The notes under the pieces: generated by a model
Databases searched by the model: none
What the model was told of the DNA's origin: nothing
Seen by the model: only the letters and a program-made list of their open reading frames with translations
Shown: positions 1 to 42,259 of the stretch, piece after piece
Numbering within the stretch: position 1 is the stretch's first letter
How the letters are laid out: the number at the start of each line of letters is the position of its first letter
Made by a program: the position numbers and the translations under genes
NCBI GenBank assembly: GCA_017533485.1
Contig: JAFXIC010000032.1
Location: forward strand, 1 to 42,259
Direction of reading: 5' to 3'
Source of the DNA: Oscillospiraceae bacterium
GTDB lineage: Bacteria > Bacillota > Clostridia > Oscillospirales > Ruminococcaceae
DNA: 42,259 bases

Positions 1-228
1 ATAATGATTCTAATCAAGCCGAAGAATAAATACATATTTTGGAATCATGAAATGCAAAAAAACGCTACCTAGGCAGGGGGTATACTGTTCGGATTTCTTC
101 CCAAGAACTACATAAGGTCGGGTGCTTTTAGTAAGTCAAAGACCACTGTATCTCCGAGAGACACTGGACTTGTTCCCAAGGACAGGAAAAATTCACTCCA
201 CGATAATCTCATCATTTTTACATAAGAG
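1..228. other. Stretch without a recognised gene
   Basis: This stretch lies downstream of the rlmD terminator and is visibly more AT-rich than its surroundings. A minus-strand reading frame of about 60 codons crosses it but starts inside the 3' end of rlmD, has no ribosome binding site and matches no family I know. I see no tRNA, repeat or promoter of quality here. Confidence 0.4.
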
Positions 229-256
229 AAAAAGTGCCGAATTTTCGGCACTTTTC
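229..256 (-). terminator. Rho-independent terminator of rlmD
   Basis: A 12-bp perfect stem (AAAAGTGCCGAA with TTCGGCACTTTT) ends in a T-run when read on the minus strand, just past the stop of rlmD. The A/T flanks are symmetrical, so it could work in both directions. Confidence 0.8.
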
Positions 257-265
257 TTATGCTCT

Positions 266-1645
266 TTATTTTTTCCTTGACATCAAAACCACGCACTCAA
301 CGTGACCGGTACGAGGGAACAAGTCCACAGGACGCAGAACATCGAGAGAAAAGCCGTGTTCGGTCAGATATTTCACATCACGCGCCGCAGTTGCGGGGTT
401 ACAGGACACCATCACAATCCGATTCGGCGCCATTGCAATACAGGCGTCCAGCGTTACCGTATCACAGCCCTTGCGCGGCGGATCGAGAACCATCACATCA
501 GGCTTTGAACCGCTTTGGGCGAACTGAGCGGCGATTTTCCCGGCATCTCCGGCGAAGAATTCCGCGTTTTGGATTCCGGCGCGTGCCGCATTTTCTCTGG
601 CATCCAGCACTGCCTGTTCCACAACCTCCACGCCGATAATTCTACCTGCGGCATCCGCCATCGAAAGTCCGATGACGCCGGTTCCGCAGTATAAATCCAG
701 CAGCAGTTCATGTTTTTGCGGTGCAGCAAGCCGTCTGACCTCAGCAAAGAGCCGTTCCGCCTGAGCCGTATTGACCTGATAGAAGCTCTGGGGGCTGAGC
801 GACACGGGAATGCCGCAGAACACATCCGATATCGTTTCCTTTCCAGAGACACAGACTGTTTTCGGGCCGAGAATCACATTCGTCGGTTTCGGATTGATAT
901 TGAGCATAACCGAAACGATCTGCGGGAATTCGGCCATCAGCTGTTCGCCGATCGGTTTCAGCGGCTTCAGAATTTTTTTGGACGCAACAATACAGACCAT
1001 CACTTCCTGACTGTGATAGCCCTGTCTGATATAGATATGCCGCAGAATACCTTCAGCGGTTTTTTCCTGATAAGGCGGAAATGCGCTGAGCAAATCGCTG
1101 CATCGCCGGAGAATCTCCGCAAAGAGCGGCGGCTGTAAGCGGCAATCCATATGCGGAATCAGCCGATGGGAGCGGGCGGCATAGAAGCCGAACTGTAAAT
1201 ATCCCTGTGCGTCCTGTCCGCATGGATACTGCGCTTTATTCCGACAGCCGTCGATCGTTTCCGCCCCGAAAATGGGAAGAAACTCCTTCGGAGCAAGTCC
1301 GCCGATACGGGAAAATGCATCGCGCACGAAAGCGGTTTTATCGCGCAGCTCTGCCTCATAGCTGATATGGCGGAAGACACAGCCGCCGCACTGGGAAAAC
1401 ACCGGACAATCGGGAATGATACGGTCTGTCGAGGGGGTTAGAATCTCCTCGACAATCCCGTATGCACATCGTTTTTCGACCTTTACAATTTTCACGCGGA
1501 TGGTATCGCCGACCGCAGTCTGCGGGACAAAAACCGCAAACCCCTCATATCGTCCGACGCCATTTCCCTCCGCAGTCTGACCGGTAACAGAGAGTGTGAC
1601 GCACTGATTTTTCTGTACCGGAACATTCTGAAGCTGCGGTTTCAT
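266..1645 (-). CDS. rlmD: 23S rRNA (uracil-C5)-methyltransferase, RlmD/RumA family
   Basis: SAM-dependent enzyme that makes 5-methyluridine in 23S rRNA (TrmA/RumA family, COG2265), acting in the cytoplasm. About 459 residues. A TRAM-like N-terminal domain (about 8-75) is followed by the [4Fe-4S] cysteines C80, C86, C89 and C168, the SAM-binding motif DLYCGTG (317-323), the DPPRKG motif (388-393), the catalytic Cys in SCNP (C415) and the late catalytic Glu in HVEC (E450). The start is the ATG at 1645, which overlaps the stop of the upstream zinc-ribbon gene as TGATG and implies translational coupling; an in-frame TTG 12 codons upstream would lie inside that gene. In Firmicutes one enzyme may modify both U747 and U1939 (RlmCD), so the exact target is not decided by sequence. 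Confidence 0.93.
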   Translation of the reverse strand: MKPQLQNVPVQKNQCVTLSVTGQTAEGNGVGRYEGFAVFVPQTAVGDTIRVKIVKVEKRCAYGIVEEILTPSTDRIIPDCPVFSQCGGCVFRHISYEAELRDKTAFVRDAFSRIGGLAPKEFLPIFGAETIDGCRNKAQYPCGQDAQGYLQFGFYAARSHRLIPHMDCRLQPPLFAEILRRCSDLLSAFPPYQEKTAEGILRHIYIRQGYHSQEVMVCIVASKKILKPLKPIGEQLMAEFPQIVSVMLNINPKPTNVILGPKTVCVSGKETISDVFCGIPVSLSPQSFYQVNTAQAERLFAEVRRLAAPQKHELLLDLYCGTGVIGLSMADAAGRIIGVEVVEQAVLDARENAARAGIQNAEFFAGDAGKIAAQFAQSGSKPDVMVLDPPRKGCDTVTLDACIAMAPNRIVMVSCNPATAARDVKYLTEHGFSLDVLRPVDLFPRTGHVECVVLMSRKK

Positions 1646-2016
1646 CAGTCGGTATAAAGTCTTGCGCCGCAGTCGGAGCAATAGCTGTTTCCGAGGACAT
1701 TCTGTTTCGCACAGCGCGGGCAGATCGGAGCCTCTCCGCGGCGCAGCAGCTTGCAGATATCAACATAAGCGTTGCGCAGTTCGCGGATTTCGGCAACAAG
1801 GGTATCAATTGCGTCGGTATCATCGGTTTCTCCGACTGCATATTCAAATTCCGCCTTACCGAGCTGGCGGTATTTCTCGTTCAGCTCGCTGCGGAGCTTC
1901 GCACGCTCGACATACTCTTTTGAATTTTCGAATGCTTCACAGGTTTTCTGTGCAGCACTATCGAACATATTGCGCAGGTCATCGAAGGGGTTACCGGAAG
2001 TCTGGAACATCGACAT
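1645..2016 (-). CDS. Small protein with C-terminal zinc ribbon
   Basis: About 123 residues. The first 85 are charged and helical, probably coiled coil. The C-terminus carries a double CxxC zinc ribbon, CPRC then CSDC separated by about 11 residues, like the zinc_ribbon_2 type domains in many Firmicute hypothetical proteins. No signal peptide or membrane segment. Start chosen at ATG 2016 because GGAG at 2025-2028 sits 8 bp upstream; a TTG two codons earlier lies too close to it. It is coupled to rlmD by a TGATG overlap, which suggests co-transcription. Function unknown; an RNA- or ribosome-linked role would be guesswork from the neighbour alone. Confidence 0.8.
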   Translation of the reverse strand: MSMFQTSGNPFDDLRNMFDSAAQKTCEAFENSKEYVERAKLRSELNEKYRQLGKAEFEYAVGETDDTDAIDTLVAEIRELRNAYVDICKLLRRGEAPICPRCAKQNVLGNSYCSDCGARLYTD

Positions 2017-2185
2017 AATCAATTCTCCTTTTCAAATTCATAAATTTCGTGTTACGGAACATCGGGCGCACAGGATCGGATCCTATGCAAAGCCCATCCT
2101 GATTATCATATGCAGGGAATACGAAAAAGGCGCATCCAAACGCAGAAATTCACGTTTCGGTACGCCTGTTGTCGTAAGTATCAGA

Positions 2186-2632
2186 TTACTGTTCGAAAGT
2201 CCACGGAGAGCCCTTTGCAGACTTTGTATGGGTCGAGGACGCGGTATGCTTCATCATCAGACCGAACAAAACGATATTGTAGATCACGATGACGCCGCAG
2301 ATAATCGCAACAATCCAGAACTCCAGCAGGTTCAGGAAAATCACCAGTCCAAGACCAACCAGCTGTACGATACAGAACAGGAAATGTGCGAGCTTGATAT
2401 TGATCCATTTTGCGTAAGCTTTTTCATGACGGGTAATATTTGCGCCGACATAACGCTGTGTCAGCTTCTGCATAAACTTCTGCTGCGAGACAATTTTATC
2501 CGCAGTCTTCTTCTTGTGGCTGCCGAGCAGGATACCGTAGATCATGTCACGCAGAATGGTGTAATTGACGATCGAGAAAATGACCACAATGATCGCAAGC
2601 AGCAGAGAACGGGAATCGAAATTCATATTCAT
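2186..2632 (-). CDS. Small integral membrane protein, unknown function
   Basis: 148 residues with one hydrophobic segment near the N-terminus (about 8-27) and two adjacent ones (about 84-104 and 106-128), separated by a basic loop rich in Lys and Gln, so probably three membrane helices. The C-tail is polar. Start ATG 2632 has GGAGGT 8 bp upstream; a second ATG two codons in is possible. It lies between the flippase gene upstream and the zinc-ribbon gene downstream, all on the minus strand, but gaps of over 100 bp do not force an operon. I do not recognise a named family. Confidence 0.75.
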   Translation of the reverse strand: MNMNFDSRSLLLAIIVVIFSIVNYTILRDMIYGILLGSHKKKTADKIVSQQKFMQKLTQRYVGANITRHEKAYAKWINIKLAHFLFCIVQLVGLGLVIFLNLLEFWIVAIICGVIVIYNIVLFGLMMKHTASSTHTKSAKGSPWTFEQ

Positions 2633-2680
2633 AGTAAAATACCTCCAGATAAATAAAATGAGATGAAATATATTTTGTGA

Positions 2681-2701
2681 GCGGATGTTGTCGACATCCG
2701 C
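2681..2701. other. Hairpin between flippase and small membrane protein genes
   Basis: A perfect 8-bp stem (GCGGATGT with ACATCCGC) around a 5-base loop follows the flippase stop codon. It lacks a T-run on the minus strand, so it is at best a weak terminator or an mRNA-end stabiliser. Confidence 0.35.
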
Positions 2702-2747
2702 TGATTGCCGGAGAAAAAGCGATCGGGTTTCGTATAGAACATCCGGT

Positions 2748-4172
2748 TTATCGCTTCAGGATTTTTTTCACAGTGTCCAGCAGTGCGCCGAGATTCAGCA
2801 GAAGCATGACTGCCAGCGCGATCGAAAGCTGCAGCACCGGGAGCGGCGGCGTATAGATAATCACCGTACACATCCAGAACAGCAGCATCAGATTGGCGGC
2901 AAATTGCAGGTGGCTGATCCGGAACGGGATAAAGCGTCTTGCGTCCACAAGCCGCACCAGATAACAGAGAAAATAGCTGACGAAAGTTGCAGCAATCGCA
3001 CCGAAGATACCATACCGCGGAATCAGCACCGCATTCAGCAGAACATTCGCCGCAGCCGCCACAATGCTTGTCCAGAAGCTGTTTCTGGTATGCTTGCTGA
3101 CCGTATAGATGCTGGACATAAACTGGTTAAAGCACATCAGCAGCACCGAAATGACCAGCACCGGCGTATACAGATAGGCAGCCTCATATGCCGGATCCTT
3201 GGATGTGTCAATCAGAATCGCCGAGAGCGGTTTTACCAGCGCGATGATACAGCCCGCTGCGAGAAACAGCACCGCCTGATATGCGCGATAGACCTTCGTA
3301 TAAAATGCGGAGCGTTCCGCCGAATCGTTCTCGGTAATCGCACTGATATTCCATGCCTGAAAGAAGATCGTGGAGACCATGGAAATCAGGTTCGGGACTT
3401 TGGATGCCGCGCCGTATACACCCGCAGCGTCTGCGCCGGCGATCTCGAAATTCTCCGGCTTCATCAGGTACCGGATGAATAGCCGGTCCGAAAATCCCGT
3501 AATCAGCCAGAGCAATGCGGTCGGAATCAGCGGCAGTGAAAACCGCAGCATAACCGAAAGCAGCTCCTTATCCACATACCGGAACGAAAAGAATGCCCCG
3601 TGCTTCGCAATCAGCCAGACGCTCAGCCCCGAACAGAAGTCCGAAAGCATCACTGAAAGCAGAAAACCGGTGACGCCAAGATCCAGCCAGCCGATCAACA
3701 GAAGATTGAACAGGAACATCGTCAGCGTACAGAAGATTCCGTCTAATGCAAACAGCCGCACCATACCGCGTGCACGGGCAAACTGTGTGGAAATCTGGCG
3801 GAAGCAGGAAATACAGACATATCCGACCAGCAGCCAGACATAGGGGCGGATATCGGTATACAGCAGCAGAAGCGGCGATAGCAGCAGGAAGCCTGCGGCA
3901 CCGAACAGGAGCACTGTAACCGCATTGGAAAAGACGTTTTGCTTCTCGTAGTTTTTATCCAAACCGTAGCGAATGACTGCATCCGTAATCGAAAAGCTGA
4001 CAATCGGAATCAGAAAATTTGCACACAGCTCCAGAATCTCTTTCGTATTATACACCGCAGCATCCATATTTGCGGTATATAAACGATTCAGGAGAAATGC
4101 CAGAATTTTTGACCCGAAGCTGCCGATTGCGAATACAGCTGTATTCAGCGCAAGGGTTTTATATTTATTCAT
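2748..4172 (-). CDS. Polysaccharide flippase, Wzx/RfbX type (MOP superfamily)
   Basis: 474 residues with about 12-14 hydrophobic segments across the whole length and only short polar loops, the layout of MOP-superfamily lipid-linked oligosaccharide flippases. The N-terminus (ALNTAVFAIGSFGSKILAF) is the usual family opening with the conserved G-x-x-x-K, and SLPLIPTALLWLI in the middle matches the Polysacc_synt repeat start. It would move lipid-linked glycan across the membrane for surface polysaccharide. A strong promoter lies just upstream. No glycosyltransferases surround it, so the exact substrate cannot be inferred. A MATE or MurJ assignment is less likely. Confidence 0.85.
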   Translation of the reverse strand: MNKYKTLALNTAVFAIGSFGSKILAFLLNRLYTANMDAAVYNTKEILELCANFLIPIVSFSITDAVIRYGLDKNYEKQNVFSNAVTVLLFGAAGFLLLSPLLLLYTDIRPYVWLLVGYVCISCFRQISTQFARARGMVRLFALDGIFCTLTMFLFNLLLIGWLDLGVTGFLLSVMLSDFCSGLSVWLIAKHGAFFSFRYVDKELLSVMLRFSLPLIPTALLWLITGFSDRLFIRYLMKPENFEIAGADAAGVYGAASKVPNLISMVSTIFFQAWNISAITENDSAERSAFYTKVYRAYQAVLFLAAGCIIALVKPLSAILIDTSKDPAYEAAYLYTPVLVISVLLMCFNQFMSSIYTVSKHTRNSFWTSIVAAAANVLLNAVLIPRYGIFGAIAATFVSYFLCYLVRLVDARRFIPFRISHLQFAANLMLLFWMCTVIIYTPPLPVLQLSIALAVMLLLNLGALLDTVKKILKR

Positions 4173-4207
4173 GGAATTCTTCCTTTTTGGGGATGATGAT
4201 TATTTTT

Positions 4208-4236
4208 ATTATAACAGAATTTCTGCGGTTCGTCAA
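4208..4236 (-). promoter_or_regulatory. Sigma-A promoter of the flippase gene
   Basis: On the minus strand TTGACG (4231-4236) and TATAAT (4208-4213) are separated by exactly 17 bp, about 35 bp before the flippase start. Confidence 0.8.
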
Positions 4237-4340
4237 CGGTTATTTCCTGAAATTGTTCTCTTTTTTTGGATTTTCTCCGCCGGATTTTCATGACAGCCGG
4301 AATTTTCGGGAGATTCTCATGCTTTTTTCAAAATTCGCTC

Positions 4341-4369
4341 TTGCACAATTTCTGATTTTGTGGTATACT
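4341..4369 (+). promoter_or_regulatory. Sigma-A promoter of darA-holB-ricT
   Basis: TTGCAC (4341-4346), a 17-bp spacer and TATACT (4364-4369). Transcription would start near 4376, leaving a leader of about 140 nt before darA. The leader is rich in short complementary GC segments (for example TATGG near 4416 and CCATA near 4442), but I recognise no riboswitch class. Confidence 0.8.
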
Positions 4370-4514
4370 GATTGTGAGTAAGTATCATCTGCACAGTTTA
4401 CGCAGCGGCGGCTGTATGGCGACCGTCCGTCAGACCGCCTCCATAGACGCGCAATTCTATCGGCATACCAGCATCGACCTATACTACTAATCCGGAAAGG
4501 AATGGCTGATTATT

Positions 4515-4847
4515 ATGAAACTTATTTTCGCAGTTGTCAACGGCGATGACAGCGCGGCTGTATCCAAGGCGCTCTCCAAAAATGGCTTCCCCGCAACCAA
4601 GCTCGCTTCCGCGGGCAGCTTCCTCAGTGCCGGAAATACGACGTTTCTCATCTGTGTGGAAGACGAAAAGGTGGATGATGTCATTTCCGTCGTCCAGCAG
4701 AAATGTCATCACAGAAAACAGTTTGTCCCCTCTACCGCAACCTATGGCTCAAATTCTGCCAATCTTCCGCCCTCAATGCCGGTCGAGGTATCTGTCGGCG
4801 GTGCAACCGTTTTTGTGACCGATATCGAACGGTTCGAAAAGCTCTGA
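4515..4847 (+). CDS. darA: PII-like cyclic-di-AMP receptor DarA (YaaQ/PstA)
   Basis: 110 residues, the normal length of the DarA/PstA family (formerly DUF970). It begins MKLIFAVV, typical of the first strand, and has the family pattern GFPATKLASAGSFLSAGNTTFLI that includes loop residues contacting c-di-AMP in known structures. Homologues are trimeric cytoplasmic proteins that bind c-di-AMP; their output is still poorly defined. It is coupled to holB by a TGATG overlap. The order darA-holB-ricT is the Firmicute arrangement found in Bacillus (yaaQ-yaaR-holB-yaaT), here without yaaR and without tmk in front. Confidence 0.92.
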   Translation: MKLIFAVVNGDDSAAVSKALSKNGFPATKLASAGSFLSAGNTTFLICVEDEKVDDVISVVQQKCHHRKQFVPSTATYGSNSANLPPSMPVEVSVGGATVFVTDIERFEKL

Positions 4848-5824
4848 TGGCAGCACCATATATCGCAGGTAACCACAGTCTGCTCTCCGATCTGACGCAG
4901 ATGCGAAAAAATAACCACCTCCCCCATGCGCTGCTGCTGCACGGGGAAAGCGGATGCGGTAAAAAAACAATCGCAAAATGGTTCGCGATGACAGCACTCT
5001 GTGAACAGTCCGGTTCCGCACCCTGCGGAACCTGCCGCGCGTGCCGGCTGATTGCCGAGGACAGGCATCCCGATGTCCTCACTGCCGAGCATTCCGGAAA
5101 ACGCATGGGCTATCTCATCGAAACCGTCCGTACCATCCGTGCGGAAGCTTCGATTCTTCCCGTCGAGGGAGAACGGCGCATCTTCTTGTTCACCGATGCG
5201 GACGGCATGAGTATTCAGGCGCAGAACGCACTGCTGAAATCGGTGGAAGAACCCCCTCCGCACGCAATCTTTGTCTTTACAACCCAGACCATCGGTGCAC
5301 TCCTCCCGACGCTTCTCTCCCGTATGACCGCAAAGGCTGTCTTTCCGGTTGCACGCGGCGAATGCGTCGAGACACTCCTCAAAAAAGGATTCCCCGAACA
5401 GGATGTTCAGCGTGCGGTTTCACGCTTCGACGGGAATATCGGAAAATGCATCGCCTATCTGGAAGATGACGGACTGCGTCAGTCGGCGGATGACGCCGCG
5501 AAGCTTACCCAGCTCCTCGCAGACCGGAATGAATATGAAATGCTGCGGCTGCTGACGGCTGCCGCGGGCGATAAGGAAAGACTCCGGAAAACACTCCTCC
5601 TCCTTGACACCCAGCTTCGTGACGCTGCGGTGTTATCCATGGACGGTGATTTCGACCGTCTGGGCTGCGATAAGAACGCCTCGGCGGCACTCTCCTCCGG
5701 TCTGACGCCGCGCCGCGCTATGCAGCTGCATGAATGTATCCTCGAAACCATCGCAGACCTCGACGGCAATGTCGGAGCGGTGCTCGCTGTCACAGCCCTT
5801 TGTGCCGCACTCGCAAGCCGCTGA
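4847..5824 (+). CDS. holB: DNA polymerase III subunit delta'
   Basis: 325 residues, clamp-loader AAA+ ATPase subunit of the replicative polymerase. Visible are a Walker A motif GESGCGKKT (33-41), the four-Cys zinc module C52, C60, C63 and C66, and the sensor-like stretch QNALLKSVEEPPPHA that is highly characteristic of delta'/gamma subunits. The SRC motif is replaced by LSRM, as expected if this subunit is not the main ATPase. Start ATG 4847 overlaps the darA stop. A longer in-frame extension begins inside darA in another frame and has no support. C-terminal residues (about 220-325) form the helical collar domain. It acts with DnaX and HolA, which are not in this window. Confidence 0.93.
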   Translation: MAAPYIAGNHSLLSDLTQMRKNNHLPHALLLHGESGCGKKTIAKWFAMTALCEQSGSAPCGTCRACRLIAEDRHPDVLTAEHSGKRMGYLIETVRTIRAEASILPVEGERRIFLFTDADGMSIQAQNALLKSVEEPPPHAIFVFTTQTIGALLPTLLSRMTAKAVFPVARGECVETLLKKGFPEQDVQRAVSRFDGNIGKCIAYLEDDGLRQSADDAAKLTQLLADRNEYEMLRLLTAAAGDKERLRKTLLLLDTQLRDAAVLSMDGDFDRLGCDKNASAALSSGLTPRRAMQLHECILETIADLDGNVGAVLAVTALCAALASR

Positions 5825-5895
5825 AACAACGCCCTGCACCGCGGTCTGCATACCCTATATTTATTTTTATCTTAACAGTTTATCCGAAAGGAGAT

Positions 5896-7422
5896 ATGTC
5901 GCATCCGTTCTCACGGTACGGCATGGCAAGCTTATCTATGACTGAAATCATTGGCGTCAAATTCAAAAGCAGCGGAAAGGTATATTCCTTTGCACCGGGC
6001 GATTTTAATCCCGCAGAAGGAAGCTATGTCGTTGTCGAAACCGCAAGAGGCCCCGAATGCGGAGAGGTTGCCGCAAGACGACACGCCGTTCCCGATGACA
6101 CCATCACCGCTCCGCTCAAACCCATTCTCCGTCTTGCAACCGATGAGGACATGGAAATCCTCGAAAAAAATAAACAGTATATGGCAGAAGCCTTCCGCGT
6201 CTGTGAGGAGCGCATCACCGCAAGAGATCTCCCGATGCGGCTGGTCGATGTGGAATGCGGCTTCGACAGCAATAAGCTCATTTTCTATTTTACGGCAGAA
6301 TCCCGCGTTGATTTCCGTGAGCTCGTAAAAGACCTCGCCTCCGCATTCCATGTGCGCATCGAGCTCAGACAAATCGGTGACCGCGATGAGGCAAAGCTTC
6401 TGGGCGGACTCGGTATCTGCGGCAGAGAATTCTGCTGTAAGGGCTATCTCAATGATTTCCAGCCCATTACTATTAAAATGGCGAAGGAACAGGGCCTTGC
6501 ACTCAACCCTTCCAAAATCTCCGGAACCTGCGGACGGCTGATGTGCTGTCTGAGATATGAAAGTCCGGTCTATGAGGAGCTGCTCCGCTTTACCCCGAAG
6601 GTCGGCTCTACGGTGCTTTTACAGAATGATCCGCCGGTTCGTGCCTATGTCATGGAAGCAAATCTGATTACCGGAAAGCTTCGTGTGAAGCCGGAAAATG
6701 CCGAGATGCCCATCACGGTGGATCGTGACGCGGTGGAACAGCTTCAGGATCTCTCAAAACGCATGACGCGGGAAGACCTGCGGCGCGATAATGTCAATAA
6801 AACAGTCGCCTCCAAGCATCCTGCTGCTCCCGCACCCGCAGCAGAACAAAAGGATGCCCCGACCGAAACCAAGGATATGCCGAAAGCTTCGGAGATGTCC
6901 GGCGAAAACCGGAATACCGCTTCTGCGCCAAAGGAAAATGCTTCCAGACCGCAGCGGCGTGAACGCCCGAACCGCCAGAATCATCCTGCCGCAAAGCCGC
7001 AAAAACCCCGTCCGCAGTCGGAATCCGAGGGAAATGCCGCCGCAGAGGACAGCAGCACGCTCCATCCGGAATTCGGTGAAACCCGACAGCAGGCAAAGCC
7101 TGCACCCCAGCGCAATGCGCCGGTATACCATAATTTCACGCTGGACGAGGACTTCACCGAGCATCGTGCCGTCACACAGCGCACCGCTTCGGATGATTCT
7201 TCCGCGGCTTCTGCTCCGGAGCACGAAAAATCCGCCCAGCCGGGCGGTAACCGCCGTCCGCCTCAGCAGCGCGGCCAGCGTAATTATCACCACGGCGGCA
7301 ATCATAACCGCAGATTCCACAACAACCCCCGCGGCGGCAATGACGCAGGCGGCAAACCCCAGAATACCGAACGCAAACCACGCCCCGAACGTCCGGGCCG
7401 CCCACAGAAACCCACTGAATAA
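5896..7422 (+). CDS. ricT: RicT/YaaT (PSP1 domain) with long disordered basic tail
   Basis: About 508 residues. The N-terminal 290 are the PSP1/RicT domain: EIIGVKFKSSGKVYSF, then paired cysteine motifs CGREFCC (C175, C180, C181) and CGRLMCC (C212, C217, C218). In B. subtilis RicT works with RicA and RicF, carries Fe-S clusters and steers RNase Y mRNA processing, competence and sporulation. The Bacillus protein is about 275 residues; here about 210 extra residues rich in Pro, Ala, Gln, Arg and Asn follow, ending in Arg/Gly/His/Asn-rich sequence with RGG-like clusters. Start is uncertain: ATG 5896 has AGGAG only 2 bp upstream, whereas ATG 5938 (MTEIIGVKF) matches the family N-terminus but lacks a good RBS. 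It is the last gene of the darA operon and is followed by a strong terminator. Confidence 0.88.
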   Translation: MSHPFSRYGMASLSMTEIIGVKFKSSGKVYSFAPGDFNPAEGSYVVVETARGPECGEVAARRHAVPDDTITAPLKPILRLATDEDMEILEKNKQYMAEAFRVCEERITARDLPMRLVDVECGFDSNKLIFYFTAESRVDFRELVKDLASAFHVRIELRQIGDRDEAKLLGGLGICGREFCCKGYLNDFQPITIKMAKEQGLALNPSKISGTCGRLMCCLRYESPVYEELLRFTPKVGSTVLLQNDPPVRAYVMEANLITGKLRVKPENAEMPITVDRDAVEQLQDLSKRMTREDLRRDNVNKTVASKHPAAPAPAAEQKDAPTETKDMPKASEMSGENRNTASAPKENASRPQRRERPNRQNHPAAKPQKPRPQSESEGNAAAEDSSTLHPEFGETRQQAKPAPQRNAPVYHNFTLDEDFTEHRAVTQRTASDDSSAASAPEHEKSAQPGGNRRPPQQRGQRNYHHGGNHNRRFHNNPRGGNDAGGKPQNTERKPRPERPGRPQKPTE

Positions 7423-7428
7423 TATCGG

Positions 7429-7462
7429 ATCGCCTGAGCCGTATGGCGGCTTGGGCGATTTT
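7429..7462 (+). terminator. Rho-independent terminator after ricT
   Basis: A 13-bp stem with two G-U pairs (7429-7441 with 7447-7459), 5-base loop and T-tract, directly after the ricT stop. Confidence 0.85.
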
Positions 7463-7475
7463 CATGATTGATCCC

Positions 7476-7504
7476 TTGACAGCATCGTGAAATTATGCTA
7501 TCGT
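7476..7504 (+). promoter_or_regulatory. Sigma-A promoter of the lipoprotein pair
   Basis: TTGACA (7476-7481), 17 bp, TATCGT (7499-7504). Transcription from here would begin after an apparent upstream ATG at 7495, which supports the start of the next gene at 7558. Confidence 0.7.
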
Positions 7505-7557
7505 ATTTGGGGGGTCAGCCCGATCAACAGACGCTCTTTGAAAGGAGTCCTTCAGAT

Positions 7558-8223
7558 ATGCAGTTCCATTCGATTCCGCGCTTTCTCCGAAAGACCGTTC
7601 CATGCTCCCTCGCCCTCTGTATGAGCATTCTCTGTCTGACCGCCTGCGGAACACAAGGCGATGATTCCGAAATCTCTCAGGATCAGCTTCCCTATGGCGC
7701 AACCCTTACGCTCAATCATTCCAACGAAATCTCCGTCCAGCATGATAAACGCTATCTGGATGACGCACTCGTCTCTAAGATTTCCGACTTCTATTATGCG
7801 ATCCAGACACAGGACACCGCATTATTCCAGTCTGTCCAGCTCCCGATCTATCACGATTATATGTTAAGCGTCCTCAATGACGGTCAGTTCACGGATGCCG
7901 ATATTCTGAACTTCGCTTATCAGACTGACCTGACTGCCGAGGATAAAACGGAATATGACTTCTCGCTGATTGATATTACCGACGCAAAAAAAGGTACCGT
8001 CTATTCCGAAAGCGCAAATGTCATTGCAATGATCGACTCGCTTTGTACAGAACAGAAGATCCCGAAAATGTCTCAGGATATTGACGCCGCCTATGAGCTT
8101 TCCATCGCGCGGTTCCTCACCGAAAAGGATTCCGGTATCCGCCATGAAACCGGTGTGATGCTCACGGAAGAAACGATTGTTACCCTCCGCTATCAGGGCG
8201 AATGGTATATTATGTTTGATTGA
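7558..8223 (+). CDS. Lipoprotein, unknown function (tandem pair, first copy)
   Basis: 221 residues. A basic, hydrophobic N-terminus leads to the lipobox LTAC with Cys30, so it should be lipidated on the outer face of the membrane. Start ATG 7558 follows GGAG by 10 bp and lies downstream of the promoter. The body has a segment FYYAIQTQDTALFQS followed by LPIYHDYMLSVL, and ends with VTLRYQGEWYIMFD, a layout like NTF2-like or DUF4878-type lipoproteins, although I cannot assign it firmly. The next gene shares the same plan (YFEAIEQKQFEGYKK, YPPYQEAFGAYL, end DDKYYLFG), so the two are probably diverged duplicates in one operon with a 15-bp gap. Confidence 0.8.
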   Translation: MQFHSIPRFLRKTVPCSLALCMSILCLTACGTQGDDSEISQDQLPYGATLTLNHSNEISVQHDKRYLDDALVSKISDFYYAIQTQDTALFQSVQLPIYHDYMLSVLNDGQFTDADILNFAYQTDLTAEDKTEYDFSLIDITDAKKGTVYSESANVIAMIDSLCTEQKIPKMSQDIDAAYELSIARFLTEKDSGIRHETGVMLTEETIVTLRYQGEWYIMFD

Positions 8224-8241
8224 GAAAGCAGGAGAGATATG

Positions 8242-8832
8242 ATGAAAAAATTATGGGCTTATTTCTGTGCGGCAGCCGTACTGCTCTGCGGCTGTGAGCA
8301 GAAGGAACAACCGCAGCAGGATACTGATGACGCTGCTGCCTCCATGACCGGAGAAATGGTGATCGCGGCACCCGAAGAAGGCTTTGATATGAACTATGCA
8401 AACTGCATCCGGGATTACTTCGAAGCCATCGAGCAAAAACAATTCGAGGGCTACAAAAAGACGGTCTATCCCCCGTATCAGGAAGCCTTCGGCGCATACC
8501 TCGAAAGCAACGATTCCAGTTTAGAAGAAGTCTTCCATACGCTCTGTACAGAATTTGACGAGGACGGATACGATAGCTGGCACCTCACAAGACTTGAGGC
8601 CGGGTATCGTGAAAACGAGGATATCGACAACTTCTTTTCTACCTATGAGAGTGCCGGACTGTTTGACGCGGAATTCTCTGATGCGGCACGCGAAGACGCC
8701 GCCGAAATCCGGGATGTCGAATTTACACTCTATGCACTCTATGAAGGCGACGAGGAAGCGGTTCCCGTTGTCCAGAAACAGGAAATGATTGTCATCCGCA
8801 CCAACGACGACAAGTATTATCTCTTTGGCTGA
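8242..8832 (+). CDS. Lipoprotein, unknown function (tandem pair, second copy)
   Basis: About 196 residues. Signal peptide with lipobox LLCGC, lipidated Cys18 counted from the second of two adjacent ATG codons (8239 and 8242); GGAG at 8231-8234 gives 7 bp to 8242 and 4 bp to 8239, so 8242 is preferred. The mature part is strongly acidic. A helical N-terminal part with CIRDYFEAIEQKQFEGYKK and a C-terminal EMIVIRTNDDKYYLFG parallel the preceding lipoprotein, pointing to gene duplication. Both are probably co-transcribed from the promoter at 7476 and end at the shared terminator after 8832. Function is unknown. Confidence 0.8.
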   Translation: MKKLWAYFCAAAVLLCGCEQKEQPQQDTDDAAASMTGEMVIAAPEEGFDMNYANCIRDYFEAIEQKQFEGYKKTVYPPYQEAFGAYLESNDSSLEEVFHTLCTEFDEDGYDSWHLTRLEAGYRENEDIDNFFSTYESAGLFDAEFSDAAREDAAEIRDVEFTLYALYEGDEEAVPVVQKQEMIVIRTNDDKYYLFG

Positions 8833-8836
8833 AGAA

Positions 8837-8882
8837 ATCCCCGTCTGCCATCCCCATAACAAGGATGGCGGTCGGGGGATTT
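8837..8882. terminator. Terminator between convergent genes
   Basis: An imperfect stem of about 16 bp (8837-8853 with 8863-8880) lies between the lipoprotein pair (plus) and the DUF4363 gene (minus). T-tracts are short on both sides, so efficiency is uncertain. Confidence 0.6.
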
Positions 8883-8883
8883 G

Positions 8884-9258
8884 TCATAGTACATAAAACT
8901 GCGAACGGGAAATCCGGAGAATCGAAGCGGAGATTGCCGCGCAGTCCGCGCACAGCTCCTCACATCCTGCCTGCTGTAATGCCGGAAGCCGTGCAATCAG
9001 CGTATCTGCTTCTTCGAGTTCTGTGGTCGGGATAAAGAGCCGAAGCACCAGATACGTATGCCTCCAACGGTTTTGCAGCGTTTCGATGTTTGTTCCGATC
9101 ACCGCGCTGTCCATATCCGACTGTTCGGACACGGCAACCGCTTCGACTGCGTTTAAAATCCGGCGGCATTCGCGTGCTACCGTCAGGTGAGATACCGCAA
9201 GGAGAATCACGATGGCAGATAAAACCGCGGCGGCAATTTTCATTCTTGTCGGCTTCAT
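8884..9258 (-). CDS. DUF4363 family membrane-anchored protein
   Basis: 124 residues: one N-terminal membrane helix (about 6-26), then a mainly helical extracytoplasmic part ending near the C-terminus. The motif RWRHTYLVLRLFIPTTELEEADTL is split here as RWRHTYLVLRLFI and TELEEADTLI and is typical of DUF4363, which is found next to DUF421 genes in sporulating clostridia. Start ATG 9258 gives a 4-bp ATGA overlap with the DUF421 gene, so the pair is translationally coupled. An upstream in-frame start at 9285 lies within the DUF421 gene and is less likely. No biochemical role is established for the family. Confidence 0.8.
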   Translation of the reverse strand: MKPTRMKIAAAVLSAIVILLAVSHLTVARECRRILNAVEAVAVSEQSDMDSAVIGTNIETLQNRWRHTYLVLRLFIPTTELEEADTLIARLPALQQAGCEELCADCAAISASILRISRSQFYVL

Positions 9259-9932
9259 CGCATCCCATCCTTCCGCACCAGACATTTTACCCCGTTCCCG
9301 TCCACCGTCAGCAAAAAGATATCCGCCACCGTCATCTTTTTCTTTTTCAGCAGCTTTTCGAGCATGGAGTCCGAAAATCCGGCAGCTGCCATCCCCTCCC
9401 GACTAACGCGGCCGTCCGCAACCAGAACCTCCGGCGGATTCGTATCCTCCCCGACACATTCCATATCGCCGCAGGTTACAGGGCGGAATTCCGGTTTCAG
9501 GTAAACCGATACCGTACCATTCGTTTCCACGATTGCCGACTGTACCTCCGTTACATCAAAGGTACCGCCCGTCCGGAGTGCCGTCATCAGGTCATCGAGC
9601 GAGAACCGAAGATTTGCCATCGCCTGCTGGTCAATTTCCCCGTTCCGGATCACAAGCTGCGGACTTCCCGAAATCAGCCGCCGCAGTCGTTTGTTATGCA
9701 GTGACGCATACGAGAGCAATACCTCCGCACATACAATCGTCAGCACCGTCACAAGCCCCGGAAGCAGCGGAAATTCCTGATTCTCCAGCGGCAGGGTTGT
9801 AATATTCGAAATCAGGATCGTCACCACCAGCTCCGAGGGCTGAAGCTCGCCGATCTGGCGTTTCCCCATCAGTCTTACCGAAAAAATTACCGTCAGGTAT
9901 AAAATCAATGCGCGCAGAAATCCTACAATCAT
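9255..9932 (-). CDS. DUF421 (YetF-like) membrane protein
   Basis: 225 residues. Three N-terminal membrane helices (about 4-22, 34-52 and 56-76) precede a cytoplasmic alpha/beta domain. Family signatures are RLMGKRQIGELQPSELVVTI and, in the second domain, SGSPQLVIRNGEID and LMTALR. YetF-like proteins are membrane proteins of Bacilli and Clostridia; some Bacillus members influence spore membrane and germination traits. Start ATG 9932 is preceded by GGAGG at 7 bp; a longer form reaching 9986 has no RBS. It is followed by and coupled to the DUF4363 gene. With gpr nearby, a spore role is possible but is inference. Confidence 0.88.
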   Translation of the reverse strand: MIVGFLRALILYLTVIFSVRLMGKRQIGELQPSELVVTILISNITTLPLENQEFPLLPGLVTVLTIVCAEVLLSYASLHNKRLRRLISGSPQLVIRNGEIDQQAMANLRFSLDDLMTALRTGGTFDVTEVQSAIVETNGTVSVYLKPEFRPVTCGDMECVGEDTNPPEVLVADGRVSREGMAAAGFSDSMLEKLLKKKKMTVADIFLLTVDGNGVKCLVRKDGMR

Positions 9933-9999
9933 CCGATTTCCTCCCTTCTTCCGCCAGTATCTCCCAAGGAGGCCCGGAATATGCACGCATACAGAAAAA

Positions 10000-10034
10000 A
10001 CACTCGCAATCCGTAACAGACTGCGAGTGTTTTT
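10000..10034. terminator. Bidirectional terminator after rpsT
   Basis: A perfect 9-bp stem (ACACTCGCA, 10000-10008, with TGCGAGTGT, 10022-10030) has an A-run before and a T-run after it, so it works on both strands; its clear client is rpsT on the minus strand. Confidence 0.85.
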
Positions 10035-10049
10035 GATAAATAAAATAAA

Positions 10050-10319
10050 TTACGCGTTGAGAAGCTTCATCAGCTGAGACTTCTTACGAGCTGCACAGTT
10101 CTTGTGAAGCAGGCCCTTTGCACAAGCCTGATCGACACGCTTGATTGCATAACGGACAACAGCTTCCTTATCCTTACCGCCAACAAAGTTCGCCTTCTTG
10201 ATTGCGGTCTTCAGAGCGGAACGAGTTGCACGGTTACGAGCAGCGCGAGCAGCATTGATCTTGTCTCTCTTCTCAGGGGTCGGACGCTTTTTCGGTGCGT
10301 TCACTTTTGCGTTTGCCAT
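10050..10319 (-). CDS. rpsT: 30S ribosomal protein S20
   Basis: 89 residues, normal length for bS20, very rich in Lys, Arg and Ala. It binds 16S rRNA in the body of the small subunit and is needed for assembly. The N-terminus (MANAKVNAPKKRPTPEKRDK) and the central RNRATRSALKTAIKKA fit the family, as does the final GLLHKNCAARKKSQL. AGGAG lies 9-10 bp before ATG 10319. The codon choice is highly biased, as expected for a ribosomal gene. It is divergent from gpr, a neighbourhood conserved in clostridia, and has its own promoter and terminator. Confidence 0.96.
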   Translation of the reverse strand: MANAKVNAPKKRPTPEKRDKINAARAARNRATRSALKTAIKKANFVGGKDKEAVVRYAIKRVDQACAKGLLHKNCAARKKSQLMKLLNA

Positions 10320-10465
10320 GTTGGTTTACTCCTTTTTTCTCGAATGTTCAGAAATAGAATAATTTCGGAAAAGCGGCATACAGTAATGCAAACCGGTTAT
10401 GGCGGGGCCGACTTGCCGTTTGCGGGTGGGGACCGCTATCTTGCGATGCTGCAAAACCATATATT

Positions 10466-10494
10466 ATTGTACCATCATTTCCAGAAAATTGCAA
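10466..10494 (-). promoter_or_regulatory. Sigma-A promoter of rpsT
   Basis: Minus-strand TTGCAA (10489-10494), 17-bp spacer, TACAAT (10466-10471). The leader to the rpsT start is about 140 nt. I could not find a convincing sigma-G promoter for the divergent gpr gene in the same gap. Confidence 0.75.
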
Positions 10495-10573
10495 GCGGTC
10501 GGGCAGAAATATTTTGACGATTTTTCTGCAAAGTTTTCAGCAGTTTGCACAATGAACAGGAGGTTGCTGCGGT

Positions 10574-11437
10574 ATGCAGACCAGAACAGATCTTGCCCTC
10601 GAACAGGCGGGAAATATCAAAAACAGCGAGGGAATTACCATTTCAGAGCGCGGAAGCGTATTTCATATTACCGAAATCATGATCGACAGTGATGCACACG
10701 GAACGCCCATCGGCAGACCCAAGGGACGCTACCTTACCCTCGAAGGCGAACGCCTCAGCCATTTTTCCGAGCGATACCGTGAACAGGTCGAGGAGCTCGC
10801 AGACGAACTGCGGAATTTTCTCCCCGACGGCGATATTCTCGTCGTAGGCCTCGGAAACAGCGACATTACCCCCGATGCCCTCGGCCCCGATGTCGCAGGA
10901 AAACTCCTCGCGACACGCCATCTCCGAACCGAACTTGCCGCGGATGATCCCGATACCGACTTTCTCCGCGGGCTTCGTCCGGTGAGCGTCCTCGCGAACG
11001 GTGTTCTCGGTCAGACCGGAATCGAAACCGCCGAGCTGATTCACGCACTCCGCGATACCGTCCATCCGCAGGCTGTCATCGCCATCGACGCACTCGCCTG
11101 TTCCGATCTCCACCGCCTCGGTACCACGATTCAGGTTTCTGATGCAGGCATCTCTCCGGGAAGCGGTGTCCGGAATAGTCGTGCAGAGCTTTCCGATCGT
11201 ACCCTCGGGATTCCCGTCATCGCCATCGGCGTTCCGACCGTTGTGGATATGCATACGATTGTTTCGCAGTATACCGGCGAAGCCCTTCGGGATACAAACC
11301 ATGCACTTCCGAATATGATGGTGACGCCGCGCGATATCGACAAGCTCCTTTCTCACGCATCTGCGATGATAGCGGCAGCACTCAATCTCGCCCTTCATCC
11401 CCAGTTCCGCTTTGAGGATGTGGAAGCACTTTCCTGA
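10574..11437 (+). CDS. gpr: Germination protease GPR (spore endopeptidase)
   Basis: 287 residues, somewhat shorter than Bacillus GPR (about 370) and near clostridial versions. GPR is made as a zymogen in the forespore and cleaves small acid-soluble spore proteins at germination; it is an aspartic-type protease of family A25. The conserved blocks are VVGLGNSDITPDALGP with its Asp, VIAIDALACSDLHRLGTTIQ, the SDAGISPGSG stretch, and IPVIAIGVPTVVDM. AGGAGG (10558-10563) is 10 bp before ATG 10574. Divergent from rpsT as in many clostridia. Downstream spoIIP, common in Bacillus, is absent; the fatty-acid regulator follows instead. Its presence implies that sporulation genes exist, whether or not spores are observed. 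Confidence 0.93.
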   Translation: MQTRTDLALEQAGNIKNSEGITISERGSVFHITEIMIDSDAHGTPIGRPKGRYLTLEGERLSHFSERYREQVEELADELRNFLPDGDILVVGLGNSDITPDALGPDVAGKLLATRHLRTELAADDPDTDFLRGLRPVSVLANGVLGQTGIETAELIHALRDTVHPQAVIAIDALACSDLHRLGTTIQVSDAGISPGSGVRNSRAELSDRTLGIPVIAIGVPTVVDMHTIVSQYTGEALRDTNHALPNMMVTPRDIDKLLSHASAMIAAALNLALHPQFRFEDVEALS

Positions 11438-11614
11438 GCCGGAAAAGATTCCCTTTCGCATTTTCCGATTTTCCGCATATACTAAGAGCAACAGCAGCGA
11501 TGCACTCCGATATGATACGAGGGTGACAGATGCTTCACGCAGCCGCGTCGGATCTCTGTCCATATGAACAGCTCTCGGATCCGGGAGCTGGTTTAGCGGC
11601 TGTTTTGATAGCGG

Positions 11615-11647
11615 CGGCGGCAAGTGGATTTGCTGCCGCCGATTTTG
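11615..11647 (+). terminator. Probable terminator in the gpr-to-regulator gap
   Basis: The 320-bp gap after gpr contains an 8-bp GC stem (CGGCGGCA, 11615-11622, with TGCCGCCG, 11634-11641) followed by ATTTT. A 60-codon plus frame at 11530-11712 runs through this hairpin and is probably not a gene. Otherwise nothing is recognised in the gap. Confidence 0.45.
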
Positions 11648-11758
11648 GTATAGTGCCGCTCCCCCCTTATTTTTCGGCACACTGCCCGAATAACACCACC
11701 CGATTCCTATGAAAATACGGAAAAACGGTAGGGAAACACAGGAATTTCGGACAGGGAC

Positions 11759-11787
11759 TTGACAAAGGCGGAAAACTATGCTATAAT
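11759..11787 (+). promoter_or_regulatory. Consensus sigma-A promoter of the TetR regulator
   Basis: TTGACA (11759-11764), 17 bp, TATAAT (11782-11787): a full consensus promoter. The predicted start is near 11794, exactly where a 17-bp palindrome begins, so a bound repressor would block initiation. Confidence 0.9.
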
Positions 11788-11793
11788 CTCTTT

Positions 11794-11810
11794 CAGCACA
11801 TGGTGTGCTG
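11794..11810. promoter_or_regulatory. Operator palindrome O1 at the regulator promoter
   Basis: CAGCACATGGTGTGCTG, perfect 7-bp arms around 3 bp. It overlaps the predicted transcription start of the TetR gene. The same arms recur at 12539, 12607 and, with one changed outer base, at 12635. Confidence 0.85.
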
Positions 11811-11899
11811 AAACCTGTGCCGATACTTACAAGACTCGCACCCCAAAGCCCAAACAGAAAGGAACGCGTCCCCATCACAAAGGACATGAACGACAACAT

Positions 11900-12490
11900 A
11901 TGGATGAAAAAGAACGAAAGCTGATTCGCGACGAACGCTCCGAGGAAATTATCCGTATCACCGAACAGCTCGCGATGCAGGAGGGCGCACATAACGTCAC
12001 CGTCCGTAAAATTATCCGTCAGCTCGGAACAACGAATCGTGTATTTTATAACCGCTTCCGGAACTGCGACGAAGTATTGCAGATCGTCTATGAAAATGCA
12101 GTGCTGAAAATGCGGAGCTGTTTCCAGATCGAATATACCACGCGCGAAAGCTTCTTCGAGGCTGCCACCGAACTGGCAGTACAGGTGCTCATCAGTACCT
12201 ATGATGTCAAGCACAATTTCAGCCAGTATATGTTCGAGCACGATTCCCTCACCGAAAGCAACCGACTCTGGTGGATGCGCGAGGTCACGCATATCCTCGA
12301 ACACGCCAAACAGCTCGGATATATTGAAGAAACCCTCGATTCCGAAGCGCTCAGCCACTCCATCTGGTGCTTCTGCCGCGGATTCAATGCCGACGCAATC
12401 GGCAGAAAGCTCTCGAAAGAAGATGCGGTAAAAATTTTCCGTCTGGGCTTCGGCTGCTTTATGCATGGAGTTCAGAAAACGAAAACCTGA
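11900..12490 (+). CDS. TetR-family regulator, probable repressor of the fab operon
   Basis: 196 residues. The N-terminal helix-turn-helix covers about 15-60, with TVRKIIRQLGTTNRVFYNRF as recognition unit; FYNRF replaces the commoner YYHF. The rest is the helical ligand/dimer domain, not like FapR (DeoR-type) or FabT (MarR-type), the known fatty-acid regulators of Firmicutes. The only in-frame ATG after the promoter is 11900; the RBS is weak (AAAGGAC about 15 bp away), and the apparent TTG start at 11759 is actually the -35 box. Operators at its own promoter and before fabH suggest autoregulation and control of fatty-acid synthesis. Ligand could be an acyl-ACP or acyl-CoA; this is inference. 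Its last codons form the first arm of its terminator. Confidence 0.88.
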   Translation: MDEKERKLIRDERSEEIIRITEQLAMQEGAHNVTVRKIIRQLGTTNRVFYNRFRNCDEVLQIVYENAVLKMRSCFQIEYTTRESFFEAATELAVQVLISTYDVKHNFSQYMFEHDSLTESNRLWWMREVTHILEHAKQLGYIEETLDSEALSHSIWCFCRGFNADAIGRKLSKEDAVKIFRLGFGCFMHGVQKTKT

Positions 12491-12537
12491 TTCCGACCGG
12501 TAACCCCTCGGCCCCATGGTTTTCGTTCTCCTTTTTG
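12478..12537 (+). terminator. Terminator of the TetR gene, starting inside its coding end
   Basis: AACGAAAACC (12478-12487) pairs with GGTTTTCGTT (12518-12527), 10 bp, followed by CTCCTTTTT. The 5' arm includes the last codons of the regulator gene. The 30-base loop is long, so strength is uncertain. Confidence 0.6.
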
Positions 12538-12538
12538 T

Positions 12539-12555
12539 CAGCACACCGTGTGCTG
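12539..12555. promoter_or_regulatory. Operator palindrome O2 upstream of fabH
   Basis: CAGCACACCGTGTGCTG, with symmetry extending to TGTCA...TGACA (12536-12558). It overlaps the candidate -35 box of the fabH promoter. Confidence 0.85.
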
Positions 12556-12581
12556 ACACACCGAAAAATACTTTTCATATT
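12553..12581 (+). promoter_or_regulatory. Candidate promoter of the fab operon
   Basis: CTGACA (12553-12558), 17 bp, CATATT (12576-12581). The boxes are imperfect, but this is the best pair in the gap, and its -35 lies in operator O2, so repression is easy to picture. The predicted start near 12588 would put O3 and O4 in the leader. Confidence 0.45.
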
Positions 12582-12606
12582 TTTCAAATATTTACGCAAA
12601 AAACTT

Positions 12607-12623
12607 CAGCACAGATTGTGCTG
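12607..12623. promoter_or_regulatory. Operator palindrome O3 upstream of fabH
   Basis: CAGCACAGATTGTGCTG, with symmetry extending to TTCAGCACA...TGTGCTGAA (12605-12625). Confidence 0.85.
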
Positions 12624-12634
12624 AAAAAATAAAT

Positions 12635-12651
12635 GAGCACATTGTGTGCTG
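12635..12651. promoter_or_regulatory. Operator palindrome O4 next to the fabH ribosome binding site
   Basis: GAGCACATTGTGTGCTG: six of seven arm positions pair (outer C replaced by G). It ends one base before the AAAGGA that serves as fabH Shine-Dalgarno, 7 bp from the start codon. Centres of O3 and O4 are 28 bp apart. Confidence 0.8.
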
Positions 12652-12664
12652 AAAGGATAACCGG

Positions 12665-13618
12665 ATGAGTATTCAGATTATCGGAACCGGTTCATATATA
12701 CCGGAACGTGTTGTGACAAACGACGAGCTGTCTGCGCTGGTGGAAACGAACGACGAATGGATCCAGCAGCGCGTCGGTATCGCCGAGCGTCATGTATCAG
12801 TCAACGAAACTGCCGCAGATATGGCGATTCAGGCAGCAAACCGTGCGCTCGAAGCTGCGGGATGCAGCGGCGGGGACATCGACCTCATTATCGCTGCAAC
12901 CATGTCCTCGGATACCGCCTGCCCGACGGTTGCAAGTACCGTTCAGGCAGCAATCGGTGCAAGCTGTCCGGCGTTCGATGTCAATTCCTGCTGCAGCGGA
13001 TTCTTATTCGGACTCGATATCGCAATCTCCTATATGCAGCGCGGCGGAATGCAGCGCATTCTCGTCCTCGGTGCAGAACGCATGAGCAAAATCATTGACT
13101 GGAGCGACCGTTCGACCTGTGTCATCTTCGGTGACGGTGCCGGCGCAGCAGTCCTCGCGCCCGGAAAGGAACCTGTCGTATCCCGTATCTATACCAGCGG
13201 TGACCGCGATGTGATTTATGTCCCGACCCACAGCGGCGCATCGCCCTTCTTCAAAAAGGAAAAAGAACCTCCGTTTGTCAACATGAACGGACAGGAAACC
13301 TTTAAATTTGCGGTCAATCGTATGACCGAGGATATGCGCTATGCGGTGGAACAATACGGTGTTTCGCTTGAAGATATCGCATGGTTCGTACCCCATCAGG
13401 CAAATCGCCGTATCATTGATTTCGCATCCAAGCGGCTGGGTGTGCCGAAGGAGAAGTTCTTCGTGAATATTGATACCGTCGGCAATACCTCCGCGGCAAG
13501 CGTTCCGATTGCACTCGACGCGCTCCTGCGGAGCGGTAAGGCAAAACACGGCGACCTGATTGCTATGTCTGCATTTGGCGGTGGACTTTCCAGCGCCGTT
13601 TGTATAATCAAATACTAA
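12665..13618 (+). CDS. fabH: Beta-ketoacyl-ACP synthase III
   Basis: 317 residues. Condenses an acyl-CoA primer with malonyl-ACP to start type II fatty-acid synthesis. The catalytic triad is visible as C110 (SCCSGF), H244 (PHQANRRI) and N274 (GNTSAAS), the same numbers as in well-studied homologues except C110. GDGAGAAVL is the usual glycine-rich stretch. AAAGGA precedes ATG 12665 by 7 bp. First gene of the operon. Primer choice (acetyl versus branched) cannot be decided from sequence alone. Confidence 0.96.
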   Translation: MSIQIIGTGSYIPERVVTNDELSALVETNDEWIQQRVGIAERHVSVNETAADMAIQAANRALEAAGCSGGDIDLIIAATMSSDTACPTVASTVQAAIGASCPAFDVNSCCSGFLFGLDIAISYMQRGGMQRILVLGAERMSKIIDWSDRSTCVIFGDGAGAAVLAPGKEPVVSRIYTSGDRDVIYVPTHSGASPFFKKEKEPPFVNMNGQETFKFAVNRMTEDMRYAVEQYGVSLEDIAWFVPHQANRRIIDFASKRLGVPKEKFFVNIDTVGNTSAASVPIALDALLRSGKAKHGDLIAMSAFGGGLSSAVCIIKY

Positions 13619-13642
13619 TTTTAATTTTTGGAGGATCTTATT

Positions 13643-13867
13643 ATGACAATCGAAAAAGTAATCGAAGCTCTGGCTGACCATCTCGAAATGGACGCATCCG
13701 AAATTACTGCGGAAACTACATTCGCAGATCTGGGTGTGGACTCCCTCGACGCTGTTGAAATCCTGATGGAAATGGAAGATGTATTCGGCGTAGAGATCGT
13801 TGCCGGTGAAGCAGGCACTTCCGTCAAAGAGCTGGCTGCATACATCGACGCAAAGGCAAACGCATGA
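13643..13867 (+). CDS. acpP: Acyl carrier protein
   Basis: 74 residues, acidic, four-helix carrier protein. The phosphopantetheine site is S34 in GVDSLDAVE. GGAGG (13630-13634) is 8 bp before ATG 13643; an in-frame TTG at 13628 would overlap the RBS and is rejected. It overlaps fabK by ATGA, so the two are coupled. It carries acyl intermediates for every enzyme encoded in this operon. Confidence 0.96.
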   Translation: MTIEKVIEALADHLEMDASEITAETTFADLGVDSLDAVEILMEMEDVFGVEIVAGEAGTSVKELAAYIDAKANA

Positions 13868-14808
13868 TTGTATCACCGATTTGCGAGCTGCTCGGAATCC
13901 GCTACCCCGTCTTCCAGGGCGGTATGGCACATATCTCCGACGCAGCGCTGGCAGCGGCAGTTTCCGAAAGCGGCGGACTGGGTATCCTTTCTGCCGCCGC
14001 AGGCGACCCGCAATGGCTGGCAGAACAAATTGACCTGATCCGCGAAAAGACCGATAAACCCTTCGGCGTCAATCTGATGCTGCACGGTGAACGTGTCGCG
14101 GAAATGGCACAGGTCATTGCAGACAAAAAAGTACCGGTTGTCACAACCGGTGCAGGAAATCCCGGTTCGTATGTCCCGATGTGGAAGGAAGCCGGCGTGA
14201 AGGTCATCCCTGTGGTTGCTTCCGTTGCGCTCGCAAAGCTGATGGAACGTGCCGGTGCGGCTGCGATCATCGCAGAAGGCGGTGAATCCGGCGGCCATGT
14301 CGGCGAACTGACAACGATGGCTCTCGTTCCGCAGGTTTGTGACGCGGTTTCAATTCCGGTCATCGCAGCAGGCGGTATCGGTGACGGCCGCGGTATGGCA
14401 GCAGCGATGATGCTGGGCGCCTGCGGCGTTCAGGTCGGTACGCGCTTCCTCCTCGCAACAGAATGCGCGATTCCGCAGATTTATAGGGATAAGCTCATCA
14501 AAGCCAATGATATTTCCACGATCGTCACCGGCAAGCGGCTCGGCCACCCCGTCCGCAGCCTGAAGACAAAATTCTCGCGGGAATATGCAAAGCTCGAATA
14601 TACGTCCATTCCAGATGATGAACTCGAACAGCTCGCTGTCGGTACACTCCGGGCAGCTGTACGGGATGGCGATGAAAAGCGGGGATGCTTCCTCGCCGGT
14701 CAGATTGCAGGTATGCTCTCTGAAGAACAGTCCGCTTCCGATATCATTCTCGATATCGTGAACGGTGCGGAATGTCATTTGAAACGAGGTATCACATGGG
14801 TAAAATAG
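13864..14808 (+). CDS. fabK: Enoyl-ACP reductase II (FMN-dependent)
   Basis: 314 residues, 2-nitropropane dioxygenase-like TIM barrel. It reduces the trans-2-enoyl-ACP double bond with NAD(P)H and FMN. Features are the N-terminal RYPVFQGGMAHISDAALA, the GGESGGHVGE motif, and the FMN phosphate-binding region VIAAGGIGDGRGMAAA with GVQVGTRFL. FabK replaces FabI, so the organism should be less sensitive to triclosan-type FabI inhibitors (family knowledge). Starts in the acpP stop codon (ATGA) and overlaps the start of fabD by 13 bp. Confidence 0.95.
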   Translation: MIVSPICELLGIRYPVFQGGMAHISDAALAAAVSESGGLGILSAAAGDPQWLAEQIDLIREKTDKPFGVNLMLHGERVAEMAQVIADKKVPVVTTGAGNPGSYVPMWKEAGVKVIPVVASVALAKLMERAGAAAIIAEGGESGGHVGELTTMALVPQVCDAVSIPVIAAGGIGDGRGMAAAMMLGACGVQVGTRFLLATECAIPQIYRDKLIKANDISTIVTGKRLGHPVRSLKTKFSREYAKLEYTSIPDDELEQLAVGTLRAAVRDGDEKRGCFLAGQIAGMLSEEQSASDIILDIVNGAECHLKRGITWVK

Positions 14809-15728
14809 CATTTGTATTCTCCGGACAGGGTGCACAATATGTCGGCATGGGACAGTCGCTCTATGAGAATTCTGCCGCCGCGAAAGCACTCTACGATATG
14901 GCGGAGCAGTCCCGTCCGGGTACGATGGAACAGTCCTTTTCCGGTACGCCCGAAGCATTGAAGGAAACCCGCAACACCCAGCCCTGCTTATACTTAGTCG
15001 ATCTTTCCGCCGCCCTTGCACTCGAAGAACAGGGTGTGAAAGCGGATGGTGTCGCAGGCTTTTCGCTCGGTGAAGTAGCCGCGCTCGCTTTCGCAGGCGC
15101 ATATTCCCATCAGGACGGCTTCTCCATCGTGACAAAGCGCGGTCTGCTGATGGATGAAGCCGCAAAAGCTGCCGATACCGCAATGTGTGCGGTGCTGCGC
15201 GCGGATCGTTCGCTGATCGAGCAGACTGCCGCGGAATTTCCGGCGCTTTATGCCGTGAATTTCAACTGTCCCGGTCAGATCGTTGTATCCGGTCTGAAAT
15301 CCAGCATGACAGCATTCACTGCCCGTATGGCAGAACGCGGTGGAAAATGTGTTCCCCTCGCGGTCAGCGCCGCATTCCATTCCCCCTTTATGGCGAATGC
15401 GTCCGAACAGTTCCGTACTGTACTCGATTCGTTCGAGGTGACCGCACCGAAGCTTCCGGTTTATGCAAACCTGACCGCAATGCCCTATGGCGAAGCGGAG
15501 ACCGTTCGCGATACCTTGGCACGCCAGATGCAAAGTCCGGTCCAGTGGCAGTCCGCCATTGAACAGATGCTTGCGGACGGATATACCGATTTCATCGAGG
15601 TCGGTGCCGGAAAAACACTCTGCGGACTGATCCGGAAAATTTCGAAGGACACCCGCGTATATTCCGTTGAAAATGCGGAAACGCTCGCAAAAACTGTCGA
15701 GGAGGTAACTGCCAATGCAGAACGGTAA
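14796..15728 (+). CDS. fabD: Malonyl-CoA:ACP transacylase
   Basis: 310 residues. Loads malonyl groups onto ACP. Motifs are FSGQGAQYVGMG at the N-terminus, the nucleophile S90 in GFSLGE and the partner H195 in AAFHSPFM. The start at ATG 14796 (MGKIAFVFSGQG) has CGAGGT 6 bp upstream and matches family N-termini; a longer form from 14772 is unlikely. Overlaps fabK and fabG at its two ends. Confidence 0.95.
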   Translation: MGKIAFVFSGQGAQYVGMGQSLYENSAAAKALYDMAEQSRPGTMEQSFSGTPEALKETRNTQPCLYLVDLSAALALEEQGVKADGVAGFSLGEVAALAFAGAYSHQDGFSIVTKRGLLMDEAAKAADTAMCAVLRADRSLIEQTAAEFPALYAVNFNCPGQIVVSGLKSSMTAFTARMAERGGKCVPLAVSAAFHSPFMANASEQFRTVLDSFEVTAPKLPVYANLTAMPYGEAETVRDTLARQMQSPVQWQSAIEQMLADGYTDFIEVGAGKTLCGLIRKISKDTRVYSVENAETLAKTVEEVTANAER

Positions 15729-16452
15729 AACAGCAATCGTTACCGGTGCATCCGGCGGAATCGGTGCTGCCATCGTCCGGAAGCTTGCCGCTGACGGCTA
15801 CAATGTCGCGATTTTATATGGCGGAAACCGTGAAAAAGCAGAAGCCGTCCGTCAGGATATCTGTGACAATACCGATGTCCGTGCAGAAATCTATGCCTGT
15901 GACGTCGCGGACGCAGCACAGTGTAAAGCTGTGGTCGCAGAAATTATCGCCGCGTTCGGCAGCATCGAGGTGCTCGTCAATAACGCCGGCATCACAAGAG
16001 ATAATCTGATTCTCACTATGCGTGAGGAAGAATTTGACGCAGTCATCAATACCAACTTAAAAGGCTGCTTCCATATGATTCAAAGCTGCTGCAAGCATTT
16101 TCTCCGAAAGAAATATGGAAAAATTATTAATATCGCATCTGTTTCGGGTCTTCTCGGTACCGCCGGTCAGGCAAACTATGCCGCATCCAAAGCCGGTCTG
16201 ATTGCCATGACCAAAACCGCGGCGCGTGAGCTCGCAGGAAAAAATATCTGCTGCAACGCGGTCGCGCCGGGCTTTATCGAAACGGCAATGACCCAGGACC
16301 TGAAGAATCGGGAACAGTATCTGAACAGCATTCCGCTCAAGCGCGCCGGTCAGCCGGAAGATGTCGCGAATACCGTGGCATTCTTAGCAAGCGACGCATC
16401 GGATTATATCACAGGCACTGTGATTCGCGTGGACGGCGGTCTCGCAATCTAA
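15715..16452 (+). CDS. fabG: 3-oxoacyl-ACP reductase
   Basis: 245 residues, short-chain dehydrogenase. NADPH-dependent reduction of beta-ketoacyl-ACP. Rossmann motif TGASGGIG (10-17), NNAG (89-92), and the catalytic Ser142, Tyr155 and Lys159 (YAASK). GGAGGT lies upstream of ATG 15715, within the end of fabD (14-bp overlap). Confidence 0.95.
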   Translation: MQNGKTAIVTGASGGIGAAIVRKLAADGYNVAILYGGNREKAEAVRQDICDNTDVRAEIYACDVADAAQCKAVVAEIIAAFGSIEVLVNNAGITRDNLILTMREEEFDAVINTNLKGCFHMIQSCCKHFLRKKYGKIINIASVSGLLGTAGQANYAASKAGLIAMTKTAARELAGKNICCNAVAPGFIETAMTQDLKNREQYLNSIPLKRAGQPEDVANTVAFLASDASDYITGTVIRVDGGLAI

Positions 16453-16471
16453 ACGCAAATAAGGGAGTAGT

Positions 16472-17707
16472 ATGCAGATGAGAAGAGTAGTTGTAACAGG
16501 ACTCGGTGCGGTAACCCCCATCGGCTGTGATATGACGGAATATTGGAATGCGCTTTGCAGCGGAACCTGCGGCATTGCGCCGATTACACGCTTTGATACC
16601 ACGGATTTCCGCGCAAAGCTTGCGGCTGAGGTCAAGAATTTCGACCCGCTGCTCTATATGGATAAGGCGGATGTCCGACGCAATGACCGCTTCGTTCAGT
16701 TCGCCATCGCGGCGGCTGCACAGGCAATGACGGACGCTGCGCCGGCAACACCCTTTGCATCCGAACGCATGGGCGTTATCTTCGGTTCGGGTATCGGCGG
16801 ATTCGAAACATTTCTGGATGAACATTCGAAGTTTTTACAGCGCGGCCCGTCGCGTGTATCTCCGCTGTTTATCACCAAGATGATTTCCAATATGGCTGCG
16901 GGCAATATCGCGATCCGCTTCGGTGCAAAAGGCTCCTGTCTCTCGCTGACAACAGCCTGTGCGACCGGTACCAACTGTATCGGTGAGGCTTATCGCATGA
17001 TTCGGGACGGCTATCTCGATACCATCATTACCGGCGGCGTTGACGCGTCTATTACACCGCTTGCGGTTGCCGGCTTTACCAACTGCATGGCACTCTCCGA
17101 AAGCACCGATCCGAATGCCGCTTCAATCCCCTTTGATCGCCGCCGCGGCGGTTTCATCATGGGCGAGGGCGCGGGTGCGCTCATCTTAGAGGAGTATGAA
17201 CAGGCTGTCGCAAGAGGCGCGAAGATTTATGCTGAGGTCTGCGGCTATGGCACCACCTGTGACGCATACCATGTCACTGCCATCGAAGAATCTGCCGTCA
17301 ATCCCGCAAGAGCAATTGCGGACTGTCTCGGCGAAGAAGGAAAGGCTGTGCCGGCTGACCGGATCTATGTGAATGCACACGGTACCGGTACCCCCCTCAA
17401 TGACAAAACCGAAACACAGGCACTCAAGAATGTATTCGGCGACGCCGCTTATCAGCTCCATATCAGCTCCACAAAGTCTATGACCGGACATCTCCTCGGT
17501 GCCGCAGGCGCAATCGAAGCCATTGCTGCCGTCCTCGCACTCAAGGAGAATATCGTTCCCCCGACCATCAATTATCAGGAACCCGATCCGGACTGCGACC
17601 TGAACTATACGCCCAATACCGCACAGAAAACACCGCTGGATCTTGCGATCTCCACTTCGCTGGGCTTCGGCGGCCATAACGCCTGTGTCGGATTCCGTAA
17701 GATCTGA
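16472..17707 (+). CDS. fabF: Beta-ketoacyl-ACP synthase II
   Basis: 411 residues. Elongating condensing enzyme. Catalytic C163 (TTACATGTN), H303 (NAHGTGTPLND) and H340 (KSMTGHLLGAAG) with K335. Two in-frame ATGs at 16472 and 16478 compete: GGGAG is 4 bp from the first and 10 bp from the second, so the true start may be MRRVVVTG. In many clostridial operons accB follows fabF; here fabZ follows directly with a 10-bp gap. Confidence 0.95.
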   Translation: MQMRRVVVTGLGAVTPIGCDMTEYWNALCSGTCGIAPITRFDTTDFRAKLAAEVKNFDPLLYMDKADVRRNDRFVQFAIAAAAQAMTDAAPATPFASERMGVIFGSGIGGFETFLDEHSKFLQRGPSRVSPLFITKMISNMAAGNIAIRFGAKGSCLSLTTACATGTNCIGEAYRMIRDGYLDTIITGGVDASITPLAVAGFTNCMALSESTDPNAASIPFDRRRGGFIMGEGAGALILEEYEQAVARGAKIYAEVCGYGTTCDAYHVTAIEESAVNPARAIADCLGEEGKAVPADRIYVNAHGTGTPLNDKTETQALKNVFGDAAYQLHISSTKSMTGHLLGAAGAIEAIAAVLALKENIVPPTINYQEPDPDCDLNYTPNTAQKTPLDLAISTSLGFGGHNACVGFRKI

Positions 17708-17717
17708 GGCACACGCT

Positions 17718-18143
17718 ATGAACAGAGAAGAACTGATGAATATCCTCCCCCACCGCAGCAGTATGCTGCTGCTGGATGAGGCTGAGGTCATTGACGGCGT
17801 ATCCTATGCGAAACGCAAAATTGTCGGAGATGAATGGTTTTTAGACGGCCACTTCCCCGATCATCCGGTTGTACCGGGTGTTGTACTCTGCGAAATGCTC
17901 GCACAGTCGGTTTGTGTATGTCTCGACGGCACCGCTGCGCCTGATATGCATACACTGCTGACGGGGCTCGAAAAAGTTCGCTTCCGTCATCCCGTTGTAC
18001 CGGGTGATGTATTTGAAATGAAAAGTGAGATTGTCCGTGCAAAAGCCCCGTTCTATTTCGCGAAGGGCGAGGGCTTTGTCAACGGAAAACGCTGTGTATC
18101 AGCCGAATTCTCCTTTGCGCTGATGCAAAAGGAAACGGAGTAA
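17718..18143 (+). CDS. fabZ: 3-hydroxyacyl-ACP dehydratase
   Basis: 141 residues, single hot-dog domain. Dehydrates 3-hydroxyacyl-ACP. The active-site pair is visible as H45 (DGHFPDHPVVPG) and E59 (LCEMLAQ). It starts at ATG 17718 with PHRSSMLLLD near the N-terminus; the upstream in-frame codons belong to the end of fabF in another frame. Six bases separate it from accD. No FabA-like isomerase or FabM is seen here, so unsaturated fatty-acid formation is not explained by this operon. Confidence 0.94.
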   Translation: MNREELMNILPHRSSMLLLDEAEVIDGVSYAKRKIVGDEWFLDGHFPDHPVVPGVVLCEMLAQSVCVCLDGTAAPDMHTLLTGLEKVRFRHPVVPGDVFEMKSEIVRAKAPFYFAKGEGFVNGKRCVSAEFSFALMQKETE

Positions 18144-18149
18144 GCATAT

Positions 18150-19013
18150 ATGAATCTGAAAGAAAGCCTGAGCAGTCTGCTCCCGAACTCCAATGCTGCC
18201 GCAGAACCCGAAACCCGTACCTGTAAACACTGCAATACCGAAACAGACTACGATACGCTGCGTGCAAATGATATGATCTGTCCGTCCTGCGGAATGTATT
18301 TCCGTATGCGTGCAGGTGAACGACTGGACTCTGTGCTCGATAAGGGCAGCTTTTCCGAAATTGATAAGAACATGAAAAGCACCGACCCCATCGCTTTCCC
18401 CAATTATGCCCAGAAGCTTGAATGTGCAAAGAAAAACACAAACCTCAAGGAAGCTGTTGTTTGCGGAACGGGAAAAATCGACGGCATCCGCTGTGCAATC
18501 TTTGTCATGGATTCTGCCTTTATGATGGGAAGCATGGGTACGGTTGTCGGCGAGAAAATCACCCGACTCTTTGAAAAAGCACTCGAAATGCAGCTTCCTG
18601 TTGTCGGATTTATCACCTCCGGCGGTGCCAGAATGCAGGAGGGTATCCTCTCCCTGATGCAGATGGCAAAGGTCAGCGGCGCTGTCAAACGCCACAGTGA
18701 AGCCGGCAACTTCTATCTTCCTGTTCTCACCGATCCCACCACCGGCGGTATTACTGCAAGCTTTGCGATGCAGGGCGATGTCATTCTCGCGGAACCCAAA
18801 GCACTCATCGGCTTTGCCGGTCAGCGCGTCATCGAACAAACCACCGGCGAAAAGCTTCCTGCCGGCTTCCAGCGTGCCGAATTCCTGCTGGAGCATGGCT
18901 TTGTGGACATGATCGAGGAACGTCCGCGCCTGAAATATACACTTGCGAGACTGCTCCGCCTCCATCGGAAGCATGATACGCTGATGCGGCAGGAAAGGAG
19001 AAAAACCGTATGA
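18150..19013 (+). CDS. accD: Acetyl-CoA carboxylase, carboxyltransferase beta subunit
   Basis: 287 residues. With AccA transfers CO2 from carboxybiotin to acetyl-CoA, giving malonyl-CoA. The N-terminal zinc ribbon has C25, C28, C44 and C47; the crotonase-like domain includes [10 protein letters not shown] and [12 protein letters not shown]. It overlaps accA by ATGA. The partner subunits AccB (biotin carrier) and AccC (biotin carboxylase) are not encoded in this operon or elsewhere in the window. Confidence 0.95.
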
Positions 19014-19789
19014 GTAAAACAGCATATGAACGCGTACAGGCGGCACGAAACGGAAAGCGTCCGACCGGCGGATATTATATCGACCGTATGATTGACGGAT
19101 TTATCGAGCTCCACGGCGACAGACGCTATCGCGATGATGCCGCAATCATCAGCGGCGTCGGCTGGATCGGAAATTTCCCCGTTACTGTCATCGCCATGGA
19201 ACGCGGAAATACGATCGAAGACCGTATGCGCCGCAATTTCGGCTGTCCTTCTCCCGAAGGCTATCGGAAAGCACTCCGTCTGATGAAGCTCTCGGAGAAA
19301 TTCAACCGTCCGATCCTCTGTTTCATCGGAAGCTCCGGTGCTTACTGCGGGATGGAAGCGGAACAGCGCGGTCAGGGAGAAGCCATTGCAGAAAATCTCT
19401 ATGAGATGATGGGCTTAAAGGTGCCGATTATTTCTGTTGTCATCGGAGAAGGCGGAAGCGGCGGCGCACTTGCACTCGGCGTCTGCGATACTGCGATTAT
19501 GCTTGAAAATGCAGTATATTCCGTGATTTCGCCCGAAGGCTGCGCAAGTATTCTCTGGAAAGATGCATCCAAAGCCGCGGAAGCTGCGGAAGCACTCAAG
19601 CTCACTTCCTATGACCTGCTGAATTTCGAGGTTGTCGAGCACATTGTCAAGGAACAAAACCGTACAGAAAAGGAAATCTGTGATGATTTAAAGAAGCTTC
19701 TGATTTCGGAGCTGGAACAGAAAGCTGCACTCCCTACCGAGGCACTTCTCTCCGGCCGCTATCAGAAATTCCGTAAAATCGGTGCATAA
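19010..19789 (+). CDS. accA: Acetyl-CoA carboxylase, carboxyltransferase alpha subunit
   Basis: 259 residues, near the short clostridial form (E. coli AccA is about 319). Conserved [32 protein letters not shown], and the oxyanion region [12 protein letters not shown] followed by [17 protein letters not shown]. It starts inside the accD stop (ATGA), which favours equal synthesis of the two subunits. Last gene of the fab operon; an array of diverged repeats with strong hairpins follows and may end transcription. Confidence 0.95.
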
Positions 19790-19810
19790 GTTTATATTTT
19801 TCACATAGTC

Positions 19811-20330
19811 AAGGGGGGGAAGTGAGAGCGGTGCTCGAACACTCCCCCCTTTCTTTTTTATATTCGTGAAAATAACCAAGGGGGACACCCATAGGGGAGG
19901 AAAGAGCGCTCCCGCGCATTCTCTCACACCCCAAGGCAATAAATTGCCCTTGGTTTGCCCCTTTCGTTTTATCCAAGCACGATAAATCATTCACAGAAGA
20001 AAACCAAAAGAATACAGAAAAACCGTGAGAACATCCCTCAAATCCTCCCCCTGCCCTTGGTTGTCTCCTTTCTTTTTATATTCGAATAAATAACCAAGGG
20101 GGAAAACCATAGGGTCAAGGGGGAGACGTGAGAGCCGCGCTCGAACACTCCCCCTTACCCTTGGTTTGCCCCTTTCGTTTTATCCCGGCACGAAAACAAT
20201 GCTAAGAAGATAAACATATGAATACAGGAAACCGTGAGAACATCCCTCAAACTCTCCCCCTTACCCTTGGTTTGCCCCTTTCGTTTTATCCTGGCACGAA
20301 AACAAATCTAGGAAGATAAACATATGAACA
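19811..20330. repeat. Diverged tandem array, about five units of ~105 bp
   Basis: The gene-free stretch after accA is built from related units whose shared points fall at about 19843, 19947, 20054, 20158 and 20264 (steps of 104, 107, 104 and 106 bp). Two subtypes alternate: one has TTTCTTTTT.TATATTCG then ACCAAGGGGGA (19850s and 20070s), the other has CCCTTGGTTTGCCCCTTTCG and a following TTTTATCC..GCACGA (19947, 20158, 20264). GTGAGA followed by CTCCCCC precedes most units. ACCAAGGG and TCAAGGGGGAG can pair with later CTCCCCCTT and CCCTTGGT, giving long RNA hairpins. Unit length and lack of uniform spacers rule out CRISPR. Confidence 0.75.
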
Positions 20331-20419
20331 CCCCAAAACCACAAAAACCTCCCTCGAACACCATCCCACCCTCTTTTGCGGCATATACCCGAAAGTATGG
20401 GAAAGATCAGCAAAAATGC

Positions 20420-20448
20420 TGGACAAGCAAAGAAAACTATGGTATAAT
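20420..20448 (+). promoter_or_regulatory. Sigma-A promoter of the coiled-coil protein gene
   Basis: TGGACA (20420-20425), 17 bp, TATAAT (20443-20448). Confidence 0.8.
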
Positions 20449-20527
20449 ACGAGAGAAACCTTTTTCCTGTCGGCTGCATATCATAAATTCAGACAGGATG
20501 CTATCAAACGAAGGGACTGGATGACAT

Positions 20528-21028
20528 ATGCCGGAATATTACGAAGACCGTATCGCAGAACTGGAATATCGCTTACAGGAGCTTGAAACGCTTGTAACAC
20601 CCATGGCGTCAAGACTGCGGCAGGCAGAAGAAAATGCCAGAGCGGCAATGAAGCTTCTGCTGGAGCTCCAGGGTCAGTTTGATCATGTACTCGATAGCTG
20701 TGCCGAACAGCGTACACAGCTCAATCAGTTTTCCCACGATATGAATGATGTCATCGCGGATATCGGCACCCTTTTCGAAGCCTTCGAGGGCCGGCTCTCC
20801 CATCAGCCCCCCAAACCCTATCGACATCACAATTCCGGCCGTTCCCATGATGATTATGCCGAGATATATGATGATTACGAAAATGATGATGAGGGCTACG
20901 AGGATTATGAGGAATATGCCGATGACGAGCGGGATTACGAGGATGAAACTGCTGCACAGACAGCCGAATCCGATCAGTCCTCCACATTTGACCATATCCG
21001 CCGCCGCTTCACCAGATTTTTCCCCTAA
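20528..21028 (+). CDS. Coiled-coil protein with very acidic Asp/Glu/Tyr tail
   Basis: 166 residues. Residues 1-90 are a coiled coil (ELEYRLQELETLVTPMASRL and QAEENARAAMKLLLELQ), 91-107 are a basic/His/Pro linker, and about 108-150 are almost only Asp, Glu and Tyr. The C-terminus is basic and aromatic (FDHIRRRFTRFFP), which might bind membrane or nucleic acid. ATG 20528 follows AAGGGA by about 10 bp. It has its own promoter and terminator, so it is a single-gene unit. No family recognised. Confidence 0.75.
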   Translation: MPEYYEDRIAELEYRLQELETLVTPMASRLRQAEENARAAMKLLLELQGQFDHVLDSCAEQRTQLNQFSHDMNDVIADIGTLFEAFEGRLSHQPPKPYRHHNSGRSHDDYAEIYDDYENDDEGYEDYEEYADDERDYEDETAAQTAESDQSSTFDHIRRRFTRFFP

Positions 21029-21059
21029 CAGATAAACACCGCAGCATCGGAATAAAAAA

Positions 21060-21118
21060 GCAGGAACACGTTCTCTTTTCAAAGTCAAAAAAGAGGATGC
21101 TGTTCCTGCCGATCTTTT
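21060..21118 (+). terminator. Terminator after the coiled-coil gene
   Basis: GCAGGAACA (21060-21068) pairs with TGTTCCTGC (21101-21109), with further inner pairing CTCTTTT/AAAAGAG, then GATCTTTT. Confidence 0.75.
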
Positions 21119-21173
21119 GTCGGGGCATTTATTTTCCGAGGCAGATGCCAACGGAAGCTTTTTGGAGGTGCAT

Positions 21174-22355
21174 ATGCAAGCAACATTTCGACATACCAGA
21201 TTCGCCGCATATATCGGATATATCACACAGGCGATCGTCAATAATCTGGCACCGCTGCTGTTCGTGACATTCTCCCGCGAATTCGGGCTGTCGCTCGATC
21301 AGATCAGTCTGCTGATTACACTGAATTTCACCGTTCAGATTCTTACGGATCTTGTAACAATCAAGCTGCTCCGCCGTATCGGCTATCGGAGTGCGTGCGT
21401 CGCGGCACATATCTTCGCTGCGGCAGGACTCGTCGGATATTCCATACTCCCCTATCTCCTTCCGCCTTACATCGGGCTTGCGCTTTCAGGAATACTTTGT
21501 GCCATCGGCGGCGGACTGGACGAGGTTGTGATCTCGCCCGTCGTCGAAGCACTTCCCGGTGATGAAAAAGCCTCGACGATGAGCCTTCTCCATTCTTTCT
21601 ACTGCTGGGGTCAGATGCTTGTCGTCATCGGCTCAACCCTCTTCTTCCTCATCTTCGGACTCGGTGCATGGCGGTATCTGCCATGTATCTGGGCGGTCAT
21701 TCCGGCGCTGGACGCGGCTTTGTTCCGCATCGTCCCGATCCGCACGCTCGAAGAAGAAGGCGGCTGTATTCCCCTGCGTGAGCTCGTCAAAAACCGCACC
21801 TTTCTCCTGATGTGCATCGTCATGGTCTGTTCGGGGGCAAGTGAGCTTTCGATGTCGCAATGGGCGTCACTGTTCGCGGAGGAAGGCCTTCATGTCTCAA
21901 AAACAATCGGCGACCTGCTGGGACCCTGTACCTTTGCGGCACTCATGGGCACGGCACGCATGATCTACAGCTTCTTCGGAAAACATATGGAATTACAGCG
22001 CGTGATTGTATGGAGCGGTATGCTCTGTGTGGGATGTTATCTCGCGGCAACACTGATTCCGAATCCGATTGCGGCACTGTTAAGCTGTGCGGTCTGCGGC
22101 TTTGCGGTCGGCATCATGTGGCCGGGTACCTACTCGCTCTCCGCACAGCGGATTCCCAACGGCGGCGCGGCAATGTTCGCACTCCTCGCTTTTGCCGGTG
22201 ATATCGGATGTGCGTCCGGCCCGACAATCGCAGGCCTTGTGGGAGATGCCGCAGGTTCCATCCGGATCGGACTGCTGACCGCAGTCATCTTTCCGCTGGG
22301 GCTGGTGATTTGTCTACTGACATTAAAACGCCGCAGAACCGATCGCATGACCTGA
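21174..22355 (+). CDS. MFS transporter
   Basis: 393 residues with about 12 membrane helices. Family features include GGGLDEVVISPVVEALPG with nearby LHSFYCWGQM in helices 4-5 and CAVCGFAVGIMWPGTYSLSA in the second half, resembling FucP/NarK-like sugar or small-molecule MFS carriers. Start at ATG 21174, with GGAGGT 4 bp upstream; the extra 19 codons upstream lack support. Substrate cannot be told. It is flanked by a terminator upstream and a separate small gene downstream. Confidence 0.85.
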   Translation: MQATFRHTRFAAYIGYITQAIVNNLAPLLFVTFSREFGLSLDQISLLITLNFTVQILTDLVTIKLLRRIGYRSACVAAHIFAAAGLVGYSILPYLLPPYIGLALSGILCAIGGGLDEVVISPVVEALPGDEKASTMSLLHSFYCWGQMLVVIGSTLFFLIFGLGAWRYLPCIWAVIPALDAALFRIVPIRTLEEEGGCIPLRELVKNRTFLLMCIVMVCSGASELSMSQWASLFAEEGLHVSKTIGDLLGPCTFAALMGTARMIYSFFGKHMELQRVIVWSGMLCVGCYLAATLIPNPIAALLSCAVCGFAVGIMWPGTYSLSAQRIPNGGAAMFALLAFAGDIGCASGPTIAGLVGDAAGSIRIGLLTAVIFPLGLVICLLTLKRRRTDRMT

Positions 22356-22460
22356 TATTTCCCGTTCCGGATCTGCCGCACCATTTTCAGCCAAGTGACA
22401 TATGCTGTATTACGGATCGTTTGACTGCGTTCCGGAATCTTGAAAGAAAAGAGTGAGCAT

Positions 22461-23012
22461 ATGATTATTGATGCAAGTCTCGGCAGAAATAACAGCTGTG
22501 GCTGCGGGTGCGATTGCGGCTGCGGCGCCTATCCGACCTGTCCCACTACACGCCCGGACTGCGGTACCGGTGGAAACAACGCACCGGACGCTTTCACCGT
22601 CCAGCTTGCGACTGCGGTCACGGCACTCCCCGACGGTGCGGCACTCCCCCTCAGCGGGACTGTCCGGATCAGCGGAAACGGATTGTCGTATGACAGCGCA
22701 AATTGTGCGGTCGTCATCAACGAAGCCGGCGTCTACCATTTTTCATGGGATGTTCTGACACAGTCCACGTCCGAAGAACTGCCGATCGTGATTGCACTCC
22801 AGTCGCTCGATGACGCAACCGTTCTGGCATATTCCGGCACAGCCGCAGCGGATGCCGCAGGCAGCACCCTCGTCAGCGGTGAAACAACTGCGACCCTTGC
22901 GGCAGGTACCGCATGGGTGCTCGTCAACCGCTCCGGTGCCGCAATCAATCTGCCTGCTGCCGGTACGCCTCCGACCGCCTTTACCGCACAGCTTACCGTC
23001 ACAGAAGTCTGA
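22461..23012 (+). CDS. Cys-rich N-terminus plus BclA/TNF-like domain; possible spore-surface protein
   Basis: 183 residues. No signal peptide. Residues 10-36 hold seven Cys, most in alternating positions (C13, C15, C17, C19, C21, C27, C34), then a Gly/Asn spacer. Residues 43-183 look like the TNF/C1q-like trimer domain at the C-terminus of Bacillus BclA-type collagen-like proteins: an opening PDAFTVQL, the motif VVINEAGVYHFSWDV, then short beta strands ending AFTAQLTVTEV. Such domains sit on the exosporium of spores; the collagen Gly-X-Y repeat is lacking here. GAGTGAG precedes ATG 22461. With gpr and CotH in the window a spore-coat role is possible; fold and location are inferred. Confidence 0.65.
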   Translation: MIIDASLGRNNSCGCGCDCGCGAYPTCPTTRPDCGTGGNNAPDAFTVQLATAVTALPDGAALPLSGTVRISGNGLSYDSANCAVVINEAGVYHFSWDVLTQSTSEELPIVIALQSLDDATVLAYSGTAAADAAGSTLVSGETTATLAAGTAWVLVNRSGAAINLPAAGTPPTAFTAQLTVTEV

Positions 23013-23020
23013 CGCCAATC

Positions 23021-23052
23021 GGGAATCTCCGCTTCGGGGATTCCCCTTTTTT
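23021..23052 (+). terminator. Terminator after the BclA-like gene
   Basis: GGGAATC (23021-23027) with GATTCCC (23038-23044) and a GC-rich inner stem, followed by a run of six T. Confidence 0.85.
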
Positions 23053-23086
23053 ATGAAGCAAATATGATTTTATTTCATCAAACCAG

Positions 23087-23122
23087 TTACTCAAATTACT
23101 TAAATCACTTAAATCATGTAAT
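23087..23122. repeat. Short 9-bp tandem repeat
   Basis: Four 9-bp units in a row: TTACTCAAA, TTACTTAAA, TCACTTAAA, TCATGTAAT, in the AT-rich region ahead of the GH5 gene. The rest of the 280-bp gap holds the promoter described next. Confidence 0.7.
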
Positions 23123-23211
23123 TGCGCAAAGGATGCCGACAGCGAAAGTTTCCGATTTGGACAGTTCGACAACACAGGCAAAATATTACAAAAACGAAGC
23201 AATTTATCCCC

Positions 23212-23240
23212 TTTTAAAACTTAAATTATATTGTTATAAT
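23212..23240 (+). promoter_or_regulatory. Candidate promoter of the GH5 gene
   Basis: TATAAT at 23235-23240 with only a weak -35 (TTTTAA, 23212-23217) at 17 bp, which might mean that an activator helps. Confidence 0.5.
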
Positions 23241-23292
23241 CAACTTGGATGGTTATCTGTCTAAATTTCAAATTGAATAAGGGGGAAATTTT

Positions 23293-25029
23293 ATGCCGAA
23301 AACCAGTACATTTTCTCGCGTCGGCGGACTCCTCGCAGCAGCATCACTGGTGCTTTCACAGCTCACAGTCCTGCCGGCATCCGCAGTCGCCACCTTTACC
23401 GTAGACGATATTTCTGAATGTAATTATGTTTACGAAGTCAATTCTCAGGTCACAACCAATGACGCATCCGAAACCAACGGGCTTCCGACTTCCTGTGAGC
23501 TGTCATGCTCGGAAATCGGTGTACCGGGCGGAGAAATCGTCTCCGAGGTCTGGGTCAGCTACACCGGTGAGGCCGGCAGCAAGATCATGCCCGCAATCGG
23601 CTACTATGCCGAAGGATTCAACGAGAACGACTGGTACTCCGATTCGCTCATCATCGCAGAGGGCGAAGGTGTTATCGTATTCGAAATCCCGGAGGAATGG
23701 CCGCTGCCCGATCAGTTCATGATCCAGCAGTGGTGGGGCGATATCGACACCTTTACCATCAATTCCGTCGGCATCAAAACCGGTAAATCCGCAAACCTCG
23801 GTACCGTTACCAGACTCGGCGACTGCAATGCCGATAAATCCGTTACGATCGCCGACGCCGTCATGCTCCTCGGCTTCCTCAGCGCAAACAAAGAACTCAC
23901 CAATGCGGCAAACGCTGACCTCGATAAGAATAATGCCATTACCGCATCGGACTTCTCGCTTTTAAAACGGAAGCTCCTCAATCCCTCCGTAGTGGATGAT
24001 TCGCTGACCGCAATGGAATTCGTTTCCAATATCAAGGTCGGCTGGAGCCTCGGAAATACCCTGGATGCCACCAGCACCACCGCGACCACTCCGTATGCCT
24101 ATGAAACGGCATGGGGCTGTCCGTATACCACGAAGGCAATGATTGACGCGGTGAAGAAAGCCGGCTTCAATACCGTGCGTGTACCGGTCACCTGGGACGG
24201 AAAAATGGGTGCGGCACCCGATTATCTCGTGACCGAAGAATGGATGAACCGTGTACAGGAAGTCGTCGATTATGTCATCGACAATGATATGTACTGCATC
24301 CTCAACTCCCACCACGATACCGCTTGGCAGTCTCCGGTCAAGGATAATATGGAACGCGCCAATGCACAGCTCTCCGCACTCTGGACCCAGATCGCAACCC
24401 GTTTTGCAGATTATGACCAGCACCTCATCTTCGAAACCCTGAATGAACCCCGTCTCGTCGGCACCGATGTCGAATGGACCGGCGGCAACGCAGAAGCACG
24501 CGAATGCATCAACCAGATGAACGCGACCGCACTGAAGGCAATCCGTGATGTCGGCGGCAACAATACCGCTCGCTTCGTCATGATTCCGCCTTATGCAGCA
24601 GCACCCGATGATGTCACACTCAATGACCTCGCAATTCCGGAGGATGACCATATCATCGTTTCCGTCCATGCATACAGACCCTATGATTTCGCCCTCAATA
24701 CCAAAGGCGGCTCGACATGGGATGAATCCGACGGCTCCTATGAGCTCCATCAGTTCATGAAGGGACTCCAGACCCGCTTTATCAGCAAGGGCATTCCGGT
24801 CATTATCGGTGAATTCGGTGCACTCAATAAGGATAATGAGTCCGAACGTGCAGAATGGGTGGAATACTACCTCAAGGCTGCGGATTCCTACGGTATTCCG
24901 TGTGTCTGGTGGGACAACAACGCTTACAACGGAAGCGGCGAAAACTTCGGTCTTGTCAACCGCAACACGCTGAGCGTACAATATCCCGACCTGATGGCGG
25001 CAATCCTCCGCGGTGTAGAAAATCGCTGA
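23293..25029 (+). CDS. Secreted GH5 endoglucanase with N-terminal beta domain and internal dockerin
   Basis: 578 residues. Signal peptide 1-31 (ASA site). Residues 33-165 are a beta-rich, aromatic domain (QWWGDIDTF near 146-154), probably a carbohydrate-binding module I cannot assign. A type I-like dockerin follows at 175-230, with two Ca-binding loops (DCNADKSVTIAD and DLDKNNAITASD). The GH5 barrel covers 238-575; GWSLGNTLDA suggests subfamily 4. Acid/base E385 (LNEPR) and nucleophile E507 (IIGEFGA). It should cut beta-1,4-glucans such as cellulose or xyloglucan and attach to a cellulosomal scaffoldin. The dockerin sits between the module and the enzyme rather than at an end. A terminator follows. 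Confidence 0.93.
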   Translation: MPKTSTFSRVGGLLAAASLVLSQLTVLPASAVATFTVDDISECNYVYEVNSQVTTNDASETNGLPTSCELSCSEIGVPGGEIVSEVWVSYTGEAGSKIMPAIGYYAEGFNENDWYSDSLIIAEGEGVIVFEIPEEWPLPDQFMIQQWWGDIDTFTINSVGIKTGKSANLGTVTRLGDCNADKSVTIADAVMLLGFLSANKELTNAANADLDKNNAITASDFSLLKRKLLNPSVVDDSLTAMEFVSNIKVGWSLGNTLDATSTTATTPYAYETAWGCPYTTKAMIDAVKKAGFNTVRVPVTWDGKMGAAPDYLVTEEWMNRVQEVVDYVIDNDMYCILNSHHDTAWQSPVKDNMERANAQLSALWTQIATRFADYDQHLIFETLNEPRLVGTDVEWTGGNAEARECINQMNATALKAIRDVGGNNTARFVMIPPYAAAPDDVTLNDLAIPEDDHIIVSVHAYRPYDFALNTKGGSTWDESDGSYELHQFMKGLQTRFISKGIPVIIGEFGALNKDNESERAEWVEYYLKAADSYGIPCVWWDNNAYNGSGENFGLVNRNTLSVQYPDLMAAILRGVENR

Positions 25030-25069
25030 ACGCCCGCAAACCGCGGCACTTTCTCACATCCAAAAGATA

Positions 25070-25105
25070 TCCGGCTTCGTTTTCATACGGAGCCGGACAC
25101 TTTTT
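25070..25105 (+). terminator. Terminator after the GH5 gene
   Basis: TCCGGCT (25070-25076) pairs with AGCCGGA (25091-25097), plus inner CGT/ACG, then CACTTTTT. Confidence 0.8.
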
Positions 25106-25118
25106 ATCAGACTGTGGC

Positions 25119-25147
25119 TTGCCAAATCTCCGACTTTGTGGTATAAT
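25119..25147 (+). promoter_or_regulatory. Sigma-A promoter of the CotH lipoprotein gene
   Basis: TTGCCA (25119-25124), 17 bp, TATAAT (25142-25147). Confidence 0.8.
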
Positions 25148-25189
25148 AACAGCAATCCAATCTATTTTATCCATCCGGAGTGTAGGCAT

Positions 25190-26800
25190 ATGAAAATTCG
25201 AAAAAATATATCGCTGCCGCTGCTGGCAGCTTGTTTTCTGATGGGCTGTACGAGCCGGAGCAATCCCGCGCCGCAGCCGGAAACAACTACCCCTGCTGTC
25301 ACAAATACGACAGCGGCAAAACCGGAGACAATGACACCCAAAGAGCTTCCGGTGCTTTCTATCGTCACGATCAATACAGACCCGAACGCCTTGGATTTTG
25401 TGACGAAGCCTGTCGCTCGCCATGTATCCGAACAGATTGCAACATGGACGCCGAATTATGTGATGCCGCCGGAGCCGTACTACGAAACCTGCCGCATTAC
25501 GCTGACGGATACGGACGGAACTGTGCTGACAGACGGCGCACAAGCCGATGTCAAGGTGCGCGGAAATTGGACGACAACCTATGATAAAAAAGGGCTCCGC
25601 ATCAAGTTCCCCCAAAAACAAAATCTGCTTGGGCTGAATGACAATGCCGCAGCAAAAAACTGGCTTCTGATGGCGGAATATAAGGATGCGTCAATGCTCC
25701 GCAACCGAACCGCCCTGACGATTGCACGGGAACTCCTCGCGGAAGACGGCTTATATGCCGCAGACACCGGACTCGTGGAAGTCGAAATCAACGGAGAATA
25801 CTGGGGCGTCTATCTCCTCACGGAACAGCAGCAGATTCAGGAAAACCGTGTCGCAATCACCGAAGCCGCAAAAGATGATACCGGAACCGATATCGGCTAT
25901 TTTATGGAGATGGACGGCTATTTCACAAACGAACCGCCGCTGCAGCAATTCCATGTCGATTATGCGGAGAACGCCCCCCTCACGCCCTTCGATGGAACCG
26001 GCGGAAGCGGAAAAACAATCACTGCGCTCAAGGATTCCGACTATGACCGGAAAAAAGATATCGGCATCACCATCAAAAGCGATATCTATTCACAACAACA
26101 GCATGATTTTATCGCGTCCTTCGTGAACCATGTCTATGATATTATGTACGCGGCGGCTTATGAGGATACGGCATATGTCTTCAGCGCCGATTATTCCGAG
26201 ATCCGGAAGACAACAGAGCTGACGCCGAGAGAAGCCGTTGAACAGGTGGTTGATATCCGTTCACTGGTGGATTTATATATCATGAGCGAGCTGACCTGTG
26301 ACGCAGATATCTACTGGTCAAGCTTCTTCCTGAGTGCAGATTTCGGAATCGGCGGAAATAAAAAGCTGACGTTCACCGCGCCGTGGGATTTCGACTCCGC
26401 AATGGGCAACAAAGACCGCTGTGCGGACGGAACCGGATTTTATGCCGCGAATATCGTCCCCGATGTCAACGGCAATGAATACGAAACCGTCAATCCGTGG
26501 CTTACCGTCCTCATCTACGAGGACTGGATGCAGGAAATGATCCGTGAAAAGTGGACTGCCGCCTATGACAGCGGTATCTTCTCCCGTGCACAGGAACAGC
26601 TGGAATCCGACTATATCGGAAAAGCCGCGGCATTTGAACGCAATTACGAAAAATGGGACAATATCCGGAAAAATGATTCGTTCCGGATGGAGCTTTCGAA
26701 AGAAGCCGCCGGCTGCCGCACCCATCAGGAAGCCGCAGAATTTCTTGCCGGATGGCTTACGCGGCGTATCACATTCTTAAACGAACACTGGCATCTATAA
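25190..26800 (+). CDS. CotH-family lipoprotein (kinase-like fold)
   Basis: 536 residues. Lipobox FLMGC with Cys20, then a Pro/Thr-rich spacer and a CotH domain (about 60-500). Family hallmarks are VKVRGNWTT, LLMAEYKDASMLRNR, VEVEINGEYWGVYLLTEQ and the metal-binding-type APWDFDSAMGN. CotH of Bacillus is an atypical protein kinase for spore coat proteins; many CotH-domain proteins of ruminococci are extracellular and some link to cellulosomes. A second, different CotH gene lies at 30330. ATG 25190 has GGAG 9 bp upstream; the longer frame from 25136 overlaps the -10 box. Whether it phosphorylates anything outside the cell is unknown. Confidence 0.88.
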   Translation: MKIRKNISLPLLAACFLMGCTSRSNPAPQPETTTPAVTNTTAAKPETMTPKELPVLSIVTINTDPNALDFVTKPVARHVSEQIATWTPNYVMPPEPYYETCRITLTDTDGTVLTDGAQADVKVRGNWTTTYDKKGLRIKFPQKQNLLGLNDNAAAKNWLLMAEYKDASMLRNRTALTIARELLAEDGLYAADTGLVEVEINGEYWGVYLLTEQQQIQENRVAITEAAKDDTGTDIGYFMEMDGYFTNEPPLQQFHVDYAENAPLTPFDGTGGSGKTITALKDSDYDRKKDIGITIKSDIYSQQQHDFIASFVNHVYDIMYAAAYEDTAYVFSADYSEIRKTTELTPREAVEQVVDIRSLVDLYIMSELTCDADIYWSSFFLSADFGIGGNKKLTFTAPWDFDSAMGNKDRCADGTGFYAANIVPDVNGNEYETVNPWLTVLIYEDWMQEMIREKWTAAYDSGIFSRAQEQLESDYIGKAAAFERNYEKWDNIRKNDSFRMELSKEAAGCRTHQEAAEFLAGWLTRRITFLNEHWHL

Positions 26801-26821
26801 TCCCCACCCGAAATATCACAA

Positions 26822-26864
26822 AACCCGTCCGCAGCATAGAGTTTCATGCTGCGGACGGGTTTTC
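26822..26864. terminator. Bidirectional terminator between CotH lipoprotein and histidine kinase genes
   Basis: A perfect 16-bp stem (26822-26837 with 26846-26861) and 8-base loop, with A- and T-rich flanks, between convergent genes. Confidence 0.9.
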
Positions 26865-26885
26865 TTTGGCGCACCGCTGATATGA

Positions 26886-28097
26886 TCAGGATTCAAGGGG
26901 AAGCTTTACGGAAAATATATTGGTGCGATCGGCACTTTCCGCCCAGATTTTTCCGCTATGGGTATGCACGATCTGCACTGCAATCGAAAGCCCAAGCCCA
27001 TAACTGTGGTTCATACTGCGTGCCTTGTCGATGCGGTAGAAGCGGCGGAAGATATTCTTCAAATCCGATTTGCTGATCGTATCCCCACGGCTTGTGACGG
27101 AGAAGATACAGGCATTGCACTGACGCTTCAGCAGGAGCCGGACCACCGACTGCGGATCGGAATATTTCATGGCGTTATCGAGGAGAATGTCAATCAGCCG
27201 CAAAAGCTGCTGCGGACTGCCGCTGATATGGATGCCATCCTCGATATATGCGTCGATCGAAAGTCCGCGTTCATAATACAGCGGCTCAAAGGGAAGGACT
27301 GCTTCGGATAACAAGCGGCTGAAATCCACATCCTCCCGAACAATTCTTTCGGTATTGCTGTCGCTTCGCGCAAGCTCCAGCAGGCTTTCCGTCAGCCCCT
27401 TCATCTGTTTCGACATCGTAAGAATACTTTCCGAAAACTGCATCCGTTTCTCCTCGGAATGGGCGCCGTCCAGCAGCATCTCCGCATTCGTCATAATCAC
27501 AGTCAGCGGTGTTTTCAGCTCATGCGAGGCGTCGGCAACAAATTGTTTTTGCTGGTTCCATGCCGTTTCCACAGGCCTTACCGTCCACTTCGCAAGCAGA
27601 ATGCTGATAAAGAAGAATACGCCGAAGCTCAATCCTGCAATCAGCGCACAGGTTCTTGCAAGGCGGAAAAAGGTTTTCTGTTCATCCGAAATATCCGCGA
27701 ACACAACTGATTTCCCCATCGGGCCCGGTGCTGTATGAAACCGAAGACCATATGCTTTCAGCACACCTGTTTCCGATTCGGCGGACTGTGCCGCATTGTA
27801 AAGCGTTTCCAGCAGCGCTTCATCGGAGAAATCCACCACTTCCTGACCGATCGCCAGATATTTCCCGTCACGCATCTGCTGAACGGAAAATACCGACGGC
27901 GGCATCCGGTCTTCCGGCAGCTTATCCGGTCTTCCGTGCTGCTTGGGCATCATGGATACAGAGCGCAGAAGCTGGATATTCTCCTGTTCCATATCGGCTT
28001 TCGTAAAAAACAGAATCAGCCCGAAAATCACCGAAAGCATGACCGTTACAATCAGCATATTCACGATGATAAAATTCCGTCTGAGCCGTTTAATCAT
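26886..28097 (-). CDS. Sensor histidine kinase
   Basis: 403 residues. Two membrane helices (about 10-31 and 148-168) flank a sensor domain of about 115 residues outside the cell. After a short linker comes the H-box with H192 (SHELKTPLT), then the ATPase domain with DNAMKYS (N-box) and YGLGLSI (G-box). Start ATG 28097 overlaps the response regulator end by 8 bp; a longer frame that begins inside that gene is rejected. The divergent VTC/DUF4956/CotH operon is the likely target of the pair. Confidence 0.92.
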   Translation of the reverse strand: MIKRLRRNFIIVNMLIVTVMLSVIFGLILFFTKADMEQENIQLLRSVSMMPKQHGRPDKLPEDRMPPSVFSVQQMRDGKYLAIGQEVVDFSDEALLETLYNAAQSAESETGVLKAYGLRFHTAPGPMGKSVVFADISDEQKTFFRLARTCALIAGLSFGVFFFISILLAKWTVRPVETAWNQQKQFVADASHELKTPLTVIMTNAEMLLDGAHSEEKRMQFSESILTMSKQMKGLTESLLELARSDSNTERIVREDVDFSRLLSEAVLPFEPLYYERGLSIDAYIEDGIHISGSPQQLLRLIDILLDNAMKYSDPQSVVRLLLKRQCNACIFSVTSRGDTISKSDLKNIFRRFYRIDKARSMNHSYGLGLSIAVQIVHTHSGKIWAESADRTNIFSVKLPLES

Positions 28098-28767
28098 GAT
28101 CGTCCGCCTCCAGATGGTAGCCGAGTCTTCGGATGGCTTCGATCCGGATATCCGAGCCGATGCTCGCAAGCTTCTTCCGAAGAAATCCGACATACACCTC
28201 GACATGATTCTCCACAGCATTCGAATCATATCCCCAGACCTTCGTCAGCAGCGTTTCTTTCGACACATTCTTCTCTCTTGCGGTCATCAGTACCCGCATC
28301 ACATCAAATTCCCGTGCGGAAAGCCTGACGCTCTTTGTGCCGCAGATCAGCTTCCCTGATTCCAGATCAAGCGCCGTATTGCCATAGTTCAGTTCATTGA
28401 CCTGTGCACCCTGTCGGCGCAGCAGCGCGTTGATACAGGCAAGCAGCTCCCGCGAATCAAAGGGCTTTGTGAGGTAATAATCCGCGCCGGCATTCAAGCC
28501 CTCAATCCGATCCTCCAGCCCTGATTTTGCGGTCAGCATCAGAATCGGCGTTGTACAGCGATTGGCACGCACGCGGCGTGCCACCTCATAGCCGTCCATC
28601 TCCGGCATCATGACATCCAGAATCAACAGGTCATATACTCCAAGCTCCGCATATTCCTGCCCGCTTCTTCCGTCATGTACCGCCTCCGCTTCAAAGCCCT
28701 TGGACTCCAGCAGGTTGCAGAGCGATTCCGCCAGCAGCTTTTCATCTTCTACAATCAAGATTTTCAT
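28090..28767 (-). CDS. OmpR/PhoB-family response regulator
   Basis: 225 residues. Receiver domain (1-118) with phospho-acceptor D51, T79 and K101, followed by a winged-helix output domain (about 125-222; GYDSNAVENHVEVYVGFLRKK split around the recognition helix). It starts at ATG 28767 with GAGAGGTG upstream; an in-frame upstream start at 28803 has no RBS. Co-transcribed with the kinase. OmpR-type regulators bind direct repeats spaced by one helical turn; such repeats exist at 28841-28868 in the divergent gap. Confidence 0.93.
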   Translation of the reverse strand: MKILIVEDEKLLAESLCNLLESKGFEAEAVHDGRSGQEYAELGVYDLLILDVMMPEMDGYEVARRVRANRCTTPILMLTAKSGLEDRIEGLNAGADYYLTKPFDSRELLACINALLRRQGAQVNELNYGNTALDLESGKLICGTKSVRLSAREFDVMRVLMTAREKNVSKETLLTKVWGYDSNAVENHVEVYVGFLRKKLASIGSDIRIEAIRRLGYHLEADDHD

Positions 28768-28840
28768 GGTATTCACCTCTCGTTTTACTATTATCGTACA
28801 CATCTTCCCTGAAACGAAGCTGAAAGACGGTTTGAAATAC

Positions 28841-28868
28841 CTTTCAGCTTTCTTTCACATTCCTTTCA
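28841..28868. promoter_or_regulatory. Three CTTTCA direct repeats with exact 11-bp spacing; probable regulator site
   Basis: CTTTCA at 28841, 28852 and 28863. Inverted GAAAG/TGAAA elements lie just upstream (28822-28837). A TACAAT (-10-like, 28912-28917) follows, with no good -35 at 17 bp, which suits an activated promoter for the VTC operon at 28945. Confidence 0.6.
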
Positions 28869-28944
28869 TATCGCAAAACGCCCTTTTCAGCCCGGATTCA
28901 GTTGCGGATGGTACAATCAAACCATAGAAACGAGGTGATAGAAA

Positions 28945-29622
28945 ATGGATGCACATCCCCGACATGAATGGAAGCACGAAATCAATTACGCCGATATGCT
29001 GGTGCTGCGTCAGCGGCTTTCTGCGGTGATGCAGCCCGATCCGTATGCCCCAAACGGAAGATATGAAATCCGAAGTCTCTATTTCGACAGCCCTTCCGAT
29101 AAAGCCCTGCGCGAGAAGCTCGACGGCATCAACCGCCGCGAAAAATTCCGTATCCGCTATTATAACCATGACCGCTCGTTCATACGGCTCGAAAAGAAAT
29201 CCAAATTCAGCGGTCTTGGCAGAAAGGATTCCTGTATCCTCACCGCACAGCAGGCACAGGCAATCGTAAACGGTACATACGACCGGATCTCCGACAGCGA
29301 CCCCCCCCTTTTACAGGAACTCTATGGAAAAATGACAACAGAGGGACTAAGGCCCAGAACCATCGTAGACTATACGCGTGAGCCATTCCTCTTTCCTGCC
29401 GGTAATGTACGCGTCACACTCGACTACAATATCCGCACAGGACTGCTCTGTACCGATTTTCTGAATCCCGACTGTATCACAATTCCTACCGGCGACACCC
29501 CCATCATACTGGAAGTCAAATGGGACGCGTTCCTCCCCGCAGTCATTCGGGATCTCATACAGCTTGAAGGCAGACATACTTCTGCCTTTTCCAAATACGC
29601 CGTCTGCCGCAGATACGGCTGA
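28945..29622 (+). CDS. VTC-domain protein (polyphosphate polymerase-like)
   Basis: 225 residues, a single VTC domain (tunnel-fold; CYTH-like). Conserved basic and acidic residues of the tunnel are visible: HEWKHEI at the N-terminus, EIRSLYFDSP, REKFRIRYYN, IRLEKKSKF, IVDYTREPF and the late ILEVKWD. In yeast Vtc4 the domain makes polyphosphate from ATP; bacterial single-domain versions beside DUF4956 and CotH have no proven function that I know of. No membrane segment. GAGGTGAT lies 6 bp before ATG 28945. First gene of a three-gene operon facing away from a two-component system. Confidence 0.9.
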   Translation: MDAHPRHEWKHEINYADMLVLRQRLSAVMQPDPYAPNGRYEIRSLYFDSPSDKALREKLDGINRREKFRIRYYNHDRSFIRLEKKSKFSGLGRKDSCILTAQQAQAIVNGTYDRISDSDPPLLQELYGKMTTEGLRPRTIVDYTREPFLFPAGNVRVTLDYNIRTGLLCTDFLNPDCITIPTGDTPIILEVKWDAFLPAVIRDLIQLEGRHTSAFSKYAVCRRYG

Positions 29623-29648
29623 ACCAATCATCAAAGGAGTCTGATCTT

Positions 29649-30320
29649 ATGAATTTCAACGATATTTTTAAATCCAGCTTTCTCGAAACCATGACCAGCG
29701 TCAGCATTCTCGATATGGCAATCGCACTGGTGCTGGCGTTCGGGCTCGGACTTTTCATCTTCCTGATCTATAAAAAGACCTTTCAGGGTGTGATGTATTC
29801 TTCGAGCTTCGGCGTCACTCTGATTGCACTGACGATGATTACAACGGTGGTCATTCTTGCGGTCACAAGCAATGTCGTACTCTCGCTCGGTATGGTAGGT
29901 GCGCTCTCTATCGTCCGTTTCCGAACGGCAATCAAGGAGCCGCTGGATATCGCATTCTTATTCTGGGCAATCGGTGTCGGAATCGTACTCGCCGCCGGCA
30001 TGATTCCGCTCGCAGTCTTCGGAAGCGTCCTCATCGGCGTCATCCTCCTCCTTTTCGTCAACAAAAAATCCCACTCGCATCCCTATATCGCAGTCATCCG
30101 CTGTACAGATCATGATGCCGAACTGCAGGCGAAACAATTCCTCGAACAGAAAACCGAACGTGCTGTAGTCAAGAGCAAGTCCGCACAAAAAGGTGAAATC
30201 GAGCTGAATATGGAAATCCGCCTAAAGGATGACAATACCGATTTTATCAATGTGCTGGCGGATATGCAGGGTGTCAGGAGCGCGGTTCTCGTCAGCTATA
30301 ACGGCGATTATATGGGTTAA
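29649..30320 (+). CDS. DUF4956 membrane protein
   Basis: 223 residues. Four hydrophobic segments (about 20-42, 48-76, 100-120 and 122-140) carry the conserved GMVGALSIVRFRTAIKEP stretch characteristic of DUF4956, and a soluble C-terminal domain of about 80 residues (IAVIRCTDHDAELQAKQ to VLVSYNGDYMG) resembles a small alpha/beta, ACT-like domain. It lies 26 bp after the VTC gene and 9 bp before the CotH gene. DUF4956 next to VTC and CotH genes is a recurrent clostridial neighbourhood, so a shared membrane process is likely, but its nature is unknown. Confidence 0.88.
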   Translation: MNFNDIFKSSFLETMTSVSILDMAIALVLAFGLGLFIFLIYKKTFQGVMYSSSFGVTLIALTMITTVVILAVTSNVVLSLGMVGALSIVRFRTAIKEPLDIAFLFWAIGVGIVLAAGMIPLAVFGSVLIGVILLLFVNKKSHSHPYIAVIRCTDHDAELQAKQFLEQKTERAVVKSKSAQKGEIELNMEIRLKDDNTDFINVLADMQGVRSAVLVSYNGDYMG

Positions 30321-30329
30321 GGTGATACG

Positions 30330-32417
30330 ATGGCAACACATAAATATATCGACCGCATCTGCGTGCTGGGGGTTGTATTCTGTATTCTGCTGACCATCCT
30401 TTTTATGAACGGAGAATCGCTCGGTATGGTGCCGTCCGTCAGCGCCGCAGGCTATGAAAGCCGGCTCTTCGATACCAGCCGCGTCCATCATCTCGATCTC
30501 GTGATCGATGACTGGGACGGCTTCCTCAATACGGCGCAATCCGAAGAATATACCGAATGTACGCTCGTCATCGACGGAGAAGCCTATCAAAATATTGCAA
30601 TCCGCGGAAAGGGAAATACCTCGCTGCGCAATGTGGCTTCGATGGACAGCAGCCGTTACAGCTTCAAAATCGAATTCGACCACTATGACAGCAGCTTCAG
30701 CTATTACGGACTGGATAAGCTGAGCCTCAATAACATCATTCAGGACAATACCTACATGAAGGATTACCTGACCTATCGGATGATGAATGCATTCGGCGTG
30801 AGCGCACCCCTTTGCAGCTATGTCTATCTCACCGTCAACGGCGCGGACTGGGGGCTGTATCTTGCCGCAGAAGGCGTCGAGGATGCATTTCTGCGCAGGA
30901 ATTACGGGAATGCACACGGCGAGCTTTATAAACCCGACAGCGTAAGCTTCGGCGGCGGCAGAGGCAACGGACGAGCGTTCGATTTCCAGAAATTCATGGA
31001 CAGTACCGAAGCCGATACGACCGAAAATGCATACAGTACTGCACCAACCGACCGCCGCGGCAAATGGAACCACGGCGGCTTCGGACAGTTCCCACCCTCT
31101 GATGTACCGTCCGATATCCCGCAAGCACCGGATGGAAGTGAATGGACTGAATTCCCGCAGGACAAGACAAGTATCGGCGGAAAAGGAATGTTCGGCGGCG
31201 GTATGGGCGGTATGGGAAGTGATGATGTCAAGCTCAAGTATACCGATGACAGCTATGACAGCTATTCCAATATCTTTGAAAACGCCAAAACCGATATCAC
31301 CGATGCCGATAAAGACCGACTGATTGCCGCACTCAAATCTCTCAGCGAACAGTCCGATCTCGAAAATGTTGTCGCGGTCGAATCGGTCATCCGCTATTTT
31401 GTTGTCCATAACTACGTCTGCAACGGCGACAGCTATACCGGATCTATGATCCATAACTACTATCTTTACGAAGAAAACGGCAGACTGTCGATGATTCCGT
31501 GGGACTATAATCTCGCGTTCGGCAGCTTCCAGTCCTCGGATGCCGCCGCACAGGTCAATGCACCCATTGATTCGCCGGTTTCGGGTGATATCACCGACCG
31601 ACCGATGATAAGCTGGATTTTCGGAAGCGATGCCTATACCGCACAGTACCATCAGTATTTCAGCGAATTTCTGGATACAGTCGATATCACGGCAATCATC
31701 GACGAAACCACAGAACTGATTGCGGAATACGTAGAAAAGGATCCGACAAAATTCTGTACCTACGAAGAATTCCAAAAAGGCGCGGCGGCAATCCGGACAT
31801 TCTGTACCCTTCGGACACAAAGCGTTCGCGGTCAGCTTGACGGCACCATTCCCGCAACCGCCGAAGGACAGACTGCTGACCGTTCCGCACTGGTTGATGC
31901 GTCCGGACTGACACTCGCGGATATGGGTACGATGCAGCACGGCGGCGGAAATAAAGATCAGCGGAATCCGGAAAATATCCCCCCACAGCAAACCCCAATC
32001 CCAGAACTGAACGGTGAAATCCAGAAAACCGCACACTTCCTGACAGCCGCTCCGTTCCCCTCTGCCAATGACGGCAATATGCCGCCGATGGGAGAGATGC
32101 CGCCGGGCGGCGGTATGGGCGGAATGAACGGCATCCAGCCGCCGGATGGTTTCACGGGTGAGATGCCGGCGAACGGATATCGCGGAGAAATGCCCGATTT
32201 TAACGGTATGGAATTTCCGACAGAGGAAGCAGGCGGTGATGCGAATGCACAAGCGCCAACACCCGGAAATGGTCAGCTTCCCGATTCCGGCAATCCGCAG
32301 ATGCCGCAGGATACATCCCAACCGCAAACCAATACTTCCGGTGCCTATCTTCTCCTTTTCGCCTCCGTCATCATTCTCGGCGGCGGACTGCTCTTTGCGT
32401 GGAAATTCAAACGATAA
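30330..32417 (+). CDS. Large CotH-family protein with Gly/Met/Pro-rich inserts and C-terminal membrane helix
   Basis: 695 residues. N-terminal hydrophobic segment (about 10-27), then a CotH domain with IAIRGKGNTSLR (90-100), SFKIEFD, LNNIIQDNTYMKDYLTYRMM split at 134-152, VYLTVNGADWGLYLAAEG and IPWDYNLAFGSF (389-400). A Gly-rich insert interrupts the domain at about 206-300 (GGGRGNG, GGGMGGMG). After the domain, about 560-665 is Met/Pro/Gly-rich with repeated GEMPP, GEMPA and GEMPD motifs, and the protein ends in a membrane helix (YLLLFASVIILGGGLLF) and KFKR. It should therefore be anchored at both ends with the kinase-like domain outside. Last gene of the VTC operon. Confidence 0.87.
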   Translation: MATHKYIDRICVLGVVFCILLTILFMNGESLGMVPSVSAAGYESRLFDTSRVHHLDLVIDDWDGFLNTAQSEEYTECTLVIDGEAYQNIAIRGKGNTSLRNVASMDSSRYSFKIEFDHYDSSFSYYGLDKLSLNNIIQDNTYMKDYLTYRMMNAFGVSAPLCSYVYLTVNGADWGLYLAAEGVEDAFLRRNYGNAHGELYKPDSVSFGGGRGNGRAFDFQKFMDSTEADTTENAYSTAPTDRRGKWNHGGFGQFPPSDVPSDIPQAPDGSEWTEFPQDKTSIGGKGMFGGGMGGMGSDDVKLKYTDDSYDSYSNIFENAKTDITDADKDRLIAALKSLSEQSDLENVVAVESVIRYFVVHNYVCNGDSYTGSMIHNYYLYEENGRLSMIPWDYNLAFGSFQSSDAAAQVNAPIDSPVSGDITDRPMISWIFGSDAYTAQYHQYFSEFLDTVDITAIIDETTELIAEYVEKDPTKFCTYEEFQKGAAAIRTFCTLRTQSVRGQLDGTIPATAEGQTADRSALVDASGLTLADMGTMQHGGGNKDQRNPENIPPQQTPIPELNGEIQKTAHFLTAAPFPSANDGNMPPMGEMPPGGGMGGMNGIQPPDGFTGEMPANGYRGEMPDFNGMEFPTEEAGGDANAQAPTPGNGQLPDSGNPQMPQDTSQPQTNTSGAYLLLFASVIILGGGLLFAWKFKR

Positions 32418-32552
32418 TTCAATCATAGCCAAGCCGTCCCTCAAAAAACTGCCGCCCCATTCAGAGCTGCTTCGCAGGATAAAGCCATTCCTGTGGGGGC
32501 AAATTCATTCCAAACGTCCAATAAAAAACAAAGCCCAAATTATAAAATAGCA

Positions 32553-32581
32553 TTGACAATCCCATTCAAATCGACTATAAT
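32553..32581 (+). promoter_or_regulatory. Consensus sigma-A promoter of the ATP-grasp gene
   Basis: TTGACA (32553-32558), 17 bp, TATAAT (32576-32581): full consensus. The 240-bp gap before the gene is AT-rich and otherwise unremarkable. Confidence 0.9.
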
Positions 32582-32657
32582 AATATGCAGCTACACTTGT
32601 TATCAGGAAATTGCTGTGGATACCGATCACGCAGTATCCGCTACTTGGAGGTTGAAA

Positions 32658-33749
32658 ATGAAATTAGAAAAGGCTGTTTTGAAAAGATTTATGGGAAATC
32701 GTTCGATACTCGGCTGGTATCACTGGGCAAAAGCACAAAAGCATATTCTCTTTGGCAAGCATAATCTTTCGTTCGGGGACAGATTGTGGTGCTGGCGGTA
32801 CGGATTTCATACGGGCGATCTGAATCTTTACGGCAGAGAAAACCTGAAGAAGAATTATAAGGATTATCTTTCGGCACGCGATTATTATCGTCTTCATCCG
32901 CTCAACGGTGAATATTCATTCTGGATTGATGATAAGATGACGATGAAATATATCCTTTCCAAGTATAATGAATACCTTCCCGAATACTATTTCCAGCTCG
33001 ATAAAAACAGCATTCTGAAGCTGGTAGATTGTCCGAAAGAAAAGAACGCCGATTACGAAAGCATTGTCGCGCTTCTTCGAGAAAAAAGAATACTTGCCTG
33101 TAAAAGATTATTCGGAGCTTGCGGCATCGGATTCTATCGGCTGGAATTTGACGGAACGGATTATATGATTACCGGAAAAAAGGTAAGCGAGGATGAATTG
33201 ATTCAGTTCCTGAAAGGGCTGTATTCCTATCTGATTCTTGAATATATCGTAAATCACAAGGACATCCGCAATATCTGGAAAGATGCGACCAATACCATGC
33301 GTGTGCTGATCGCAAACTGCAATGGAGAACTGGTTGTCATGCGTTCGTTTATTCGCTTCGGCAACAAGAAAAGTAATGGTGTGGATAATGCACACGCGGG
33401 CGGAATCGAAGCCATTATTGACGAAGACACTGGAAAAATCCTCTTCACTCAGGCACAAGACGTAACGGGTGCGGCAACCAGAATTACACATCATCCGGAT
33501 TCAGGCGTATCCTTTGATATTCAGATTCCGCGCTGGAATACCATCATCGAAACATTGAAAAAAATCTGTCTGACTTATCCTCAGCTGCGTTACTGGGGCT
33601 TTGATGTTGCCGTCACAGACGAATCCTTCAAGATTATCGAAATCAATTCCCTTTCCGGCTTAATGGCAGCACAAAGCAAAGAGCCGCTCCTGAAGGATCC
33701 GAAGACAAGAAAGGTTTATGAATTCTTCGGATTGAAGATGAAAGAATAA
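32658..33749 (+). CDS. ATP-grasp protein, sugar-transfer-associated type
   Basis: 363 residues, no signal peptide. The central and C-terminal parts match the ATP-grasp family found near glycan genes: LILEYIVNHKDIRNI, NTMRVLIANCNGELVV, SNGVDNAHAGGIEAIID, a THHPDSG turn, IPRWNTIIE, and the final WGFDVAVTDESFKIIEIN with metal-binding residues. Members probably ligate a carboxylate to an amine in cell-surface polymers, but substrates are unknown. GGAGG (32647-32651) lies 6 bp before ATG 32658. The gene is more AT-rich than its neighbours and stands alone between its promoter and a strong terminator, which could indicate transfer. Confidence 0.82.
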   Translation: MKLEKAVLKRFMGNRSILGWYHWAKAQKHILFGKHNLSFGDRLWCWRYGFHTGDLNLYGRENLKKNYKDYLSARDYYRLHPLNGEYSFWIDDKMTMKYILSKYNEYLPEYYFQLDKNSILKLVDCPKEKNADYESIVALLREKRILACKRLFGACGIGFYRLEFDGTDYMITGKKVSEDELIQFLKGLYSYLILEYIVNHKDIRNIWKDATNTMRVLIANCNGELVVMRSFIRFGNKKSNGVDNAHAGGIEAIIDEDTGKILFTQAQDVTGAATRITHHPDSGVSFDIQIPRWNTIIETLKKICLTYPQLRYWGFDVAVTDESFKIIEINSLSGLMAAQSKEPLLKDPKTRKVYEFFGLKMKE

Positions 33750-33768
33750 AAACAGATTCCGTTTTATC

Positions 33769-33799
33769 AAAAAGCCGCTTCCTTCCGAAGCGGCTTTTT
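33769..33799. terminator. Bidirectional terminator between convergent genes
   Basis: AAAAAGCCGCTT (33769-33780) with AAGCGGCTTTTT (33788-33799): 12-bp perfect stem serving both the ATP-grasp gene and the minus-strand membrane protein. Confidence 0.9.
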
Positions 33800-33806
33800 A
33801 CGCATA

Positions 33807-34781
33807 TTATACGGACTGCTGCGGCAGCGGTTTTGGGCGGCGAATTACGGCACAGAGAAATGCAGTCACGAGACCGGCCGTCAGAATCGTCAGGATATCC
33901 GCCAAAGAAACAGAACTTGTGCCGATACCGTGGAACAAATCGCCGTGTCCCAGTACATAAAGCTTTCCGTCCAGCAGAATCAGCTCCCCGATATACATGA
34001 ATGTTGTCGTCAGCATCGCAGCAACGGACGGCACGACAATACATACCCATTTCCGCTTTTCCAGAAGATATGACCCGACATACATTCCCAATGTCACCCC
34101 AAGCAGGATAAAAAAGATGACCATCAAAATCGCAGACAGCGGTGATACCGTCAGTGAACCGTCGCGCCAGAATGCCGTAAAGCACGCGAGAATACAAAGT
34201 CCGAGGAACATTGCGGTACAGACCGACTGTATGACCAGTGCTTTCCGGCGCTTTTGTTCTCCCGTATGAACCATCTGTCCGAAGCCATAGATGCTGTTGA
34301 GAATCGCGAGGATCAGGATAATGGATATGAGGTAGAAATGCAGCTTGAAGGCAGGATTATAGTTTCCGGTCAGCACATCAATGGCAGTCAGATCACGCTG
34401 AGGAATTGATCTCTGGATACAGGAAAACATCTGCCACGCACCGAGGGAATAACGACTGCTATCCTGCTTTACAAAACAAATTGCTTCGAACAGCCATTCA
34501 AATGCGAAAAACACCGCAATCGCGATCAGATAGCCACTCCGCACAGTAAAACGCTTACGACGCGGAATCAGATGCGGCATCAGCAATACCCCCGTCAGCA
34601 CAGCGAGGGAAATCGGCGCATAGGGGATAATATACTTCGGATAGTCCGCCTGGTCAATTGCGCCGAGCCGGATCATATCCACTACCACGCGGATTCCCAT
34701 CAGCAGCGGATAAAAGGATGCGATCAGCACCCCGATCAAGGTCCACAAAGAATAACGGCGCATAGTTTTTTCTTTTTGCAT
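33807..34781 (-). CDS. Polytopic membrane protein, unknown
   Basis: 324 residues with about eight hydrophobic segments over the full length and short basic loops (RRRKR-type, EQKRRKA), cytoplasmic termini likely. Sequences around YGFGQMVHTGEQKRRK and MYIGELILLDGKLYVLG do not match a family I know. ATG 34781 is preceded by AGGAGG 8 bp away. The gene has a full-consensus promoter and is monocistronic. Confidence 0.75.
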   Translation of the reverse strand: MQKEKTMRRYSLWTLIGVLIASFYPLLMGIRVVVDMIRLGAIDQADYPKYIIPYAPISLAVLTGVLLMPHLIPRRKRFTVRSGYLIAIAVFFAFEWLFEAICFVKQDSSRYSLGAWQMFSCIQRSIPQRDLTAIDVLTGNYNPAFKLHFYLISIILILAILNSIYGFGQMVHTGEQKRRKALVIQSVCTAMFLGLCILACFTAFWRDGSLTVSPLSAILMVIFFILLGVTLGMYVGSYLLEKRKWVCIVVPSVAAMLTTTFMYIGELILLDGKLYVLGHGDLFHGIGTSSVSLADILTILTAGLVTAFLCAVIRRPKPLPQQSV

Positions 34782-34849
34782 GACAAATCCTCCTGTTTTT
34801 GATACCGTCCGGCATCGCACGCAAACACAGCACGGAACCGGACGTCTTT

Positions 34850-34878
34850 ATTATACGATATTTTCTGTAATTTGTCAA
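34850..34878 (-). promoter_or_regulatory. Consensus sigma-A promoter of the membrane protein gene
   Basis: Minus-strand TTGACA (34873-34878), 17 bp, TATAAT (34850-34855). Confidence 0.9.
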
Positions 34879-34920
34879 TCATATTATCTTTTTTACGCAT
34901 TTCAGGAGCAGCGATACAGA

Positions 34921-34949
34921 TTGACTTTTTCGGATTCCTGTGATATGAT
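34921..34949 (+). promoter_or_regulatory. Sigma-A promoter of the nitroreductase gene
   Basis: TTGACT (34921-34926), 17 bp, TATGAT (34944-34949). Confidence 0.8.
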
Positions 34950-34987
34950 AAAGCCATCCATCCAATCCAAAGGAGTGAAGAATCACA

Positions 34988-35521
34988 ATGCACGTACTCG
35001 ATCTCATCAGCAGCCGGCACAGCTACCGCGGAACCTATCGGGACATTCCGGTTCCGAAAGCAGATTTATTAAAAATCATGCAGGCAGGGCTGGACGCGCC
35101 ATCGGGCTGCAACAAACAAACCACAAGTCTGATTGCAGTCGATGACAAAGGGCTTCTCGAAAAGCTTCATCAGGTCATTCAGCCTGCGGCAGGAGAAACC
35201 GCACCTGCCATGATCTGTGTACTGACAAAAAGAATCTATGCCTATCGGGATAAATGCTTCGCGGTTCAGGACTATTCTGCCGCAATCGAAAATATGCTGC
35301 TCGCAATCGTCGCACTCGGCTACCAGAGCTGCTGGTACGAAGGGCATATCACAGACGAAGACCGTATCGGAGAGCAGATGGCACAGATTCTGAATGTTCC
35401 GCCGGAATATGAGCTGGTCTGTTTTCTTCCTGTCGGGATTGCCAAAGATCAGCCCTCCGCACCGCCGAAATATCCGTTTGAACAGCGGGCATGGCTCAAC
35501 GGCTTCGGAAATCACGCGTAA
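34988..35521 (+). CDS. Nitroreductase-family flavoprotein
   Basis: 177 residues, one nitroreductase fold. FMN-contacting signatures are SSRHSYR near the N-terminus, APSGCNKQ in the middle and ALGYQSCWYEG later. It would use NAD(P)H to reduce an unknown acceptor. AAAGGAG lies upstream of ATG 34988. The Cys in SGCNKQ replaces the more usual Ser-Gly-Gly-Asn type residues. Monocistronic, between its promoter and a bidirectional terminator. Physiological substrate cannot be inferred. Confidence 0.87.
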   Translation: MHVLDLISSRHSYRGTYRDIPVPKADLLKIMQAGLDAPSGCNKQTTSLIAVDDKGLLEKLHQVIQPAAGETAPAMICVLTKRIYAYRDKCFAVQDYSAAIENMLLAIVALGYQSCWYEGHITDEDRIGEQMAQILNVPPEYELVCFLPVGIAKDQPSAPPKYPFEQRAWLNGFGNHA

Positions 35522-35538
35522 AACGCGTAAGATGAAAA

Positions 35539-35582
35539 ATCCCCGAACAATCAGACATCTTCTGACTGTTCGGGGATTGTTT
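35539..35582. terminator. Bidirectional terminator between nitroreductase and SIMPL genes
   Basis: ATCCCCGAACA with TGTTCGGGGAT (35539-35549 and 35567-35577), extended by TCAGA/TCTGA, with T-runs on both strands. Confidence 0.9.
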
Positions 35583-35597
35583 ATGCGATCACTCGTA

Positions 35598-36203
35598 TTA
35601 TTCCGCAATCCACGTAATATCAATGGATTTCGAGATATTTCGGGTCGGATTCTTTAACGCGCAGGCGAGATGATCCGCTTCGGCGCCGCGTGCTTTCGCA
35701 AGCAGCATTACCGACTCGGATTCGGAGAATTCATAGTTCACCGTTTCCATGCCAATCAGCTTCTGACCGAGTGCCTCCGCAATCAGCTCCGCCTTATGTC
35801 GGGAGTCCGCGACGGCGGCTTTCATCACTTCACGCTCTTTTTCTGCAATTCCGCTGAGATCCGTTTCCACATGATATTCCACATCCGCCAGTGATTCCAG
35901 CAGCGTTGTAATCCGTTCCAGAAGCGGTATTTCTGCCGCGATCGTAAGCGATACACGCTTCATATAACGGTATGCGGCATTCTCGCCGTAGGACTGTTCG
36001 GTATTCTCCGCGTCCCATGTCATTTCGTTCGGGGCAATCCCAAGCGTTTCCTGCATCTTCATCAGGAATTCTTCGGTCTTGCGTTTGCCTGCCGCAAGCG
36101 CCTCTCCGGATGATTTGTCTGCACTCTTCATCGTAATCCGGATACGGAAAATATCCACGGGATAATCAAAGCTTGCGCTGCCTTTTACATTCAGTTTGCT
36201 CAT
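35598..36203 (-). CDS. SIMPL-domain (DUF541) protein without signal peptide
   Basis: 201 residues covering one SIMPL domain: LNVKGSASFDYPVDIFRIRI at the start, the middle YMKRVSLTIAAEIPLLERI and the later DSRHKAELIAEALGQKLIG typical of the family, then the final beta strand region KSIDITWIAE. Most SIMPL proteins are exported (for example E. coli YggE, linked to oxidative stress); this one has neither a signal peptide nor a lipobox. GGAGGG is upstream of ATG 36203. Divergent from pssA. Function unknown. Confidence 0.85.
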   Translation of the reverse strand: MSKLNVKGSASFDYPVDIFRIRITMKSADKSSGEALAAGKRKTEEFLMKMQETLGIAPNEMTWDAENTEQSYGENAAYRYMKRVSLTIAAEIPLLERITTLLESLADVEYHVETDLSGIAEKEREVMKAAVADSRHKAELIAEALGQKLIGMETVNYEFSESESVMLLAKARGAEADHLACALKNPTRNISKSIDITWIAE

Positions 36204-36322
36204 GATAGCCCTCCTGTTTTGATATATTCTTTCTCTCCGCCGCTCTCACAAATCTGCGGACAATGCAATCATACCATACTCCTCCGGCTTTGTCAACTCC
36301 AATGCAATATTTCAAAAACATC

Positions 36323-36351
36323 TTGCATTTTCTTTGGAATCGTGATATAAT
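36323..36351 (+). promoter_or_regulatory. Sigma-A promoter of pssA-psd
   Basis: TTGCAT (36323-36328), 17 bp, TATAAT (36346-36351). Confidence 0.85.
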
Positions 36352-36386
36352 TATTAGAATATAACAATTGAAATGAGGGAAAACGG

Positions 36387-37022
36387 ATGATTGGCTTTTA
36401 CAATTATACCGTCTTTTTAACATATCTCGGATTTGCGTGCGGCGTCTGCGGCATCTATTTCGCCGCGACTGCGAAAACACACGCCGCGATTCTTGCACTT
36501 CTCCTCGCCGGACTCTGTGATATGTTTGATGGGAAAATCGCCAAAACGAAAACTGACCGCACAGAACAGGAAAAGAAATTCGGAATCCAGATTGATTCGC
36601 TTTCGGATATGGTCTGTTTCGGGATTCTGCCGCCGATGATCGCTTTCAGCGCAGGTCTCCATTCCGCACCACAGTTCGCAGTATTGATCTGTTTCAGCCT
36701 CGCCGCACTCATCCGCCTTGCATACTTTAATGTCACGGAAGAAGAACGCCAGCAGAAGACTTCTGAAACCAGAAAAATGTACGAGGGGCTTCCCGTTACC
36801 TCTACTGCACTCCTGATTCCCCTGCTCTTCTGTTTCCGGAACGATCTCGGTGCCGCATTCCCATACGTCGCAACGGTTGTATATGCGATGATCGGCGCGG
36901 CATTCCTCATTCGCTTCCGCCTGAAAAAACCAAAGCTGCGTGCGATGCTCCTTTTTATCCTCGTCGGTGCACTGGAGCTGCTGCTGCTCTTTATCAAATT
37001 CCGCTCCCATCAGAATGCCTGA
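36387..37022 (+). CDS. pssA: CDP-diacylglycerol-serine O-phosphatidyltransferase
   Basis: 211 residues with about six membrane helices. The CDP-alcohol phosphatidyltransferase motif is complete: DG..AK near residues 50-55, then G, D and D in FGIQIDSLSDMVCFG. It makes phosphatidylserine from CDP-diacylglycerol and serine in the membrane. The spacing between AK and G is 12 residues rather than 8, a clostridial PssA-like variant. GAGGGA lies 7 bp before ATG 36387. psd follows after 32 bp, so the pair carries out the whole route to phosphatidylethanolamine. Confidence 0.9.
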   Translation: MIGFYNYTVFLTYLGFACGVCGIYFAATAKTHAAILALLLAGLCDMFDGKIAKTKTDRTEQEKKFGIQIDSLSDMVCFGILPPMIAFSAGLHSAPQFAVLICFSLAALIRLAYFNVTEEERQQKTSETRKMYEGLPVTSTALLIPLLFCFRNDLGAAFPYVATVVYAMIGAAFLIRFRLKKPKLRAMLLFILVGALELLLLFIKFRSHQNA

Positions 37023-37054
37023 ATCATTCCGCTGTCGGAAAGGAGGACGCCCAA

Positions 37055-37948
37055 ATGTCAAAACAACAACCCGTCACAATTCGTGACCGCGCAGGCATAC
37101 CGATTGCGGATTCCTGTGAAAAACAAGGTAAGCTGCTGGCATGGCTCTACGGCTCATCCATCGGTCAGAATGCACTCAGAATCCTGACAAAACCGCTGGT
37201 ATCGGATGTTGTGGGAGAGCTTCTGGAACACCCCCTTTCGACTGCTGCAATCCCATTCTTTGTGAAATCCAAGCAGATTCCGATGCAGGATTATCTCCCC
37301 GAAAAATACCGCAGCTTCAATGCATTTTTCACCCGAACCGCAAGACCCGGCGCACGCCCTGTCAACCAGTCGCCCGAACTGCTCATAAGCCCCTGCGACG
37401 CAAAGCTCACAGTTTTGCCGATTACCGAGGGACTGCGCTTTACGGTAAAGGGAACGGAATATGCACTCCCGCGGTTTCTCGGCTGTAAAAAGCTTGCGAA
37501 TCGCTTTGCCGGCGGCTGGTGCATGATTTTCCGACTGACGCCAGACGACTACCACCGCTACTGCTATCCCGATGATGCACGCGTCGGCACAACCCGCTAT
37601 ATCGAGGGAATGCTCCATACCGTCAATCCCGTATCTTCGGACTATGTAAAGGTATATCACGAAAATACCCGGACGATCACGATGCTCTGTACCGAACACT
37701 TCGGACATATGCTCCAGATTGAAGTCGGCGCGATGCTTGTCGGACGAATCGTCAACCATCCCCATACGCCGGAGGTCAAGCGCGGCGAGGAAAAAGGATA
37801 TTTCGCATTCGGCGGCTCTACGGTTGTGCTGCTGGCGGAGGCGGATACGATCGCGCCTGACGCACAGATTCTGAAAAATTCCGAAGAACACTGTGAAACA
37901 ATCGTCCGCTACGGCGAACCGATTGCTTCCAGCCTTTCCCATTCATAA
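37055..37948 (+). CDS. psd: Phosphatidylserine decarboxylase (proenzyme)
   Basis: 297 residues. Converts phosphatidylserine to phosphatidylethanolamine; the proenzyme cleaves itself at a Gly-Ser site to form the pyruvoyl group. Here the site is in FAFGGSTVVLL near residue 255 (GGST instead of LGST). Other conserved points are YRSFNAFFTR, SPCDAKL, RLTPDDYHRYCYP with its His, and VGRIV. AGGAGG (37041-37046) is 8 bp upstream of ATG 37055. Second gene of the pssA-psd operon and followed by a terminator. Confidence 0.93.
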   Translation: MSKQQPVTIRDRAGIPIADSCEKQGKLLAWLYGSSIGQNALRILTKPLVSDVVGELLEHPLSTAAIPFFVKSKQIPMQDYLPEKYRSFNAFFTRTARPGARPVNQSPELLISPCDAKLTVLPITEGLRFTVKGTEYALPRFLGCKKLANRFAGGWCMIFRLTPDDYHRYCYPDDARVGTTRYIEGMLHTVNPVSSDYVKVYHENTRTITMLCTEHFGHMLQIEVGAMLVGRIVNHPHTPEVKRGEEKGYFAFGGSTVVLLAEADTIAPDAQILKNSEEHCETIVRYGEPIASSLSHS

Positions 37949-37996
37949 TCAAACGCTCCCGATTGCAGACTATGCAAAAGGGAGCGTGATTTTTTT
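37948..37996 (+). terminator. Terminator after psd, overlapping the next gene's start
   Basis: ATCA..CGCTCCC pairs with GGGAGCGTGAT (37980-37990) and is followed by seven T (37990-37996). The 3' arm contains the only Shine-Dalgarno-like GGGAG for the next gene. Confidence 0.8.
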
Positions 37997-38432
37997 GCTG
38001 ATTTTCGGAATTCTTATCGCGGCATTGTCCGGAATCCTGATGAGCGTCCAGGGCGTCTGCAATGCGAATGTATCGCAGCAGGCAGGGCTTTGGGTCACGG
38101 GAACTTTCGTTTCCTTCACCGCCGCTGCAGTCTGTCTGACGCTATGGTTTCTCACAGGAAGAACCGGCGATTTTTCTGTACTTCTCGGAATCCGGCCGCG
38201 ATATCTGCTTTTAGGCGGCGTATTCGGCGCATTCATTACCGGCACGGTGGTTTATGCAATTGCAAAGCTCGGTACGGCAAAAGCGGAACTGATCATCGTG
38301 ATCGCACAGCTCATCGCCGCCTATGTGCTGAGTATTACGGGCTGGCTCAGCGCCAATCAGGAACCCTTTGCATGGCAAAAGGTTTTCGCACTTGCTGTTT
38401 CTCTCGCAGGTGTGATCTGGTATAGCCTTTAA
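37995..38432 (+). CDS. DMT-superfamily transporter, DUF606/YdcZ type
   Basis: About 145 residues with five membrane helices, the size of DUF606 single-domain members. The first helix contains AALSGILMSVQGVCNANV and the third GGVFGAFITGTVVY, the usual family landmarks. No ATG is available: candidates are TTG 37995 (GGGAG 10 bp upstream) or GTG 37986 (GGGAG almost touching); the next ATG lies inside helix 1. The start region overlaps the psd terminator, so expression may depend on read-through. Many relatives act as pairs; no partner is seen here. Confidence 0.8.
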   Translation: MLIFGILIAALSGILMSVQGVCNANVSQQAGLWVTGTFVSFTAAAVCLTLWFLTGRTGDFSVLLGIRPRYLLLGGVFGAFITGTVVYAIAKLGTAKAELIIVIAQLIAAYVLSITGWLSANQEPFAWQKVFALAVSLAGVIWYSL

Positions 38433-38460
38433 GATGCCGGCAAATGGAATTTTGTCCGTA

Positions 38461-38490
38461 AAAACACCCTATGCGTTTTCGCATAGGGTG
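38461..38490 (-). terminator. Terminator of the TerB-like gene
   Basis: CACCCTATGCG (38465-38475) with CGCATAGGGTG (38480-38490), 11-bp stem, TTTT loop, T-run on the minus strand. Confidence 0.85.
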
Positions 38491-38505
38491 CAATTCATAT
38501 CCGCT

Positions 38506-38937
38506 TTATTTCGGAAGCTCAACCCGAATCGGGGAAGGTTCCAGCTGAAGCGCATTGTCGATTTCGGCATACACGCTGTACAAATCATACACACAGGTTT
38601 CAAGTGCACTGCAAATATGATCATCGAGTCCCAGCGCGTCCCGCAGCGCATTCATTGTCATACGCTCCGAAACATCTTCAAAATGGTCACAAATCGCAAT
38701 CGAATACAATTCCATATAGACCTTACGCTTTGTGACATCATCCAGATTGCCCAAGGTGTTGCGTGCAGCATTGCAGGCAGCTGCGTCATATGTAAAGTCC
38801 GGAATATCCAGCTCGCGCTGATACTGTTCCAGCAGGTCATCCTCCTCTACACTCACAATGCCGTCATCTTCAATCATCTCGGAAGCAAGCGTTAAAAATG
38901 CTTCCGCTTCAATTCTGCCAAGTTCCTGTAAAAACAT
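38506..38937 (-). CDS. TerB-like acidic helical protein
   Basis: 143 residues, all-helical and acidic, no signal peptide. The pattern MIEDDGIVSVEEDDLLEQYQ resembles the D-G-x-V-x-x-E metal-site motif of TerB-like domains, with a second half IAICDHFEDVSERMTMNAL in a similar register. TerB-like domains occur in tellurite and stress proteins and in various cytoplasmic proteins of unknown role. Start ATG 38937 (GGGAG 7 bp upstream) is preferred to an adjacent GTG. Monocistronic with its own promoter and terminator. Confidence 0.65.
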   Translation of the reverse strand: MFLQELGRIEAEAFLTLASEMIEDDGIVSVEEDDLLEQYQRELDIPDFTYDAAACNAARNTLGNLDDVTKRKVYMELYSIAICDHFEDVSERMTMNALRDALGLDDHICSALETCVYDLYSVYAEIDNALQLEPSPIRVELPK

Positions 38938-38962
38938 CACGAAACTCCCTTCATTTCATTTT

Positions 38963-39019
38963 GTGCAGCAATTCCTGCACTCCGGTTATCAGTATACCAT
39001 AATTTCGTAAAAAAAGCAA
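38963..39019 (-). promoter_or_regulatory. Sigma-A promoter and palindrome of the TerB-like gene
   Basis: Minus-strand TTGCTT (39014-39019), 17 bp, TATACT (38991-38996). Downstream of the predicted start lies GTGCAG (38963-38968) with CTGCAC (38975-38980), an inverted repeat that could be an operator or a leader hairpin. Confidence 0.7.
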
Positions 39020-39083
39020 GAGATTTCACAAATTATTCAAAGAATCTTCGCGCATTTCTCTGACTGCGGGACAAAGACTCCTC

Positions 39084-41081
39084 TTAGATGAGCTTTGCGA
39101 TCATCCGAAGAATCAGCATCGTATCTGCCGCATTCAGAAGTCCGTCCCGATTACAGTCTGCCGCGCGTTTTCCGGGATCCGAAAGCACAATCTCTGAATC
39201 CTCTGCCGCATAGCGTGCGAGCAGAATCACATCCGAAATATCAACCGAACCGTCCGTATTGACATCGCCTGTTTTTACTGTTTCCTCCGGCTTCACGGTC
39301 GATTCTGTGGCTGAGGTCGTGGTCATTGAGGTCGTCGTCGCAGTGGTGGTTTCCATCGGAAGTTCCCCGATACGGATCACTGCACAGTCATCAATCGAGC
39401 CGTAGCCATTCGGTGCACTCGAAAACCGTACATGAAATCCAATCGTATCGCCTGCATTGGCCGTCACACGGAGGGTTTTCTTCTCCCAGTTCGACCAGCC
39501 GGTGCAGCTTCCGCTGTACCCTTCTCTTTGCGTACCGTTGATTGCTGCATAAAACCGGTATTCACTCTCGACGTCCCCCTGTATATGCATCGAAATCTCG
39601 TAGATTCCGTCTTTTTGCACCTTGCAGTCCGTATACAGTTCCGAATCCCGAAAGCCCTGCTCGGTATACCAATGTACCGCACAGTCACCGCTTCTCGGAT
39701 CTTCCTTCCGTACATCCACATGGCCGTCCTTCGCGGTATTCACAAGCCCCCAGCCGCTTGGAGTATCTGTCCAGCCGCCGTTCGATTCAAAGGACGGATT
39801 GTTCAGGAGATTTCGCGCTTCCTCCGGATCACTGCCCGATTCACCCGTAATTTTCCGGAAGACATACAGTGAATCGAGTGGGGTACCGTCTTTTGCGAAC
39901 AGCGCCTGATTGTCCACAGAAGTTCCGCCGTAATATTTCGCGTCCGGATCATATTCCATCGCCGCTTTCGTTGCCCAGCCCGAACCGTCCCGCTCCCACA
40001 GCATCCGGTTATTGTCATAATTCTCACCGACGCCAAGCCATGCAGGCTCCCAGTAAAACACACCAATCCCTTTCCCGCCTGATATATTCGCGACTGCGGA
40101 AAACAGATCCTCTAAGAAACGCGTCTGACCTGAAACGCTGATCGGATAGCTGACATAGCTTCCAAGATCGCTGGTTCCGGAAATTGTATTCGCGAAGCAA
40201 TCGCTGTCCTCGCTCGTATAAAGCCATGAGGTTTCTGCAACCATGACTTCCTTTCCGTAATTCCCCGCAATCGTGCTGAGTGTATTCGTCAGGTTCGTGA
40301 GCGTACCATGCCAGTAGGGATAGTAGGAGGTCGCAAAAACATCATAATCAACCTGCGCATCGCGGAGGGATTTGGCAATATAGGAATAGTTGTCGGACTT
40401 TTCGGGATTCGTGAAGTGGAGGACGACTTTCGTACTCCGGCTATATTCACGTACCGCCTTCGCGCCGGCATTCATAAGAGAACCGAGTGCTGACCAACCC
40501 TCTGCGCTCCAATTATAGTCTGCGAGATGGACGCCGCACATTCCGGTTGTCGTTTCATTTCCGACCTGTACCATCGGGATATTGACGCCTGTTTCATCAA
40601 GCTTCCGGAGAGTATCTGCTGTAAACCGGTAAATTGCATCCGCTTTCTGGGAGACATTGTAATGGTCCCATGCCTTCGGTGCTTTTTGCTTGGCAGGATC
40701 CGCCCAGAAATCGGAATAATGGAAATCCACCAGCATCGACAGCCCTGCTGCCTGACAGCGTTTCGCGATTGCAACCGCGCATTCTGTATCACAGTTTCCG
40801 CCGCCATAGCTGGTTCCATCCGCCGCAGAAGTCGGCTCGTTCCAGATCCGGACACGGATTGTATTCACACCGGCATCTGCCAGTGTTTCAAAAATATCAG
40901 CCGGATTGCCTTGTTTATCACGAAATACGACACCGCTTTGTTCGAGCGATATGACAGAAGATATGTCCACGCCGGCATATGTCAGATCTGACGCGTCCGC
41001 AGCCGATACGCGCGGTATATTTCCATGCAAAGAAATTGCTGCTGCACAAAAAATCGCAGCAAGCCGATGAAACAGATTCAT
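39084..41081 (-). CDS. Secreted GH53 endo-beta-1,4-galactanase with C-terminal dockerin
   Basis: 665 residues. Signal peptide 1-27 (VSA-A). GH53 catalytic domain about 33-400: VNTIRVRIWNEP, LVDFHYSDFWADP, acid/base E176 (QVGNETTTG) and nucleophile E283 (VAETSW). Residues about 430-575 form a beta-sandwich module like CBM61-type modules often joined to GH53 (NLLNNPSFESNGGW start). A Thr/Ser-rich linker (578-605) leads to the dockerin (about 608-665) with loops DVNTDGSVDISD and DCNRDGLLNAAD. It should cut galactan side chains of pectin (rhamnogalacturonan I) while bound to a scaffoldin. A promoter lies upstream; no clear terminator was seen. Confidence 0.93.
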   Translation of the reverse strand: MNLFHRLAAIFCAAAISLHGNIPRVSAADASDLTYAGVDISSVISLEQSGVVFRDKQGNPADIFETLADAGVNTIRVRIWNEPTSAADGTSYGGGNCDTECAVAIAKRCQAAGLSMLVDFHYSDFWADPAKQKAPKAWDHYNVSQKADAIYRFTADTLRKLDETGVNIPMVQVGNETTTGMCGVHLADYNWSAEGWSALGSLMNAGAKAVREYSRSTKVVLHFTNPEKSDNYSYIAKSLRDAQVDYDVFATSYYPYWHGTLTNLTNTLSTIAGNYGKEVMVAETSWLYTSEDSDCFANTISGTSDLGSYVSYPISVSGQTRFLEDLFSAVANISGGKGIGVFYWEPAWLGVGENYDNNRMLWERDGSGWATKAAMEYDPDAKYYGGTSVDNQALFAKDGTPLDSLYVFRKITGESGSDPEEARNLLNNPSFESNGGWTDTPSGWGLVNTAKDGHVDVRKEDPRSGDCAVHWYTEQGFRDSELYTDCKVQKDGIYEISMHIQGDVESEYRFYAAINGTQREGYSGSCTGWSNWEKKTLRVTANAGDTIGFHVRFSSAPNGYGSIDDCAVIRIGELPMETTTATTTSMTTTSATESTVKPEETVKTGDVNTDGSVDISDVILLARYAAEDSEIVLSDPGKRAADCNRDGLLNAADTMLILRMIAKLI

Positions 41082-41123
41082 AGTTCAAGCCCCCGTTCCG
41101 ACAATCCGTCGTTTTCTGCACTT

Positions 41124-41152
41124 ATCATACCACAATTTCCGCGCCTTTGCAA
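41124..41152 (-). promoter_or_regulatory. Sigma-A promoter of the GH53 gene
   Basis: Minus-strand TTGCAA (41147-41152), 17 bp, TATGAT (41124-41129). Confidence 0.8.
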
Positions 41153-41195
41153 TAACATATTGTCACATACGGGTAACAAATGCTCCTCTTTTCGC

Positions 41196-41540
41196 TCAGC
41201 GGCTCGGCACACGATAATAATAGAGCAGGTAGTGGCGGAGTGTACGCCGCGCCCGCGTCAGCGTTCGGGAAACGGTGCTTTCGGTCACGCCGCAGCGTTC
41301 CCCCACCTCACGCATCGTCAGCCCATCCCGATAATAGAGCAGAAAATATTCTCTCTGGCGTGCGGACAATTCATTCTTCCACGCAAATCCGATCGCTCGC
41401 CGCAGTCGGACAGTTTCGGGTGTATCCTCCGGTTCGGGGCGGAATTCCTCACAAAGCTTTGCGATCCAGCGCGGATCAAACGCAAGGCTCGCTTCTGAAA
41501 CACGCCGTTGTTTTCCATATTGATGTCGCCGCTGACTCAT
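41196..41540 (-). CDS. Sigma-70 region 4-like DNA-binding protein
   Basis: 114 residues. The C-terminal half is a region-4-type helix-turn-helix: LSARQREYFLLYY, then LTMREVGERCGVTESTVSRT (74-93) and TRARRTLRHYL. The N-terminal 55 residues are basic then acidic; no region 2 (-10 recognition) is present, so it cannot be a complete sigma factor. It could be a sigma-like partner or a plain regulator. Starts at ATG 41540, overlapping the upstream coiled-coil gene by ATGA, with AGGAGGT 9 bp away. Expression is probably under LexA through the promoter at 41841. Confidence 0.82.
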   Translation of the reverse strand: MSQRRHQYGKQRRVSEASLAFDPRWIAKLCEEFRPEPEDTPETVRLRRAIGFAWKNELSARQREYFLLYYRDGLTMREVGERCGVTESTVSRTLTRARRTLRHYLLYYYRVPSR

Positions 41541-41779
41541 ACCTGCACCTCCTGTAAGACATACGGTTCGATGCTGCGGATTGCCGCACGCAGCTCGTAG
41601 TATTCTGCCGTCAGCAGGTCTATCCGCCGTTTCAGAATCTCCTTTTGCATGGAGGGCTGTGAAAAGAATTTTCGGGGCGTATCCTTTTTCAGCATCCCGC
41701 GGAGCATATCTCTCCGCGCCAAAAGTTCTGCGGCGGCTGCTTCATAGTTTTCTTTCATGCTGGAAAATGTTCCGTTCAT
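41537..41779 (-). CDS. Small coiled-coil protein, first gene of LexA-box operon
   Basis: 80 residues, almost wholly helical and charged, with a long coiled coil interrupted by a Lys/Pro/Phe patch (KKDTPRKFFSQ). No known domain. ATG 41779 has GGAGGAG about 6 bp upstream; another ATG 4 bases earlier is out of frame. Translationally coupled to the sigma-4-like gene, so the two proteins may act together, for instance as regulator and anti- or co-factor, which is only a guess. Confidence 0.75.
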   Translation of the reverse strand: MNGTFSSMKENYEAAAAELLARRDMLRGMLKKDTPRKFFSQPSMQKEILKRRIDLLTAEYYELRAAIRSIEPYVLQEVQV

Positions 41780-41819
41780 CCATACTCCTCCTATTCCGAT
41801 CTGTCAGATTTCTAAAAAA

Positions 41820-41831
41820 GAACATTCGTTC
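41820..41831. promoter_or_regulatory. LexA (SOS) box
   Basis: GAACATTCGTTC fits the Gram-positive LexA consensus GAAC-N4-GTTC exactly. It lies just downstream of the predicted transcription start of the minus-strand two-gene operon. Confidence 0.75.
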
Positions 41832-41840
41832 TATATTTAC

Positions 41841-41869
41841 AGTCTACCAGATTTTAGCGTGAAAGTCAA
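41841..41869 (-). promoter_or_regulatory. Sigma-A promoter of the LexA-box operon
   Basis: Minus-strand TTGACT (41864-41869), 17 bp, TAGACT (41841-41846). The predicted start near 41834 places the LexA box at about +4 to +15. An 8-bp palindrome GGGATGTG/CACATCCC (41882-41907) lies upstream. Confidence 0.75.
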
Positions 41870-41913
41870 GAGGAGGCGGATGGGATGTGCAGAATCTTAC
41901 ACATCCCCCGAAA

Positions 41914-41953
41914 ACAAAAAAGAACGCCACCCCAACCGAATGGTCGGGGCGGC
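41914..41953 (-). terminator. Terminator of the dockerin gene at the window edge
   Basis: GCCACCCCAACC (41926-41937) with GGTCGGGGCGGC (41942-41953), 12-bp stem with one G-U-type mismatch region, followed on the minus strand by GTTCTTTTTT. Confidence 0.85.
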
Positions 41954-41978
41954 ATCCAAAAAGGAAAGAGATATGAAG

Positions 41979-42259
41979 TTAAAGCGTAATCAGTCTTGCA
42001 ATCGCCTTCAAGATCATCAGAGCATCGTCTGCACCGACCTTGTTGTCGTCATTGCAATCAGCATTCAGCTTACCGGTAAAGGTAAGAGATACTGCCTTAT
42101 CTTCAGCACCGATACGGGAAACGAGGATGACGTCGGAGATATCGACAACACCATCGCAGTTTGCGTCGCCGAGCTTAGACGGCTGCGGTGCAGGTGTAGT
42201 AGAAGTTGTGGTAGTGGTGGTCTTCGAAGTGGTGGTGGTGGTGGTAGTAGTGGTGGTGG
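41979..42259 (-). CDS. C-terminal part of a dockerin protein (5' end outside window)
   Basis: Partial gene: the last 92 or so codons, ending at TAA (41981-41979). The visible protein starts in a poly-Thr linker (TTT runs with SKT and STTPAPQPS), then a complete dockerin: loop 1 DANCDGVVDISD followed by VILVSRIGAEDKAV, loop 2 DCNDDNKVGADD followed by ALMILKAIARLITL. It closely resembles the dockerin of the GH53 enzyme (DISDVILLARYAAED) and less the internal dockerin of the GH5 enzyme. The catalytic part lies beyond 42259 and cannot be named. Confidence 0.9.
   Translation of the reverse strand, partial: TTTTTTTTTTSKTTTTTTSTTPAPQPSKLGDANCDGVVDISDVILVSRIGAEDKAVSLTFTGKLNADCNDDNKVGADDALMILKAIARLITL

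Follow-up and report, generated by a model that had tools for sequence, protein, structure and literature searches.

A putative TetR-family repressor and a conserved palindrome associated with fatty acid synthesis and acyl-supply genes in Clostridia

The DNA analyzed here (the window) is a 42,259-nucleotide stretch from an Oscillospiraceae bacterium whose genome assembly comprises 2.12 Mb in 76 contigs and is 88.3% complete. On its forward strand, the window encodes a 196-residue regulator (positions 11,900 to 12,490) and, downstream of it, a fatty acid synthesis operon with the order fabH-acpP-fabK-fabD-fabG-fabF-fabZ-accD-accA. A first-pass annotation had assigned the regulator to the TetR family, and this was borne out by a match to PF00440 of 29 bits, above the gathering cut-off of 24, which places a TetR-type helix-turn-helix at the N terminus. 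The span given in that annotation, from 11,759, does take in the regulator promoter, but the ORF begins only at the ATG at 11,900; likewise, the gap between regulator and fabH, put at 175 bp, measures 174 bp. The product of fabH (12,665 to 13,618) scored above the cut-offs of TIGR00747 and NF006829, and acpP (13,643 to 13,867), for acyl carrier protein, has a translation containing the segment DSLDAVE. The match of fabK (13,864 to 14,808) to TIGR03151, at 429.7 bits, fell slightly below the cut-off of 453.1. The genes fabD (14,772 to 15,728; TIGR00128), fabG (15,715 to 16,452; TIGR01830), fabF (16,472 to 17,707; TIGR03150), accD (18,150 to 19,013; TIGR00515) and accA (19,010 to 19,789; TIGR00513) were all identified above cut-off. 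For fabZ (17,720 to 18,143), a probable start was chosen by eye within an ORF listed from 17,643; it exceeded the cut-off of PF07977, and its best NCBIfam matches, NF000582 and TIGR01750, were both below theirs.

The regulator gene is preceded by a predicted σA-type promoter, TTGACA-17-TATAAT (11,759 to 11,787), that matches the consensus at 12 of 12 positions. The palindrome CAGCACA-N3-TGTGCTG, a predicted operator, occurs at the start site predicted for this promoter (O1, 11,794 to 11,810), beginning 7 bp past the last promoter base, and three times in the gap before fabH (O2, 12,539 to 12,555; O3, 12,607 to 12,623; O4, 12,635 to 12,651), all on the forward strand. O1, O2 and O3 are exact palindromes reading CAGCACANNNTGTGCTG, and O4 has one mismatch, at its first base (GAGCACA...). 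Both the four sites and the placement of O1 on a consensus promoter agree with the first-pass annotation. A promoter scan of the region returned 3 promoter-like sites, with 1.2 expected, and the sole candidate for a fab promoter in the gap was a weak one, CTGACA-17-CATATT (12,553 to 12,581; 9 of 12 matches). O2 overlaps the −35 element of this possible promoter by 3 bp, as had been proposed, though the promoter call is weak; O3 lies past the predicted start, at about +20; and O4 directly abuts the fabH Shine-Dalgarno sequence AAAGGA, in keeping with the earlier remark that the two touch. The regulator gene probably ends in an intrinsic terminator (12,475 to 12,536), a strong stem followed by CUCCUUUUUG, just 5′ of O2; the fold of 12,472 to 12,540 (−20 kcal/mol, z of −3.9) comprises the hairpin and then U5. 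A terminator closing the regulator gene favors a separate fab promoter.

With up to three mismatches, the window contained 7 matches to the palindrome, compared to 1.7 on average and at most 4 in shuffled sequences. The exact 17-mer was found at three places in the 2.12-Mb host genome, every one at the regulator/fab locus; allowing one mismatch gave five places, four at this locus and the fifth within a phosphoesterase ORF; and allowing two gave 30 places versus 2 for a reversed-pattern control. There were 25 two-mismatch sites, and the five inspected revealed no operator at lipid genes elsewhere in the host genome: one (C25:2444) precedes a MarR-ABC transporter pair, three lie within ORFs and another (22694) also lies within an ORF. 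A chance origin of the palindrome was considered and rejected on the basis of the shuffles, the reversed-pattern control and the fabH loci lacking the regulator described below.

In the regulator itself, the recognition helix should fall within residues N46 to F53. These residues, in the segment T-N-R-V-F-Y-N-R-F, are invariant in an alignment of 17 proteins, which agrees with a fixed operator. An AlphaFold2 model from three sequences, made with a view to the all-helical C-terminal ligand domain expected of the TetR family, showed nine predicted helices at a quality too low for use (mean pLDDT of 47.7).

Comparison with genomes of the same genus revealed the regulator in 26 of 30, the window's included, and in all 13 that were at least 90% complete. 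At each of the other 25 loci fabH was the next gene, although at L018 it was matched in two pieces only. None of these 25 loci had an operator in the tetR-fabH gap. Instead, 19 of the 25 carried two or more sites 14 to 17 bp apart, typically directly after the −10 element of the regulator promoter, with the double site reading (G)AGCACAnnnTGTGCyrGCACAnnnTGTGCTGA. The regulator was not detected in four of the 30 genomes. Two of these, G104 and G111, do possess a fab operon, and searches of 12 and 14 kb there, allowing two mismatches, found the palindrome in neither (2/2); the other two, G100 and G119, gave no FabH match at E 1e-40. The exact core AGCACANNNTGTGCT occurred at 42 places in the 30 genomes, with none for the reversed-pattern control. 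Fifteen of the 42 lie away from the regulator, ten of them overlapping a called ORF, and Pfam analysis of nine genes around four of the remaining sites (L061, L062, L064 and L069) identified no lipid-synthesis gene.

Beyond the genus, the regulator was detected in a single genome, the window's own, among 100 from the family (E 1e-10), in 16 of 295 of the order (E 1e-15) and in 29 of 391 of the class (E 1e-20), the window's own being counted in each. Among the 71 regulator loci collected, two of which derive from named MAG records, the next gene was fabH at 49, acyl-CoA-synthetase-like at 10, a FadH/OYE-like reductase gene at 3, degV at 2, an aldehyde dehydrogenase gene at 1, and other or none at 6. 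Seventy of the 71 had enough upstream sequence for analysis, and a palindrome with at most two mismatches was present within 300 bp upstream of the regulator at 61 of them versus 4 of 3,500 dinucleotide shuffles. It was absent there at L026, L089, L098, L100, L102, L174, L175, L177 and L178, two of which (L098 and L175) have it in the gap instead. When fabH is the neighbor, the upstream palindrome is present at 46 of 49 loci, the exceptions being L026, L175 and L178. A promoter like that of the window's regulator was recognized at 59 of the 70 loci, the window's included, and where both promoter and operator were recognized the operator starts −1 to +6 relative to the last base of the −10 element in 49 of 55; a site equivalent to O1 thus recurs in this position at most homologous loci.

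Operators in the tetR-fabH gap occur at 20 of the 49 fabH-linked loci, the window's included, so that the arrangement in the window, unusual for its own genus, is common at the class level. Neither gap operators nor the regulator itself, found in 29 of the 391 class genomes, are therefore peculiar to this species. Spacings of 62 to 69 bp recur among others of 28 to 85 bp (68 bp for O2 to O3 in the window), and L163 and L164 each show four sites at intervals of exactly 34 bp.

Palindromes in a leader might act as RNA hairpins, in attenuation or mRNA stability, rather than as DNA operators. Indeed, O2, O3 and O4 fold into RNA hairpins of about 7 to 10 bp (O1 lies outside the fold), and many gap operators in relatives have another inverted repeat some 10 nt ahead. 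We nevertheless give the RNA explanation very little credence. At L031, L032 and L121 a palindrome fills the spacer between −35 and −10 and would not be transcribed from that promoter, and the arm sequence itself recurs, among sites that were chosen at two mismatches or fewer. (All five further one-mismatch sites in the L031 and L032 genomes lie within ORFs.) Moreover, the palindrome accompanies the regulator gene. We collected 28 fabH loci of the same family, none of which has the regulator at E 1e-3, and after setting aside L138 and L156, with no useful upstream sequence, the palindrome was absent at two mismatches from all 26 (about 1.5 kb each). For 22 of the 26, a search of the entire genome for the regulator had given no match; G420, G424, G428 and G438 lay outside that search. 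Thus, the expectation that the palindrome would be found beside orthologs of the regulator and be missing from other fabH promoters held at family, order and class level.

The gene contexts of sites away from the regulator were analyzed in 15 other genomes of the order, which contained 13 exact core palindromes in eight such clusters (that in G245 shares a contig with the regulator, 4.5 kb downstream of it). Each of the eight lies upstream of genes, mostly for lipid or acyl-activation functions. Three precede an acyl-CoA synthetase gene (L125, L126 and L127). Three precede degV, namely L122, where the site overlaps the end of the preceding called ORF, L123, where an acyl-CoA synthetase gene comes next, and, as judged by eye, L121, where the start of a short ORF resembles DegV. 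At L124 the site lies between a glycolipid operon and a divergent CAAX-protease-like gene, and at L120 sites precede an iron alcohol dehydrogenase gene accompanied by an aldehyde dehydrogenase gene. The two synthetases scanned scored 199 and 215 bits with NF004837, far below its cut-off of 476, so their assignment goes no further than the enzyme class. FakB-type DegV proteins are fatty acid carriers for fatty acid kinase. The idea that the palindrome would be confined to lipid genes applies to most of these sites in the order genomes; in the genus, the 15 core sites away from the regulator mark no obvious lipid gene where inspected.

We also examined FASII status. In 15 genomes the regulator lies elsewhere than beside fabH; FabH was found at E 1e-30 in none of these and FabF in one (G163), while both were present in all three genomes tested that have the regulator beside fabH. 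The association between FASII status and regulator location gave a Fisher p of 0.005, in a test that ignores shared ancestry. The FabF search matched in 10 of 14 control genomes; 10 of the 14 FabF-negative genomes, which are drafts, are at least 90% complete, and two of them (G272 and G234) share an identical regulator protein and locus. Most simply, the FabF-negative species would import fatty acids, and the regulator would govern that supply.

Drug or redox genes are often the targets of TetR proteins, and the regulator could be an ordinary autoregulated repressor with a local role in a xenobiotic or redox response, standing beside fab by chance, with the gap operators a side effect. The neighboring genes for an aldehyde dehydrogenase (L101) and OYE-type flavin reductases (L093, L095 and L099), as well as the L120 sites ahead of alcohol and aldehyde dehydrogenase genes, would suit such a role. 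We consider it improbable, given that fabH adjoins the regulator at 49 of 71 loci, with gap operators at 20 of these, and that away sites lie at acyl-CoA synthetase and degV genes. The independent origins of fab linkage argue against it as well. In a 43-row tree, to which the class loci L160 to L187 do not belong, the fab-linked rows require three changes, at least two of them forced by well-supported branches, which indicates that linkage of the regulator to fab arose at least twice. L097 falls in a mixed clade separate from that of the window, with its exact placement unsure because it is a long branch. (L032, marked "oth" in the tree, is counted above among the loci with an acyl-CoA synthetase neighbor.)

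Taken together, the sequence comparisons make it very probable that the protein is a TetR-family repressor acting on CAGCACA-N3-TGTGCTG, which would regulate its own gene and block the fab operon as a member of a class-wide clade that controls acyl supply in response to an acyl thioester. The 11,900 to 12,490 protein would bind as a dimer, one per palindrome. On O1 it would block its own promoter, and on O2, O3 and O4 it would block initiation and early elongation of fabH through accA, the multiple downstream sites adding a roadblock or cooperative binding. Across the clade, the regulator would control the supply of acyl chains to the membrane: de novo synthesis where a FASII operon is present and, where FASII is missing, the activation or uptake of outside fatty acids through an acyl-CoA synthetase or a DegV/FakB-like protein. 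A broader version can be offered tentatively, as possible but falling somewhat short of an even chance: the class-wide acyl-supply repressor would keep a fixed operator while its regulon moves between synthesis and scavenging with the loss or retention of FASII in each lineage, and in many members operators close ahead of the start codon, together with a hairpin in front of them and an A-rich spacer, would form a repeated roadblock module that acts on elongating RNA polymerase and not on initiation.

By analogy, the likeliest signal would be a long-chain acyl thioester (acyl-CoA or acyl-ACP), which would most simply serve as a co-repressor that reports sufficient supply. Alternatively, long-chain acyl-CoA could be an inducer that releases the repressor, as with FadR of Bacillus subtilis, so that chiefly imported fatty acids would be sensed. 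That acyl-CoA-synthetase-like genes are the second commonest neighbor (10 of 71) fits this alternative, as does a weak match of the regulator profile to B. subtilis FadR (3whb; E 9e-4), restricted to the helix-turn-helix region (positions 14 to 85). However, induction would switch fab synthesis on amid plentiful acyl chains, and we regard it as rather unlikely, if worth keeping in view. The co-repressor reading suits scavenging as well as synthesis, both being supply functions, whereas induction is the better match for the synthetase-linked forms.

Control of FASII in Firmicutes has been described mainly via FapR and FabT. The fabT gene adjoins an operon of the fabH-acpP-fabK type and mediates end-product feedback. 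FapR is of another DNA-binding family, with a hotdog effector domain and its own helix-turn-helix, and FadR of B. subtilis, which controls degradation and is linked to an acyl-CoA synthetase gene, has an operator different from the window palindrome. FabT, of the MarR family, is a repressor of FASII genes in streptococci and enterococci (PMC12647141, PMC9083066), a role like that proposed here, but the fold differs (MarR versus TetR_N), and the window regulator gave no Pfam or NCBIfam match to the MarR family at E 0.001. FapR of Bacillus, Staphylococcus and C. difficile is an autoregulated FASII repressor whose 17-bp inverted repeats lie in or just after promoters (PMC5052256). The 17-bp inverted repeats at promoters of FASII genes and the proposed autoregulation resemble this system, yet TetR_N was the sole Pfam match of our regulator at E 0.001, with no FapR-type domain, and FapR's effector, malonyl-CoA, is not implied for it. 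The view of this locus as a solution different from FapR and FabT is supported by its relatives, although the regulator is not tied to fab: fabH follows it at 49 of the 71 loci.

Known TetR lipid regulators sense acyl-CoA (PMC7382501, PMC12647141). FasR of Mycobacterium tuberculosis, a TetR-family protein that controls lipid synthesis and senses long acyl-CoA (PMC7382501), is an activator, unlike the repressor proposed here; its chains were not among the PDB matches of the regulator (E 0.01 for the single sequence, 0.001 for the profile), and remote homology is possible. TetR-type FadR of B. subtilis binds long-chain acyl-CoA (3WHC, PMC12647141). In 2025, a TetR-family regulator of fatty acids in another Firmicute, Streptococcus pneumoniae, was described under the name FasR (SPV_0647); it affects fabM and membrane saturation, is located with comEB and had no binding motif that its authors could find, and the pneumococcal FASII operon is run by FabT (PMC12647141). 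A 2016 review names six regulators of fatty acid synthesis: FadR, DesR, FabR, DesT, FapR and FabT (PMC5052256). Among the listed titles and opening lines of abstracts in the open-licence literature, we recognized none on a TetR protein that regulates an entire Firmicute fab operon. Although the TetR fold and TetR-type lipid regulators are already known, this clade looks new, as do its operator and its shifting regulon.

The regulator would represent a third type of FASII control, in many lineages known mostly from draft genomes, with an operator legible enough in the sequence for the regulon to be followed from genome to genome. Should the connection with FASII loss hold, a single sensor and a single DNA site would have persisted as the pathway under their control was replaced, and the order of loss and rewiring would become testable. 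Fatty acid auxotrophy would be predicted for the FabF-negative species, which bears on their cultivation.

At the same-family fabH loci without the regulator, the nearest upstream ORFs, nine of which were scanned, encode three MarR proteins, at L134, L140 and L141, and two sigma-70-type (ECF-like) factors. Given the MarR neighbors, some members of the family may rely on FabT-like control.

Candidate operators lying near a start codon often follow an inverted repeat, which ends about 10 nt before the operator and is separated from it by an A-rich spacer. This arrangement was found in the tetR–fabH gaps of the related loci L171, L180, L172, L173, L166 and L097, and before DegV-type genes in L121 and L123, loci from order-level genomes in which the palindrome lies away from the regulator. 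When a preceding repeat was defined as a stem of at least 6 bp ending 5 to 16 nt before the operator, second or later gap sites carried one in 9 of 20 cases (0.61 expected), as did 12 of 18 first gap sites (2.81 expected). Among sites lying away from the regulator, the count was 4 of 8 (0.52 expected). Some of the stems preceding first gap sites may terminate transcription of the regulator gene. The sequence of the preceding stems varies from site to site. In the window, one of the three gap sites has such a repeat, a weak 6-bp stem before candidate operator O3.

The tetR–fabH gaps of L163 and L164 each contain four candidate operators spaced by exactly 34 bp, and by eye an extended −10-like element, TGATATAAT, follows this array in both loci. 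Elsewhere in the window's own genome, CGGCACAGAGTGTGCCG, which is similar to operator variants in the arrays of same-genus loci, occurs at L128:1945 (G000:C25:2444), 183 bp upstream of a MarR gene that has an ABC exporter after it.

In L078, L133 and L135, a divergent sigma-70-type (ECF-like) gene adjoins fabH, and no TetR regulator lies beside these three fab operons. The regulator protein and its upstream DNA are identical in L091 (genome G272) and L092 (G234), genomes placed in two different families, reflecting either recent transfer or a misplaced contig. In L018 (G118), the fabH downstream of the regulator may be broken or misassembled, because it was matched in two pieces only (residues 1 to 63 and 140 to 317).

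Within the window, the fab operon (12665 to 19789) includes accD and accA; accB and accC, which are often found with them in such operons, do not occur within it. After accA, several near-copies of a stretch containing "ccaaggg" and "ccctttcgttttat" were noted by eye at 19800 to 20350.
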